Shown piece by piece: positions 1-64,000 of a stretch of DNA of 64,000 nucleotides; position 1 is the first letter of the stretch, and the number at the start of each line of letters is the position of its first letter. The stretch spans positions 62,001-126,000 of the forward strand of contig NZ_CP101415.1 in assembly GCF_024339025.1 (NCBI RefSeq), given 5' to 3'. Origin of the DNA: Mycoplasma bradburyae (lineage in GTDB: Bacteria; Bacillota_I; Bacilli_A; Mycoplasmatales; Mycoplasmoidaceae). A program made the translations under genes and the position numbers. A model generated the notes under the pieces. The model saw only the letters and a program-made list of their open reading frames with translations, was not told the origin of the DNA and searched no databases.

Positions 1-2
1 CT

Positions 3-632
3 ATGTCTAAAATAAAATTATTCGATTTATCTGGTAAACTTCAAGAAGAAATCGACTTAAACCAAAAACTTCTTGTAAATGAAGTTCATAAACAAGCAAT
101 TTTTGATGCAATTCTTGCTGAAAATCTATCACAAATTCAAGGGACTCATTCAACTCTTAAAAAAGGTGAAGTTAGCGGTGGTGGTAGAAAACCTTACCAA
201 CAAAAACACACTGGTCGTGCTAGACAAGGTTCGATTCGTAACCCTCACTATGTAGGCGGTGGTATTGCGTTTGGTCCTAAACCAAATAGAAATTACAAAA
301 TTAAGGTTAATAAAAAAGTAAGTGAATTAGCGTTTAAATCAGCAATTACTTCTAAAGTTAATAACCAAGAATTCTTAGGTTTAGTTGATTCAATTAAACA
401 GGAAAAACCGAGCACAAAAGCAATTGTTAAATTATTAAAAGAACTAAATATTAATAAAAAAGTATTAATTGTTGCTTTTGAAAAGAATGAAAACCTTGAA
501 AAATCAAGCGCTAACTTACCGAATGTTTCATACAAATTATGAAACCAAGTTTCAGTGAGAGACTTAATTGATGCTAATTGTGTATTAGCTCAAAAGAGCG
601 CAATTAAAAACTGAGTTGAAAGGCTGAATTAA
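3..632 (+). CDS. rplD: 50S ribosomal protein L4
   Basis: L4 of the large ribosomal subunit binds 23S rRNA domain I, lines the exit tunnel and in many bacteria represses its own operon. The protein has 209 residues, the normal family length, and ends after two in-frame TGA codons (540 and 612) read as Trp. The conserved loop region GGGRKPYQQKHTGRARQG is present near residues 60-77, which marks L4 clearly. The ATG at position 3 fits the usual N-terminus (MSKIKLFDLSG), but only two bases precede it, so the ribosome binding site cannot be judged. It is followed two bases later by rplW, as in the S10 operon of other bacteria; rplC is expected just outside the window. Confidence 0.96.
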
Positions 633-634
633 TC

Positions 635-958
635 ATGCAAATTACAGACGTTCTTATTAAACCTGTACTTACTGAAAAGAGTTATGGCATTATGATGTCA
701 GAACCTAAAAAATACACTTTTCTAGTAAATCCAAAAGCTAACAAAAATTACATTAAACAAGCTTTTAAAGCAATCTATGGAGTAACCCCAACTGCTGTTA
801 ATACAAAAATTAAAAAACCAGCAAGAATCCGTACAGGAAGTCAAAATCCAGGTTATTCTCGTTTAGAAAAAATCGCTATCATCACAGTTCCGTATGGAGT
901 TGAGGTGGCAATTACTGGTGAAAAACCAGAAAACAACGAATCAACAAATTCAAAATAA
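635..958 (+). CDS. rplW: 50S ribosomal protein L23
   Basis: L23 sits at the mouth of the peptide exit tunnel, where trigger factor and SRP dock. The 107-residue product starts with the typical ITDVLIKPVLTEKS motif and contains the KPARIRTG rRNA-binding loop around residues 67-74. It carries a short polar C-terminal tail (ENNESTNSK) slightly beyond the usual 95-100 residues. The gene lies between rplD and rplB in the conserved S10 order, with only a two-base gap after rplD, which suggests translational coupling. Confidence 0.95.
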   Translation: MQITDVLIKPVLTEKSYGIMMSEPKKYTFLVNPKANKNYIKQAFKAIYGVTPTAVNTKIKKPARIRTGSQNPGYSRLEKIAIITVPYGVEVAITGEKPENNESTNSK

Positions 959-1003
959 TTAAACAGGCGCAAAGCATTTAAGGAAAAAAAATAATAAGCA
1001 GTT

Positions 1004-1855
1004 ATGCCAGTAAAAAAGATAATAAATAGATCTAACAGTGGTATTCATCATAAGATCTCGATCGATTACAAAAAGGTTTTAACAAGTCAAAGCCCATTAA
1101 AATCTTTAGTAAGTAATAAAAAGAAAAACTCAGGTAGAAACAACCAAGGTAAAATTACTGTAAGACACAAAGGTGGTGGTTCTAAAAGAAAATACAGAAT
1201 CATTGACTTTAAGAGAAATCTACACGATGACAAAGTTGCTGTAGTTAAATCAATTGAATACGATCCAAATAGAAGTGCATTCATTTCTTTAGTGGCTTAT
1301 GAAAATGGTTATAGATCATATATCTTAGCTCCTGAAGGAATTAAAGTAGGTGATAAAATCGTTTCATCTTCACAACAAATCGACATTAAGCTTGGTAACT
1401 GTATGCCTTTAGAATATATTCCAGAAGGTACAATGGTTCATAACATTGAAATGACTCCTGGTAAAGGTGGTCAAATAGCTAGAAGTGCTGGTGCTTATGC
1501 TCAAATCTTAGGTAAAGATGATACAGGTAAATATATTAACCTTAAATTAGGTTCTAAAGAAGTTAGAAAATTCCTTAAGAACTGTAGAGCAGTGGTTGGT
1601 ATCGCATCAAATGTTGATCACAACTTAGTGCTTTTAGGAAAAGCGGGTACATCTAGACATAAAGGTATTCGCCCTACTGTTCGTGGTTCTGCTATGAACC
1701 CTAACGATCACCCACACGGTGGGGGTGAAGGTCGTAGTCCAGTTGGTCGCGACGCTCCAAGAACACCTTGAGGTAAAAGACACATGGGTGTTAAAACAAG
1801 AAATAATAAGAAATCGTCTACTAACTTAATAATTCGTAGACGTAACTCAAAATAG
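1004..1855 (+). CDS. rplB: 50S ribosomal protein L2
   Basis: L2 is a primary 23S rRNA-binding protein needed for subunit association and peptidyl transfer. The 283-residue product needs one UGA read as Trp (1769-1771, in the conserved RTPWGKR segment). The hallmark C-terminal sequence [16 protein letters not shown], containing the histidine important for peptidyl transferase function, is intact. Length is close to the usual 275-280. The N-terminus ([19 protein letters not shown]) differs a little from the common MGIKKYKPTTPGRR start, and this is the only in-frame ATG that keeps full length. It follows rplW and precedes rpsS. Confidence 0.96.
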
Positions 1856-1877
1856 GAAAATGAAAGGTCATTAATTA

Positions 1878-2141
1878 ATGTCAAGAAGTTCTAAGAAAGG
1901 TGCATTCATTGAACCTAGTTTATTAAAGAAAGTTCAAGATTTGAATGCTCAAAAACAAAAGAAAATAATCAAGACTTGATCTAGAAGAAGTACTATTTTT
2001 CCGGATTTTGTTGGTCACACTTTTGCTGTTCATAATGGTAAAAAATTCATTAATGTTTATGTAACTGAAGATATGATCGGTCATAAGTTAGGTGAATTTT
2101 CTCCTACAAGAACATTTAAAGGACACAGCTCTAATAGATAG
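1878..2141 (+). CDS. rpsS: 30S ribosomal protein S19
   Basis: S19 forms a complex with S13 in the head of the small subunit. The 87-residue product includes one UGA Trp codon at the conserved position preceding [14 protein letters not shown], and ends in the typical [13 protein letters not shown] motif. It had to be reconstructed through the TGA because the two halves are short. Operon position between rplB and rplV is canonical. Confidence 0.95.
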
Positions 2142-2151
2142 GAGATAGAAT

Positions 2152-2586
2152 ATGATTGCAATTGCAAGACAAAACAGAGTAAGAATATCACCTCAAAAAG
2201 CTAGATTAGTTTGTCAATTGATTAAAAATAAATCAATTATTGAAGCTCAAAATATCCTAGTTAATACTGATAAAAAAGGTGCTCGTATTATCTTAAAATT
2301 ACTTAATTCAGTAATCGCTAATGCCACTAACAACCATGCTATGTTAGCTGATAAACTATATGTTTATGAAATAGTAGCAAATCAAGGTCCAACTCTTAAG
2401 AGAAACTTACCGAGAGCTAAAGGTTCGGCTGATATGATTAGAAAACGATCAACAAACTTTGTAATCAAATTATCAGACGACATTAACGAAAGAAAATTAG
2501 AAGTAGAAGCAATTAAAAATAGACTTAAAAAACGTGTTGCTGGTCAAATTAAGAGAAAGCAATCACTAAGTGGAGATAAAAAATAA
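2152..2586 (+). CDS. rplV: 50S ribosomal protein L22
   Basis: L22 contacts all domains of 23S rRNA, and its beta-hairpin narrows the exit tunnel. The 144-residue product has the expected N-terminal helix (RISPQKARLVCQLIKNKS) and the hairpin tip region TLKRNLPRAKGSADMIRKR near residues 84-102. About 30 extra basic residues follow the core (ending KRKQSLSGDKK), a C-terminal extension relative to the usual 110. GGAG lies ten bases upstream of the ATG (2142-2145). Confidence 0.95.
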   Translation: MIAIARQNRVRISPQKARLVCQLIKNKSIIEAQNILVNTDKKGARIILKLLNSVIANATNNHAMLADKLYVYEIVANQGPTLKRNLPRAKGSADMIRKRSTNFVIKLSDDINERKLEVEAIKNRLKKRVAGQIKRKQSLSGDKK

Positions 2587-2588
2587 AT

Positions 2589-3365
2589 ATGGGTCAAAAA
2601 GTTAACTCGAACGGTTTAAGATTTGGAATTAATAAAAACTGACAATCTCGCTGAATAGCTAGAACTAATGAACAAACAGGTGACTGAATTGTTCAAGATG
2701 AAAAAATCAGAAACTATTTATTAAAAAAATTCCACAGCGCTTTCATTTCTAATATCGAAATCGAAAGAACTCAAGCTAATATCCGTGTGTTCATCTATGC
2801 TTCTCAACCTGGTATCGTTTTAGGGAAAGAAGCTGCTAACATCAAAACTATCGTATTAGCAATTAATAAAATTGTTGGTAGAAATGTTAAAGTTGATGTT
2901 GATGTTCTTGAAGTTGGTAATCCTTCTTTAAGTGCTAAGATTGTAGCACGTGAATTAGCTGATGCAATTCAAAACAGAACACCATTAAGAACTGCAATGC
3001 GTCAAGCGCTTAAAAGAGTTCTTAAAGCTGGAGCAAAAGGTATCAAAGTATTAGTATCTGGTCGTTTAAACGGAGTAGAAATTGCTCGTGACAAAATGTA
3101 TATCGAAGGTAATGTTACACTTTCTACTTTAAGAGCTGATATTGACTATGCGCTAGAAGAAGCTCAAATGTCTTATGGTGTTATCGGTGTTAAAGTTTGA
3201 ATTAATCGTGGTGAAATCTTTGGTAAAGATTTCTATAAAAAACAAATTCACATCATTAAACCAAAAGGTAGTGAATACAATCACGGAAGAAGAAACTTCA
3301 ACAAGTCTAAAGACCAAAGAAATAGACAACCAAAAACACAACAAAATCAACCTGCTAAGGAGTAA
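2589..3365 (+). CDS. rpsC: 30S ribosomal protein S3
   Basis: S3 lines the mRNA entry channel and acts in mRNA unwinding together with S4 and S5. The 258-residue product starts MGQKVNSNGLRFG and needs several UGA Trp codons, both near the N-terminus (about 2641-2690) and at 3198-3200. The KH domain (PGIVLGKEAANIKTI) and the C-terminal domain with the GVKVWINRGEIF motif are intact. A basic, Asn/Gln-rich tail extends beyond the usual 210-230 residues. It starts three bases after the rplV stop codon. Confidence 0.95.
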
Positions 3366-3371
3366 AGTAAC

Positions 3372-3794
3372 ATGTTACAACCTAAAAGAACTAAATATAG
3401 AAAGCCTCATAATGTAAGTTATGAGGGAAAAGCTAAAGGTAATTCTTATGTTGCTTTTGGTGAATACGGCATTATGGCTACTAGCGGTGCTTGAATTGAT
3501 TCACGACAAATTGAAAGTGCGCGTATTGCGATTTCAAAACACCTTGGTAAAACTGGAAAAATGTGAATTAGAATTTTTCCACATATGTCAAAAACTAAAA
3601 AACCACTAGAAGTGAGAATGGGTTCAGGTAAAGGTAACCCTGAATTCTGAGTGGCTGTTGTAAAAAAAGGAACTGTTATGTTTGAAGTTGCTAACATTCC
3701 AGAAGCGCAAATGAAAGAAGCTTTAACAAGAGCTGGTCACAAGCTTGGTGTTACATGAAAAATTGTTCCTAGAGAAGGTGCTAAGAATGAATAA
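3372..3794 (+). CDS. rplP: 50S ribosomal protein L16
   Basis: L16 organises the A-site region of the 50S subunit. The 140-residue product ([13 protein letters not shown]...) is of standard length and requires UGA as Trp at several places (for example 3492 and 3756). The conserved segments ITSGAWIDSRQIE-like (here [18 protein letters not shown]) and KMGSGKG-like ([12 protein letters not shown]) are visible. Its last eight bases overlap the start of rpmC, suggesting coupled translation. Confidence 0.95.
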
Positions 3795-4239
3795 AGAATT
3801 AAGAGCAAAGACCACTGAAGAACTAACTCAATTAGTTACTCAATTAAAAGGTCGTTTATTAGAATATCGTTTTAAATTAGCTCAAGGTGAATTAGACAAA
3901 ACTCACATTATTAAAGAAACTAGATTAACTTTAGCAAGAGTGCTAACTATTCTAACTGAAAGAAACGTTAAAATTAATGTCAATCAAATGGTTTCAAGTT
4001 TTGCAAAAGAACAAGCTAAGCAAAAAGAAATCCAAGAAGCAGTTAAAAAAGTTAAAGAACTTAAAGCAGCAAGAGATAAGAAGAATAAAGAAAAGCGTTT
4101 AGCTAATGCTGAAAAAGTTAAAGCAGCACCAAAACCAGAACCTAAAGCTAAAAAAGTTAAAACAACACCTAAAAAATCAGAAACAGTTAAAAGTTCTAAT
4201 AAAAAAATTGTTAAAGCTAAAACAAGTAAAAAAGGATAA
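3787..4239 (+). CDS. rpmC: 50S ribosomal protein L29 with long basic C-terminal extension
   Basis: L29 lies next to L23 at the tunnel exit. The first 70 or so residues are a typical L29 ([20 protein letters not shown], then the ETRLTLARVLTILTER helix). The remaining 80 residues are a Lys/Ala/Glu-rich, low-complexity tail, so the 150-residue protein is more than twice the usual 65. Long ribosomal protein tails are known in pneumoniae-group mycoplasmas. I chose the ATG at 3787 over an upstream in-frame ATG at 3745 because the latter would overlap 50 bases of rplP and precede the conserved L29 start. Confidence 0.93.
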   Translation: MNKELRAKTTEELTQLVTQLKGRLLEYRFKLAQGELDKTHIIKETRLTLARVLTILTERNVKINVNQMVSSFAKEQAKQKEIQEAVKKVKELKAARDKKNKEKRLANAEKVKAAPKPEPKAKKVKTTPKKSETVKSSNKKIVKAKTSKKG

Positions 4240-4244
4240 TTTAA

Positions 4245-4502
4245 ATGCGTAATTCAAGAAAAGTTTTAATGGGTGTTGTTGTCAGTGATAAAATGCAAAA
4301 AACTGTTACAGTTAAGGTTGAATCAAAAAACCGACACCCTTTTTATCACAAGCTGGTAATTTCTCATAAGAAATATCACGTTCATAACGAAGAAGGTGAA
4401 AATGCAGCTGGAGTTGGAGATAAAGTTTTAATTATGGAAACGCGTCCTTTATCAGCAACTAAACGTTGAAGAATTTCTAAAATTCTAGAACGCGCTAAAT
4501 AA
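4245..4502 (+). CDS. rpsQ: 30S ribosomal protein S17
   Basis: S17 is a primary 16S rRNA-binding protein with an OB fold. The 85-residue product contains [17 protein letters not shown] and the C-terminal [13 protein letters not shown] motif, where the Trp is a UGA codon (4467-4469). Length is normal. It follows rpmC after five bases. Confidence 0.95.
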
Positions 4503-4528
4503 TATTATTAACAGGAGAATTTGAACTA

Positions 4529-4903
4529 ATGATTCAGTTTATGACGAGAATGAACGTGGCTGATAACACCGGCGCACGTGAAGTTGGAGTAATTAAAGTA
4601 TTAAACGGTTCTAAAAGAAGATATGCTTCTGTTGGTGATATCGTTGTTGTATCAGTAAAAGACGCGATTCCATCTGGCACAGTAAAAAAAGGACAAGTTT
4701 TATTTGCTGTTGTTGTTAGAACTAAAAAAGGTGCTCAAAGAAGAGACGGAACTCATCTTTCATTTGATGATAATGCTTGTGTCATCATTAAAAACCGTGA
4801 AGATTTTACTCCGAGAGGAACACGTATCTTTGGACCGGTAGCTCGTGAGTTACGGGAAAAAGGATTCAACCGTATCGTTTCTTTAGCGAGTGAAGTGTTA
4901 TAG
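4529..4903 (+). CDS. rplN: 50S ribosomal protein L14
   Basis: L14 sits at the subunit interface (bridge B8) and contacts initiation and ribosome-silencing factors. The 124-residue product starts [19 protein letters not shown] and carries the [14 protein letters not shown] motif near the C-terminus. Length is standard, and no Trp is used. A good AGGAG (4513-4517) sits about 11 bases before the ATG. Confidence 0.96.
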
Positions 4904-4912
4904 GAGTTAAAG

Positions 4913-5242
4913 ATGCAACGTATTAAAAAAGGTGATAAAGTTGTTGTAATTTCTGGTAAACATAAACAAAAAACAGGTATTGTGTTACAAGTTTTTACTA
5001 AAGAACAACGAGCTATAGTTGAAGGCGTGAATATGATTAAACGTCACACAAAAGAAAACGCCCAAAATCAAAAAGGTGGTGTGATTGAAAAAGAAGCTCC
5101 AATCCATTTATCTAATTTAGCTTTATTAGATCTTAAAGCTAAAGAGGTAAAACCTACCAAAGTTAAATATGGAACTGATCCAAAAACTAACCAAAAAGTG
5201 CGTTTATCTCGCAAAACAAATAATCTTGTAGGTGGTCAATAA
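4913..5242 (+). CDS. rplX: 50S ribosomal protein L24
   Basis: L24 is an assembly initiator of the large subunit with a KOW motif ([18 protein letters not shown], residues 5-22). The 109-residue product has standard length. GGAG precedes the ATG by eight bases. Its TAA overlaps the ATG of rplE by one base (5242), which points to translational coupling. Confidence 0.95.
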
Positions 5243-5799
5243 TGAATTTAAAAACTAAATATAAGAAAGAAATCGTTCCATTATTACAAAAAGAATTTGG
5301 ACTTTCATCAGTAATGCAAGTTCCAAAGATTGAAAAGATTGTAATTAACATGGGTGTTGGTGATGCTACTAAGGATGCTAAATTATTAGAATTAGCTCAA
5401 TCTGAATTACAAGCAATCAGCGGACAAAAACCAATAGTTACTAAGGCTCATTCTTCTAACGCTTCATTCAAAATTAGACAAGGTCAAGCGATCGGTTGTA
5501 AAGTTACACTAAGAGGTGAAAGAATGTGAAACTTCTTAGAAAAATTAATCAACATCGCTCTTCCTCGTGTAAGGGACTTCAGAGGTTTATCGAATAAAGC
5601 TTTTGATAGTCAAGGTAATTACACTTTAGGAATTAAAGAACAAATTATCTTTCCAGAAATTATCTATGATAATGTTAAAAAAATTCGTGGATTCGATGTA
5701 ACCTTGGTAATTTCAACTAATGATAGTAAACAAAACTACAGATTATTATTAGAATTAGGAATGCCTTTAATTAAGAATAAGGAACAAGCAAATGGCTAA
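5242..5799 (+). CDS. rplE: 50S ribosomal protein L5
   Basis: L5 binds 5S rRNA and forms part of the central protuberance. The 185-residue product starts with the usual [17 protein letters not shown] and reads one UGA Trp (5527-5529) in the conserved GERMWNFLEKLI segment. The last eight bases overlap rpsN (start 5792), so S14 translation is probably coupled to L5. Length is near the usual 179-182. Confidence 0.95.
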
Positions 5800-5977
5800 A
5801 ACATCACTAAAAGTTAAACAATCACGTCCTGCTAAATTTAAAGTAAGAGCATACAGTAGATGCAAACGCTGCGGCCGTCCTCACGCTGTTTATAGAAAAT
5901 TTGGTATTTGTCGTTTATGCTTTAGACACCTTGCTTACAATGGAAGCTTACCAGGTGTAAAAAAAGCATCATGATAG
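5792..5977 (+). CDS. rpsN: 30S ribosomal protein S14, zinc-binding type
   Basis: S14 is in the head of the 30S subunit. The 61-residue product is the short type-Z form: four cysteines at residues 24, 27, 40 and 43 (CKRC and CRLC) form the zinc ribbon. It ends in the classic Ser-Trp, the Trp being UGA at 5972-5974 followed by TAG. It starts inside the end of rplE. Confidence 0.95.
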
Positions 5978-5998
5978 GAACAGGGGTTAAGTAAAAAT

Positions 5999-6400
5999 AT
6001 GCATTTTGATCCAGTAGCAGATATCATAACTAAAATAAACAATGCTAACCGCGCTAAGATTGTTGAGTTACAAACTGAAGCTTCAAAACTGAAAGTTGCA
6101 ATCTTAAACATCTTGCTTAACGAAGGTTACATTCGTGGTTATGAAATCTATGATAACAAAGAAAAAACAAAGTCAATTTTAAAAATCAAATTAAAATTTG
6201 ACGAACACAGAGTTAGCTCATTAAACGGTATTAAACAAATTTCTAAACCTGGTTTAAGAATTTATGTATCAGCTGACAAACTACCTAGAGTATTAAATGG
6301 TTTAGGTATTGCTATCGTTTCTACTAACGAAGGTTTAATGACTGACAAAACAGCAAGAATGAAAAAAATTGGTGGAGAAGTTCTTGCTTACGTTTGATAG
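5999..6400 (+). CDS. rpsH: 30S ribosomal protein S8
   Basis: S8 binds the central domain of 16S rRNA and in many bacteria represses the spc operon. The 133-residue product begins with the conserved [13 protein letters not shown] and ends GGEVLAYVW, where the last Trp is a UGA codon followed by TAG. The [13 protein letters not shown]-like segment is intact. Standard length and position between rpsN and rplF. Confidence 0.95.
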
Positions 6401-6418
6401 AAAGGGTTAATATAAATT

Positions 6419-6970
6419 ATGTCAAGAATTGGTAACAGAATAATTACAGTTCCAGCTAATGTTAATATTAACCAAACTAAAGAACTATTAACATTTAAAG
6501 GTCCATTAGGTCAATTAGATCTTAAGTTAGCACAAAATAGTGGTATTAATATTGAAATTAAAGACGGTAACATTAAATTAACTCGTGCTAACGAAATTAA
6601 ACAAACTAAGATGTTACACGGTACATACAACGCATTAATTACTAATGCTATAACCGGTGTAACAGTTGGTTTCAAAAAAGAATTGCGTTTAATCGGTGTA
6701 GGTTATAAGGCAACTTTAAAAGGTAATGTATTAAATTTACAATTAGGTTACTCTCACCCAATTGATATCGAAATTCCTAAAGATTTAAAAGTCGATGTTC
6801 AAAAAAACACTGAAATTACTATCTCTGGAGTTGATAAAGAAAAAGTAGGTGAATTTGCGATCCAAGTTCGTAAATGAAGAGAACCAGAACCTTATAAAGG
6901 TAAAGGTGTTCTATACCTTGACGAACAAATTATTCGTAAAGCTGGTAAAACCGCAGAAGGGAAAAAATAA
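6419..6970 (+). CDS. rplF: 50S ribosomal protein L6
   Basis: L6 is near the factor-binding site of the 50S subunit. The 183-residue product starts [17 protein letters not shown] and reads a UGA Trp at 6875-6877 in the diagnostic motif [14 protein letters not shown]. Two L6 repeats are visible. Length is usual. Confidence 0.95.
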
Positions 6971-6976
6971 TAACTT

Positions 6977-7336
6977 ATGAAACAAGTTAATATGAACCGA
7001 AGCCAAAGACGTCAAATGCGTCATAAACGAGTGATTAAAAAGGTTCGCGAAATTGATAACGATCGTCCGGTTATGATCGTTGTGAAATCTAATGCTCACA
7101 TTTCAGCTCAAGTATGAGATTTCACTACAAACAAAATTATTGCTTCAAGTTCTTCTGTTAGCTTAGACTTAGCGAACGGAAATAAAGAAAATGCAGCTAT
7201 TGTTGGTACTGACATTGCGAATAAACTTCTCAAGCTAAAAATTGAAAAGATTGCTTTCGACCACGGTGGTTCTAAATACCACGGAAGAATCGCTTCACTT
7301 GCTGACGCTGCAAGAAAAGCTGGTTTAAAATTCTAG
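6977..7336 (+). CDS. rplR: 50S ribosomal protein L18
   Basis: L18 binds 5S rRNA together with L5. The 119-residue product was reconstructed across a UGA Trp (about 7115). It has the RRQMRHKRVIKKV N-terminal basic segment and ends FDHGGSKYHGRIASLADAARKAGLKF, matching the family end (the FDRGG..YHGRV.ALADAAREAGL pattern). I used the first ATG after rplF; an in-frame ATG five codons later is possible. Confidence 0.93.
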
Positions 7337-7349
7337 GATAATTAAAATT

Positions 7350-8006
7350 ATGGAAGATATTAAACAAACTAAAAAACCAAATAAAAACAATAGCGGTGAA
7401 GCTAAAAAACCTAATGCTAACCAACAAGCTAACAAAGCTAATAGCAATAGATCTAACAACCAAGGCAACAAGAAAGCTTCTTCAAGACACTCTGACGAAA
7501 GAAATAAGAGAAAAAACGAAAAGAGAACTAAGAGCGAATACGAAGAAAAAATCGTAAAAATCTCTAGAATTTCTAAAACTACTAAGGGTGGTAGAACAAT
7601 GCGTTTCAGCGCTTTAGCTTTAGTTGCTGACCGTAAGGGTAGTATCGGTTTTGCAACAGCTAAAGCATTAGAAGTTCCAAATGCTATTAAAAAAGCGTTA
7701 AAACTAGCTCAAAACAATCTTCAAAAAGTTCCAATCAACAAACACGGAACTCTATTCCATGAAGTAATTGGTAAAGCAGGTGCTTCTAAAGTTTTAATTA
7801 AACCTGCGCCTCCAGGTACTGGAATTATTGCTGGTGGTGCTATCCGTGCTGTATTAGAACTTGCTGGATATACTGATGTTTATACTAAAAACTTAGGTAA
7901 AAACACACCAATCAACATGGTGAGAGCGACAATTGCTGGTATTAAATCTCAATTTACACCTAAACAAATCGCTAAATTAAGAAACAAATCAATTAAAGAA
8001 TTATAA
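7350..8006 (+). CDS. rpsE: 30S ribosomal protein S5 with N-terminal extension
   Basis: S5 is involved in mRNA unwinding at the entry channel and in decoding accuracy. The conserved core begins near residue 62 ([18 protein letters not shown]) and runs through the GVGGTAVKAGGA-type region to a normal C-terminus. The first 60 residues are an Asn/Lys/Ser-rich low-complexity stretch absent from most S5 proteins, giving 218 residues rather than about 166. The extension is in frame and follows the only available start near rplR, so it appears real. rpmD (L30), normally next, is absent, as in other mollicutes. Confidence 0.94.
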
Positions 8007-8021
8007 TAAGGAGTTAAATTA

Positions 8022-8465
8022 ATGAAATTACATGAGTTAAAAAGTACTCCCAAATCAAGAAATCATAAAGCGAAAGTTGTTGGGCGTGGTCACGGTTCTG
8101 GTTTAGGTAAAACTTCTGGTCGTGGTCAAAAAGGTCAAAAGGCTCGTAAATCAGGTCACACTCGTCCAGGATTTGAAGGAGGTCAAACTCCTTTATATAG
8201 ACGTTTACCTAAATTCGGGTTTAAAACAGTTGGATTCAGAAAGCAAACTTTAGCAATTTCTCTTGATGTGTTAGCTAAACTTGAAGAAACAACTATCAAC
8301 CGTGAAGTATTAGTTAAACACGGTATCATTAGTTCTAAAACTAATGAACCTGTTAAGGTAATCGGTAACAAAATTTCGAAAAAAATTGATTTAAAAATCA
8401 ATAAAATTTCTGAAGGTGCTAAAAAAGCAATTCAAGCTGCTGGCGGTAGTTTTGAACTAATCTAG
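8022..8465 (+). CDS. rplO: 50S ribosomal protein L15
   Basis: L15 is a late assembly protein of the 50S subunit. The 147-residue product has the glycine-rich N-terminal half (VVGRGHGSGLGKTSGRGQKG) and the GFEGGQTPLYRRLPKFGF motif. Standard length. A good AAGGAG precedes the ATG. It lies 11 bases upstream of secY, and a terminator-like hairpin occurs shortly after it inside secY. Confidence 0.95.
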   Translation: MKLHELKSTPKSRNHKAKVVGRGHGSGLGKTSGRGQKGQKARKSGHTRPGFEGGQTPLYRRLPKFGFKTVGFRKQTLAISLDVLAKLEETTINREVLVKHGIISSKTNEPVKVIGNKISKKIDLKINKISEGAKKAIQAAGGSFELI

Positions 8466-8476
8466 GCTATTAAAAG

Positions 8477-9961
8477 ATGGTAAAAAGTAACTCAAAAAAT
8501 CTTTTAGGTCAAAAAATCATTAAATTGTGCAAAAACAGAGATTTTGTAATCTCTGTTTTTGTCACATTATTCTTGATTTTGTTATTTAGAGTTATCAGTG
8601 TAATTCCGCTTCCTGGAATTACAATTTCGCAGGATAAAAATAACAACAATTCAGGTGTTAGTGACTTCTTTGATCTATTCAACTTATTAGGTGGAGGTGG
8701 TTTAAGTCAATTGTCATTATTTGCAGTAGGAATATCTCCATATATTTCAGCCCAAATAATTATGCAGTTGTTATCGACTGATTTAATTCCGCCACTTAGT
8801 AAATTAGCGAAATCAGGTGAATTAGGAAGACGAAGAATTGAATTAATTACTCGTTTTGTAACTTTACCTTTTGCTGTGGTTCAAGCTTTTGCGATTATCG
8901 CATTAATTAAAAATCAACAGAACGGTCAAATTAAATTCGATAATGATGATATAGCTCACCAAGCATTTTATATTATCACGATGACTGCTGGTACTTACAT
9001 CTCAATCTTTATTGGAGATATTATTTCTAAAAAAGGTGTAGGTAATGGGATTACATTATTAATTCTTTCAGGTATTCTTGCTAGATTACCAGACGGATTC
9101 ATCGTAATGTACCGCGTATTAGGTGGTGTAATTATTACAACTACTCCGATGTTAACAGCAGCTATCAATTTCAGTTTATATTTTATTGCCTTCTTAGTAT
9201 TGTTATTAGCAGTAACATTTGTAAATTCATCAACCAGAAAAATTCCGATTCAACAAACGGGAGAAGGTATGATTTTAGGGACTGAAAAATTACCGTTCTT
9301 ACCAATTAAACTAAATGCTGCTGGGGTTATTCCTGTAATTTTTGCATCATCAATTATGTCGATTCCGATTACGATTGCTGAGTTCCAACCACAATCTGAA
9401 GGTCGATGATTTGTAGAAGACTATTTATCACTAAGAACTCCAGTTGGAATTAGTTTATATGTGTTCTTAATTATTATATTTACATTCTTCTATAGCTATA
9501 TTCAAATCAACCCAGAACAAATAGCGCAAAACTTTAACAAGTCACATAAGTTCATTCCTGGGGTTAGACCTGGTCTTGATACTGAAAAACACATCACTAA
9601 AGTTTTAATGAGAATCAATTTTATTGGTGCGCCATTTTTAGCAGTTGTTGCAGTAATTCCTTATATAATTTCATTAGTGCTACATGTTCCTACAACATTG
9701 TCGCTTGGTGGTACTGGAATTATTATTATGGTTTCTGCTAGCATGGAACTTTATCGTTCATTACGTTCAGCTGCTACAACGACTTCGTATCAAAGATTGC
9801 GTAAAGATATTGCTAATAAAATTGAAAATGAATTATCATTAAACGATTACGCAAACAAACCCAACTTACATCATGATCAATATGGATTAAATGATCAAAC
9901 TAAACAAGCTGAAGTTAAGAAAGATTCTAATGATCCATTAGAGGTTAGCCAACTATGATAA
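8477..9961 (+). CDS. secY: Protein translocase subunit SecY
   Basis: SecY is the channel subunit of the Sec translocon in the cell membrane. The 494-residue product reads several UGA Trp codons (9407-9409 and 9956-9958 among them) and shows about ten hydrophobic segments. Family motifs include the plug-region [23 protein letters not shown] and the cytosolic loop with [10 protein letters not shown]. It is a little longer than the usual 430-480 because of a polar C-terminal tail (residues about 450-494). The tail ends SQLW, and the stop codon overlaps the adk start by seven bases. A perfect 14-bp hairpin followed by five T residues lies within codons 18-28 and may limit transcription into secY-adk-map. 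Confidence 0.95.
8530..8565 (+). promoter_or_regulatory. Terminator-like hairpin inside the 5' end of secY
   Basis: Positions 8530-8543 pair perfectly with 8548-8561 (14 bp, arm core AAACAGAGATT with AATCTCTGTTT) around a four-base loop TTGT. The distal arm ends in TTTTTG. The structure lies 54-85 bases after the secY ATG, between the ribosomal protein genes and secY-adk-map. It looks like an intrinsic terminator used as an attenuator, where translating ribosomes would prevent it from forming. Function is inferred from shape only. Confidence 0.55.
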
Positions 9962-10602
9962 GACTATTATTTCTAGGTGCCCCTGGCACTGGTAAAGGAA
10001 CCATCTCATCTTACTTAAAAGAAAATCACAATTTCTTTCACATATCAAGCGGCGATTTATTTCGCCTTTATGCTAAAGATGAAAGCAGTGAATTAGGTAA
10101 GGAAATTAAAAACTGTATTAACAACGGAATTTATGTTCCAGATGATCTAACTAACAAAACTGTTAAAGATTTTTACAATAAAAATAAGGATCAAGAGAAA
10201 ATTATTTTTGATGGTTATCCAAGAACATTAAATCAATGTGATTATTTAAATGATGTAGTTCAAATCACGCATGCAATATTACTTGAACCAACTGATTGAG
10301 AATACATTATTAATCGATTAAGTTCGCGCAGATCTTGTCCTGAATGTAAGAGAATTTACAACATTAGTTCAGAAGAGTTTAAACCAAAAGTCGATAACCA
10401 ATGCGATGTTTGTAAAATTGAATTATTGCATCGAAAAGATGATGATGCTTCTGTTGTTAAAAAACGAATCGAAGTTTATAACGAACAAACTAAACCGGTT
10501 ATTGAGTACTATAAAAACAAGAATTTATTGTACACAATTGATGCTAATGCCGATTTAAAAGAATTGTACGAACTTGTTTTAAATATTGTTAATAAAAAAT
10601 AG
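9955..10602 (+). CDS. adk: Adenylate kinase, zinc-lid type
   Basis: Catalyses ATP + AMP = 2 ADP in the cytoplasm. The 215-residue product starts [16 protein letters not shown] with the P-loop at residues 8-16. The lid holds a zinc-binding set: CPEC at about residues 128-131 and CDVC at about 151-154, as in Gram-positive adenylate kinases. One UGA Trp at 10297-10299 must be read. The start overlaps the secY end by seven bases, the normal secY-adk coupling. Confidence 0.95.
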
Positions 10603-10606
10603 TTAA

Positions 10607-11359
10607 ATGATTTACCTAAAGAACCAGATTGAAATCGAAAATATTAAAAAAACCGCTGATATTTATAAACAAATTGTTAAGAAGTTCGATTATGAAGAAC
10701 TAAAAAATAAATCTTTAAAAGAAATCGATTTAATGTTAAAAGATTTTGTGGTTAGCAAAAACGCAAACAATTGCTATCATGGTTATTTAGGTTTTAAGGG
10801 TTATCATTGCCTATCCTTAAATGAAACAATTATTCATGGGGTAGCTAATGATCAGATTTTTACTAGCAAAGATAAACTTACAATTGATATCGGGATTGAA
10901 TTAAATAATTATTATTGCGATTCAGCTTTTACAGTGCTAGGTCCTGATGTAAATCCAAGACAAAAATTACTTTCTGAAGTTACATATAATTGTATTTTAG
11001 AAGTAGTTAAAAAAATTATTCCCAACCAAACTACTACAGGTGATTTAGGTTATTGAACTGAACAATATGCCAAAAAACACGGATATAGCGTTATTCGTGA
11101 TTTCGGAGGTCATGGTTGTGGGATTAAGATTCATGAAGATCCAATGATTTTAAATTATGGATCTTTAAACAAAGGTACAAAACTTTCGCCTGGAATGGTG
11201 ATATGTATTGAACCGATGTTTTTTGAAAGGGATAACAAGTATTATATTGATCCAATTGATCAATGATCAGTTAAACCTGTCAAAAAAAATCAGTTCGTTT
11301 GTCATTGAGAACATATGGTTTTAATTACTGAAGATAAAGCAGAAATTATTACTCTTTAA
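10607..11359 (+). CDS. map: Methionine aminopeptidase, type I
   Basis: Removes the initiator Met from nascent proteins. The 250-residue product contains the metal-ligand pattern of Met[18 protein letters not shown] (two Asp), the His in DFGGHGCG, the Glu in CIEPMF and the Glu in the final WEHMVLITE segment, with UGA Trp codons read at several sites. It is the last gene of the ribosomal block here. In most Firmicutes map is followed by infA-rpmJ-rpsM-rpsK-rpoA-rplQ, but here the strand continues with an A+T-rich gap and ldh. Confidence 0.95.
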
Positions 11360-11524
11360 TGTTCCTTCTTATAAACTAAAAAAAATAAATTTATTTATTT
11401 TCTAAGATTATTTTTTAAATATTTACATTAAATTATTTTAATAATTTTTCATTAAATATCATTTTGAAAAAAATATTTTCATAGAATTAAGTCATAGTAC
11501 CTAAATACAGGAGATGCATAATAT
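11360..11524 (+). other. A+T-rich intergenic region upstream of ldh
   Basis: No gene is seen. The interval holds an AT-only palindrome (about 11389-11403) that is a weak candidate for the end of the map transcript. It also has a possible -10 box TAGAAT at 11482-11487 without a convincing -35, and a good ribosome binding site AGGAG at 11509-11513, 11 bases before the ldh ATG. Confidence 0.5.
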
Positions 11525-12490
11525 ATGAAAAAAATTGGTGTAATCGGATGTGGATTTGTTGGATCTACATATATTTCTGATTTATTAGAACAAGGCGTTC
11601 AAGCTGAATACATTCTTGTTGATAAAAATGAAAAATTAGCTGAAGGGCATGTTCGAGACTTACGTGATGCTAAAGCATTAAAAAGTCAAAATGGAAGCAC
11701 TTTCAAAGTTGGTACATACGAAGATTTAAAAGATGCGGATGTAGTAGCTATTACAGCATCAATTCCAACTGTTCCAAATGAGAAAGGTGAAGTATTTACT
11801 GACCGTTTACAATTAATGACTTCAAACGTTAAAATTCTTAACGATATCGGTATGGAACTTAAAAAAGTTAATTTCAAAGGATTAAGTATTATTCCTACTA
11901 ACCCTTGTGATGTTATGACTGGTGTCTATCAAAAAATTACTGGTTTCGATCCACATAAAGTTATTTCAACTGGTTGTTTATTAGAAACAATGAGAACAAG
12001 AAAAATGCTTTCTGAAGCTTTAGGTGTTAATACTGATTCAGTTGAAGGTTATGTAGTAGGTGAACATGGTTCTGGTGCTATTGTTCCTTGATCAGTTATG
12101 CGAGTTGGTAATGTTCCTGTAAGTCAATTAATAGCTGAAGGAAAACTTACTGAAGAATACGTTAAAGAGATCTTCCCTAGAGTAGTTAAAGAAGCTTTCG
12201 AAATTATTAAGTACAAAAAAGCTACTTACTACGGCATTGCTCAATCAATGTCATTAATTACAAGAGCTTACATCTATGATATGAATACAATTTTAGGTGT
12301 TGGTGTTCAATTGGATAATGAATATGTAGCTCCTGGTATTTACTTCACAGTTCCAGCTATTATTGGAGCTCATGGATGAAAACTTCATTCTAAAGTTAAA
12401 TTATCTAAAGAAGAACAAGAAGCGTTTGATAAGAGTGCATTGAATATTGAAAAAGTTACTAAAGACGCTCTTGAAATTATTGGTAAATAA
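11525..12490 (+). CDS. ldh: L-lactate dehydrogenase (divergent)
   Basis: Reduces pyruvate to lactate with NADH, regenerating NAD+ for glycolysis. The 321-residue product has the Rossmann motif GVIGCGFVGS (residues 5-14), the NPCDVMT segment equivalent to NPVDILT, and the catalytic His in GEHGSGAIVPW. It is divergent: the substrate loop (ASIPTVPNEKGEVFTDRL) lacks the usual GANQKPGETRL sequence, so the residue that separates lactate from malate dehydrogenase cannot be read off safely. LDH is favoured by family resemblance and by the usual presence of ldh in fermentative mycoplasmas; malate dehydrogenase is the alternative. Two UGA Trp codons. It stands alone between an A+T-rich leader and a strong terminator. 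Confidence 0.82.
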
Positions 12491-12589
12491 TAACAAAGCC
12501 TTTCAGTTAGTTAATTTTTAACCAAATTAACAGTTAATTTCGACAAAAACTCTATACATTTTATACTTCTTTTAATAAAACACGTTAAT

Positions 12590-12617
12590 AAAACACGCGA
12601 GAACTTCGCGTGTTTTT
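12590..12617 (+). terminator. Intrinsic terminator after ldh
   Basis: AAAACACGCGA (12590-12600) pairs perfectly with TCGCGTGTTTT (12606-12616) around a GAACT loop, and the T tract continues to 12617. A G+C-containing stem with a T-rich end in an A+T-rich gap 100 bases after ldh is a convincing rho-independent terminator. Confidence 0.85.
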
Positions 12618-12724
12618 ATATTGTTTCATTTATCGGTATTAGCTAATTAAAATATAATTATATTTTAAAATCTGACATTTTTGATAAGAAATAGAGAAAA
12701 AACAGAAATAAAATAAAAATAATA

Positions 12725-12753
12725 TAGACAATTCTTAAAAAGTTTGATAAAAT
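12725..12753 (+). promoter_or_regulatory. Promoter of the 23S-5S rRNA unit
   Basis: TAGACA (12725-12730), a 17-base spacer and TAAAAT (12748-12753) form a near-consensus vegetative promoter. Transcription would start around 12760, about 125 bases before mature 23S. Its presence directly in front of 23S shows that this unit does not depend on a 16S gene upstream. Confidence 0.75.
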
Positions 12754-12779
12754 TATTAAGTCGTGCTAAACGGCTACAT

Positions 12780-12794
12780 TGTTCTTTGAAAACT
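12780..12794 (+). promoter_or_regulatory. rrn boxA-like antitermination element
   Basis: TGTTCTTTGAAAACT matches the sequence found in rRNA leaders and 16S-23S spacers of Gram-positive bacteria, where the Nus complex loads for antitermination. It is retained here although no 16S gene precedes. Confidence 0.6.
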
Positions 12795-12818
12795 GAATAC
12801 GACAAATCTTTCTAGTCC

Positions 12819-12849
12819 GAAATTTGATTAGAGTATCAAATCAAATTTC
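12819..12849 (+). other. Hairpin in the 23S leader
   Basis: GAAATTTGATT (12819-12829) pairs perfectly with AATCAAATTTC (12839-12849), an 11-bp stem with a nine-base loop. It lies between boxA and the 23S processing stem. It is not followed by a T tract, so it is more likely an RNA-folding or processing element than a terminator. Confidence 0.5.
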
Positions 12850-12885
12850 AATAATATAGATTCAAAAAATAGCTAATGGATCAAA

Positions 12886-15796
<2,911 letters not shown>

Positions 15797-15857
15797 CATA
15801 AAACATTAGTTGTTTTAATCATTATGATTTGTTGTATTTAGTTTTTCAAAGAGCGAT

Positions 15858-15966
15858 GTGTGTGATATCGATATCGTGATGGAAACACCTGGTCCCATTC
15901 CGAACCCAGAAGTTAAGCATCATGGAGCCGAAGGTAGCTTAGGTGAGAATAGGAAAATATCACGCA
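15858..15966 (+). rRNA. rrf: 5S ribosomal RNA
   Basis: The conserved core ACACCTGGTCCCATTCCGAA and the following GAAGTTAAGC are present, with terminal complementarity between GTGATAT near the start and ATATCAC at the end. The length of about 109 is normal for mollicutes. Ends are estimated. It is separated from 23S by about 60 bases with no tRNA. Confidence 0.93.
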
Positions 15967-15977
15967 AACCAAAAATT

Positions 15978-16006
15978 AAAACGCCACTATAAGTGGTGTT
16001 TTTTTA
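15978..16006 (+). terminator. Intrinsic terminator after 5S rRNA, probably bidirectional
   Basis: AAAACGCCACT (15978-15988) pairs with AGTGGTGTTTT around a three-base loop, with one G-T pair, and is followed by a run of T. On the other strand the same structure follows the end of the convergent membrane protein gene (stop codon at 16007-16009), so it probably ends both transcripts. Confidence 0.8.
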
Positions 16007-19000
16007 TTAATTTTTATTAGTTTTATTTCTTTTTAATTTGTTTTTTCTTTTTAATTTAATAATCCCATAAACTAGACCGCTAACAAAACTTAATGATATT
16101 AATGAAATACTGACAATAAAGATAATTAAAGTTTTTTTATCGCTTAAATCAAAGATTATAGAACCTGCTTTTTTGTCTATATCATGATTGCCATTGTTAT
16201 TAGTTAAAAAATTTTCATTACTGTTATTTTTATTAGATTTATTTAATGTTTTGATTTCGTTATTAGATTGATTATTAGAATTTGTTTGAGATCTGGTTTG
16301 ATTATCAGTTTGGTTTTCATTACTGATATTACGATCGTTTCTAAAAATTTCATCCCTTGATATATCTCCTGATTCATCTTCAGTTTCTCCATTTGAATCG
16401 CTTGAGGGATTAATTAACAATAATTCATTGTAATTTTTTGATGCATCAAAACCATCTCATGACTTAATAATGAAATCAAATTTATTTATCTCTGTTTTAA
16501 TCAATTCAGTAATTTTATCTTTAGAAACAGACACCGGAGTTGATTCAAAGACTTTAGGATCTACTAAATATAATGATACCTTTTCGGGATTAATACTAAC
16601 TTTATAATCTACATTAAAAATAGTGTTATTGTCATACTTACCTTTAATTTTAAAAATATTGTTATTTTCTTTTTCAAATACAATATCGAAGTTAGTTATC
16701 GGATTAAAAGCTGTTTTTTGAATTTTATCTAGTAAGTATAGCGTAAAACTTATATTTCTATTATTTTCGCTTGTTTGAATTGAATTATTTAATATCTTTA
16801 ATCCTTTAGAAGCAAGAAGCGGTTCAATTAATCTGATCAACTTAATACTATCATCTACTTTAATTGAAAACTCATCATTTATTTTTAAGTTAATTGTCTG
16901 ATCTGAAACAAGATTATTTTCATAATCTGTTTGAAGATTGATAACAAAGTCATTATTTAAATAACTCAATTTGATTTTAGAAATATCATCATTTTCAAAA
17001 CTAACTTGTGATTTATTTATATCAATTAATTTATTATGAGCTTTAAATTTAACCAAATAAAACTTTGATTTGATATTTTCATCATTTTTTAAAAAGTAAA
17101 GCTTATTAGGTATAAGTTCAGGATATTTCTCGCTTCCATGGATTGTAAAATCATTACCATTTAAAACTCTTATTATTAATCAGAATTCTCCTGTGATGTT
17201 GTTAGGTAATAAATTGAAATTGTATTTGTTAGCAAGTTTTGTTATTAAATTCAATTCATCCTTAGTTCAAATATTCTGTCTAGGGGAATAAACACCGTCT
17301 TGATTAATATAAATACTATTTGAATTCTGATATGCCGACTTATAAACATCAATTAAAATATCATTAGTATCGATAGATCGTTCAACAGCAACTTTTTTAT
17401 CGAAATCTTCAGCATATAATGATTCATAAGTTCTAACATTAAAATCATTTAATTCTTTAATGGAATTTTTGAAATTTATATTCAAAAAATCATAGCGATA
17501 ATTCAATGAAAACCTGAGTGAAACATCATCGATTTTGAAATACCTATTATCATTTTCAATAGTTGAAAAATCTACAGATTTACCGTTAAATTCGCTAATT
17601 TTTGAGCTTTGAATACGTAAATTATTAATCTTGATTTGAACAAAATTTCTATTTAAATCAGATGGTGGAATAATGTTAGTAATTTCTGAACTATTAAGGT
17701 TTATATCAATAGTATTTCCATCTGACATTAGAACTCTATCTGATATCTTATTAGATCCTACATAAACATCTCCTATCAATTTCGCACTATTATTGAAGAA
17801 GTCAAATAGTTCAGGTAACTTCATTAAAAAATCGTATTGAGTATCATCAATTTCACTTACGGTAATACCTAAAAAACTAAATAATTCTTTTTGAAATTGA
17901 CTTACATAATTTAATCCTTTTGTTTCGATTAAAGTATCGAAATAATTCGTATTTGGATTAGCTTTTATAGAATTTAAATCAGCATAATCAATTGCTAGAT
18001 TTTTAAATTTATTTTTTCATGAACTTACTTTATACTTTCCTATTTTTCTAAGATGATCAATGAGTTTTAAAAACCTGTCATTATACGAAAAACCAAATTT
18101 TAAATTTTGATCAATTCTAGAGAAAACATAATTATCTTTTAACTTAAGATTATTAGTATTTATTTTTAAATTATTGACAAATAAATTGACTAAATTTTCT
18201 CAACCATTATATACTTTTTGTTTATAGAATTGATAATGTATTCCTTTGTAATAAATATAATAAGGAAATGTAAAATAGTCGGCAAAAATGTTATATTTTG
18301 GACTTACATTTTTCCTTGAATGATTTATATCTACACTTATAGTTTTGGGTTCATATTTTTGCCCGTAAAAATAATCAAAAAAGTTTTCTCTTTCTAATAT
18401 GTTTTTGTAATTAGACTTTGTTTCAGATCATCTAGTTGAGATTGCTTTTAATTCGCTATTATTTATAATTCTTCATTTATCTATAGTTGGATCTTTTCAA
18501 AAAAATAAAAGTCTTTTTCTACTAAAACTTCCATTGCTATTTTTAGGAAAAAAATCGTCTGTTTCGATATTAGTAAACTTTTTATGCGTATATGCCTTAA
18601 TTGGTCGAATTTTTCATCTAAAGAATCTTAATTCTTTAATATTTTTCTTATCAAAATTATTTTTATCTAAGTCAGCAAAAGTGGGTTGTCATTTTCTATA
18701 ATAATGCTCTCTAATAGTTATTTCGTCACTACTATAATTTAAATTAGTTAAAGCGTAATATTCGTTTTCAGTGCCAGAAATCTTGCTAAAGACCCCATTT
18801 AAAGAAGTGTCTTTTTTATATGGAACAAATCCATGTTCTAAAATTTTATTTTCTAGAGGAATTGTGGTTTGTTCATATTTAGGCACTTCATATGGCGTTT
18901 TTACTCTACTGTAATTATTAGTAAACTCGTAAGTGTATCCTATTTTAGGTATATATTTGGCTTCAAAATTCAAATCAACATTATAAGGCCTATTGTAATA

Positions 19001-19483
19001 ACCAAAATCTGTAATAGGCTTAAGTAAGCCTAATTTCTCGTAAGAGCTTTTACTTTCACTTGCTCAATCAAGCGAGCTTTTATCAATATATTCCTGCAAC
19101 GTAAGATTTTTATCGTAATAAGGAGAATTTCTAGTTCTTACATATTGAACCTCTTCTATGCGATATAGATCTTTAAAAAAATCATCAAATTCTTGAACCC
19201 AACCCTCCACTTTTTTGTAGTATTTTTGGAATTGGTAATCAACTGCATCTAACAATTTTTTCTTTACACTTTCAACGGTATTTTTTGTCCGATCACGATC
19301 CAAAACAATGCTAGCATTATCTCCATTATTTGCTCTTAGGATAATTTTTGCACCATGATCAGCTGATATCCGTTCATCAAGATCGCTAATACTAATCTTG
19401 TTATTATCTATAAAACTAAAACTACCAAGAAAAACTGTAGATAGCATAGTTAAGATATTTAATAATTTATAAGCTTTTTTCAT
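16007..19483 (-). CDS. Large membrane-anchored surface protein, unknown function
   Basis: I do not recognise this protein. Reading UGA as Trp gives one uninterrupted frame of 1158 residues. I checked the joins between the TGA-separated pieces codon by codon and found no TAA or TAG. The N-terminus (MKKAYKLLNILTMLSTVFLG...) looks like a signal peptide but has no lipobox Cys. The body (residues about 30-1020) is rich in Asn, Asp, Ile, Lys and Tyr and looks soluble and beta-rich. Residues about 1024-1110 are a polar Asn/Ser/Glu linker, followed by one hydrophobic helix (about 1118-1142) and a Lys/Arg-rich tail. That is the layout of a protein exposed outside the cell and anchored at its C-terminus. 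At least ten UGA Trp codons show long residence in this genetic code. It converges on the 5S rRNA gene. A role in adhesion or host interaction is only an inference from topology. Confidence 0.85.
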
Positions 19484-19544
19484 CTCTAATCAATATATGT
19501 AGAAAAAAATGTAAAAAGCTAAAAAATATGATAAATAATTTATA

Positions 19545-19550
19545 TATAAT
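19545..19550 (+). promoter_or_regulatory. -10 box of lysS
   Basis: A perfect TATAAT lies 28 bases upstream of the lysS ATG in a divergent intergenic region of 94 bases. No good -35 is visible, which is common in pneumoniae-group mycoplasmas. Confidence 0.6.
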
Positions 19551-19577
19551 AAAAATAAAGCATTATAATAAAGAATT

Positions 19578-21056
<1,479 letters not shown>

Positions 21057-21098
21057 TTAAATATATTTATATTATTTAAAATATTTAATTTTGTTATT

Positions 21099-21104
21099 TA
21101 TAAT
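21099..21104 (+). promoter_or_regulatory. -10 box of the J-domain gene
   Basis: TATAAT 36 bases before the GTG start of the DnaJ-like gene, in the A+T-rich gap after lysS. This suggests that the J-domain/HugZ pair has its own transcript. Confidence 0.5.
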
Positions 21105-21139
21105 TTATTAGCCAATAAATCAAAACACTGAGGTTTTGA

Positions 21140-22273
21140 GTGGAAGAACAAAATTATTATGAGATATTAGGAGTAAGTGAAAACGCTACCACATCCGAAA
21201 TAAAGAAAGCGTTTAGAAAACTCGCTAAAAAATATCACCCCGATGTAAATCCTGATCCAAAATCAGTTGAACGTTTTCAAAAAATAAATCAAGCATATGA
21301 AGTTTTAAGTGATGAAGAAGCACGAAGCAATTATGATTATGATTTAAACGGTTATGATTATGATGATGAGGATGAAAATGATTTAGAAGATACTAAAGAC
21401 TATTCAGATACTATTAGTATTATTTTTGGTAACAAAAATAATAAGAAAACTGATAAATCCGCTTCACAAAATCAACAAAAAAAACAATATACTTCCTCCA
21501 ATAACCAAGAAAAAGCAGCTGGACAGACAACTACTAAAGCATCTAAAAAAGATCCATATACTCCAAAAACTTTATATGAGATACTGGATGTAACCAAGAA
21601 AACTTCTGAAGAAGAAATAACTAAAAAATACAATCTTTTAAAACAAAAATATCCTGAGAATTCTCCTATAGAAACAATTGCTTGAACAGCAAAAGAAATT
21701 AAATGTGCTTACACAGTTTTATCAAGCCATGTTGATAAAAAGAAATATGATAATACAAGTGTTTTTGTCTTTGAAGGTGTTATCCATCTTGGAGGCGTAT
21801 TTTCGCGCGAAGTCCATTTAAAAGGGCTACAAAATCAAACTAAGAAAGCTAAAGCCAGCACGACAACTACCGCTTCAACAACACGTAAGATTCATCATAA
21901 AAAAGAACACATACACAGAACTGTTTTTCATAACCAAAAAACACCTCGAACAATCAACAGATCGACACAAGAATTCCCTAAACAATATGAACAACGACCG
22001 CAAGAATTTGATATTAATTTAGATCAATACATTACTAATGTAGTTCATTCAGATCAAGATGTTGATTTCTTCCGTAAAACTTTAACAAAAAAAGAAGAAA
22101 ATAAAAATAACAGTTCACATCATCAAACTGTTCAAGTTAAGAAAGAGAGTTTCTTGACTAGATTTAGAAACAAACACCCAATTTTAAGTTCGGTAATAGC
22201 AGGTACCTTTATTGCTTCTATTTTAATAATCATTATTATAGTTGTGATTACTAAAATTGGTTTAACTAACTAA
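21140..22273 (+). CDS. Membrane-anchored DnaJ-like protein with two J-like domains
   Basis: J-domain proteins stimulate the ATPase of DnaK. Residues 5-70 of this 377-residue protein are a good J domain with HPD at 33-35. Residues about 143-205 look like a second J domain ([20 protein letters not shown]), but the HPD position reads YPENS, so it should not activate DnaK. An acidic, Tyr/Asp-rich and Gln-rich linker separates them, and a basic linker with His-rich parts follows. A strongly hydrophobic segment (about 350-372) near the C-terminus predicts a tail anchor. There is no Gly/Phe region and no zinc domain, so this is not the housekeeping DnaJ. I chose the GTG at 21140 because GAGG sits six bases upstream and the J domain starts right after. 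One UGA Trp at 21683-21685. It resembles the class of DnaJ-like proteins (MG002/MG200 type) of M. genitalium only in general design. Confidence 0.8.
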
Positions 22274-22275
22274 TT

Positions 22276-23034
22276 ATGAAGATTATGAATAAACAAGATA
22301 TTATTGATCACGTGAATGTTGATCATTTAGATACGATAAAAATTATTTACAAACACTACGTAAAAAACGAAGAAATTCAATCAATTAAATTGCTCGATTT
22401 AGACTTAGAATCGCTTAAAATTGAAGTTAATAATAAGGAATTTACAATTCCATATGATAAGAAAGCTAATAATTTGAGTGAGATTAAGTATATTCTTATT
22501 GGCATGCATCAGAATGCTCAATATTTAATCGATCTAGAACCAGTACAAAAAGAATATAATGATTTTTTAAAACAAAATCATAGAAGTGTTTATTTGGCAA
22601 CACAAAATAAAGAAAAGGAATTGCTTTGCAGCTCGACTGTTTTGTTTAGAAAAAACGATGATTTTTATGTATATTTAGCTAAGGTTGCACAACATTATCA
22701 AAACATAAAATATAACAACAAAAACCTAGGTGTTTTATTAATAGAAAATTCACAAGATGATAAAACTGAGTTTTTAAGAAATTCAGTTCAATATGTTGCG
22801 GATTTAGAAGAAGTAAATAATCCTAATCTAGCTCAAGAACTACTTGATGAATTAGAGAAAAATCCTGTTGAAGAAAAAGTTGCAAAAATGCTTAAAAAAT
22901 TCGAAGGATTTGTATTGTTTAAAATTATTTTAAAAACAGGAAGAGCTAAATTTGGATTCGGTAAGGCTTATGATGTAGTTAATCATAAGCTTATACCAAT
23001 TAAGATGGAAGAAGATCATATAATGAAAAAATAA
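22276..23034 (+). CDS. HugZ/HutZ-like haem-utilisation protein (PNPOx-like split barrel)
   Basis: The 252-residue protein has the layout of Helicobacter pylori HugZ, as I recall it. An N-terminal segment IIDHVNVDHLDTIKIIYKHY corresponds to the HugZ start IIEHMNAHHVEDM. A central split-barrel domain begins SVYLATQNKEKELLCSSTVLF, with VYLAKVAQHYQNIK where HugZ has YVSEVAEHFAGLK. A C-terminal GRAKFGFGKAYDVV matches GRFVKGFGQAYDIL. HugZ degrades haem to release iron, using a His in its C-terminal tail as haem ligand; a His (residue 248, four from the end) is present here too. The ATG at 22285 is an equally good start. It begins two bases after the J-domain gene and precedes a ZIP metal transporter. 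Haem or flavin binding is inferred, not shown. Confidence 0.68.
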   Translation: MKIMNKQDIIDHVNVDHLDTIKIIYKHYVKNEEIQSIKLLDLDLESLKIEVNNKEFTIPYDKKANNLSEIKYILIGMHQNAQYLIDLEPVQKEYNDFLKQNHRSVYLATQNKEKELLCSSTVLFRKNDDFYVYLAKVAQHYQNIKYNNKNLGVLLIENSQDDKTEFLRNSVQYVADLEEVNNPNLAQELLDELEKNPVEEKVAKMLKKFEGFVLFKIILKTGRAKFGFGKAYDVVNHKLIPIKMEEDHIMKK

Positions 23035-23105
23035 CCTTCCTTAGGTTAATTAAAAATAGTTAAGAAAATTATTTAAAATTTTTATAAATAACTTTAAAAA
23101 ATTTG

Positions 23106-23111
23106 TATAAT
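23106..23111 (+). promoter_or_regulatory. -10 box of the ZIP transporter gene
   Basis: TTGTATAAT with TATAAT at 23106-23111 lies 32 bases before the ATG at 23143, downstream of a weak hairpin (TAACCT 23032-23037 with AGGTTA 23043-23048). It suggests independent transcription of the transporter. Confidence 0.55.
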
Positions 23112-23142
23112 TTACCTGATAAGATTAATCAATATTAATTAA

Positions 23143-24198
23143 ATGAATAACAGTATTTTCTTAACACCAAGTTATTTTGATGGTAATCAATATTTAGCTA
23201 CATTTGTAAACCTTCTTATTTATGTCGCTTTTTTATTAACCGTTCCTACAATCTTAATTTTTGGTTTAACTTTTCTAAAGCCAAAATTATCTCAAAACCA
23301 ACAACTAAATCTTTATGCATTTTCATCTGCTTTATTAATAAGTATTGGAATGCTAGGATTATTGTTTGAGGCTACAGAAAGTGCTAATGTTTATGTAGAG
23401 CAATCATTGATTCATTACGAGACGGTTTATAAAAACCTCATAAAGATAGGAATGCTTGTTGGTGGAGCTGTTATTGGTCTTACAGTAGTTATCTCGTTTA
23501 GATTTTTATACATTCATTTTACTAAGCAAGATCATTGTAATCATTCACACAACCACTCATTACATATTACCAATGAACATGAAGATTACCAACATAAGAT
23601 GAAAGAACATAAGCCGAATATCAAAGCTGCATGGTTGGTAATTATTCTGTTGTTATCACACAGAACAATCGATGGCTTTGTTTTAGGTGGTACAGTTTCT
23701 TTATTAACTCTAGATCCTAGTCAAATCAACATTGGATTTATTGTTTCTTTTAATATTCACATTTTAATTGAAGTTATCATTATTCATTATCGACAAATTC
23801 AATTTGGTGAAAAGAAATTTAGAGCTGCATTGCATAACTTCTACACAACAATATTGATCATTCCTATTATGTTAATAGGGGCTTATGTTAATCCATTACT
23901 AAGACAAGTTGGTTGGATATTACCGATTGTTAATGCTAGTGGAGGTGTAATTATCACCTTTATGGCAATCATTGAATTAGTTCCAGAATTTATTCATAAC
24001 AAATCAATGAAAACAGCCGATTGATACAAAGTTTTAATTTCGTTTGCTTTAGGTTTAGTTATCGCAATCTTGATCTTATCTTTCCATGAACACACTCATG
24101 AAACAACAAGTTCATATCTATCTAATCAAACGAAAGCAGTGTTAAGTGATCCGTTACTTTTTAACAAGCTTAAACAACGGTTTATACTTAGTTATTAG
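23143..24198 (+). CDS. ZIP family metal transporter
   Basis: ZIP proteins import divalent metals such as Zn or Fe. The 351-residue protein has about eight hydrophobic segments. A His-rich loop (residues 131-157, with HCNHSHNHS) follows the third or fourth segment. The two metal-site helices are recognisable but altered: SHRTIDG at 172-178 stands where HNxPEG is usual, and NIHILIE at 204-210 where HExPHE is usual. It uses UGG for two of its Trp codons and UGA for one, which is unlike the ribosomal genes in the window. It ends by overlapping the predicted 3' end of the opposite-strand gene by 45 bases. The neighbouring HugZ-like gene makes iron a tempting substrate, but zinc cannot be excluded. 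Confidence 0.78.
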
Positions 24199-24969
24199 TT
24201 GATAAGAATTCCACAAGTTTCAATTAGCAATTTTCCAAAGAGACATCTTACGATTGATTTCAAAACGTAGATGTCTCTTTGTTATATTTTTAAGGAAATC
24301 TATATTATTTTCGAAAAAATGTAAAAGATATTCTTGTTGATTTTTCTCGATCATTTTGTTTAAAAATGCTATTAATTGATCTTCAATACCCGCATTATAT
24401 TTACGCAATTTCATATCGAATAATTCAGGTTCGTTTGTTGAACAAAAATGCTCTAAATATTTGTAATTGAATTCTTCATCTAGGTGTTGAAATAACAATT
24501 CAAAATAAGTCATTTCATTACTAGAAGTTGTGGCTAATTTTTGAATATCTTTTTTATAAAATACGGTATTAATAAAATCTAAATTTTCACAAAACAATTT
24601 CTTAAATATAACCGGCTTATAAGTGTTTTGATAACGTTTTAAATTTCAGAAATACACACATTTATCTACTAAACTGTCTTTTATTGATTTAACTAGATGA
24701 ACATTAATCATATTACGAACATCCACAATATAATAAAAATCTGTTTTAATTAATGATTTTTCAAATAAATAATTTAGTGCGTTATTAATATTTCTGAATT
24801 TTTCTTTGTGAATAATCGTTTTATCGATATTATTATTTTCAAGTATTTGGTCAGTTAAATCAACAGATTCATCGAGTAAAATGATGGTTTCTTCATTTTT
24901 TAATAAATCTAATGTTTGTTGCAAATTGTTTGCACAATTACGTAAATATAAAACAAATGATAGCTTCAT
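24154..24969 (-). CDS. Glycosyltransferase-like protein, uncertain
   Basis: This 271-residue protein starts MKLSFVLYLRNCANNLQQTL, resembling the first strand and helix of family 2 glycosyltransferases, with ETIILLDESVDLTDQIL where those enzymes have a DDxSxDxT motif, and a YYIVDVRN stretch at the expected DxD region. The match is weak, and no catalytic residue can be assigned. Two in-frame TGA codons (24646-24648 and 24220-24222) must be read as Trp; the first true stop is TAA at 24154-24156. The last 45 bases overlap the end of the ZIP gene, and a strong inverted repeat lies within the C-terminal coding region. Confidence 0.6.
24237..24280 (+). terminator. Strong inverted repeat between convergent genes
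   Basis: AAAGAGACATCTTACG (24237-24252) pairs with CGTAGATGTCTCTTT (24266-24280) with one bulged base, a 15-bp stem with a 13-base loop followed by GTTATATTTTT. On the + strand it is well placed as the terminator of the ZIP gene, 39 bases past its stop. On the - strand it is inside the coding region of the convergent gene. Confidence 0.6.
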
Positions 24970-25006
24970 TTATGAGCTTATTATTTCTGATATTTTAGCT
25001 TAAAAA

Positions 25007-25024
25007 TATAATAATAAATATAAT
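25007..25024 (+). promoter_or_regulatory. Two overlapping -10 candidates for ptsI
   Basis: TATAAT occurs at 25007-25012 and again at 25019-25024, 37 and 25 bases before the ptsI ATG. There is no clear -35 and no strong ribosome binding site before ptsI, so a very short leader is likely. Confidence 0.5.
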
Positions 25025-25048
25025 TAATTTGTTAATTAAATTTTTGAT

Positions 25049-26785
25049 ATGAAGAAATACGATGGTATAGGCGCTTCAAACGGGATAGCAATAGCGCAAG
25101 CGTACGTGCTTAAAAATCCGGTTTTTAACTTTAGTGATAAAAAAATATCAGCATCTGAAATAGATGAAACAATCCAATCTATTAAAAATGCTTTTGAAAA
25201 AAGTTCGCAACAATTAAAAGAAATTAAAGAAATTGCTCTTAAAAAGTTAGGGGAAGAAATCGCTATCGTTTTTGATGGTCACATAAATATTGTTAATGAC
25301 CCAATGTTGTTTGATCAAATTCAAAATGAAATTAAAGAAAATTTAGCTAATGCTCCAACAGCATTATCTAAAATTTATGATCAAACTAAAGCGATGTTTG
25401 AAGCTATTGATGATGCTTATTTAAAAGAAAGAGCATCTGATATCGGTGATGTTAAAAAAAGAATTTTATCTAATTTATTAGGTGTTGATTTACCAGATTT
25501 ATTATCAATTAACCACGAAGTCATTTTGATAGCTGATGATTTAACTCCTTCTGAAACATCTTTATTAAATAAAGAATATATCAAAGGTTTTGCTACTAAC
25601 ATCGGTGGTAGAACATCTCATTCTGCTATCATGGCTAGAACATTAGAAATTCCTGCTGTATTAGGTCTTAAAACAATCACTGAAACAATTAATCATGGTG
25701 ATATGATTTCAATTGATGGTGTTAAAGGGATTGTTTATAACGAACTAAGCGATGCTGATATTAGCAATCTTCGTAAAGAAAAAGAAAAATACGAAGAAAA
25801 CAAAGAAAAATTAAAAAAATACTTACCACCTAAAGCAATTACTTTAGATGGTCATGAAGTTATCGTAGCTGCTAATATTGGAAAACCAAGCGATGTTCTA
25901 AAAGGTAATGAATACGGAGCTAAAGGTGTTGGGTTATTCCGTACAGAATTCTTATACATGGATTCAGCTAATTGACCTGATGAAGAAACACAATTTAAAT
26001 CTTACAAACAATCTCTTGATTATTCTAATAATGAAACAGTAATTATTAGAACATTAGATATTGGTGGTGATAAAAACTTAAGTTATTACAAGTTTGCTGA
26101 AGAAATGAATCCTTTCTTAGGTTACCGTGCAATTCGTTTTACTAATGACAATCCTGAAATTTTTAAAACTCAATTAAGAGCGTTATTAAGAGCATCAAAA
26201 TTTGGTAGTCTAGGAATTATGTTCCCGATGATTGCTAACCTTGAAGAATTATTAAAAGCTAAAGAAATTCTTGAAGAAGCTAAAAAAGAATTAGATGAAA
26301 GAAAAATAGAATACGGTAAACCGTTAGTTGGTATCATGATTGAGATTCCATCAGCCGCTATTATGAGTGATATATTAGCTCAATATGTTGATTTCTTCTC
26401 TATTGGTACAAATGATATGATTCAATACTCATTTGCAGTAGATCGTATGTCTAAGAATGTTAACTATTTATATCAACCACTTAACCCTGCATTATTAAGA
26501 ATCGTTAAGATGACTATTGATGGTGGTTTAAAATCTAATGTTTGAACTGGTATGTGTGGCGAAATGGCTGGAGAACCACTAGCAATTCCGATCCTTTTAG
26601 GTATGGGATTAAAAGAGTTTTCAATGTCTGCTTCATCAATGTTAAAAGCTAAAGAATTAATTAATAATTTAAAGTATTCTGATTGCAAAGAACTAGTTGA
26701 TCAAGTAATAAATCTGAAAAATCAACAAGAAGTTTCTGATAAAGTTAAGGAATTTTTAGCAAAAAATAATTTAGAAATTTCTTAG
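25049..26785 (+). CDS. ptsI: PTS enzyme I (phosphoenolpyruvate-protein phosphotransferase)
   Basis: Enzyme I takes phosphate from phosphoenolpyruvate and passes it to HPr for sugar uptake. The 578-residue product starts MKKYDGIGASNGIAIAQAYV. It has the active-site His in NIGGRTSHSAIMAR (about residues 185-198) and the PEP-binding C-terminal domain with SIGTNDMIQYSFAVDR and the Cys in GMCGEMAGEP. The UGA Trp codons at 25973-25975 and 26543-26545 join three pieces. Length is standard. It is followed by a small sigma-like gene, the same order as MG429-MG428 in M. genitalium (from memory), though on one strand here. Its presence excludes ureaplasmas, which lack a PTS. Confidence 0.96.
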
Positions 26786-26866
26786 TAAAAAATAGGGAAA
26801 AAATAGATAATCTAAAATTCTAATATCAATCATAATTAATTCATTAAACAAAAAAATGGATTAATT

Positions 26867-27412
26867 ATGAATAACATAATAGACATTAATAAAGCGATCG
26901 ATAAATATTATTGATACGCATTTAAAGTAGCTAGTAAAATTTTTTATAACTACTACTCATCTTTACCGTTTGAATCATCAGATTTACATCAGATATCAGC
27001 GCTTGCGATAATTGATGGATCTAAACGTTTTGATCCATCAAAAAATGATAATTTTGATGCTTATATACGTAAGTATGTTTCTTTATATATCATTAGTATT
27101 TTTAAAAAAGAAACGACCAACAAAAGAAAGATACTTAACTACATATCAGATAAAGAAGACGTTCCGCCTGTTTGTCATAAAAGCCCTGAATATTATTTAA
27201 GGTTAGATGAAGTTAGACAAGAAATAAGGATTATACTTAAGAAATTCAAACCTAATCAACGCAAGATTATTGTTGAGTTTTTACAAGGTAGCAGGATTTG
27301 TGATATTGTTAAAGAACATAAACTCGATAAACACCGCGTAAGTTATGCTATTAACAAATTTAAAAATGAAATCATTAATAATGATTTAATAAAGAGTAGC
27401 TTAAATTATTAA
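26867..27412 (+). CDS. Alternative sigma factor-like protein (MG428/sigma-20 type)
   Basis: The 181-residue protein resembles a minimal sigma-70 family member. The first half matches region 2 (AIIDGSKRFDPSKNDNFDAYI, then RKYVSLYIISIFKK, compare FDPSKG.FSTYA..WIRQ.I). The second half matches a region 4 helix-turn-helix (ILKKFKPNQRKIIVEFLQG, then SRICDIVKEHKLDKHRVSYA). There is no region 1 or obvious region 3. Its position next to ptsI and before rpsO corresponds to MG428 of M. genitalium, reported to be an alternative sigma factor (sigma-20) that switches on recombination and antigenic-variation genes. One UGA Trp early in the protein. Which promoters it uses here is unknown. Confidence 0.72.
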
Positions 27413-27517
27413 AAAACTAGATTAAAATAAATAAGATCTATTGAAAACGAAAACATTGAGTTTTTTGCGAACTAATGAGTAATAAAATTATTTATTAATC
27501 AATAGTTATTATTATGT

Positions 27518-27555
27518 TTTTTAGTAAGCACTCAAATTTACTAAAAACAGTTTTT
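27518..27555 (+). terminator. Hairpin with T tract after the sigma gene
   Basis: TTTTTAGTAA (27518-27527) pairs perfectly with TTACTAAAAA (27538-27547) and is followed by CAGTTTTT. It is A+T-rich and weak but sits about 105 bases after the sigma stop codon and ahead of the next promoter, so it may end that transcript. Confidence 0.45.
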
Positions 27556-27561
27556 GCGTAA

Positions 27562-27590
27562 TTGCTAATTAGCTAATAGTTAATTATAAG
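27562..27590 (+). promoter_or_regulatory. Promoter candidate for a small RNA
   Basis: TTGCTA (27562-27567), exactly 17 bases, then TATAAG (27585-27590). The predicted start is around 27597. No open reading frame follows before the terminator at 27722. Confidence 0.5.
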
Positions 27591-27596
27591 GCTAAT

Positions 27597-27750
27597 CTAT
27601 AAACAATAAAAGCTCATTAGCATGCAAGAATTAATGTTGGTAGTGAGTATGTGGGTTATCTTGAGTGATCATAGAATCCGGGGTCTTTAATCAAACAGGA
27701 TTATTTAAAAACAACTAATTCAAAAATAAGAGCTTGTTGCTCTTATTTTT
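27597..27750 (+). ncRNA. Candidate small non-coding RNA, about 155 nt
   Basis: The stretch is bounded by a promoter-like sequence and a perfect intrinsic terminator. It is less A+T rich than the surrounding gap and contains a short internal stem (AATCC at about 27675 with GGATT at about 27699). I compared it by eye with SRP RNA, tmRNA, RNase P RNA and T-box leaders, and none of their signature motifs is present. Strand and ends are inferred. It could instead be only an untranslated leader. Confidence 0.4.
27722..27750 (+). terminator. Strong intrinsic terminator upstream of rpsO
   Basis: AAAAATAAGAGC (27722-27733) pairs perfectly with GCTCTTATTTTT (27739-27750) around a TTGTT loop, followed by CTTTTC. 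It separates whatever is transcribed from the non-coding interval from rpsO, which has its own TATAAT 47 bases further on. Confidence 0.85.
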
Positions 27751-27796
27751 CTTTTCTAAATGCATTAATGTTAATTAGAAAAAGTAATAAATATGA

Positions 27797-27802
27797 TATA
27801 AT
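27797..27802 (+). promoter_or_regulatory. -10 box of rpsO
   Basis: TATAAT 46 bases before the rpsO ATG, giving a leader of about 40 bases that includes CGGAG as ribosome binding site. S15 binds its own leader in other bacteria; no specific pseudoknot could be recognised here. Confidence 0.6.
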
Positions 27803-27847
27803 TTTAATGATGTTCTCAATATCACACTAATTTTTTCGGAGTATTAA

Positions 27848-28120
27848 ATGGCATTATCAAAAGATAAAAAGACTGAAATCATCAAGAAATTCCAAAAAAA
27901 TGACGCAGATGTTGGCAGTGTTTTTGTACAAGTAGCTGTTTTAACAGAAGAAATTAAGTTATTAACAGAACACTTGTTAAAAAACAAAAAAGACTTCATT
28001 TCTAAACGCGGTCTTTATACAAAAGTTTCAAAACGTAAGACTTTATTAAATTACTTAAAAGAAAACGATTTGAATGCTTACAGAAACTTGATTTCAGAAC
28101 TAGAATTAAGACATTCTTAA
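27848..28120 (+). CDS. rpsO: 30S ribosomal protein S15
   Basis: S15 binds the central domain of 16S rRNA and forms bridge B4. The 90-residue product contains the family pattern FQKNDADVGSVFVQVAVLTEEIKLLTEHL and ends with a helix in LNYLKENDLNAYRNLISELELR. Normal length. It has its own promoter and terminator and so appears monocistronic. Confidence 0.95.
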   Translation: MALSKDKKTEIIKKFQKNDADVGSVFVQVAVLTEEIKLLTEHLLKNKKDFISKRGLYTKVSKRKTLLNYLKENDLNAYRNLISELELRHS

Positions 28121-28138
28121 TTCGTAAAAAAGTAAATG

Positions 28139-28165
28139 GAGCACACAAAATTGTGTGCCTTTTTT
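28139..28165 (+). terminator. Intrinsic terminator after rpsO
   Basis: GCACACAA (28141-28148) pairs with TTGTGTGC (28151-28158), followed by CTTTTTT. It lies 20 bases past the rpsO stop codon. Confidence 0.85.
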
Positions 28166-28199
28166 ATTTTTATTGATATATTCATATTAATTCAAAGAT

Positions 28200-29927
28200 A
28201 TGGCTAAAATTAATTTTTTCACCCTAGGCGGACAAGACGAACAAGGAAAGAACTGTTCAGTACTTGAAGTTAATGATGATATCTATTTATTTAATACAGG
28301 TAGCTTAGTACCGATCAATAGTTTACTAGGTGTAGAGCAATTAATACCTGATTATTCATATATAGCTATTAACAAAAAGAAAGTTAAGGGGTTATTTATT
28401 GGTTACCCTTCTCAATCTAACTTAGGATCATTATTATATTTACTAAAATCAATAAAACCTGTAACCCTTAACATTTATACCTCTTTAGTTGGTAAAACAA
28501 TTATTGAAAGTATTATGGAAAAACAACGAGATTTTGAACCATTTAAAAAATCAGTTAATATCGTTGTATTAAATCCTTTAAAAGAATTCGAAATTAATGA
28601 AAATGTAAAGGTTACACCTTTCAGAGTATTTTCTTCTATTCCATATAGTTATGGTTTTTGCATCAATACTCAAGATGGTTTAATCGTTTATATCGATGAT
28701 TTCATTCTTGTTAATGATAAGAATAAGACTTTCAGTTCAGATTTAATGGATCTGAAGATGATGATTAATAAAAAAGTGCTTTTATTAATCGTTGGGGCTG
28801 GTCAGGTTGGTAAAAATATTAGTAATACCAGTCCAAACCATCGCTCTAAGCAAGCAATTGAGAAATTCATTAACGATTCTAAAGGGCGTAGCATTATTGC
28901 TTGTTATGATGATAATGTTTATGCTATTTTTACGGCTGCAACAATTGCAAGAAAACAACAAAAACCTTTCATAGTATATAGCCAAGCTTCAATAAACTTA
29001 TTTAACACGATCATTAAGAAAAATATGTTTAGTTCTCGTGATTTGCAAACGATGCCAATCAGCGAAATGAATAACGAGAAAGAAGCAATTATTGTAGTTA
29101 GTGGTACTCCTCATAACTTATATAACCAATTAGCTAAAATTGCTACTGGTGAAGATAAACGTCTTACTTTAGAAAAAGAAGATCGATTTATCTTATTAAC
29201 TCCTAAGATTGCAGGGTTTGAAAGTTACGAAGCTAAAATTTTAGATGAAATTGCTAGATGTGATGTAACTTACAAACGTTTAAGTTCAGAAGTATTACCT
29301 ATTAAAGCTTCTAATGAAGATCATAAGTTCTTAGTAAACTTGCTAAGACCTCAATTTGCTATTCCGATTCAAGGATTATATAAAGAATTCGTTAAATATT
29401 TAGAAGTTGTCAATCAAACAGGAAATTTCAAAGAATACCAAAGACCAATTCTCTTATATAATGGTGAAATATTAAGTTTTAACAACGGTAAGTTAAGTAA
29501 TAAACATGAAGAATTACATTTAAATTCTAAATGTATTGATACCGCAGGTGTTCAAGATGTTAAATCAACAATTTTATCTGAACGTTTTCAAATGGGTTGT
29601 AACGGAGTTGTAACCTTATCAATGTACATGTCACCTAAGAAGATGGAATTCTTAGATCCTATTGATATTGAAACTTATGGAGTTAGCGAGGAAGCTCAAA
29701 AGCTAACTGAAGTGATTGATAAATGCAAAACTCAGATCCGAACAATTCAAACAACATTTATTTCGGAAATGAAAGATAAAATGAAAAAAACTCCTAAAAA
29801 GCGTATTTCAGTAAGTGATTATAACGATTTCAAAAAAACAATTCGCAAGGTTGTTGGTAAGATTTTTGAGAAAAATTTATATAAAAACGCAGCTGTAATA
29901 ACTAGTGTTGTTGAATTAGAACAATAA
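28200..29927 (+). CDS. RNase J-like protein without catalytic histidines
   Basis: The 575-residue protein aligns along its whole length with RNase J (metallo-beta-lactamase, beta-CASP and C-terminal domains): it starts INFFTLGGQDEQGKNC, like the FALGGVGEIGKN start of RNase J. However, the catalytic HGHxDH motif is replaced by GYPSQSN at residues 68-74, and the HVSGHAS motif by LPIKASN (about residue 365). Thus it lacks the metal-binding histidines and is unlikely to be a nuclease. It corresponds by position to MG423 of M. genitalium. A role as a partner of an active RNase J encoded elsewhere, like RNase J2 in Bacillus subtilis, is a reasonable inference. There is no Trp codon in the gene. Confidence 0.8.
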   Translation: MAKINFFTLGGQDEQGKNCSVLEVNDDIYLFNTGSLVPINSLLGVEQLIPDYSYIAINKKKVKGLFIGYPSQSNLGSLLYLLKSIKPVTLNIYTSLVGKTIIESIMEKQRDFEPFKKSVNIVVLNPLKEFEINENVKVTPFRVFSSIPYSYGFCINTQDGLIVYIDDFILVNDKNKTFSSDLMDLKMMINKKVLLLIVGAGQVGKNISNTSPNHRSKQAIEKFINDSKGRSIIACYDDNVYAIFTAATIARKQQKPFIVYSQASINLFNTIIKKNMFSSRDLQTMPISEMNNEKEAIIVVSGTPHNLYNQLAKIATGEDKRLTLEKEDRFILLTPKIAGFESYEAKILDEIARCDVTYKRLSSEVLPIKASNEDHKFLVNLLRPQFAIPIQGLYKEFVKYLEVVNQTGNFKEYQRPILLYNGEILSFNNGKLSNKHEELHLNSKCIDTAGVQDVKSTILSERFQMGCNGVVTLSMYMSPKKMEFLDPIDIETYGVSEEAQKLTEVIDKCKTQIRTIQTTFISEMKDKMKKTPKKRISVSDYNDFKKTIRKVVGKIFEKNLYKNAAVITSVVELEQ

Positions 29928-29944
29928 GGATAATTATTAGCGAT

Positions 29945-31906
29945 ATGAAAGCTAAAGTAACAGAAAAGCTAACTAAACTTAAAACCTGATCAGATTCTAA
30001 AAAAAGTCATATTGTTAGAATAACGGTTGCATCGTTTCTAATGATTGTTCTGTTTTTAGTTTTCTTAAGAGCGCCATATTTTGGTGAGTTTATTGATGGC
30101 GCAATCTTTGATCTATTGTTTTTCGGAACAGGAAAATACATCGTTTATTTAGTATTTTTTGGTACTTTTATTGCTTTAATGTTTCGCAAAACCAGAATAA
30201 CACCAATAACATATAGATCTAAAAGACTTTGATTGTTTATTCTATTTGTTGATATCTTTGTGTTAATAATTCTTGGTTTGATTCATGCAGTTTTATATTC
30301 AAAAAAAATTGCCGAAATTAACGGATTGGATAAGTATTTTTCTGATTTTTATTTTGCTGAATGATCTAAAACATTAGGATTAAATGGTGAGTGATTATGA
30401 AACAGAAATACTAAAAATCCTTTATTAATATCTGGTGGATTAATCAATACATTGTTTGTTGTAATTAATGTTAGATACCCAATTATTATTTTCATTGGGC
30501 TTGCTATAACTTTTCTTGTTATCATTATTTTCTTCATTGGATTCTATTACAACCTAAAAGGCTTTGTCAAAATAAAAAATAAATTAATTAGAAGTTTAGG
30601 TGGAGTAATTAACAATGACTTCATACCGATGTATGAAAAATGAAAAACATCTAATTCGATTAATGTAGAAACTCCTGTTAAAGAAACTTTTGTTAAAGAA
30701 AAGCAGATCGACGATCTGTATTATGAAAATTCTAATCTAAATGTTAAAGAACTTTCTTTTTCAGAAGCCAATAATACTGTTTATAAAGAAATTAAACCTT
30801 TAGAAATTAAACAAGAATCAATCAATGAAAGAAAAGCTAACCAAGCTTTTTTAGATATTATTGTAACCAAGCTAGAGAAGTTATTTAAAGAAAAAAATAT
30901 TAAAGCTGAATTAGCAGTTAAAAAATGTGGTCCAACTGAAGTTAGTTTAACTTTTGATTTTGCTGATCGAAAACAAATTAAACAGATTAAAAACTTAGAT
31001 AAAGAATTAGTTGATATTTTTGAAACTAATGTGGTTAGCATTAATCAAAAAGGAAACAGCGTTTGCTTTAGTACTAGAGCATTTAATGAAAGTAAAATAT
31101 CAATAACTGATGTTATGTTAAAGCGGGATTTTGATAATTCGGAATTAAACTGTGCGATCGGTATTGATGATAACTACAACCCAATTAATTTTGATCTTAA
31201 AAAAGAAAAAAATTTATTGATTGTCGGAGGATTAGGTTCAGGTAAATTAGCATGTACTTTTTCGGTCATCACATCTTTATTAGTTAATAAATCACCAAAC
31301 GATTTACAACTATGTATAGTTGATTCTCCGAATTCAAAATTATCTAAACTAAACAATTTACCACACTTAATAAATTCAACAATTAACTCAGTTGAAGGTA
31401 GCAGTCAGTTTTTTGAAAAAATTATGACTGAAGTTAAATTTCGTAATAAGATTTTGGAAGCTAACCAAGTTGAATCAATTGATGAATACAACAAAACAAA
31501 TCCCGATAAAAAAATTAAAGACATGGTGATTTGTATAAACGATATTAATGATTTCTTAAACCATGATTTTTCATACATTTTTAAAATCATTTCGTATATT
31601 TATAAAGTAGCTAATAAGATCAATATTTTCTTAATTTTAGTAACTAATAAGGTTGGTGCTAATTTAGTTGATGAAGAGCTGATCAAATGTTATGGAAAAA
31701 TTATCAGTCTAAAACTTGATACGCATGAAGAATCAGAACTATTAATCAACAAAAAAGATTTATATAAATTACATAAAAATGGCGATCTTTACATTATTGA
31801 TCCTAAATCTAAAGAGATGATAACTAGAGGGTTGTCTTGTTTTGTAGAAGATTATTTATTAGAAGATATTAAGAGACATTACTCATCAAATTATGAAAAG
31901 CATTAG
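29945..31906 (+). CDS. FtsK/SpoIIIE-like protein with eroded ATPase motifs
   Basis: DNA translocases of this family pump chromosome ends through the division site. The 653-residue protein has four or five N-terminal hydrophobic segments (about residues 24-200), a charged linker, and a FtsK alpha/beta-like region (PTEVSLTFDF...). A RecA-like domain follows. The P-loop at residues 428-435 reads GGLGSGKL, where Leu replaces the usual Ser/Thr after the Lys, and the Walker B region reads MVICINDIND rather than VxxVDExxD. There is no C-terminal gamma (KOPS-reading) domain. Several UGA Trp codons. ATP binding may be weak or lost. It overlaps the thioredoxin-like gene by 14 bases and follows the RNase J-like gene by 17. 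Confidence 0.72.
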
Positions 31907-32222
31907 TTTAAAAGAATTAGAAAACATAATTTCAACAAATAAAAAGCCAATTTTTGTCAAATTTACATGGGAAGATTGTGGTGTTTGTAAGATGAACGCA
32001 CCAATCATTAACAAAGTATGTGAACAAAGACAAGATCAATACGATTGCTATGAAATTGATGTTGATAAAGAACAAATTTGAGCAGAAGATGATCCTGACA
32101 ATAAATGAGCAATTAAAGTAGTGCCAGTTTATATGGTATTTAAAAACGGCGAGAAAAAATTCGAACACGTAAATTTTATTGCTGAAGATAAACTAAATAG
32201 TGAATTAGATAAGCATATATAG
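31893..32222 (+). CDS. Thioredoxin-like protein, CGVC active site
   Basis: A 109-residue thioredoxin-fold protein for cytoplasmic disulfide exchange. It contains KPIFVKFTWEDCGVCKMNAP, so the redox motif is CGVC at about residues 29-32, preceded by EED-like rather than the usual WCGPC Trp. The cis-Pro segment (VVPVYMVFKNGE) is present. Two UGA Trp codons follow the active-site half. It overlaps the preceding FtsK-like gene by 14 bases. A main thioredoxin may exist elsewhere; this one may serve a special partner. Confidence 0.8.
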
Positions 32223-32230
32223 GTAATTAA

Positions 32231-34846
32231 ATGGACTTAATGAATGGATTTTTTAGTTTAGAACACGAGCCGGTTTTCTTTGAAATCCATTATCTTTTTT
32301 ATTACACATGAACCAAAGATGGTTTAAAAAAATTAGAAGAAATTAATCAAATAAAATTTTGTAATTATGACAAAATTCAAATTAAACCATCCCATGCCAA
32401 TTCGTGATATCAACTCTTTTTAATTCTCAATAAAACAAACAAACCGCTAGTTGGTGAAGTTTATTTAGATAACCAAAAATATTTATCTAACCGATCAGTT
32501 TTTTCTAAGAAAAAAGCTAAACTTTTAGTACTTAATGTTAATCAAAAAGATTATGAAGAAATACTAACTAGTAATAAAAATATTATTACTACTTTGTTTT
32601 CTAATTTTTACAACGGTTTATTAATTAAAGACATTAAAGAAAAGTTTTTAAATTATTGAAGATCGAAATTTGGTTTTCATAAAAAAGTAATTGCTCAAAG
32701 ATTGCTCAATACTTTTGATGAAAATAATAATAAATTTCTTGATTTAGAAAAAAGTATAAAGTTATATAATGATCAGTTTTACAATGCTAGAGATATTAAT
32801 TTAAGTCACTTTAATTTATTGAAAAGAAATTATACCGAATTAGTTGATTCATTAAGGAACTATGATGAGGATTTCAAAGCGATTAATGAAAAAAACCATC
32901 AATTGCTAAATTCTAAAAAAACATCTGAAAAGATTTCACAAATATATTTTTTAGATGATCAAATTAAAAATTTAAAGCAACGCATTATTAATTTGAAAAT
33001 TAATAAAAAATATGGTCCATATTCAGTTGAGCAACTTAATGAAATTAAACGCGTTAAGTTGGAAATAAAAACTTTAAAAAGCAATAAAAGAAAACAACAA
33101 AACGATATTAAAAATATCTTAAATAATTACGTCAAAGGTTTAAAAAAACAATGTTCATTTAACCAGTCAAAAATGTTTATTGAATCTAGTTATACAGATA
33201 AAATTTACTACTTAATTGAATGGTTTAAAGCTCATGAATTATCTAAAGTAATTAAAAAAATTAAATGAATTAAGCACCTTGATATCAATATTATCAACAA
33301 CTTTATCAATAATGCCAAAAAAATTATTAATAAAAAGGCAGATAGTATTGAAGACTCAAATAAATTAATTGATTTAGTTCCTAAAAAACAAATTGCTTTT
33401 TTATATTCAGACTTAAGATATCGACTTAAAAAAATTGCTAAAATATCACTTCATAAAAGTGATCAAGATATTAATAATTTAATTGTTGAATTGGTTGAAG
33501 AAAACAACTTAAATTTTGGTAGATACCTTGATGATTTTTTTCATAAAAATCTATATCTTTGAAGATTAAAACTTAACTTAAAAGAATCGATTAAACTTTA
33601 TAAATTACAACCTGATTGCAATGATTTCTTTAACCTATTTAACAATAAATTTCAATCAGCAGTTTATTCAAGTAATTGAAGTTCTAAATTTAAGAAAAAT
33701 GTTTTAAATCCAATCTACAAAATTTCGATTGATAGCTATAAAAAACTTTATCGCTATTATTTAAATTTATCTAATACTTCGCGCGACGATATTCAAGCTA
33801 CAATTTTTTACATTAACGCTTTTGGTTTTAAATTAACATTAGATTTTATGAAGTCTTACCAAATGAGTCCGTTGGTAAGTTCTTATAGTAATTTAATTAA
33901 TATTCGTTGGGCTACAAGATTAATTTGAAGTCAAATTAAAAAGTTCATTGACGAGATTGAAATTGAAACAGATAGCTTAACTAATTTCCCTAAGATTAAT
34001 TTCGATGTTAAGAGTTATAGTCAAACGTTAAAAGAAAAATTCAAACAAGAATATAAAGATTATTTGGATAGTAATAATAAGATTAATTCAGCTATTGCTA
34101 ACAGATATGAAAACTACATTGTTCAAAATTTTTTAGATATTAAATCTGATTTAGAGTCAAACACTCATATCAAACTAAATTTAGATGAATATAAAAAAGA
34201 AATCGAAGAAAAAATCAATTCAATTAAAGAATTAATTAAAGTTAATAAAGTTCGAAAAGAGGAATATAAAAAAGAGTATTTATCGAATAATTTAATTAAT
34301 GAAAAAAGAGAGAACTTTGATCGTTTTAATAAGTTAAGAAATACGATTAAAACCTTGTATAAAAATGTTCGATTAGTAAACCGTGTTTTATATAAAAAGA
34401 AACTTTTAAAAACTAAGAATGCAATTGATATTAAAACGATTAGTTCAAAGTTGAATTATTACTTAGCTATTATTAATCGATGACAATACATTTACAATAT
34501 ATTTATTGATTGAAAACCGACAAAATATCATTCAAAAAAATTGCGTAAAATTCTAACTGAATTATATCTTTACCGTTCTTATAAAGATGTTGGAATTAGC
34601 GAAGAAATTAACTATAGTTACCTTTCTTTTTTATCTAGTTCAGACGCAATCACAGTTTATTTATTATCAAAATTTGTAAAATTACCAAGGCTTCTATTTG
34701 TTCATAATTTTAAATTGAATACCAAACATGAGTACAATGTGTTTAAAGGATTATTACTTAAATATCAAAATCAATCGCAAACAGCAATTATTCTAAATGA
34801 TTCTGATATCCAATTAATGAATGACTTAGGGACTAAAGAGTTCTAA
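32231..34846 (+). CDS. Conserved 871-residue protein of unknown function (MG422-like by position)
   Basis: I do not recognise a named family. The frame is continuous for 871 residues when UGA is read as Trp; I read the junctions through and found no true stop. The middle (residues about 160-330 and 640-760) is rich in Lys, Glu, Asn and Leu and is likely coiled-coil. The C-terminus ([18 protein letters not shown]... and [16 protein letters not shown]) loosely recalls the last strands of an ABC-type ATPase, but no Walker A or signature motif is present. The stop codon overlaps the uvrA start by one base (TAATG). In M. genitalium the unknown gene MG422 sits between uvrA (MG421) and the RNase J-like MG423, so this is probably its counterpart. 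Any role with UvrA is speculative. Confidence 0.75.
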
Positions 34847-37695
34847 TGCAAAAAACTAAGAAAAATACATCTAACTATATAAGCATCGTTGGTGCTAGAG
34901 AAAACAATCTAAAAAATATCAACATTGATATCCCCAAAAATCAATTAGTTGTAGTTACTGGTTTATCAGGTAGTGGTAAATCTTCTTTAGCATTCAAAAC
35001 AATTTATGCTGAAGGTCAAAGAAGATATCTAGAATCATTATCACCTTATGCAAGACAATTTTTAGGTAACAATGATAAACCAGATGTTGATTCAATTGAA
35101 GGATTATCACCATCAATATCTATTGATCAAAAATCAACCTCTCATAACCCAAGATCAACAGTTGGTACGGTTACTGAAATATATGATTTTTTAAGATTAT
35201 TATGATCAAGAGTTGGTGATGCTTATTGTGTCAATGGTCACGGTAAAATTAAAACCACAACAATTAAACAAATTATTGACCAAGTTCTAGATTTAGAAGA
35301 AAATACTAGACTTCAAATTTTAGCGCCTGTTGTTAAACTGCAAAAAGGTACTTTTAAAAACGAATTCGAAAAATATCACAAGCAAGGTTTTATGCGTGTT
35401 TTGGTTGATGGTCAAGTTTATAGTCTTGATGACAAAATTGAATTAGACAAAAACCAAAAACATAATATTAGTATTATTATCGATCGGATTGTTTTAAATA
35501 AAGATAACCAAACAAAATTAAGAATAACTGATGCTATTGAAACCGCTCTAAATGTAAGTAATGGTTTAATTCATATCATTACAGATGACAGCAAATATGA
35601 ATTTTCTTTAAACCATTCTTGCGATCAATGCGGGTTTAATATTCCTGAGTTTGAACCTAGATTATTTTCTTTTAATAGCCCTGTTGGTGCTTGTGATTAC
35701 TGTAAGGGGTTAGGTTTCACTTTTGAACCTGATGTTGATAAAATTATCCCTGATAAAAATTTATCAATTAACGAAGGTGGTATTGATTATTTCAAGAATA
35801 CAGTTAATACTTCATCGCAAGATTGACAACGTTTTTCTTCGATAATAAAACACTACGATATCGATCCAGATACACCAATTAAAAATCTAACCAAAAAAGA
35901 GATTAATTATTTATTAGAGGGTTCAGACGAACCGATCGAAATCATAATTGAATCTAAAAATGGTGTTAGTTCAAAACTTGATTATGTTGAAGGAATTGCT
36001 AAATTAATTCAGAGAAGACATCTAGAAACTAATAGCTCAATGGCTCGTGATTATTATTCAAAATATACATCACAACAAAAGTGCAAAACTTGTGATGGTA
36101 AAAAATTATCGCCAGCAGCATTAAGCGTAAAAATAGGTGGTTTAGATATTGTTGAATTTACAGATCTAAACATTAAAAAGGAATTAGATTTTATCTTAGG
36201 TTTAGAATTCAATGAAGAAAGAGCTAAGATTGCCAAATTCGTTCTAAAAGAAATTTTAGATCGACTACATTTCTTGATTAATGTTGGTTTAGAATATCTA
36301 ACATTATCAAGAAATGCTGCAACGCTTTCAGGTGGTGAATCTCAAAGAATTAGATTGGCAACTCAAATAGGTTCTAGACTATCTGGAGTTTTGTATGTAT
36401 TAGATGAACCATCAATCGGTTTACACCAAAAAGATAATGATAAACTAATTGATACTTTAATTTCTATGAAGAATTTAGGTAACAGTTTGATTATTGTTGA
36501 ACATGATGAAGATACAATGCTAGCTGCTGATTATCTTATTGATATCGGTCCTGGTGCTGGTATTTATGGTGGTAAGATTGTGGCAGCTGGAACAGTTGAT
36601 GAAGTTAAACAAAATCCTGATTCATTAACTGGTCAATATTTATCTAAAAAACAAACTATAGAAATACCTAAAAAACTTCATTCAGGCAACGGTCAAAAAA
36701 TTATTATAAAAGGTGCTAGTGCTAATAATCTAAAAAATATTAATGTTGAATTCCCTTTAAATAAGTTTGTTGTGGTTACTGGGGTTTCTGGTAGTGGTAA
36801 ATCAACTTTAGTTAATCAAACTTTAGTTAACGGAATTGAAAAAGCTTTATTTAATAAGCATGTTGAAGTAGGCAAATATAAATCATTAATTGGTATTAAT
36901 TCAATTGATAAGATTGTAAAAGTATCTCAAGATCCAATTGGTAGAACTCCTCGTTCAAATCCGGCTACTTATGTCAGTGTGTTTGATGACATTAGAGAAG
37001 TGTTTGCTAATGTTATTGAAGCTAAAACTCGAGGTTATACAAAATCAAGATTTTCATTTAATGTTTCTGGTGGACGATGCGATGATTGTCAAGGTGATGG
37101 TGTTAAATGTATTGAAATGCATTTTTTACCAAATGTTTATGTTAAATGTACTAGTTGTAATGGTAAGAAATACAATGAAGCAACTCTTGAAATTAAATAT
37201 AAAAACAAATCAATTTACGATGTTTTAGAAATGTCTTGTGAAGAAGCTTTGGAATTCTTTAAATCGACTCCATCAATTTATCGTAAGCTGCAATTGATGT
37301 GTGATGTTGGTCTTGGATATTTAAAATTATCAACAAATGCCACAGAATTATCAGGTGGCGAAGCGCAAAGAATTAAATTAGCTAAACATCTCCAAAGAAA
37401 AGCAACTGGCAAAACAATTTATGTATTAGATGAACCGACAACCGGTCTTCATTCTCACGACATTAAAAAATTATTAATCGTTTTAAATCGTTTGGTTGAA
37501 AATGGTGATTCAGTGATTGTTATTGAACATAACTTAGATTTAATTAAGGTAGCTGATCATGTGATTGATCTAGGGCCTAATGGCGGGGATGAAGGTGGTT
37601 ATGTTGTATGTACAGGTACGCCGCAAGAGTTAGTGGATAAATATACTGATTCATCTTATACAGCTAAATATTTAGCTAAAATTATGAAAAATTAA
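34846..37695 (+). CDS. uvrA: Excinuclease ABC subunit A
   Basis: UvrA recognises damaged DNA and loads UvrB. The 949-residue product has the two ABC ATPase modules: P-loops GLSGSGKS (about residues 39-46) and GVSGSGKS (about 646-653), signatures [12 protein letters not shown] and [12 protein letters not shown], and Walker [13 protein letters not shown] and [12 protein letters not shown]. Both zinc modules keep their Cys pairs (CDQC/CDYC and CDDC/CTSC). UGA Trp codons at 35203-35205 and 35824-35826 join three pieces. Normal length. Confidence 0.97.
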
Positions 37696-37721
37696 CAGAT
37701 AGTTCATTTTTATTAAAATGT

Positions 37722-37727
37722 TATAAT
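37722..37727 (+). promoter_or_regulatory. Extended -10 promoter of tsf
   Basis: TGTTATAAT contains a TGn-extended TATAAT (37722-37727) 17 bases before the tsf ATG, in the gap after uvrA. It probably starts the tsf-pyrH-frr-cdsA transcript with a very short leader. Confidence 0.65.
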
Positions 37728-37743
37728 ATGTACTAGTGAAATT

Positions 37744-38622
37744 ATGGCATCAATTACAGAATTAATTAAACAATTAAGAGCTAGCACTCAAGCTGGTTTT
37801 ATGGATTGCAAAAAAGCTCTAGAAGCTACTAATAATGATATCGATCAAGCAATCAAATGATTAAGAGAAAACGGAATTGCTAAAGCAGCTAAAAAGGTTG
37901 ATAATGTTGCATCTGAAGGTGTAATTAAATTAAAATTAGCTGATCAAAAAGCAACTGTTTTAGAAATCAATTCGCAAACTGACTTCGTTACTAAAAATGA
38001 TCAATTTATCGCATTTTCTAATGAATTAATTGATTTAATTCACGAAACAGGAATAACAGATGTTGCTGAAATTGAAAAATTAAAATTAGCAAGTGGTTCA
38101 ACTGTTGCTGAAACTCAAATTCATTTAACAGCTATTATTGGTGAAAAGATTTCTTTAAGAAGAGTTCAAATCATCAAAGAACAATCTAACAGTTCATTGG
38201 GTATCTACTTACACTCAAACAATCGCATTGGTGTAATTATTGAAACTTCTAAAACTGATGATAAAGAATTCTTAAAACATGTAGCTATGCATATTGCCGC
38301 ATCTAATCCAAAATTCCTTTCTAAAGATGATGTAGCTGCTGATTTCATCGAAAAAGAAAAAGAAATCGCTAAATCACAAGCTTTAGCAGAAGGTAAACCA
38401 GCTAACTTCATAGAAAAAATTGTTGAAGGTAGAATTCAAAAAATCCTTGAAGAAGTTTGTTTAGTAAACCAAAAATTCTTAATAAACCAAGAACAAACTG
38501 TTTTAGAAGCTGCAAAAGCTAAAAATATTCAATTATTAAGCTTTGTTAGATTTGAAGTTGGTGAAGGTATCGAAAAAGCTGCTAGCAACTTCGCGGACGA
38601 AGTTAAAGCTCAAATGAAATAA
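37744..38622 (+). CDS. tsf: Elongation factor Ts
   Basis: Nucleotide exchange factor of EF-Tu. The 292-residue product has the N-terminal UBA-like domain ([20 protein letters not shown]) and the TDFVTKND motif (about residues 80-87) that contacts EF-Tu. One UGA Trp at codon 39. In most bacteria rpsB precedes tsf, but here uvrA does, so rpsB is elsewhere. Confidence 0.96.
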
Positions 38623-38642
38623 GATTGAGGTTTAAAGAGACG

Positions 38643-39353
38643 ATGAAAAAGCCAAACATAATTATTAAAATTAGTGGAGCTTCGCTTCAAGATAAAAACA
38701 GCAGTGATTGTTACTCTTATGACAAGATTAATAGTTTGGCTAACCAATTAAAAACTTTATCATCAAAATACAATATTGGATTGATTGTAGGTGGTGGTAA
38801 TATCTTTCGTGGAAAATTAGCGAAGGATTTTGGTGTTGAAATAAACAAGGCTGATTATATCGGTATGTTGGCTACTGTTATTAATTCATCGCTTTTAGAA
38901 TCTAAATTACAATCATTAGGTTTAAAAACAAAAGTTTTATCAGCTTTAGAAGTTAAAGGTTTAACTAAAGAAATAAACCCAAAAAGCTTATCTGAGATAT
39001 TTAACGATTGTGAAATCGCCTTCTTCTCAGGTGGAACAGGTAACTCGCATTTCACAACTGATACCGCAACTGTATTAAGAGCAATTCAAATTAATGCAGA
39101 TATGGTGCTGATTGGCAAGGATGGTGTTGATGGGGTTTATACTGCTGATCCTAAGATTGACAAGAACGCAACATTTATTGAGAAAATATCTTATAAAGAT
39201 GCGTTAGCTAAAGAATTAAGAATCATGGACCTAACTGCTTTTAGTTTGGCTATGGATCATAATTTAAAATTATTAATCTTTAATATCGAAGCTGATCAAT
39301 CGATTATTAAAACAATTGATAATAAAAACAAACACACAACAATTACAAACTAA
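38643..39353 (+). CDS. pyrH: Uridylate kinase
   Basis: Phosphorylates UMP to UDP. The 236-residue product starts MKKPNIIIKISGASLQ and has the GGGNIFRGKLAKDFGV and FFSGGTGNSHFTTDTAT motifs of the bacterial amino-acid-kinase-fold UMP kinase. I chose the ATG at 38643 over a TTG at 38625 because of AGAG just upstream and the match to family starts. It lies 20 bases after tsf. Confidence 0.95.
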   Translation: MKKPNIIIKISGASLQDKNSSDCYSYDKINSLANQLKTLSSKYNIGLIVGGGNIFRGKLAKDFGVEINKADYIGMLATVINSSLLESKLQSLGLKTKVLSALEVKGLTKEINPKSLSEIFNDCEIAFFSGGTGNSHFTTDTATVLRAIQINADMVLIGKDGVDGVYTADPKIDKNATFIEKISYKDALAKELRIMDLTAFSLAMDHNLKLLIFNIEADQSIIKTIDNKNKHTTITN

Positions 39354-39362
39354 CTTTTAAAC

Positions 39363-39914
39363 ATGGAATTTAAAATTTATTCTGATTTTTTTGAAAAAGA
39401 AGCTGATGCTAAAATTTCTTGACTAGAAAGTGAATTATCAAAAATTCGTTCAGGAAGAGCTAACCTTAAAATTCTTGATGATGTTAAAGCTGAATATTAT
39501 GGCGAATTAACACCATTAATTGAAATGGCTAACTTATCAATTCCTGAACCAAGAGAAATTTTAATTAAACCATACGAAAAATCTCAAGTAAATCCAATTC
39601 AATCTGCTTTATTAAAAGCTAATTTAAACTTAACTCCGGTTGTTGATGGTGATAAGATTCGCATTAAATTACCTCAACTAACTGAAGAGAATAGAAAAGA
39701 AAACGTTAAAAAAGCTAAAGCGATTGGTGAAAAAGCGAAACAAGAAGTTAGATTTGTTCGTAGAGATACGCTTAATAAACTTAAATCAGACAAGATAGCT
39801 GATAAAGATTTGAACAAGTTTTTCGAGGGTGAAATCGAAAAGATTACCAAGAAATATATTGATCAAATTGGTGCAATTTTAACTAAAAAAGAAAAAGATT
39901 TACTAAGCCTATAA
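39363..39914 (+). CDS. frr: Ribosome recycling factor
   Basis: Splits post-termination ribosomes with EF-G. The 183-residue product reads a UGA Trp at about 39420, and shows the conserved LSKIRSGRANLKILDDVKAEYYGELTPL-type region (residues about 26-55) and ENRKENVKKAKAIGEKAKQEVR-type helix. Normal length. Its TAA overlaps the next ATG by one base. Confidence 0.95.
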
Positions 39915-41065
39915 TGAATGTAGGAATTCAAGAAACTAAAAACCGAACAACAAACAAGAACAGTAGAATAATGATTGCTATTGTTATTGTTTGTTTTTAT
40001 ATTTTATTGATGCTTTTTAGCGCTTTAGCTGATTATAATAACGATTGATCTCCATTTTATCCTGTTATACAAAATGGCGTCCTGGTTGATAGTCTTAAAA
40101 ATGCATTGATAAGAACAACATTTAGTGTTTTTAGTACTTTAATTATTTTCCTTGCTTTCTTTTTGGGAATTAAAGAAATTGGCGATGTTTTTTACAGGAC
40201 TAATAAGAAAATTATTTATTGGTTTATCGGTGTAAATTCAGTATTTTATTTAGTTATTACATTTACAAACATTGCGATTACACAATTTCATAATATCTAT
40301 CAAGATCTTGATAATATACCAAGTAAGATTCATGTATCTTTAGAATGACTTAATAATTACCGTGGATCGGTTGATTTTAGTTTTTTAGGATTAATGGGGT
40401 TGATGGTAATAACCCACTTTGTATTAATCTTATACTTGTTAAAAAAAGTTAATCGCTTCAACAAAAAAGACATAATAAACGCATTTGGATTATGAATCTT
40501 TTTCTCTTGCGGAATTTATGGAATTACCTATACAGTATTAAATAATGGTTGAACTACATTCTTATACTTACTATTATTAGTAAGTATGAACGACTCTTTT
40601 GCTTATGCATTTGGTAAAAGATTTGGTAAAACCAAAATGGTTCCCAACATAAGTCCTAATAAAACTTGAGGTGGAGCAATTTATGGATTAATTACAACAT
40701 TATTAATAATGTTGTTTGTTACAGCGCTATATAATATTCCTATATTTATAAAAAATGCAGCTGAATCACAAACTACACTTGATAAAGTTGATCCAAATAA
40801 TTTAATAGCTAACATTTATTATTTAACAACTTACTGACAAAGCCAAAGATTTGTTTGATTCTGATGATTCTTTGTAGCTTTAATGATTTTCTTTTTATCA
40901 ATTGTTTCAATTCTTGGTGATTTATATTTTTCTTATGTGAAAAGACAATACCAAATAAAGGATTATTCAACAATACTAAAAGGTCATGGTGGCATCTTAG
41001 ATCGTTTTGATAGTGTTTGTTTTGTGTTTATTGCTTTCATGATTTTTAGAATATTTGTAAGTTAA
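39914..41065 (+). CDS. cdsA: Phosphatidate cytidylyltransferase (CDP-diglyceride synthase)
   Basis: Makes CDP-diacylglycerol for phospholipids. The 383-residue protein has about eight membrane helices and the signature near its C-terminus: [20 protein letters not shown] followed by LDRFDS (about residues 335-360). It is longer than the usual 265-300, with extra loops between helices. Many UGA Trp codons. Position frr-cdsA-dxr matches the ancestral Firmicute order, with uppS missing, as expected in an organism without a cell wall. Confidence 0.93.
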
Positions 41066-41084
41066 TTAATATAAATATAATCAT

Positions 41085-42191
41085 ATGAAAGTATTAGTAC
41101 TTGGAGCTACAGGTTCAATTGGAAAACAAGCAATTGATGTTATTTGTCGATTGAATTATGAGCTTGTTGGTTTTTCTTATTATAAAAACCATTCTGAAGC
41201 AAAAAATATTATTAATCAATTAAATCCAGGCTATGTTTTATGTCATAGTGATAATAAACATAACAAAAACATAAAAAGTGACTTAATTGAATTAATTGAT
41301 AAATCTAAACCAAAAGTTGTTATTAACGCAATTAATGGTTCGGCGGGAATTGAAGCTTCATTAATTACTCTTAGCAAGAAAAAAGATTTATTACTAGCAA
41401 ATAAAGAATCTTTAATAATCGCTGGTAAACAATTAAACTTAATCAAAAAGAACGCTAAAACTAATATTTTTCCAATTGATTCTGAACATACTTCGTTGTA
41501 CGATTTAATTAAAAATACAAATAAAAAACAGATCAAAGAATTGATTATTACTGCATCTGGTTCAAGGTATTTTAATTTACCTAAATCTGAGTTAAAAAAG
41601 ATTACATATCAAGATGCAATCAATCATCCAAATTGAAATATGGGTGAAGAAATTTCGATAAATTCAGCTACTTTTATCAATAAAGTTTATGAAATTGTTG
41701 AAGCGTATCATTTGTTTCAAATCGCTAAAATTACTCCAGTAGTAGAAAAAACATCGACAATCCATGCGGGAGTTATTTATCAAGATAATTCGATTCATTT
41801 ACACGCTAGTACAAATGATATGCGTTGATCAATTCAATCAGCACTAACTCAATTTAACAATAAAAATAATATTGTAAGAGAGTTAGATATTTATCAAAAA
41901 CAGATTAAATTTGAAAAAATTGATTTTGAACAATATCCTGTATTTAAAATTGCTTATGATATATTAAAAAATCCAAGCACTACAAGAGGTGCTGTTTTAG
42001 TTTGTATCAATGAATTCGCTTTAAACTTATTTAGAAACAACAAAATCAATTTTTTACAAATATCTGAATTGATTATCGATTTTTATTGAAACTACAAACA
42101 TAAAAAAATTGATGATATTTGGCAAATAAACGATTTAATATTTAAAATTAAAGAAGAGATATCAACTAAATACTCCCATTTAAGCAAATAA
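41085..42191 (+). CDS. dxr: 1-deoxy-D-xylulose 5-phosphate reductoisomerase
   Basis: Second enzyme of the MEP (non-mevalonate) isoprenoid pathway, NADPH-dependent. The 368-residue protein starts MKVLVLGATGSIGKQAIDVI with the NADPH-binding loop, and has LLLANKESLIIAG (about 103-115), the metal-binding FPIDSEHTSL (about 130-139) and a HPNWNMG segment where the Trp is UGA. Normal length is about 380-400. It lies between cdsA and the rseP-like gene, as in Bacillus. The other MEP genes are not in this window. Confidence 0.93.
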
Positions 42192-42194
42192 AAG

Positions 42195-43013
42195 ATGATT
42201 TCATATTACGCAAATTTAGCTCTGCTAATTCTTATACTAATATTTTCGATCATAGTGACTTTAACAATTCACGAACTAGGGCACTATGTTTTTGCTAAAA
42301 TATTTAAAGTGCATATTAAAGAATTCTCAATCGGCATAGGTCCTGTATTATTTTCTTTTTATCTTCGTAAAAAGAAGATGATTTTTAGTTTTCGAATGAT
42401 TTTAGCTGGAGCTTTTGTCATGCTTGAAAGCGATAAACTTAAACAAGCCTATATTGATGATCCGAATGCTAGGAATTACAACTTTTATTTAATGCCTAGA
42501 CCTAAAGGTACTTATTCATTAGAAAAAGTTGCTTATTGAAAACAAATATTAATAATGGTTGGTGGAATTATCTTTAATTTTTTTGCCTTTGGTTTTTTCT
42601 TAGCGATATTTGAAACAATATTTAAAGGTCAGAGTTTAGCGATAGCAAAATTCTTTAAAGATATTTTTATTAATATTGGTAAAGGATTTGTTTTATATGA
42701 AGCATGAAAACCTAGATTAAACACAGGAGGCGGATCTATGGGTGGCGCTGGTGATGTTATTAAATTCTCATCAAGAACAGCATCATACCAAGAATTATTA
42801 ACAACATTGATTTCGATCAATGGAGCTACTGCTGTATTCAACTTTATACCAATCGCGCCATTAGATGGATCAAAGATTCTTCAATATACTTATCAAAGAA
42901 TTGCTAAAAAAGAAATGAATGAAAAAGTATGAACTTGAACAACAATGATTGGTGTTGTTTTAGTTATCTGAGTTTCGCTGGGAAGTATAATTAATTTAAT
43001 AATAGTCGGATAG
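42195..43013 (+). CDS. Site-2 protease family membrane metalloprotease (RseP/RasP-like)
   Basis: Intramembrane zinc protease of peptidase family M50. The 272-residue protein has HELGH at residues 26-30 inside the first hydrophobic helix and the second zinc-ligand motif in NFIPIAPLDGSKI (about 216-228, the Asp in LDG). There is a loop region where RseP has a PDZ domain, but it is short and not clearly PDZ. UGA Trp codons join the pieces. Position between dxr and polC matches rasP in Bacillus subtilis. Substrates are unknown; anti-sigma factor or signal-peptide cleavage is the family theme. Confidence 0.88.
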
Positions 43014-43030
43014 AGAAGGGGATAAATAAA

Positions 43031-46000
43031 ATGAATAAAACCGAAAGCAAAGTTCATGATATTCATTCCACTATCAATTGACTTAATAAATTCTTTTCTG
43101 TATCTGAGCAACTACTTAATTATTTAAGACTAAACGCAGAAGAATCAATTCACACTCTTTCTAAGTCTAAAAGGACCATAGAATTGGTCTTTTTTTTAAA
43201 AAAACCATTAACACCAGAATTATACGAAGAAGCAGTTCGCTTAACAAACTTATACACAAATACCAATAATGAATATTATCTATTCATTAACTTTGCTATT
43301 AAACAATCATTATGAACTCCTGAATTAATACAAAACTGTATTCAGGATATATGTCGTTATAAAAACAAGCCTGCTTTTTTCTTGGAAAAAATCGAATGTA
43401 TTGATGATAGGACGCATGAAATTGTCTTTGCTAATCAAAACATGAAAGCAATGTTTGATGAATCAAATAATGACATAGTAGATTACCTTGATAAATTAGG
43501 TTTTCATGATATTAAACTAACATCTCGTTTTGATCTTGAATTAGCTAATAAAAAACAACTAAAAGAAAAACAAAAAGAATTAGTGATGACGCAAGCAAGA
43601 AAAATTACTAGCAAAGAAAAACCAAAATACCCAAGTCTAGAAGAATGTATTGAATACAATAAAATTCCTGACAGTTCTGAGATTACGCCAATAATAGAAT
43701 TTGATCAAAATGAACCAACTTCATTAACAACATTATGAGCTAAAATTTATCAGATTAATTATGTCGAAAATCCAAATTTTAGAAGAATTAAAATCGGACT
43801 AGCTGATAGAGATAGTGCGATTTTAATTTTTGATTCTTTATGAAATGCTAATTATTTATCTAGCGATTATATTAATCAATTTAAAGTTGGTGATTGAGTA
43901 AAAATTCAAGTAAGAGTTCGAAGTTCTCGCGATCAAAAATTATATACATATATTGAACGTTTAGAAAAAGCTGATGTACCTGAATGATTAAAACCAACGC
44001 CAGAAGATTATACTGACCGTCATGAATTTTTCTTTCACACTAAAATGAGTGCTCATGACGGACTTAACGATGTTAATGATTTGAAAAAATTCTGCGAAGA
44101 AAATCAAATTAAAGACATCGCAATTACTGATACTGGTGTAGTACAATCCTTCCCTGATTTAGTGTCATGAAAAACTAAATTAAGCCCTGAAATCAAAGTT
44201 CATTATGGATTGGAAATTGATGTCTTTGATGATACGGAATTTATTGTAAAAAACAACAAAGATCTTAATCTTGAAGATCTTACTTTTGTTGTTTATGATA
44301 TTGAAACAACTGGTTTAAATGCTTATTATGAGCAAATTATTGAAATCGGTGCAACAAGAATTAAAACATCGCTTAACAAAACAAATAATCAACTAGAATT
44401 TACTGTCCTAGATAAGTTTGAAAAATTCATTAAAAATGAAAAACCGTTATCAGAATTAACTACAAACTTGACTAAGATAAAAGATAGCGATCTAGCTGAT
44501 GCTGAAGATGAAAAAACTGTTCTTAACCAGTTCATGAATTTCATCCAAAAAAACGATGTTTTAGTTGCTCACAACGGTATTGATTTCGACTTTATTTGAG
44601 TTAATACTAAACTTGATAAATACAATTTAGGCAAGCTTGATAACCCAATGCTTGATACCCTAAGATTAGCATATCAACTATACCGTTATCAAAGATATAG
44701 TCTAGAAAACTTATCAAAAAAACTAGATGTCGAATATGACAAGGAAGCAGCTCACAGAGCTAATTACGATACCGAAGTTTTATCTAAATGTTTGATAGCT
44801 ATGCTTAGTAATGTTTATGCTAAGAATTGAAGATCATTATTAGATTTAAACGATAAACAAAAATTAGTTAATGATATTGCTAATTTAAAAGTTAACAAAA
44901 AAACAGATTCAAACGATCAAGAAGAATCTAATTCTTTATTAAATGAAAATTTATTTAACCGTATTCGGGCTAGAAAGGCATTATTATACGCAAAGAACCA
45001 AAAAGGTTTGAAAGCATTATATAAACTTGTTAGTTTAGCATCAACAGATCAATTTTATGGAACCCCTAAATTATTTTGATCTGATATTAAAAAATACGAA
45101 GACGATATTTTGGTTTCATCTCATCCGCTTAATGGTCACATTGTGCATGCTGCTAAATATGACACAGAAGAAAATCTTGTAAAAATCATTAAAAATCATA
45201 ATTTTGTTCAGATTCCCTTACCTTCTTTATTTAGAAAAGAAATTTCAAAAGGTAATATTGAACAAGAACATGTTTATGATCTTATTAATAGAATTATTAA
45301 GATCTGCGAACAAGAAAACATCTTATATACATTTAGTTCTTTAGCGCATTATTTAAGAAAAGAACAGAAGAAATTTTATGACTGCTTAATTACCACAGAG
45401 ATGGCCGGTAAAAGATTGCACCATTTCTATGATCGTGAACTAGAAGATAAAAATAGAAGAGAACTAATTACACCATACTTACATATACGTAAGAAAATGG
45501 AAGTTTATAATGATTTTAACTTCATCAAGGAACCAAATATTTTAGCTAAACTAATTCATCAAAATGGAGCGAAAATCTCGCAATTATTTGATGACGATAA
45601 ATTATTGCCATACCCTCAAAAATTACATCCACCAAAGATTGAAGGATCTGATGAAAAACTACAAAAATTAGTATGGGATAAAGCTGATGAATTATTTGGT
45701 CAACAAATTGATCCAATCATTAAATCGAGAATTGAATATGAATTAAATGCAATTATTGGTAATGGTTATGGAATTGTTTATTGATTAGCACATTTACTAG
45801 TTAAAAAATCTAACGATGATGGTTATATTGTTGGTTCGAGAGGTTCAGTAGGATCATCAATTGTAGCGTTATTAGCTGGTATCTCAGAAGTTAATCCATT
45901 AGAACCATATTATTATTGCAAAAAGTGTAAAAAAACCGAGTTTATTAATGATATTGATGACGGATACGATCTTGTTAATAAACCTTGTATTAATCCTTCT

Positions 46001-47539
46001 TGCGATGGGGAAATGAAAGGTGAAGGGCACAATATTCCGTTTGCCTCGTTTATGGGGTTCAATGGAGAAAAGATTCCTGATATTGATTTAAACTTTTCAA
46101 GTCTTTACCAATTAAAAGCTCATGATTATGTTAAGGAAATGTTTGGTGAATCGCACACAGCTAGAAGTGGTACGATTTCAACCATGCAAGAAAAAACTGC
46201 ACGCAAATTCGTGTACGATTATTTCGAAAAACTAAATCGACCTGAAGATATCGATCGTTTAACTGATTGGTATGCTAGCGAAATAACTGAAATCAAAAGA
46301 ACAACAGGACAACACCCTGGAGGTATTTTAGTTTTTCCTAAGGATATGGAAATTGAAGATTTTTGTCCAATTAACTATCCTGCAGATGATAAAAGTTCTA
46401 ATTGAAAAACTTCTCACTTTAAATATGAATACCTTCATGATACTTTATTAAAACTAGATATTTTATCTCAAGAAGACCCGACAATTCTTAAGTTTTTATA
46501 TGATGTAACTAATGTTAAAGCAGAAGATATTCCTAATAATGATAAAGATGTTTTATCATTATTTAATTTAGAACATTGTTTAGATTTTAGTGGTAACGAC
46601 ATTTTAGCGAATGCGACAGGTGCTTTAGGTATTCCGGAGTTTGGTACTAAAATTACAAGAGACATTTTAAAGATAGCTAAACCAGCTTCTTTTGCTGATT
46701 TAATTAGAGTTTCTGGTTTAAGTCACGGAACAGATGTTTGAGCTGGCAATGCTGCTGATCTAATTCTTGAAAAGAACTATAAGCTTAATGAAGTTATTGC
46801 TTGTCGTGATGATATTATGACTTATTTAAGTTCGATTGGTATCGATAAAAAAATCGCATTTAGCATTATGGAAGATGTGCGTAAGGGTAAGAAGTTAAAA
46901 CCTCAATACGAAGAAATCATGCGAGAATTTAAGGTATCTGAAGACTACATTGATTCTTGTAACAAAATTAAGTATATGTTCCCTAAAGCCCATGCAACAG
47001 CTTATGTTTTAATGGCGTGAAAAATTGCGTGATTTAAAGTGCATCATCCCTCAGCTTTTTATGCCGCAATCTTTTCATTTAAAATCAAAGAACATGATAT
47101 TCTTCCTTGTGTTACTGGTGGCATTAATGAAGTTATGCGCTTGTATAAAGATATATCAACACGAATTGAAAAATCACGACGAAATAATACTAATGCCGCT
47201 TTCAAAGTTACCGAAAAAGAAAAAGATCTTTTATCAACTTATGAAGTGTATATTGAAATGTTGCAACGTAATATTAAATTAGAACAAGTAAGTTTAGAAC
47301 ATTCAGATGCATTAAATTTTGTCGTTAAAAATAACAAAATTTATCCACCATTTAATGTAATACCAGGACTAGGTGAAGAAATTGCTAAACTGATTGTTAA
47401 AAGTCGTAACGAAAGCGCTTTTAAATCTCAAGCAGATTTAAAAACAAGATGTAAATTATCAAAAAAAATCTGGGATTATTTCACTGAGTACAAAGTATTT
47501 GGCGACTTGAAGCCGGATGAAAAAATTCGGTTATACTAA
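43031..47539 (+). CDS. polC: DNA polymerase III alpha subunit, PolC type
   Basis: Main replicative polymerase of low-G+C Gram-positives, with built-in proofreading. The 1502-residue product contains an OB domain (about 220-310), a PHP domain (from [17 protein letters not shown], about 335), a DnaQ-like exonuclease inserted at residues 417-600 ([10 protein letters not shown]) and the polymerase palm (GSRGSVGSS near 935 and PDIDLNFS near 1016). The PHP motif starts FFHT instead of HLHT, so a metal ligand is changed there. Many UGA Trp codons. A clear AAGGGG ribosome binding site precedes the ATG. proS, which usually lies between rseP and polC in Firmicutes, is missing. A terminator-like hairpin is found about 140 bases into the gene. 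Confidence 0.96.
43169..43197 (+). promoter_or_regulatory. Terminator-like hairpin within the 5' end of polC
   Basis: AAAAGGACCA (43169-43178) pairs with TGGTCTTTTT (43185-43194) with one G-T pair around a six-base loop, and the T run continues to 43197. The structure lies inside polC codons 47-56. It looks like an intrinsic terminator; whether it works while ribosomes translate is unknown. Confidence 0.45.
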
Positions 47540-47560
47540 AATATATAATAATAAAAATTT

Positions 47561-50500
47561 ATGGCTTCTGATTGAACTTGATTAAAGAATCGACTTATTA
47601 ACGATAAAACTAAATCAAAGAGCTTTTGAATTGGTTCTACTAGTAGTTCTATAATGGATATTGCAGAATTACTAAAGGCTACTTCTAATATCTTTGATCT
47701 CTCAATAAAAGGGATCATTACATATCTTAATAGCAACGATCATTTAGAATTAGATTTAAAAAAACTAAAAGAATTATCTGATGAAGATGCGATGCGACTT
47801 TTTGAATTTGATAATTCTAGAGAATTGTATAAGTACTATACAAATGAATTTAGTAAGTTGCATAAAAAAATTAAGAAACAACAAAGAGAAACAGGTGATG
47901 CTTCATTATTTATTGGTTTGCCAATTATTGAAGGTTGTAACCAATGAGGTGATAGCTATAAAGCGCCGTTATTATACGCAGAAGTTGAATTAAAACAAGT
48001 TAATCAGTATCAAAAAATTATTTTATCAATCAATAGGTCAGAATTCTTAATTAACACAACAATACTTGCTGTTGAAACAAATAAGCGAGGAATCTTGTTT
48101 GAAAACAATTATGATCAATCGAAATTAGATGTTGATCAAGCAATTGAGATCTTTAGATCCTTAGATATTGGATTTAAAAAAATGCCAACGAACGAACTTT
48201 ATCGTTTTCAAAATATAACTAAAAAAGAGTTCGTTCAAAAATGAAGTGAAAATGGCGCTGTAAACAATATTTTAAATAATGTTGTTTTAGGTGTTTTTGA
48301 CGTAAAAGGCGATAAATTATTAAAAGATTTTACAGAAATATTGGTTAATGATCCAGGTGCTATTGATGAAACTTTTAATAATAAAAAAGACCTTTTATTC
48401 AACCACGAAAAGTTTGCTAATGAATATTCATTAAGTGATATTTATTTAGTATCGCATTTAGATTTTTATCAACAATTAGCTGTTAAACATGCTCTTGAAG
48501 GTGATGTTGTTATCGAAGGTCCTCCTGGCACAGGGAAGTCTGAGACGATCCTGAATATTTTAATTAATATTGCTCTTAGAAATAAAACTGCATTGTTTGT
48601 TACAGAAAAAGCGACAGCAATGGAAGTTGTATATAACCGTTTAGGAAAGTTTAAAAACCTGGCATTATACATCCCAAATTTAAACAAAGAAGCAGGTAAA
48701 TTTTATAGTCAGTTTTCTAATTACGAAAAATACTTTGTGGAAAACTATTATGATAATGTTTTAAACACACCACCTGCAAAGTTCGATAAAAACTACTTAA
48801 AACAGTATTATGAAATGTCGAACATAATCCAAAAAATATATAACTACGAAATCAGCTCAGGTGATTATAGTTATTCTTTCTTGAGTTTGATTTTAGGTTT
48901 TGAACCATTGGATGTTGAACATATTAAAATCGATGATTTTGTTCGATTTAATGATTGAGTGAGAACTTATACAAGCGAAGAGTGAATGGAAAAACATCGC
49001 GAGTATATTGCTTTATATAACGAAATTGATACCAAATGAAAAGCTAGTACTTTTTCTACATTTCTTAAGATTTATCAAAATGATCCAGATGACATCAGAA
49101 CACTGATGTATGCTATTCATCTATATGCTAAAAAAGGAATTGTTAAAGAACATTACCGTGTTCCTTTTTTATTCAAACCATATGAAAAACTGATTGAATC
49201 TTGCAAGTTGGTAACTCAACAGATTAATAGGTTTATTGAATTAGAACCATATAAATCTGAAACAACTAAAAGAACTATTCTAAAGAATATTGAAATTAAT
49301 ATTAAGAAACGTCAAAAAGAATATTTTAATTCTTGATATGTGCAAAATCATTCAGGCGTTTTTTTAAGTAAATTAAATTGAGCACAAAATGCTTTAGATG
49401 GTCTTCAAGAAAACTATACCTCTGATGTTGATGTTTATATTCAATCGTGTAAACGTAATCTTAAAGCTAAGATTATTAAAAACTTTTATGATCTTTACAA
49501 AGAAGATAAGAAGACATTGTTAGAAATTTGTCGTCAAGGACGTAATAAGATTTTTAAGAATATAAATTGATGATTCAATCTTAACCGTGAAAACATTATG
49601 CGGATGTTTAAAATTCACATAATGTCATTTGAAACAGCATCAATTTTACTTGAAAACCGCAAGGACTTGTATGATTATGTAATAGTTGATGAAGCTAGCC
49701 AAGTGTTTTTAGAAAGAGCATTACCATCGCTTTATCGTGCTAAGAATTATATTATTGCAGGTGATACCAAGCAATTACAACCAAGTAGTTTCTTCTCATC
49801 TCGTTCAGAATATGATGAAGTAGCACTTGATCATATTCCTGATGAAGAGTTAATTGAAGTTGAAGAATCAGTTAATGCAATCAGTTTAATTCATTTCTTG
49901 AAAGAAAGAAGCAGAATTAATGTGATGTTAAAGTATCACTACCGTTCGAATTTTGGTGATTTAATCGCTTTTACTAATGATCATATCTATGATAGTGAAT
50001 TGATCTTTATGAACAAAGCGATCAAACAAAAGAATTCTTTTATCGTTCATGATGTTATTAATGGTAAATGAAAAGATCGTAAGAACGTTGCTGAGGCTCA
50101 AGAAATCGTATCACGCGTTCAACGTTTAACTAAAACTGAAGATTACAAAAAAACTTTAGGTATCGTTGCTTTTAATAAAAATCAAGCAACCCTTATTGAG
50201 TTAATGCTTGATAAATTGAATGATCCATTAATCAATGAATGAAGAGAACGTACGAATGATAATGGTGAATACACCGGATTATTTGTTAAGTCGGTTGAAA
50301 ACGTTCAAGGGGATGAACGTGATATTATCATCTTCTCAATTGCTTATGACAAATCAGTAGTTAGTTATGGACCGATTAGTAGCACCACAAATGGAATTAA
50401 TCGATTAAATGTAGCAATCACCAGAGCCAAAGATCGCATTGAAATATTCAAGTCATCTAAAGCTAGCGAATATAATGGTTGAGGTTCGTCTTCACCAGGT

Positions 50501-50971
50501 TCTAGATTATTCGTAGAATATTTAGATTATTGCGAAAAGACCGCTAAAAACGATAACTTGCCAACATTTGATCGACAAACAATCGAGATTGAAGATAAAC
50601 TAAAACAAAAGCCTGATATTTTTGAAGAAGTTAAACAAACTCTTGAAAAAATGTTTGGTCAATATTTCACAGTTAAGAGAAATGTTGATAACGGATCATA
50701 CAACTTTGATTTCGTTATTTATTATGACGATATTCCGATACTAGTAATTGATTTAGATATCAAAGAATTCAAAGGAATGGCTGATTTTAGCGAAAACTTT
50801 GTTTATCGCAAAATCTTCTTAAAAAATCGTGGATGAGAACACTACACAATCTGATCTACCGAATGAAAACTTAATATGAAAAAAATCTTATTAGAGATTA
50901 AAGATATTCTCGATAAAGGAACTAGATCAATTCGAAAAGAAAATGAAAATTAATAATTATCTTTTAAGATA
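47561..50971 (+). CDS. Superfamily 1 helicase with C-terminal nuclease-like domain (MG140-like)
   Basis: The 1136-residue protein has SF1B helicase motifs: P-loop EGPPGTGKSE (about residues 319-328), motif II VDEASQVF (about 709-716), GDTKQLQPSSF, a Q-rich VENVQGDERDII motif and VAITRAKDRIEIF (motif VI). The last 110 residues (NFDFVIYYDDIPILVIDLD... and WEHYTIWSTEW) resemble the Vsr-like restriction-endonuclease-fold domain that ends many large bacterial helicases, though no full nuclease triad is certain. Position just before nusA-infB-rbfA corresponds to MG140. Many UGA Trp codons. The stop is TAA at 50969-50971, with the nusA promoter following directly. Role in DNA or RNA metabolism is unknown. 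Confidence 0.85.
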
Positions 50972-50984
50972 AAAATATTTTCTT

Positions 50985-50990
50985 GTATAA
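50985..50990 (+). promoter_or_regulatory. -10 box of the nusA operon
   Basis: TATAAT (50985-50990) with a weak TTAAGA (50963-50968) 16 bases before it, inside and just after the end of the helicase gene. Transcription would begin near 50997, upstream of the hairpin at 51011. Confidence 0.6.
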
Positions 50991-51010
50991 TTAAGATAAG
51001 AATTATGAAT

Positions 51011-51041
51011 AGCGACAACCCGAGGTTGTCGCTTCTTTTTT
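51011..51041 (+). terminator. Intrinsic terminator/attenuator in the nusA leader
   Basis: AGCGACAACC (51011-51020) pairs perfectly with GGTTGTCGCT (51024-51033) around CGA, followed by TCTTTTTTT. This is one of the best terminators of the window, yet it ends only ten bases before the nusA ATG and lies downstream of the TATAAT at 50985. It could end helicase transcription, or act as an attenuator in the nusA leader, which NusA itself could enhance. Confidence 0.8.
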
Positions 51042-51051
51042 AAATTAATTC

Positions 51052-52932
51052 ATGAGTGTTGATAATAAAAGTTTCTTAGAAGCAATCGAGACGGTTGCTC
51101 TATCTAAAAATATTTCTAAACAAGAAATAAGTTCAATTTTAAAAGATGCAATTATTAGAGCTTGCGCTAAAGAAGATCCAGATCAAAGAATTGATGTAAT
51201 GATTGATTTTGATTCTGGTTTATTAAAGATTTTTAAACTATATAAAGTAGTTGAAAATTCTATTAGCGAAGAAGAATTTGATGAAATTAACGAAATTCAT
51301 TTAAGTGACGCTTTAAAAACTAACCCAACAATTCAGGTTGGCGATGATTTTTTAAGATCGCTTAGCATTAGTGATTTATCAAGAGTAGTAGCTACTAATA
51401 TTTCGCAATATTTCCGTCAAAAGTTATCAGAATTAGTTAACAAACAAGCTGTATCTGAATGAACTCCTAAACTTAATAAAATTGTTCGTGGAACTGTTGA
51501 AAGAGATGAAAACAACCAAAACATTTTATTAGTTAATTTAGGCGGTATTTATGCTTATTATTACAAAAAAGATTGAGTTCCTAACGAAGAGTTAAAACCA
51601 GATGTTGAATATGATTTTGTATTAACTCAAATCAAAGAACAATCTAAGAGTTGACCACTTGTAGTATCGCGTTCAGACGCTAAATATGTACAACATATAC
51701 TAACTGAAAACATTCCTGAGATTAAAGAAGGAATTGTTGAAATTAAAGCGATTCAAAGAGTAGCTGGACAAAAAACTAAAGTTGCAGTTTCATCAAATAA
51801 TCCTGATATTGATCCTGTTACATTAATTTTAGGTGATGGCGGGATGCGAATTAAAACAATTGCAGCAAACCTAATTGAACACTCAGCTGGAGTTAAGTTT
51901 AGTAATGAAGTTATTGATATCTTCCACTGAAATGATGATGTATTTAAATTAATTGCTAATGCTTGTTATCCAGTTGATATCATCGGGATCGATGTTTTAG
52001 AAGATTCTGAAAGAGATAAAAGTGTTGATATTATTGTAGAAGATCAATATTTACCTTACTTAATTGGTAGAGCTGGTATCAATGTTAGATTATTATCTTA
52101 CATAACTGGTTGATCAATTGATTTTAAAGCTCACTCAGTTGCTATCGAAGATGGTATTAACATCGTTCCATTAAACTATTCGCCAATTAATAATTCAGTA
52201 TTAGCTGACCAATTTAAATTCAACAACAGAAGATCAAGAATTGCATCAAAACAACCATTCAAGAAAGTTGAAAAAATTCAAACTCCATTGGTTGCTTACT
52301 CAACAGCAGTTGAATCAGATGCCGATATTAAAGTTGATATTGATAGTATTTACACTGAACCACAAGAACAACGTTATGAAATGATTGACGTTAGTAAATA
52401 TCAACCAAAACCAATTTCAGACGAAGTATTAGATGAGAACTTGCCTATTGAAAGCTTCGATGAAATTAAACAATTCGAAGAATTTGATCCTTCAGTTATT
52501 GAACAAGAAAATAACGAAGAATTAATCAACGAAGAAGAGAATCAAGTTGATGTTGTTCAAGAACAACCTATTAAAAAACAATCTGATGATATTTCAGAAC
52601 AACTTGCAAATATAGATTTAGATCAATTATTAGAAGAACCTAATAATACTCAACAAGAACAAAAAGAAACTAAAGCTTCTAAGAAGTCTAAAAAACAAAA
52701 AGAAGAGATTCAAGAATCTGTTGAGTTTGTTGCTGTTGATGAATCAGCATATGATAACGTGAAAAATGACAATACATCAATTACCGAATTAATTCGCGAA
52801 ATCGATGTAACAGCAACACCAAAAAAAGAAATCAAAAAAGTTCTCCTTGTAGATGATAAAAAAGAAAAAGACAAGGATAAGAAAAAGAAGAAGAGCCAAC
52901 GTCAAAGCTTGGACAGCTTCGATGATCTATAA
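51052..52932 (+). CDS. nusA: Transcription termination/antitermination protein NusA with long acidic tail
   Basis: NusA binds RNA polymerase and nascent RNA, modulating pausing, termination and rRNA antitermination. The 626-residue protein has the N-terminal RNAP-binding domain (to about 135), an S1 domain (RGTVERDENNQNILLVNLGG) and two KH domains (ILGDGGMRIKTIAANL and YLIGRAGINVRLLSYI), ending near residue 390. Residues about 405-626 are an extra Gln/Glu/Asp/Lys-rich tail not found in Bacillus NusA. In Mycoplasma pneumoniae, NusA has been seen in cells between RNA polymerase and ribosome, so such tails may matter for coupling. UGA Trp codons are read. The nusA-rnpM-infB-rbfA order is standard; rimP is missing upstream. 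Confidence 0.95.
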
Positions 52933-52945
52933 TATTTAGCACGAA

Positions 52946-53215
52946 ATGAAAAACATTAGCCTACGACTTGATTTGATAAGTAAAAAACAATTTCCAAAAA
53001 ATCAATTGTTTCGAATCGTTTTTTATAACAATCAATTAATCATTGATCAAGAAAACAAAATTAAAGCTCGTGGCGTGTATTTTAAAAAAGACAATGAATT
53101 CAAAATCGATAAAAAGATCAAAGCTTTAATACAAAGAAGCTTTAAAACTAAGATATCAGAAGAACAATTTGAAAATCTTAGTAACGCATTAGAGAAACGA
53201 GGTCAATATGAATAA
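52946..53215 (+). CDS. rnpM: YlxR/RnpM family RNA-binding protein
   Basis: The 89-residue protein has the family pattern KNQLFRIVFYNNQLIIDQENKI-like followed by ARGVYFKKD, equivalent to the RV...GRGAYI core of YlxR, recently described in Bacillus as an RNase P modulator. The usual N-terminal RxCxxxR motif is not recognisable here. It lies between nusA and infB and overlaps infB by eight bases. Confidence 0.82.
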   Translation: MKNISLRLDLISKKQFPKNQLFRIVFYNNQLIIDQENKIKARGVYFKKDNEFKIDKKIKALIQRSFKTKISEEQFENLSNALEKRGQYE

Positions 53216-55055
53216 GAAACCGGCAAAAAATAAAAAACCATTTGATAAGAGATCTAAGATCAATATCAAATCTTACTTAAAAGAAGTTAAGGTTGGTGTT
53301 CAAGATGGAGTTTTTATTTATACAGACCCTTTAAGTATCGATCAGTTTGCTAAAAAAATTAACCAACCTGTTGCTAAAATTATTAAATACTTTTTTGCTA
53401 AAGGGATCAATACAATTAACTTAAATACGATTCTTTCTTTAGAACAAATTGGTGAATTGTGTTTAGAGTTTGGTCTTGATTTTAAGATCGAAAAAGAAGT
53501 AACAAATGAAAATATCTTAGATAATATCGAATTCAAAGATAAAAAAGAAGATCTAGTTAAACGCCCTGCAATTGTTACTGTAATGGGTCACGTAGACCAC
53601 GGTAAAACCTCTTTATTAGATGCCATTAGATCTACTAATGTAACATCTGGTGAAGCTGGTGGTATCACTCAACATATTGGTGCATACCAAGTTAAGAAAA
53701 ATAATGAATTAATTACATTTATTGACACTCCTGGTCACGAAGCATTTACCGAAATGCGTGCTCGTGGTGCTAATATTACTGATATCGTTGTTTTGGTTGT
53801 AGCTGGTGATGACGGTATTAAACCTCAAACAGAAGAAGCTATTGACCATGCTAAAAACGCAGGTGTTCCAATAATCGTTTTTGTTAACAAAATGGATAAA
53901 CCATCTGCTAATTATGAACGTGTTGTTCAACAGATCTCTAAATATGATTTATCACCAGAAGATTATGGTGGAGATACAATCTTTGTACAAGGTTCAGCAT
54001 TAAAAAATGAAGGTATTAACGAGTTATTAGATTCAATCCTTACATTAGCAGAAATTAATGAATATAAAGCTAATCCTAACGCAGATCCATATGGTATTGT
54101 TGTTGAATCTAAATTAGTTTCAGGGCTAGGTCCACAAGCTACTGTTATTATCAAGCGTGGAACTTTAAAAGTTGGTGACTATATCTGTATAGGTGCTGCT
54201 TTTGGTAAAGTTAGATTAATGCAAGATGAAAAAGGTAATAATATAACTGAAGCCACCCCATCAACACCTGTTAAAATTTCAGGTTTAGATAATGTGCCAG
54301 TTGCTGGTGAAAAATTCTTAGGTTTAGCTACTGAAAAAGAAGCTAAAGAATTATCAGAATCATATAAAATTAAACAACAAAAACAAAAACACCTAAGTTT
54401 ACAAGAAAGCCACGAAAAAAGAACGCGTGTTAACACTGATGGTCTTAAATGTATTGATTTAATTATTAAGTCAGATGTTCAAGGAAGTTTAGAAGCAATT
54501 AAATACGCGATTTCTAACATCAACATTGAAGGTGTTACTACGAATATTATTCGGGCTTCAACTGGAGCGATATCTGAAACTGATATTAAATTAGCTCAAG
54601 CTTCAAATTCAACTGTTATTTCATTTAATTTAGCAGTTTCTAAACAAATTAAAGATTTAGCTAGTTCATCAAACATCGAAATCTTATCTTATGAAATCAT
54701 TTATAAGATGGTTGAAGATCTTGAAAAGATCATGAAGGGTGAATTAGACCCAGTGTTTGAAGAACAAGACTTAGGTCAAGCAATCGTTAGAGCAATTTGA
54801 AAACACTCAAAAATTGGTACGATAGCCGGAAGTTATGTTCAATCTGGTAAAGTAGTTAAAAATGGATTATGTCGAATTATTCGTGATGGTGTTATTATCT
54901 ATAAATCTAAGATCGGTTCACTAAAAGTTAAAGAAAATTTTGCTGATAAAGTTGAAAACAATAAAGAGTGTGGAATTGTTGTTGAAAACTACAATGATAT
55001 TAAAGAAAACGATATTATTGAAATTTATGAAATTGTTAAAAAACGAGTGCAATAA
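53208..55055 (+). CDS. infB: Translation initiation factor IF-2
   Basis: GTPase that places initiator tRNA on the 30S subunit. The 615-residue protein keeps one IF2_N domain (DPLSIDQFAKKINQPVAKII) and the G domain: GHVDHGKTS (about 126-134), DTPGHEAF and NKMD. It also has the C-terminal initiator-tRNA-binding domains. It lacks the long N-terminal extension of enteric IF-2, as usual for mollicutes. One UGA Trp at 54798-54800. It overlaps rnpM by eight bases, and its TAA overlaps the rbfA ATG by one base. Confidence 0.96.
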
Positions 55056-55405
55056 TGAGTAATATTAAAACTTTAAGATTAGAATCAACAATTCATCGAA
55101 TTCTTAATAACGCAATTAGTTCAGAGATTGAAAATCGCTTGGTAAGAGAAAGTTCAATTACCTCAGTTAAACTATCACCAGACAAAAGTATAGCTAAAAT
55201 TTACATCGATTGTTTCATCCAAAAAAACATTGCCAAAACATTGCAAGCATACAAAGACGTTGCTGGTGTTTTTAAATTTATCTTAAGTAAAAAATTAACT
55301 ATAAGAAAAGTTCCGCAATTAGTTTTCTACCAAGATGAAAGTATTACAAATGGTATGAAAATAGATCGTATTCTTGCTGAAATTAAAGAAGAAGAACAAA
55401 AATAA
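55055..55405 (+). CDS. rbfA: Ribosome-binding factor A
   Basis: Small-subunit maturation factor with a KH-like fold. The 116-residue product begins with a helix LRLESTIHRILNNAISSEI and has ITSVKLSPDKSIAKIYIDCF and LTIRKVPQLVFYQDESI, typical of RbfA. Translationally coupled to infB (TAATG). Confidence 0.93.
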   Translation: MSNIKTLRLESTIHRILNNAISSEIENRLVRESSITSVKLSPDKSIAKIYIDCFIQKNIAKTLQAYKDVAGVFKFILSKKLTIRKVPQLVFYQDESITNGMKIDRILAEIKEEEQK

Positions 55406-55440
55406 AAATAATCAGCTTTATTACATAAAGCTGATTATTT
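55406..55440 (+). terminator. Intrinsic terminator after rbfA
   Basis: AATAATCAGCTTTA (55407-55420) pairs perfectly with TAAAGCTGATTATT (55426-55439) around a TTACA loop, and the stem can extend by one A-T pair on each side. The T tract is short. It probably ends the nusA-rnpM-infB-rbfA transcript. Confidence 0.75.
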
Positions 55441-55461
55441 CATAATTATATTTATCAATCA

Positions 55462-55983
55462 ATGAATTTACAATTAATCAAACCAGATAAAACTCATAAA
55501 CAAGTTATTGTTGATATGCTTGAAGAATGAATTGAGTTTAATAAACAAAACGATGTTAATAATTCGCCTTATGCGATCTTTAAAAATTCTTACGAAGATT
55601 TTGATTATTATCTAGATCATCTAGATAATAAAGATGACTCAAATGAGATGGTTGCTGATTCAACATTCTTCTTATATGACGAAATAAATAACAAAGCTCT
55701 AGGAGCTATCAACATTCGCCATTATCTTAATGATTACTTATTAAACTATGGTGGTCATATTGGTTATGGAATCAGACCATCAGAACGACAAAAAGGATAT
55801 GCCACTAAAATTTTGCAACTAGGCTTAATAAAATGCAAAGAATTAAACTTAGATAAAATTCTTTTAGTGTGTGATAAGAATAATATTGGATCAGTAAAAA
55901 CAATCAAGAATAATCATGGTATTCTAGAAAATGAAATAGTACATGATAATAAAGTTATTCAGCGTTACTGAATAACTTTATAA
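55462..55983 (+). CDS. GNAT family acetyltransferase
   Basis: The 173-residue protein shows the GNAT core: GAINIRHYLND... strand, then GGHIGYGIRPSERQKGYATKIL, which holds the acetyl-CoA-binding Q/RxxGxG/A-type loop (RQKGYA, about residues 108-113), and a final DNKVIQRYWITL strand. The acceptor is unknown. Two UGA Trp codons. It was inserted between rbfA and truB compared with the Firmicute order, and sits just after a terminator. Confidence 0.85.
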
Positions 55984-56087
55984 AACTAATCTGATATTAA
56001 TTAAAAACTTAATTTTGGTTAAATTTAAAAGATCGTTTAAAGATTTATCTTATTTAAATAATTTTTTTTAAAATATATCTAACTATT

Positions 56088-56519
56088 ATGCAAAAACAAA
56101 ATATATTCAAACAGTATAAAATTGCTCTTAACAACGATAAGTTAATGAAGAAGAAGTGAGTATTGATCACTTCTATAACTGTTGTCTTGGTAATTTTCTT
56201 TGCGATTGTTTTAGGTATTATGCAAAGATTCATTAGTTTACCATCAACGCAATATCCAGCTGTTCATAATGCTAAAACATTAAATGAAGCGATGCGAATT
56301 ATGGCGATTGTCTATTTTGCAATCTTTTTCTTGCCATACCTATATTTTATTGCGGCATTCTTTTCTGGAATTAACCAAGTATATCGTTCGTTTAGTTTAC
56401 ACATGGTGATCTGAGCTACGATATTTATTGGAATAATTTTAGCGGTTATCACTTCAATAATGTTAGCTGTTGGTTATTCTTATTTAGATACATATAACTT
56501 GATCAGAAACTTTCAATAA
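56088..56519 (+). CDS. Small membrane protein, unknown
   Basis: The 143-residue protein has three predicted membrane helices (about residues 25-45, 72-95 and 107-130) and a basic N-terminus (LMKKKWV). No motif is recognised. One UGA Trp near position 24 and another near residue 109 are read. It is located two bases upstream of truB, so it may share its transcript. No function can be assigned. Confidence 0.65.
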
Positions 56520-56521
56520 AA

Positions 56522-57166
56522 ATGGATTTTAATAACCAAATAGTTATTATTGATAAACCTAAAAATATCTCTAGTGCTTTTTGTTTAAATATCTTCAAGA
56601 AAAAATTCAAGATCAAAAAAGCAGGTCATAATGGAACTTTAGATCCATTAGCTTCAGGAGTTCTAGTTGTCGGGACTGGCAATAAAACTAAAGTGCTAAA
56701 TGATCTTAATAAAGACGATAAACAATATTTGGTAAAATTAAAGTTTAATACTCATACCGATAGTTATGATTCACTAGGCAAAGTAATCAGAACTTCTAAT
56801 TATGTACCAACTCAAGATAAAATTAACAGTTATCTTGAGTTGTTTACTAATAAGACATTTTACCAAACACCACCGAAGTTTTCGGCGTTAAAAATAAACG
56901 GTGTAAGAGCGTATAAACTAGCTAGAAGTGATATTGAATTCGAAGTTAAAGAACGGTTAACAACTTTATATAAAGCGCGATTAATATCTTATTATGATGA
57001 TTATGCAGAGATCTTATTAGATGTTAAAAAAGGCTTTTATGTTCGATCATTTGTTGTTGATTTAGCTACTTATTTTGATACTACAGCAATGATGGTTGAA
57101 TTAATCCGAACCAAATCAGGTAAATATACTTTAAAAGATGTGATCGATTGTCGATTTAATAGATAA
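56522..57166 (+). CDS. truB: tRNA pseudouridine(55) synthase
   Basis: Makes pseudouridine 55 in the T loop of tRNA. The catalytic Asp is D41 in AGHNGTLDPLASGVLVVGTG, and the YXVxxxFG-like and RSGxF-like (GFYVRSFVVDLA) motifs follow. At 214 residues it lacks the C-terminal PUA domain of the 300-residue enzymes. Its 3' end overlaps the start of the ribF-mnmA fusion by 29 bases if the ATG at 57138 is used. Confidence 0.93.
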   Translation: MDFNNQIVIIDKPKNISSAFCLNIFKKKFKIKKAGHNGTLDPLASGVLVVGTGNKTKVLNDLNKDDKQYLVKLKFNTHTDSYDSLGKVIRTSNYVPTQDKINSYLELFTNKTFYQTPPKFSALKINGVRAYKLARSDIEFEVKERLTTLYKARLISYYDDYAEILLDVKKGFYVRSFVVDLATYFDTTAMMVELIRTKSGKYTLKDVIDCRFNR

Positions 57167-59108
57167 GAACCTAAATCAAATTAACAAAAATGTTGATTTG
57201 GTAATTGGTTATTTTGATGGAATACATAAGGGACATTTAAAGTTATTTAATTCATCAGATAACTTTAATGTTTTAACGTTTGATAATGTTCCTAAAAAAC
57301 AAAAACTATTATATTGTCGAAAAGATAGCATAGAACAAATTGCTAACTTAACTAATGTTAAGCAATTATTAGTTTATGATGTATTAAAAAACAATTTAAC
57401 CGCCCAAGAGTTTATTGATACTTATTTAAAGATAATTAATCCTAAACGGATTATTGTAGGTTCTGATTTTAAATTAGGTAGTGATCAAGCTGATTACAAT
57501 TTATTAATTAAAAATGGTTTTGAATTAGTAGTTATCCCAAAAAACGATTGTAGTACTACCAAGATTAAACAATTGATTTTGAATCAAAAGATTCAAAATG
57601 CTAATCAATTATTAGTTTTACCTTTCTATCTAAAAGGTGAAGTAATTCAGAATAACAAACGCGGTAGAACAATTGGGTTTAGAACTGCTAATATTAAAAT
57701 TGATGAACATCTAATTGATTTGATTGAAGGTTCATATATTTGTAATATTATTCTTGACGAACAAAAATATCAAGGGGTAGCTTTTATTGGAAAACCTAAA
57801 ACTTTCAACGAAGAATCAAGACAATGCGAAGCGCATATCTTTAATTTTAACCAAGATATTTATGGTAAAAACATCAAAGTTGAGATCCTTAAATTTATTC
57901 GTCCTACTACTAAATTTAATTCATTAGATGAATTAAAACAAGCAATCGAACAAGATAAAAAAAATGCATTAAATTATTTTAATAGCCAACCAAAAGAAAA
58001 AGTTATCATCGCATTATCAGGCGGGGTTGATTCAGCTGTTTGTGCTTATTTATTAAAACAACAAGGTTATGATGTCTCAGCAGCTTTTATGCAAAACTGG
58101 GATAGCGATATAAACCTTGAATTGTTGCGCAATAACCAAGATGATAAGATCCAAGGATGTGATGCTAAACAAGATTATGAAGATGCTAAAAAAATCTGTG
58201 AGCAACTAAACATTGAACTTCATTATTTCAATTTTGTCGAACAATATTGAAATGACGTCTTCTTAAAAATGCTAGAAGATTACAAAAAGGGGCTTACTCC
58301 TAATCCAGATGTTTTATGTAATCAATTTGGTAAATTTGGTTGATTTATTAATGCGCTTAGAAACAAATTTGGTAATGATATCAAAATTGCCTTTGGGCAT
58401 TATGCAAAACTAGAAACTAAAAACGGAGAACCGTTTTTAGTTCATACTAACGATCATAATAAAGATCAAACATATTTCTTAACAATGCTTAATAAAGAAC
58501 AATTAAGAAATATTATATTTCCTTTAAGTGATTTAGATAAACCGACTGTAAGAAAGATTGCTCAAGAAGCTAACCTTTATGTAGCTACTAAAAAAGATTC
58601 TACTGGTATCTGCTTCATTGGTGAGCGTAATTTTAAGAACTTCTTGTCTAATTATTTAAAGATCAACAAAGGTCCTGTTGTTTTAATTAATGAAAACAAA
58701 ATAGTGGGAGAACATGACGGATTGTATTTTTATACAATCGGTCAATCTAAACGTTTAAATGTTGGTGGAACTAAAGAAAAAATCTTTGTTTGTAACAAAG
58801 ATTTATCCACAAACACTTTATATGTTTGTTATGAATCAACTAAGGATCGGTATTTAGCTTCTGAATCTTGTGAGATATCAAACTTTAATTGATTAATTAA
58901 TGATAAAGAAGGTTTATTAAATAAAAAACTTTATATTCGTTTTAGACATCGTCAAAAACTTCAAGAATGCGAAATTGTTTCGTATGATAACGATAAAGTT
59001 GTCGTTAAATATGAAAAACAAATTGCTGTAACCTTAGGGCAATACGGTGTTATATATGATCAAAACCTATGAGTTGTAGGTGGTGGTAAGATTACCAAAA
59101 TTAATTAA
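57138..59108 (+). CDS. Fused riboflavin kinase/FAD synthetase and tRNA 2-thiouridylase (RibF-MnmA)
   Basis: One frame of 656 residues carries three activities. FMN adenylyltransferase: [10 protein letters not shown] at 24-33 and [10 protein letters not shown] near 105-114. Riboflavin kinase: [11 protein letters not shown] at 175-185. MnmA: P-loop ALSGGVDS at 292-299, first catalytic Cys C394 in PDVLCNQFG and second Cys C492 in STGICFIG. The linker (residues about 275-287) contains no in-frame ATG, GTG or TTG that would start a separate MnmA, and no stop codon. UGA Trp codons are read at 58248, 58343, 58890 and 59069. ATG 57138 is chosen because it gives the usual 20-odd residues before GxFDGxHxGH; TTG at 57198 is the alternative. 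ribF after truB is standard; the attached mnmA is not. Confidence 0.9.
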
Positions 59109-59113
59109 TTCAA

Positions 59114-59162
59114 AACAAAGCAAAATTAATCAATAATAAATCTTGCCTTAGCTTGCTTTGTT
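59114..59162. repeat. Inverted repeat between convergent genes
   Basis: AACAAAGCAA (59114-59123) and TTGCTTTGTT (59153-59162) are perfect 10-bp inverted repeats with a 29-base loop, in the 17-base gap after ribF-mnmA and the last codons of the opposite gene. It may help end transcription, but there is no clear T tract. Confidence 0.35.
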
Positions 59163-60442
59163 AATTCTTCTCTAAATTTAGGGTGAGCTAAACTAATTAA
59201 TAGTTTAGCTCTTTCTTTTAATGATTTAGCCTTAAGTTTAGCTATACCATATTCTGTTATCACATAATCGATATCATTTCTTAAAGTTGTTGTGATACCT
59301 TTTAGATCAACAACAATTTTAGATTTTTTATAGTCACTTGTTGTTGATCTAATTGCGATAATGCTCTTACCATTTTTAGAATAGCTAGCCCCTCTAATAA
59401 AATCAGCCTGACCTCCTGAAGCTGAATATTGTTTATGATCAATTTGTTCGGCGTTAATGCTTCCAAATAAATCGATTTCAATAGCTGAATTGACTGAAAT
59501 AAAATTATCAATTTTTGCGATATTTACCGGATTATTTACATAATCAAATCTAGCAATTTTAAATTTTTCATTGCGATTTAAATAAGAATACATCTCATTG
59601 TTACCGATACCAAAAACAAAAGTAGAAAATCCGGAATCAATATTTTTATATTTGTTAGTAACAACACCTTTTTTAATTAGTTCAACCATTCCAGTACCTA
59701 GGATTTCTGTATGAATTCCTAGATCTTTTTTATTAATTAATTCCTTACATACCATATTAGGAATAGTGCCTATTCCTAATTGAATGGTTGAACGATCGTC
59801 AATTAATGAAGCAACATATTTAGCGATAGTTAATTGTTCTTGGGTAGGTTCTATTGATAATGCTTCTGCTAATAGATAATCAGACCTAACTATTGCGTTG
59901 ATTTCATCTATATGTAGCTTATGATTATCACCTATAACATAAGGCATATTTTTATTAACTTCAATAATGATATTTTTTGCTTTTTTAATTAGATTGATAT
60001 CATAGCAAGTTGATAAACCTAGATTAAAATAGCCTTCTTCATCTATATCAGTCGTTAATAAAATAACAGTATCAATTTTGAAATCGCTTAATAGCTCTGT
60101 AGATTTAGAAAAATGAAATGGATAATATTCAATATTATTCTTTATTAAACCTTGTTGATATCTGCTTGATAAATCTCTTTCAGGAGCTCTAAAGAAAAAA
60201 CAATGTCTCGTTATGAAATTACTAAATTTATCGAGAAAAATCGTATCTTCGCAATAACAACTAGATGCATAATAATAAAAATCTAGATGAGAATATTTGT
60301 TGTTTTCTAATGATTGTTTTATAGCTTCTAATATATTTCTAGGTTGAATGTAATCAAATCAAATTGTTGATTTATCTTTTATTAAAGATACTGCTTCATT
60401 TGCGTTCATCAATTTTTCATTATATTGCTTAATGTATTTCAT
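59126..60442 (-). CDS. Acetyl-CoA hydrolase/CoA-transferase family protein
   Basis: The 438-residue protein belongs to the class I family that includes acetate, succinyl and 4-hydroxybutyrate CoA-transferases. Visible motifs are STIQLGIGTIPNMV, the GSINAEQ segment where the catalytic Glu of the family is expected, ASGGQADFIRGASYSKNGKS, and DYVITEYGIAKLKAKSLKER followed by LAHPKFREEL. The N-terminal domain is recognisable but divergent. One UGA Trp near the N-terminus. It converges on ribF-mnmA. The substrate pair cannot be told from sequence. Such enzymes are not usual in mycoplasmas, where acetate is made by pta-ackA. Confidence 0.85.
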
Positions 60443-60471
60443 TTACTGCTCATTTGTTTTTATAAATACAA

Positions 60472-63400
60472 CTAAATCTTAATGTCTAAAAATTCATCCA
60501 GACTATAAATTTTTTCTGTATCGTCGTTAGCCGAATTCTTTTTGCTAATCAATTTACATAAAGTATTAAATGTGTCATTATGAATACTTTTATAGACATT
60601 AAAATCACAAACAACAAAGAAATATTGTTTTGCTCTTGTTACGGCCACATTTATTAGGTTAGGTTCTTTTACTACTCATTTAGCAGCGCCAGAACTTTTT
60701 TTATTAACACCCAACATTAAAATTACGACTTTAGCTTCTTTACCTTGAAAAGTATGAACAGTACCACAGCTAATATCTTTTAAGTATTTGTTATATTTTA
60801 TTTTAGAGCTGACTTCTTTAAATGGTGATATTATGAAAATATCTTTGTTGCTTATCGTTGAATCTTTATTATCAGGGAAATTTTTGCTATCTGCTAAAGA
60901 GCAAATTTCTTTAATTTTATCGATAATTTTAGGTAAATTATTTATTTGTCTTTCAACATTATGACCCTTAATATCTTCACCAGGTATATTTATAATACAA
61001 CTAGGGTTGAAAGTTGAATCCTTTGTAACTTTAACCATCTTTCCGTTGTAAGATATTTCATTTGATATAGAAAACATGGGATTGTCACATCTTCTATGAA
61101 CTCATAGAGGTAGACCTTTTATAGAGTTTTTTCTATTTTCGTTTTTATTGTAGTAATTAGATATTCTATCAACAAATGTTTGTACTGATAAATCAGGGTT
61201 AAAATATTCATCATCTAAAGATTCGTTTTGTTTAATTCATTTTTGAATATAGCTATCTGTTGTTAGAACAGGCTTTATCTGATCAGGGTCACCAACAACT
61301 ATCACTTTGTTAGCGCACATTAACGCTCCTACTAAAGATCAAGGAACTGCTTGACCAGCCTCGTCAACGAATGCGTACCTAATCTTAGTCTTAAGATCAT
61401 CGTTAATGCCACCTTCTTTATTATTAGTAATGTTATTATGGTTTATTTTTGCGTAAATATTTTTAAAACTAGCAAAAGTAGAGCTCGTTATCGGGAAAAT
61501 GAAACGAGATAAATGATAAAATCCATCTTTTCTGCAATTTTTAGCGTCGAAATAATCTACATATTTACAAATAAATTCTTTTTTGAATTTTAGCGCTCTA
61601 ACAAATAAAAGCATTCTCAAAGAATTTATAATTTCGTTTGAATAAGGATTGTCTTTTTGTTTTTCTTCTCTGTTTATACTTTTATCATTATAGTTATATT
61701 CAGTTATTAAAAGTTCTAAATTGTTAATATCAATCAGTTTAATGGAATCATTATTTAAATATTTATTGAATGCGTTTTTATACAACTGGAATAAATTATT
61801 TATTTTCTTATTTAATTTTTCTAAAAAATTAAATAAACGATCAGCATTTTCTTTCTTGATAGAAAGAATCTTATATTTCTTTGTTTTAAATAATCTTGAG
61901 AAAAAACTACTTGAATAATCTTGATTTAAATGCTCAATTTTTGGTTTGAATTGATAACCATCTTTTACTTTTTTTAATCTAGATAAATTATTTAATTCTT
62001 CAGTTATATTTTCAGTTATTTCCGTAAAAAAATCGTTTATTTGCTTGTTTTTTTGATATTTTAGATATTCGTATTTTATAAAATCGTTATAAGTTTCTTT
62101 TTTAGAAAAACCATTTTTTACAATCTTAAATGAACCTATCACTTCGCGATGCAATTCATTAATTTCTTTTACGGATGATAGCAACTCATTAAACGCTGTT
62201 CTACTATTTTCAAATCTTTTCTCATTTTCATTTTTCTTGCACCATTGAATGATTGAGTTATATAATTCTTCAAGCCTTTTTTCCTTTTTACCACTTCCTC
62301 CTTCTAACGAAATTTGACCAAAGGTTATTTTATTAGATTTATTGCAAGAACCATGACTTGTTTGATTTTTATTAACATCCTTAAAATAATCAAGTTCATC
62401 TTTTAAAAAATCTGGTAAATCATCAGGGATTAAAGGTAATTCATTAACAATATTTTGAACAGCGCCATTATTAGAGCTTAATACTAGAATTTGATTATTA
62501 TTGTTTCTAATCAATTCTCTAATCTTATTTTCTTTATCTTTTATATTTTCTAAATTAAGGCTCTCTTTACTTAATAATTTGGCTTGTTCGCAAATTATTT
62601 CAGCAAAAATATCCTTAAGCAGGGTAGTCTTTCCTGTTCCTGGAGGTCCATTAACACTTCAAATATCATTAACGATATTTTCCGATTTTTGTTGAACGCT
62701 AATATTGATTGCTACTTGTTGCATCAAAGTTAAATTATATTTAGGATTACCGATAAATTTAGCTTTAGGATAAAATTCAGGATTAATAAATTTTTCTAAA
62801 TTTTTTTGAAACTCTTCATTAGATTTATCGTTATTTTCATCTTCAAAAAAGTTATATTTTTCCTCTTTATCTGATTCATTAATACCTAGATATCTTTCTA
62901 GGTTTTTCGGTATATTTCATCTATTTTCTTTATTGTTAATTAAATTGATTGCATCTAAAATAATATCTAAATAATAACTTTGCTGTCTATATCTAAAATA
63001 AGGAAATTCTTCACCCTCTTTAGGTTCAATATATCAATATTTTTTCTTATCAATATTGGATTCTAAATGAAATTTATTATTTAATAAGTGTTCTAATAAT
63101 TCGTTTAATAAAACAGGTTCTTTATTTTCGTATTTATCGAGTAATTCGGATTGAATCTCTTTTAATTCTTTCTTATATTTATCGTATTCTTCTAATATAT
63201 CAATATTTTCTCTATCTTCTTTAATTTTAGTGGCTATATAAGATGCGAAAGAAATAAAAAAATCATTTTTATAAGTAGAAAAATTTAAAACATATATAGA
63301 ATTATCTGAGTTATCCTTTTCATTAATTTTTATTTTTAAAAAAGGGTCCTTAATTTTATCGCCTTCCTTATACTTATTTAAGAAAATGTATCCTAAATAA

Positions 63401-63714
63401 TAATGTTTCGAATCGCTATTATTATCGAATAATTTTGAAATTTTACATATTTCGCAATATTCGTTTTCTTCGTTATCTGGTTTATCAAGCTCGCACTCGC
63501 ATTTTTTCTTTAAATCAAATTTACTTAAAACATCGGTTTTATAATTTAATTCACCAAAGAAAATGAATAATTCATTTTGATATTTTTTTATTGTGGAATA
63601 ACCATTTTTAAGTTCGAAAGGTATTGTTTGTTTATCATTTTTATCAAAACATGGTAAACTCATAATTTCATTACAAAATCACGCTCTTAAAAGTTTAGTT
63701 TTTTCGTTATTCAT
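60472..63714 (-). CDS. Large superfamily 1 helicase with N-terminal cysteine cluster
   Basis: The 1080-residue frame is continuous with UGA as Trp; I checked the joins for true stops. The N-terminal third has C-x-C at residues 72/74 and C-x2-C at 87/90 (likely a zinc ribbon) and no other known motif. Helicase motifs follow: P-loop GPPGTGKT at 356-363, a 400-residue charged, coiled-coil-like insertion, motif II FVDEAGQAV near 782-790, VVIVGDPDQIKPV, TFQGKEAKVVIL and NVAVTRAKQYFFVV. The layout is that of Upf1/DNA2-like enzymes. Base composition is markedly more A+T rich than in the neighbouring core genes, with many Lys/Asn/Ile codons, suggesting an accessory or acquired gene. Related large helicases occur in anti-phage systems, but no partner gene is in the window. 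It starts 30 bases upstream of the CoA-transferase gene's own start region, on the same strand, but is read before it. Confidence 0.82.
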
Positions 63715-64000
63715 ATTTTTATAACTACCCAACCTATAAAATATTAGTTCTATCTATTTTATTAAGTAATAAACTATAAGTTTATTTATATTAAATATAC
63801 AAAATATCCATAAAAACATTCAATTAAATTAAAAATAAATTTAAATTAACTAATTCTTTGTTATAGATCTATTTATGGAATTAATAAAATAATTTATCTA
63901 TAAAACAACCTTAAAACATTATTAATCATCCTTTAGCTTATAAAGCACATAAATCATTTAAATATTAGATGTATTTCGATTTATCGCAAAATTAATCTAT
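63715..64000. other. A+T-rich region at the window edge
   Basis: No open reading frame of note. It presumably contains the promoter of the helicase gene that reads leftwards from 63714, but no convincing -10/-35 pair was found. Nothing else is seen. Confidence 0.6.

What the first reader, a model, noticed from the sequence alone, without database searches (positions are those of the whole stretch)
50985..51051. nusA leader holds a promoter followed by an intrinsic terminator: possible NusA autoregulation
TATAAT at 50985, a perfect GC-containing hairpin with a T tract at 51011-51041, and the nusA ATG ten bases later. NusA enhances pausing and termination at hairpins in other bacteria, so excess NusA could shut off its own operon, which also includes infB and rbfA. 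The ribosome binding site is squeezed into the T tract region, so translation would also be affected.
Basis: partly seen in the sequence, partly recalled or inferred. Interest (0 to 1): 0.62.

Follow-up and report, generated by a model that had tools for sequence, protein, structure and literature searches.

The report
Leader terminator controlling the nusA operon
Just in front of the gene for the transcription factor NusA, this mycoplasma carries a start signal followed almost at once by a stop signal, a brake that is kept in most of its relatives and that probably lets NusA limit its own production, as is already known in Bacillus subtilis.

Summary
The 98-nt gap before nusA contains TATAAT (50986-50991), a perfect 10-bp hairpin (51011-51033), a T tract (51034-51041) and the nusA ATG at 51052. 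Chance does not give this, and the upstream gene's terminator is not the explanation. Most relatives have the same promoter-hairpin-T tract-ATG order with different stem sequences (61 of 71 nusA leaders, 59 with a -10 box). In several relatives the upstream gene points away. tuf and pheS leaders have none.

The element follows nusA, not rimP. It precedes rimP where rimP heads the operon (12/12), and precedes nusA where rimP has moved (7/7 before nusA, 0/7 before rimP). In the window's family rimP is undetectable (0/60). All 26 scored rimP leaders from other orders of the class have it.

It is therefore the mollicute form of the known rimP/nusA leader attenuator. In B. subtilis NusA-stimulated termination in the leader limits NusA, and in Streptococcus agalactiae termination was mapped 31 nt after the start. 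NusA as the effector here is inferred. The remark about a ribosome binding site in the T tract is not supported. New variant of a known kind; the relocation with nusA and the drifted stem are the new points. Moderate interest.

The parts
50964..50969 (+). -35-like TTAAGA (weak), 16-nt spacer to the -10 box
   Evidence: weak match, inferred
50986..50991 (+). -10 box TATAAT of the nusA operon promoter; inferred start near 50998
   Evidence: a -10 box precedes the hairpin in 59 of 61 hairpin-bearing relatives
51011..51033 (+). terminator hairpin AGCGACAACC-CGA-GGTTGTCGCT, 10 bp, -15.1 kcal/mol
51034..51041 (+). U tract TCTTTTTT (inferred point of termination about 51040, released RNA about 43 nt)
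   Evidence: T is 52-80% at +1 to +7 after the hairpin across 61 leaders
51005..51043 (+). 12-codon ORF (MNSDNPRLSLLF) through the hairpin; not conserved in length or frame, probably incidental
51052..52932 (+). nusA (626 aa, NusA_N and KH_5 domains)
   Evidence: Pfam; NusA match in 59/59 relatives
52946..53215 (+). ylxR, second gene of the operon
   Evidence: Pfam
53208..55055 (+). infB (IF2)
   Evidence: Pfam
55055..55405 (+). rbfA
   Evidence: Pfam

Best explanation
The element is a promoter-proximal transcription attenuator of the nusA-ylxR-infB-rbfA operon. RNA polymerase starts about 7 nt after TATAAT, near 50998. It transcribes a hairpin that begins about 14 nt from the 5' end, and either stops in the U tract, releasing an RNA of about 43 nt, or reads through into nusA. 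NusA most likely sets the ratio by stimulating termination at this hairpin, so that high NusA lowers its own operon (negative feedback). It descends from the rimP leader attenuator of Bacilli: rimP is no longer detectable in this family and the brake now lies directly before nusA. Shown here: anatomy, conservation, the U tract, independence from the upstream gene, and linkage to nusA rather than rimP. Inferred: promoter use, termination in vivo, and NusA as effector.
For: Hairpin present in 61/71 nusA leaders, 59 of them with a -10 box a median 13 nt upstream. T is 52-80% at +1 to +7 after the hairpin and 16-30% at +10 to +14, although hairpins were chosen without a T criterion. Upstream gene divergent in G020 (ABC_tran), G017 (Hexapep), G151 (Na_Ca_ex), G203 (TrmK) and G010 (RecU). 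Controls: tuf 0/21, pheS 0/19; dnaK 6/20 hairpins, which are CIRCE repeats. rimP undetectable in 60/60 family genomes. rimP next to nusA: hairpin before rimP 12/12, before nusA 0/9; rimP displaced: before nusA 7/7, before rimP 0/7; other orders of the class 26/26. NusA-stimulated termination in the leader is established in B. subtilis (PMC12288461). S. agalactiae shows a short and a long RNA from one start, with termination 31 nt downstream (PMC4448216). M. gallisepticum has no Rho (PMC4245973).
Against: No RNA 5' or 3' end data could be read for this species; the supplementary tables of the M. gallisepticum study were out of reach. The -35 is weak. The hairpin is strong, and B. subtilis NusA-dependent terminators tend to have suboptimal hairpins and interrupted U tracts (PMC8060035), so this one might terminate without much help. 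The hairpin was not found in the presumed hemoplasmas tested (g5, g6), in G028, or clearly in f8.
Confidence: 0.8

Rival explanations
1. The hairpin is just the terminator of the upstream helicase gene (ends 50953), which happens to lie after the nusA promoter.
For: The upstream gene is co-directional and ends 57 nt before the hairpin; intrinsic terminators exist in M. gallisepticum (PMC4245973).
Against: The -10 box lies between the upstream gene and the hairpin in nearly all relatives. Upstream genes differ and several are divergent. It stays with nusA or with rimP as operon head.
Confidence: 0.05
2. A real leader attenuator, but the signal is not NusA: another operon product (IF2, RbfA, YlxR), translation of a short leader ORF, or growth-dependent RNA polymerase speed sets termination.
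For: A 12-codon ORF runs through the hairpin (51005-51043), and other short ORFs start near there in its closest relatives. infC has a similar leader in the same genome.
Against: Leader ORFs differ in length and frame among the closest relatives, and only 16 of 59 leaders have any ATG between the start and the hairpin. The NusA mechanism is established in B. subtilis at the orthologous operon (PMC12288461).
Confidence: 0.12
3. A 5' hairpin that stabilises the mRNA or tunes translation, with little real termination.
For: The hairpin begins about 14 nt from the inferred 5' end; one predicted fold pairs part of the nusA start codon.
Against: A U tract directly after the hairpin is conserved. Start-codon pairing is weaker or partial in the nearest relatives. 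Orthologous leaders do terminate (PMC4448216, PMC12288461).
Confidence: 0.05

Closest known systems
rimP-leader attenuator (Naville and Gautheret 2010, PMC2965389)
   Same: Terminator in the leader of the rimP/nusA/infB operon, no evident antiterminator, 4-130 nt before the first gene; NusA named as best candidate regulator.
   Different: rimP is undetectable here and the terminator sits directly before nusA; the conserved GGGc...gCCC stem motif is missing in this stem and in nearly all mollicute stems examined.
B. subtilis NusA autoregulation by attenuation (Mondal 2016, as summarised in PMC12288461)
   Same: Leader intrinsic terminator upstream of nusA, negative feedback.
   Different: The leader here is about 54 nt against about 180 nt before rimP in B. 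subtilis (PMC2965389); NusA dependence not tested in mollicutes.
S. agalactiae gbs0413-0418 leader (PMC4448216)
   Same: Very short terminated RNA from the operon's own start (termination 31 nt downstream), NusA feedback proposed.
   Different: rimP is part of that operon and the leader is that of the rimP-nusA-infB operon, not of a nusA-first operon.
E. coli metY-nusA-infB autoregulation (as cited in PMC2965389 and PMC4448216)
   Same: NusA represses its own operon.
   Different: Different promoter and operon layout; mechanism not compared here.

Membership tests
rimP-leader attenuator | Lies in the 5' leader of the operon that holds nusA and infB, after the operon promoter | tested here: met
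rimP-leader attenuator | Hairpin directly followed by a U stretch | tested here: met
rimP-leader attenuator | Conserved GGGc...gCCC motif in the terminator stem (PMC2965389) | tested here: not met
   The stem is AGCGACAACC/GGTTGTCGCT; a GGG...CCC pattern occurs in only 4 of 61 mollicute hairpins; outgroup rimP leaders mostly have AGAGTGGG...CCCACTCT
rimP-leader attenuator | rimP is the first gene | tested here: not met
   RimP_N not found in 60/60 genomes of the family; nusA is first
rimP-leader attenuator | No competing antiterminator structure | tested here: inconclusive
   None evident in the leader of about 54 nt; no alignment-wide test made
NusA autoregulation by attenuation | NusA increases termination at the leader terminator | not testable with these tools
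   needs in vitro transcription or NusA depletion
NusA autoregulation by attenuation | Terminator linked to nusA | tested here: met
   7/7 before nusA and 0/7 before displaced rimP
Leader-peptide attenuation | Conserved short ORF overlapping the terminator | tested here: not met
Terminator of the upstream gene | Present only behind a co-directional gene | tested here: not met
   divergent upstream genes in at least 5 genomes

The most novel reading that the evidence does not exclude
In Rho-less, genome-reduced mollicutes the nusA leader is one of very few leader attenuators left, and it works without the conserved stem motif through a hairpin formed only about 14 nt from the 5' end, so that NusA acts by generic hairpin and U-tract stimulation rather than by recognising a sequence; the released RNA of about 43 nt, or ribosome entry on the short leader ORF in the M. 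gallisepticum-like clade, adds a second input.
Probability: 0.15. Interest if true: 0.6.

Novelty: new variant of a known kind. Interest (0 to 1): 0.42.

Why it matters
Mollicutes have few known regulators. A conserved minimal attenuator that follows nusA when rimP is lost or moved points to NusA dosage, not RimP, as what the most widespread bacterial attenuator controls. It also shows that the conserved stem motif can be lost while the device is kept, which is testable in a purified system.

Tried and rejected
Rfam: no match at gathering in the window apart from rRNA and nothing relevant up to E = 10 in mollicute leaders. The outgroup rimP leaders gave no match either, so Rfam says nothing for or against. 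Upstream-gene terminator: rejected. Leader peptide: not conserved. Start-codon sequestration: inconsistent among close relatives. Formal covariation in one subclade of five hairpins: 93.8% of cells paired, 2 pairs changed on both sides, too few sequences to weigh much; an earlier attempt used a mis-registered structure and is void. The search for related loci returned only Mycoplasma imitans. The 2016 NusA paper and the E. coli feedback paper are not held.

Full report
What is there. The window comes from a mycoplasma that reads TGA as tryptophan: a 971,445-bp genome, nearest named relative in the collection M. imitans, NusA 88% identical. A helicase gene ends at 50953 and nusA begins at 51052. 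The 98-nt gap holds TATAAT at 50986-50991, a perfect 10-bp hairpin at 51011-51033, TCTTTTTT at 51034-51041, then ten bases and the ATG. The operon is nusA-ylxR-infB-rbfA by Pfam. From the -10 box the start should be near 50998 (inference), so the hairpin begins about 14 nt into the RNA and the leader is about 54 nt. For comparison, the commonest 5' UTR length in M. gallisepticum is about 15 nt, and its typical terminator stem has five A-T and two G-C pairs (PMC4245973).

More than chance. None of 20,000 shuffles of the spacer gave such an element. The hairpin is -15.1 kcal/mol against a mean of -3.1 in dinucleotide shuffles. In the whole genome, read in stretches, I called 715 ORFs. Eleven had a -10-like hexamer, a hairpin with T tail of -8 kcal/mol or better, and an ATG in order. 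In most of these the upstream gene's stop abuts the hairpin, or the -10 box touches it. nusA stands out, with a 6/6 -10 box 19 nt upstream. The next clear case is infC (IF3), whose leader is separate from any upstream gene.

Conservation. The same order of parts precedes nusA in 61 of 71 genomes of the window's family and two other families. Median hairpin energy is -15.6 kcal/mol; 59 of the 61 have a -10 box, with a median gap of 13 nt. Stem sequences are unrelated between genera, yet the stems pair. Hairpins were picked without regard to what follows, but T is 52-80% at positions +1 to +7 and 16-30% at +10 to +14. That is the signature of a terminator rather than a bare 5' hairpin. Controls: tuf 0/21 and pheS 0/19; dnaK gave 6/20 hairpins, which are the known CIRCE repeats.

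Not the upstream gene's terminator. The -10 box lies between the upstream gene and the hairpin. In at least five genomes the upstream gene points away: ABC transporter, hexapeptide transferase, Na/Ca exchanger, TrmK and RecU, by Pfam.

It follows nusA. RimP_N was not found in 60 of 60 genomes of the family, while 10 of the 14 control genomes rang. In other families that keep rimP next to nusA, the hairpin precedes rimP in 12/12 and nusA in 0/9. In genus g22, where rimP lies far away, it precedes nusA in 7/7 and the displaced rimP in 0/7. These genomes are related, so the seven are not seven independent events. In 26 of 26 scored rimP leaders from other orders of the class, the promoter-hairpin-T tract-rimP order is present, 25 with a -10 box, mostly with the stem AGAGTGGG...CCCACTCT. 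The simplest history is that the ancestral rimP leader attenuator came to lie before nusA when rimP was lost or moved, and its stem sequence then drifted.

Mechanism. In B. subtilis NusA-stimulated intrinsic termination in the leader limits transcription into the gene (PMC12288461). In S. agalactiae RNA-seq shows a short and a long RNA from one start, with termination 31 nt downstream, and the authors proposed NusA feedback (PMC4448216). [quoted passage not shown] mycoplasmas are not named there. M. gallisepticum has no Rho. I therefore assign the same feedback here. Promoter use, termination and NusA dependence are inferred. A caution: the hairpin is strong, and NusA-dependent terminators in B. 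subtilis tend to be suboptimal with interrupted U tracts (PMC8060035). The U tract here has one early interruption (TCTTTTTT).

Other readings. A 12-codon ORF runs through the hairpin (51005-51043). Close relatives have leader ORFs of other lengths and frames, and only 16 of 59 leaders have any ATG before the hairpin, so leader-peptide control is unlikely. Pairing of the nusA start codon is predicted for this sequence but is weaker or partial in its nearest relatives. No ribosome binding site is visible in the T tract.

Verdict. A real, conserved attenuator of a known kind. By strict membership it fails two features of the rimP leader (rimP as first gene, GGGc...gCCC stem motif) and meets the positional and structural ones, so it works like that family and is best called a variant of it.

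Noticed in passing
window 57138-59108 (+): RibF (FAD synthetase and riboflavin kinase) and MnmA (tRNA thiolation) form one ORF of 656 aa; the fusion is present in the four nearest relatives (G001, G003, G004, G009) and not in the other genomes searched.
   Followed up: partly
genome G000 C1 complement of about 499844 (outside the window): infC (IF3) has a similar promoter-hairpin-T tract leader, the only other clear leader terminator in this genome; compare the known L20 leader control of infC operons (own knowledge).
   Followed up: partly
window 47561-50953 (+): 1130-aa protein with DUF4011, AAA_11/AAA_12 helicase and weak MTES_1575 nuclease-like domains, directly upstream of nusA; possibly a defence gene.
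   Followed up: no
window 60472-63732 (-): A second large AAA_11/AAA_12 helicase (1086 aa) near the first.
   Followed up: no
window 12887-15965 (+): 23S and 5S rRNA genes with no 16S rRNA match anywhere in the window, so the 16S gene seems not to be linked.
   Followed up: no
g22 genomes, e.g. G052, G097, G107: rimP has moved away from the nusA operon and shows no leader terminator there.
   Followed up: yes
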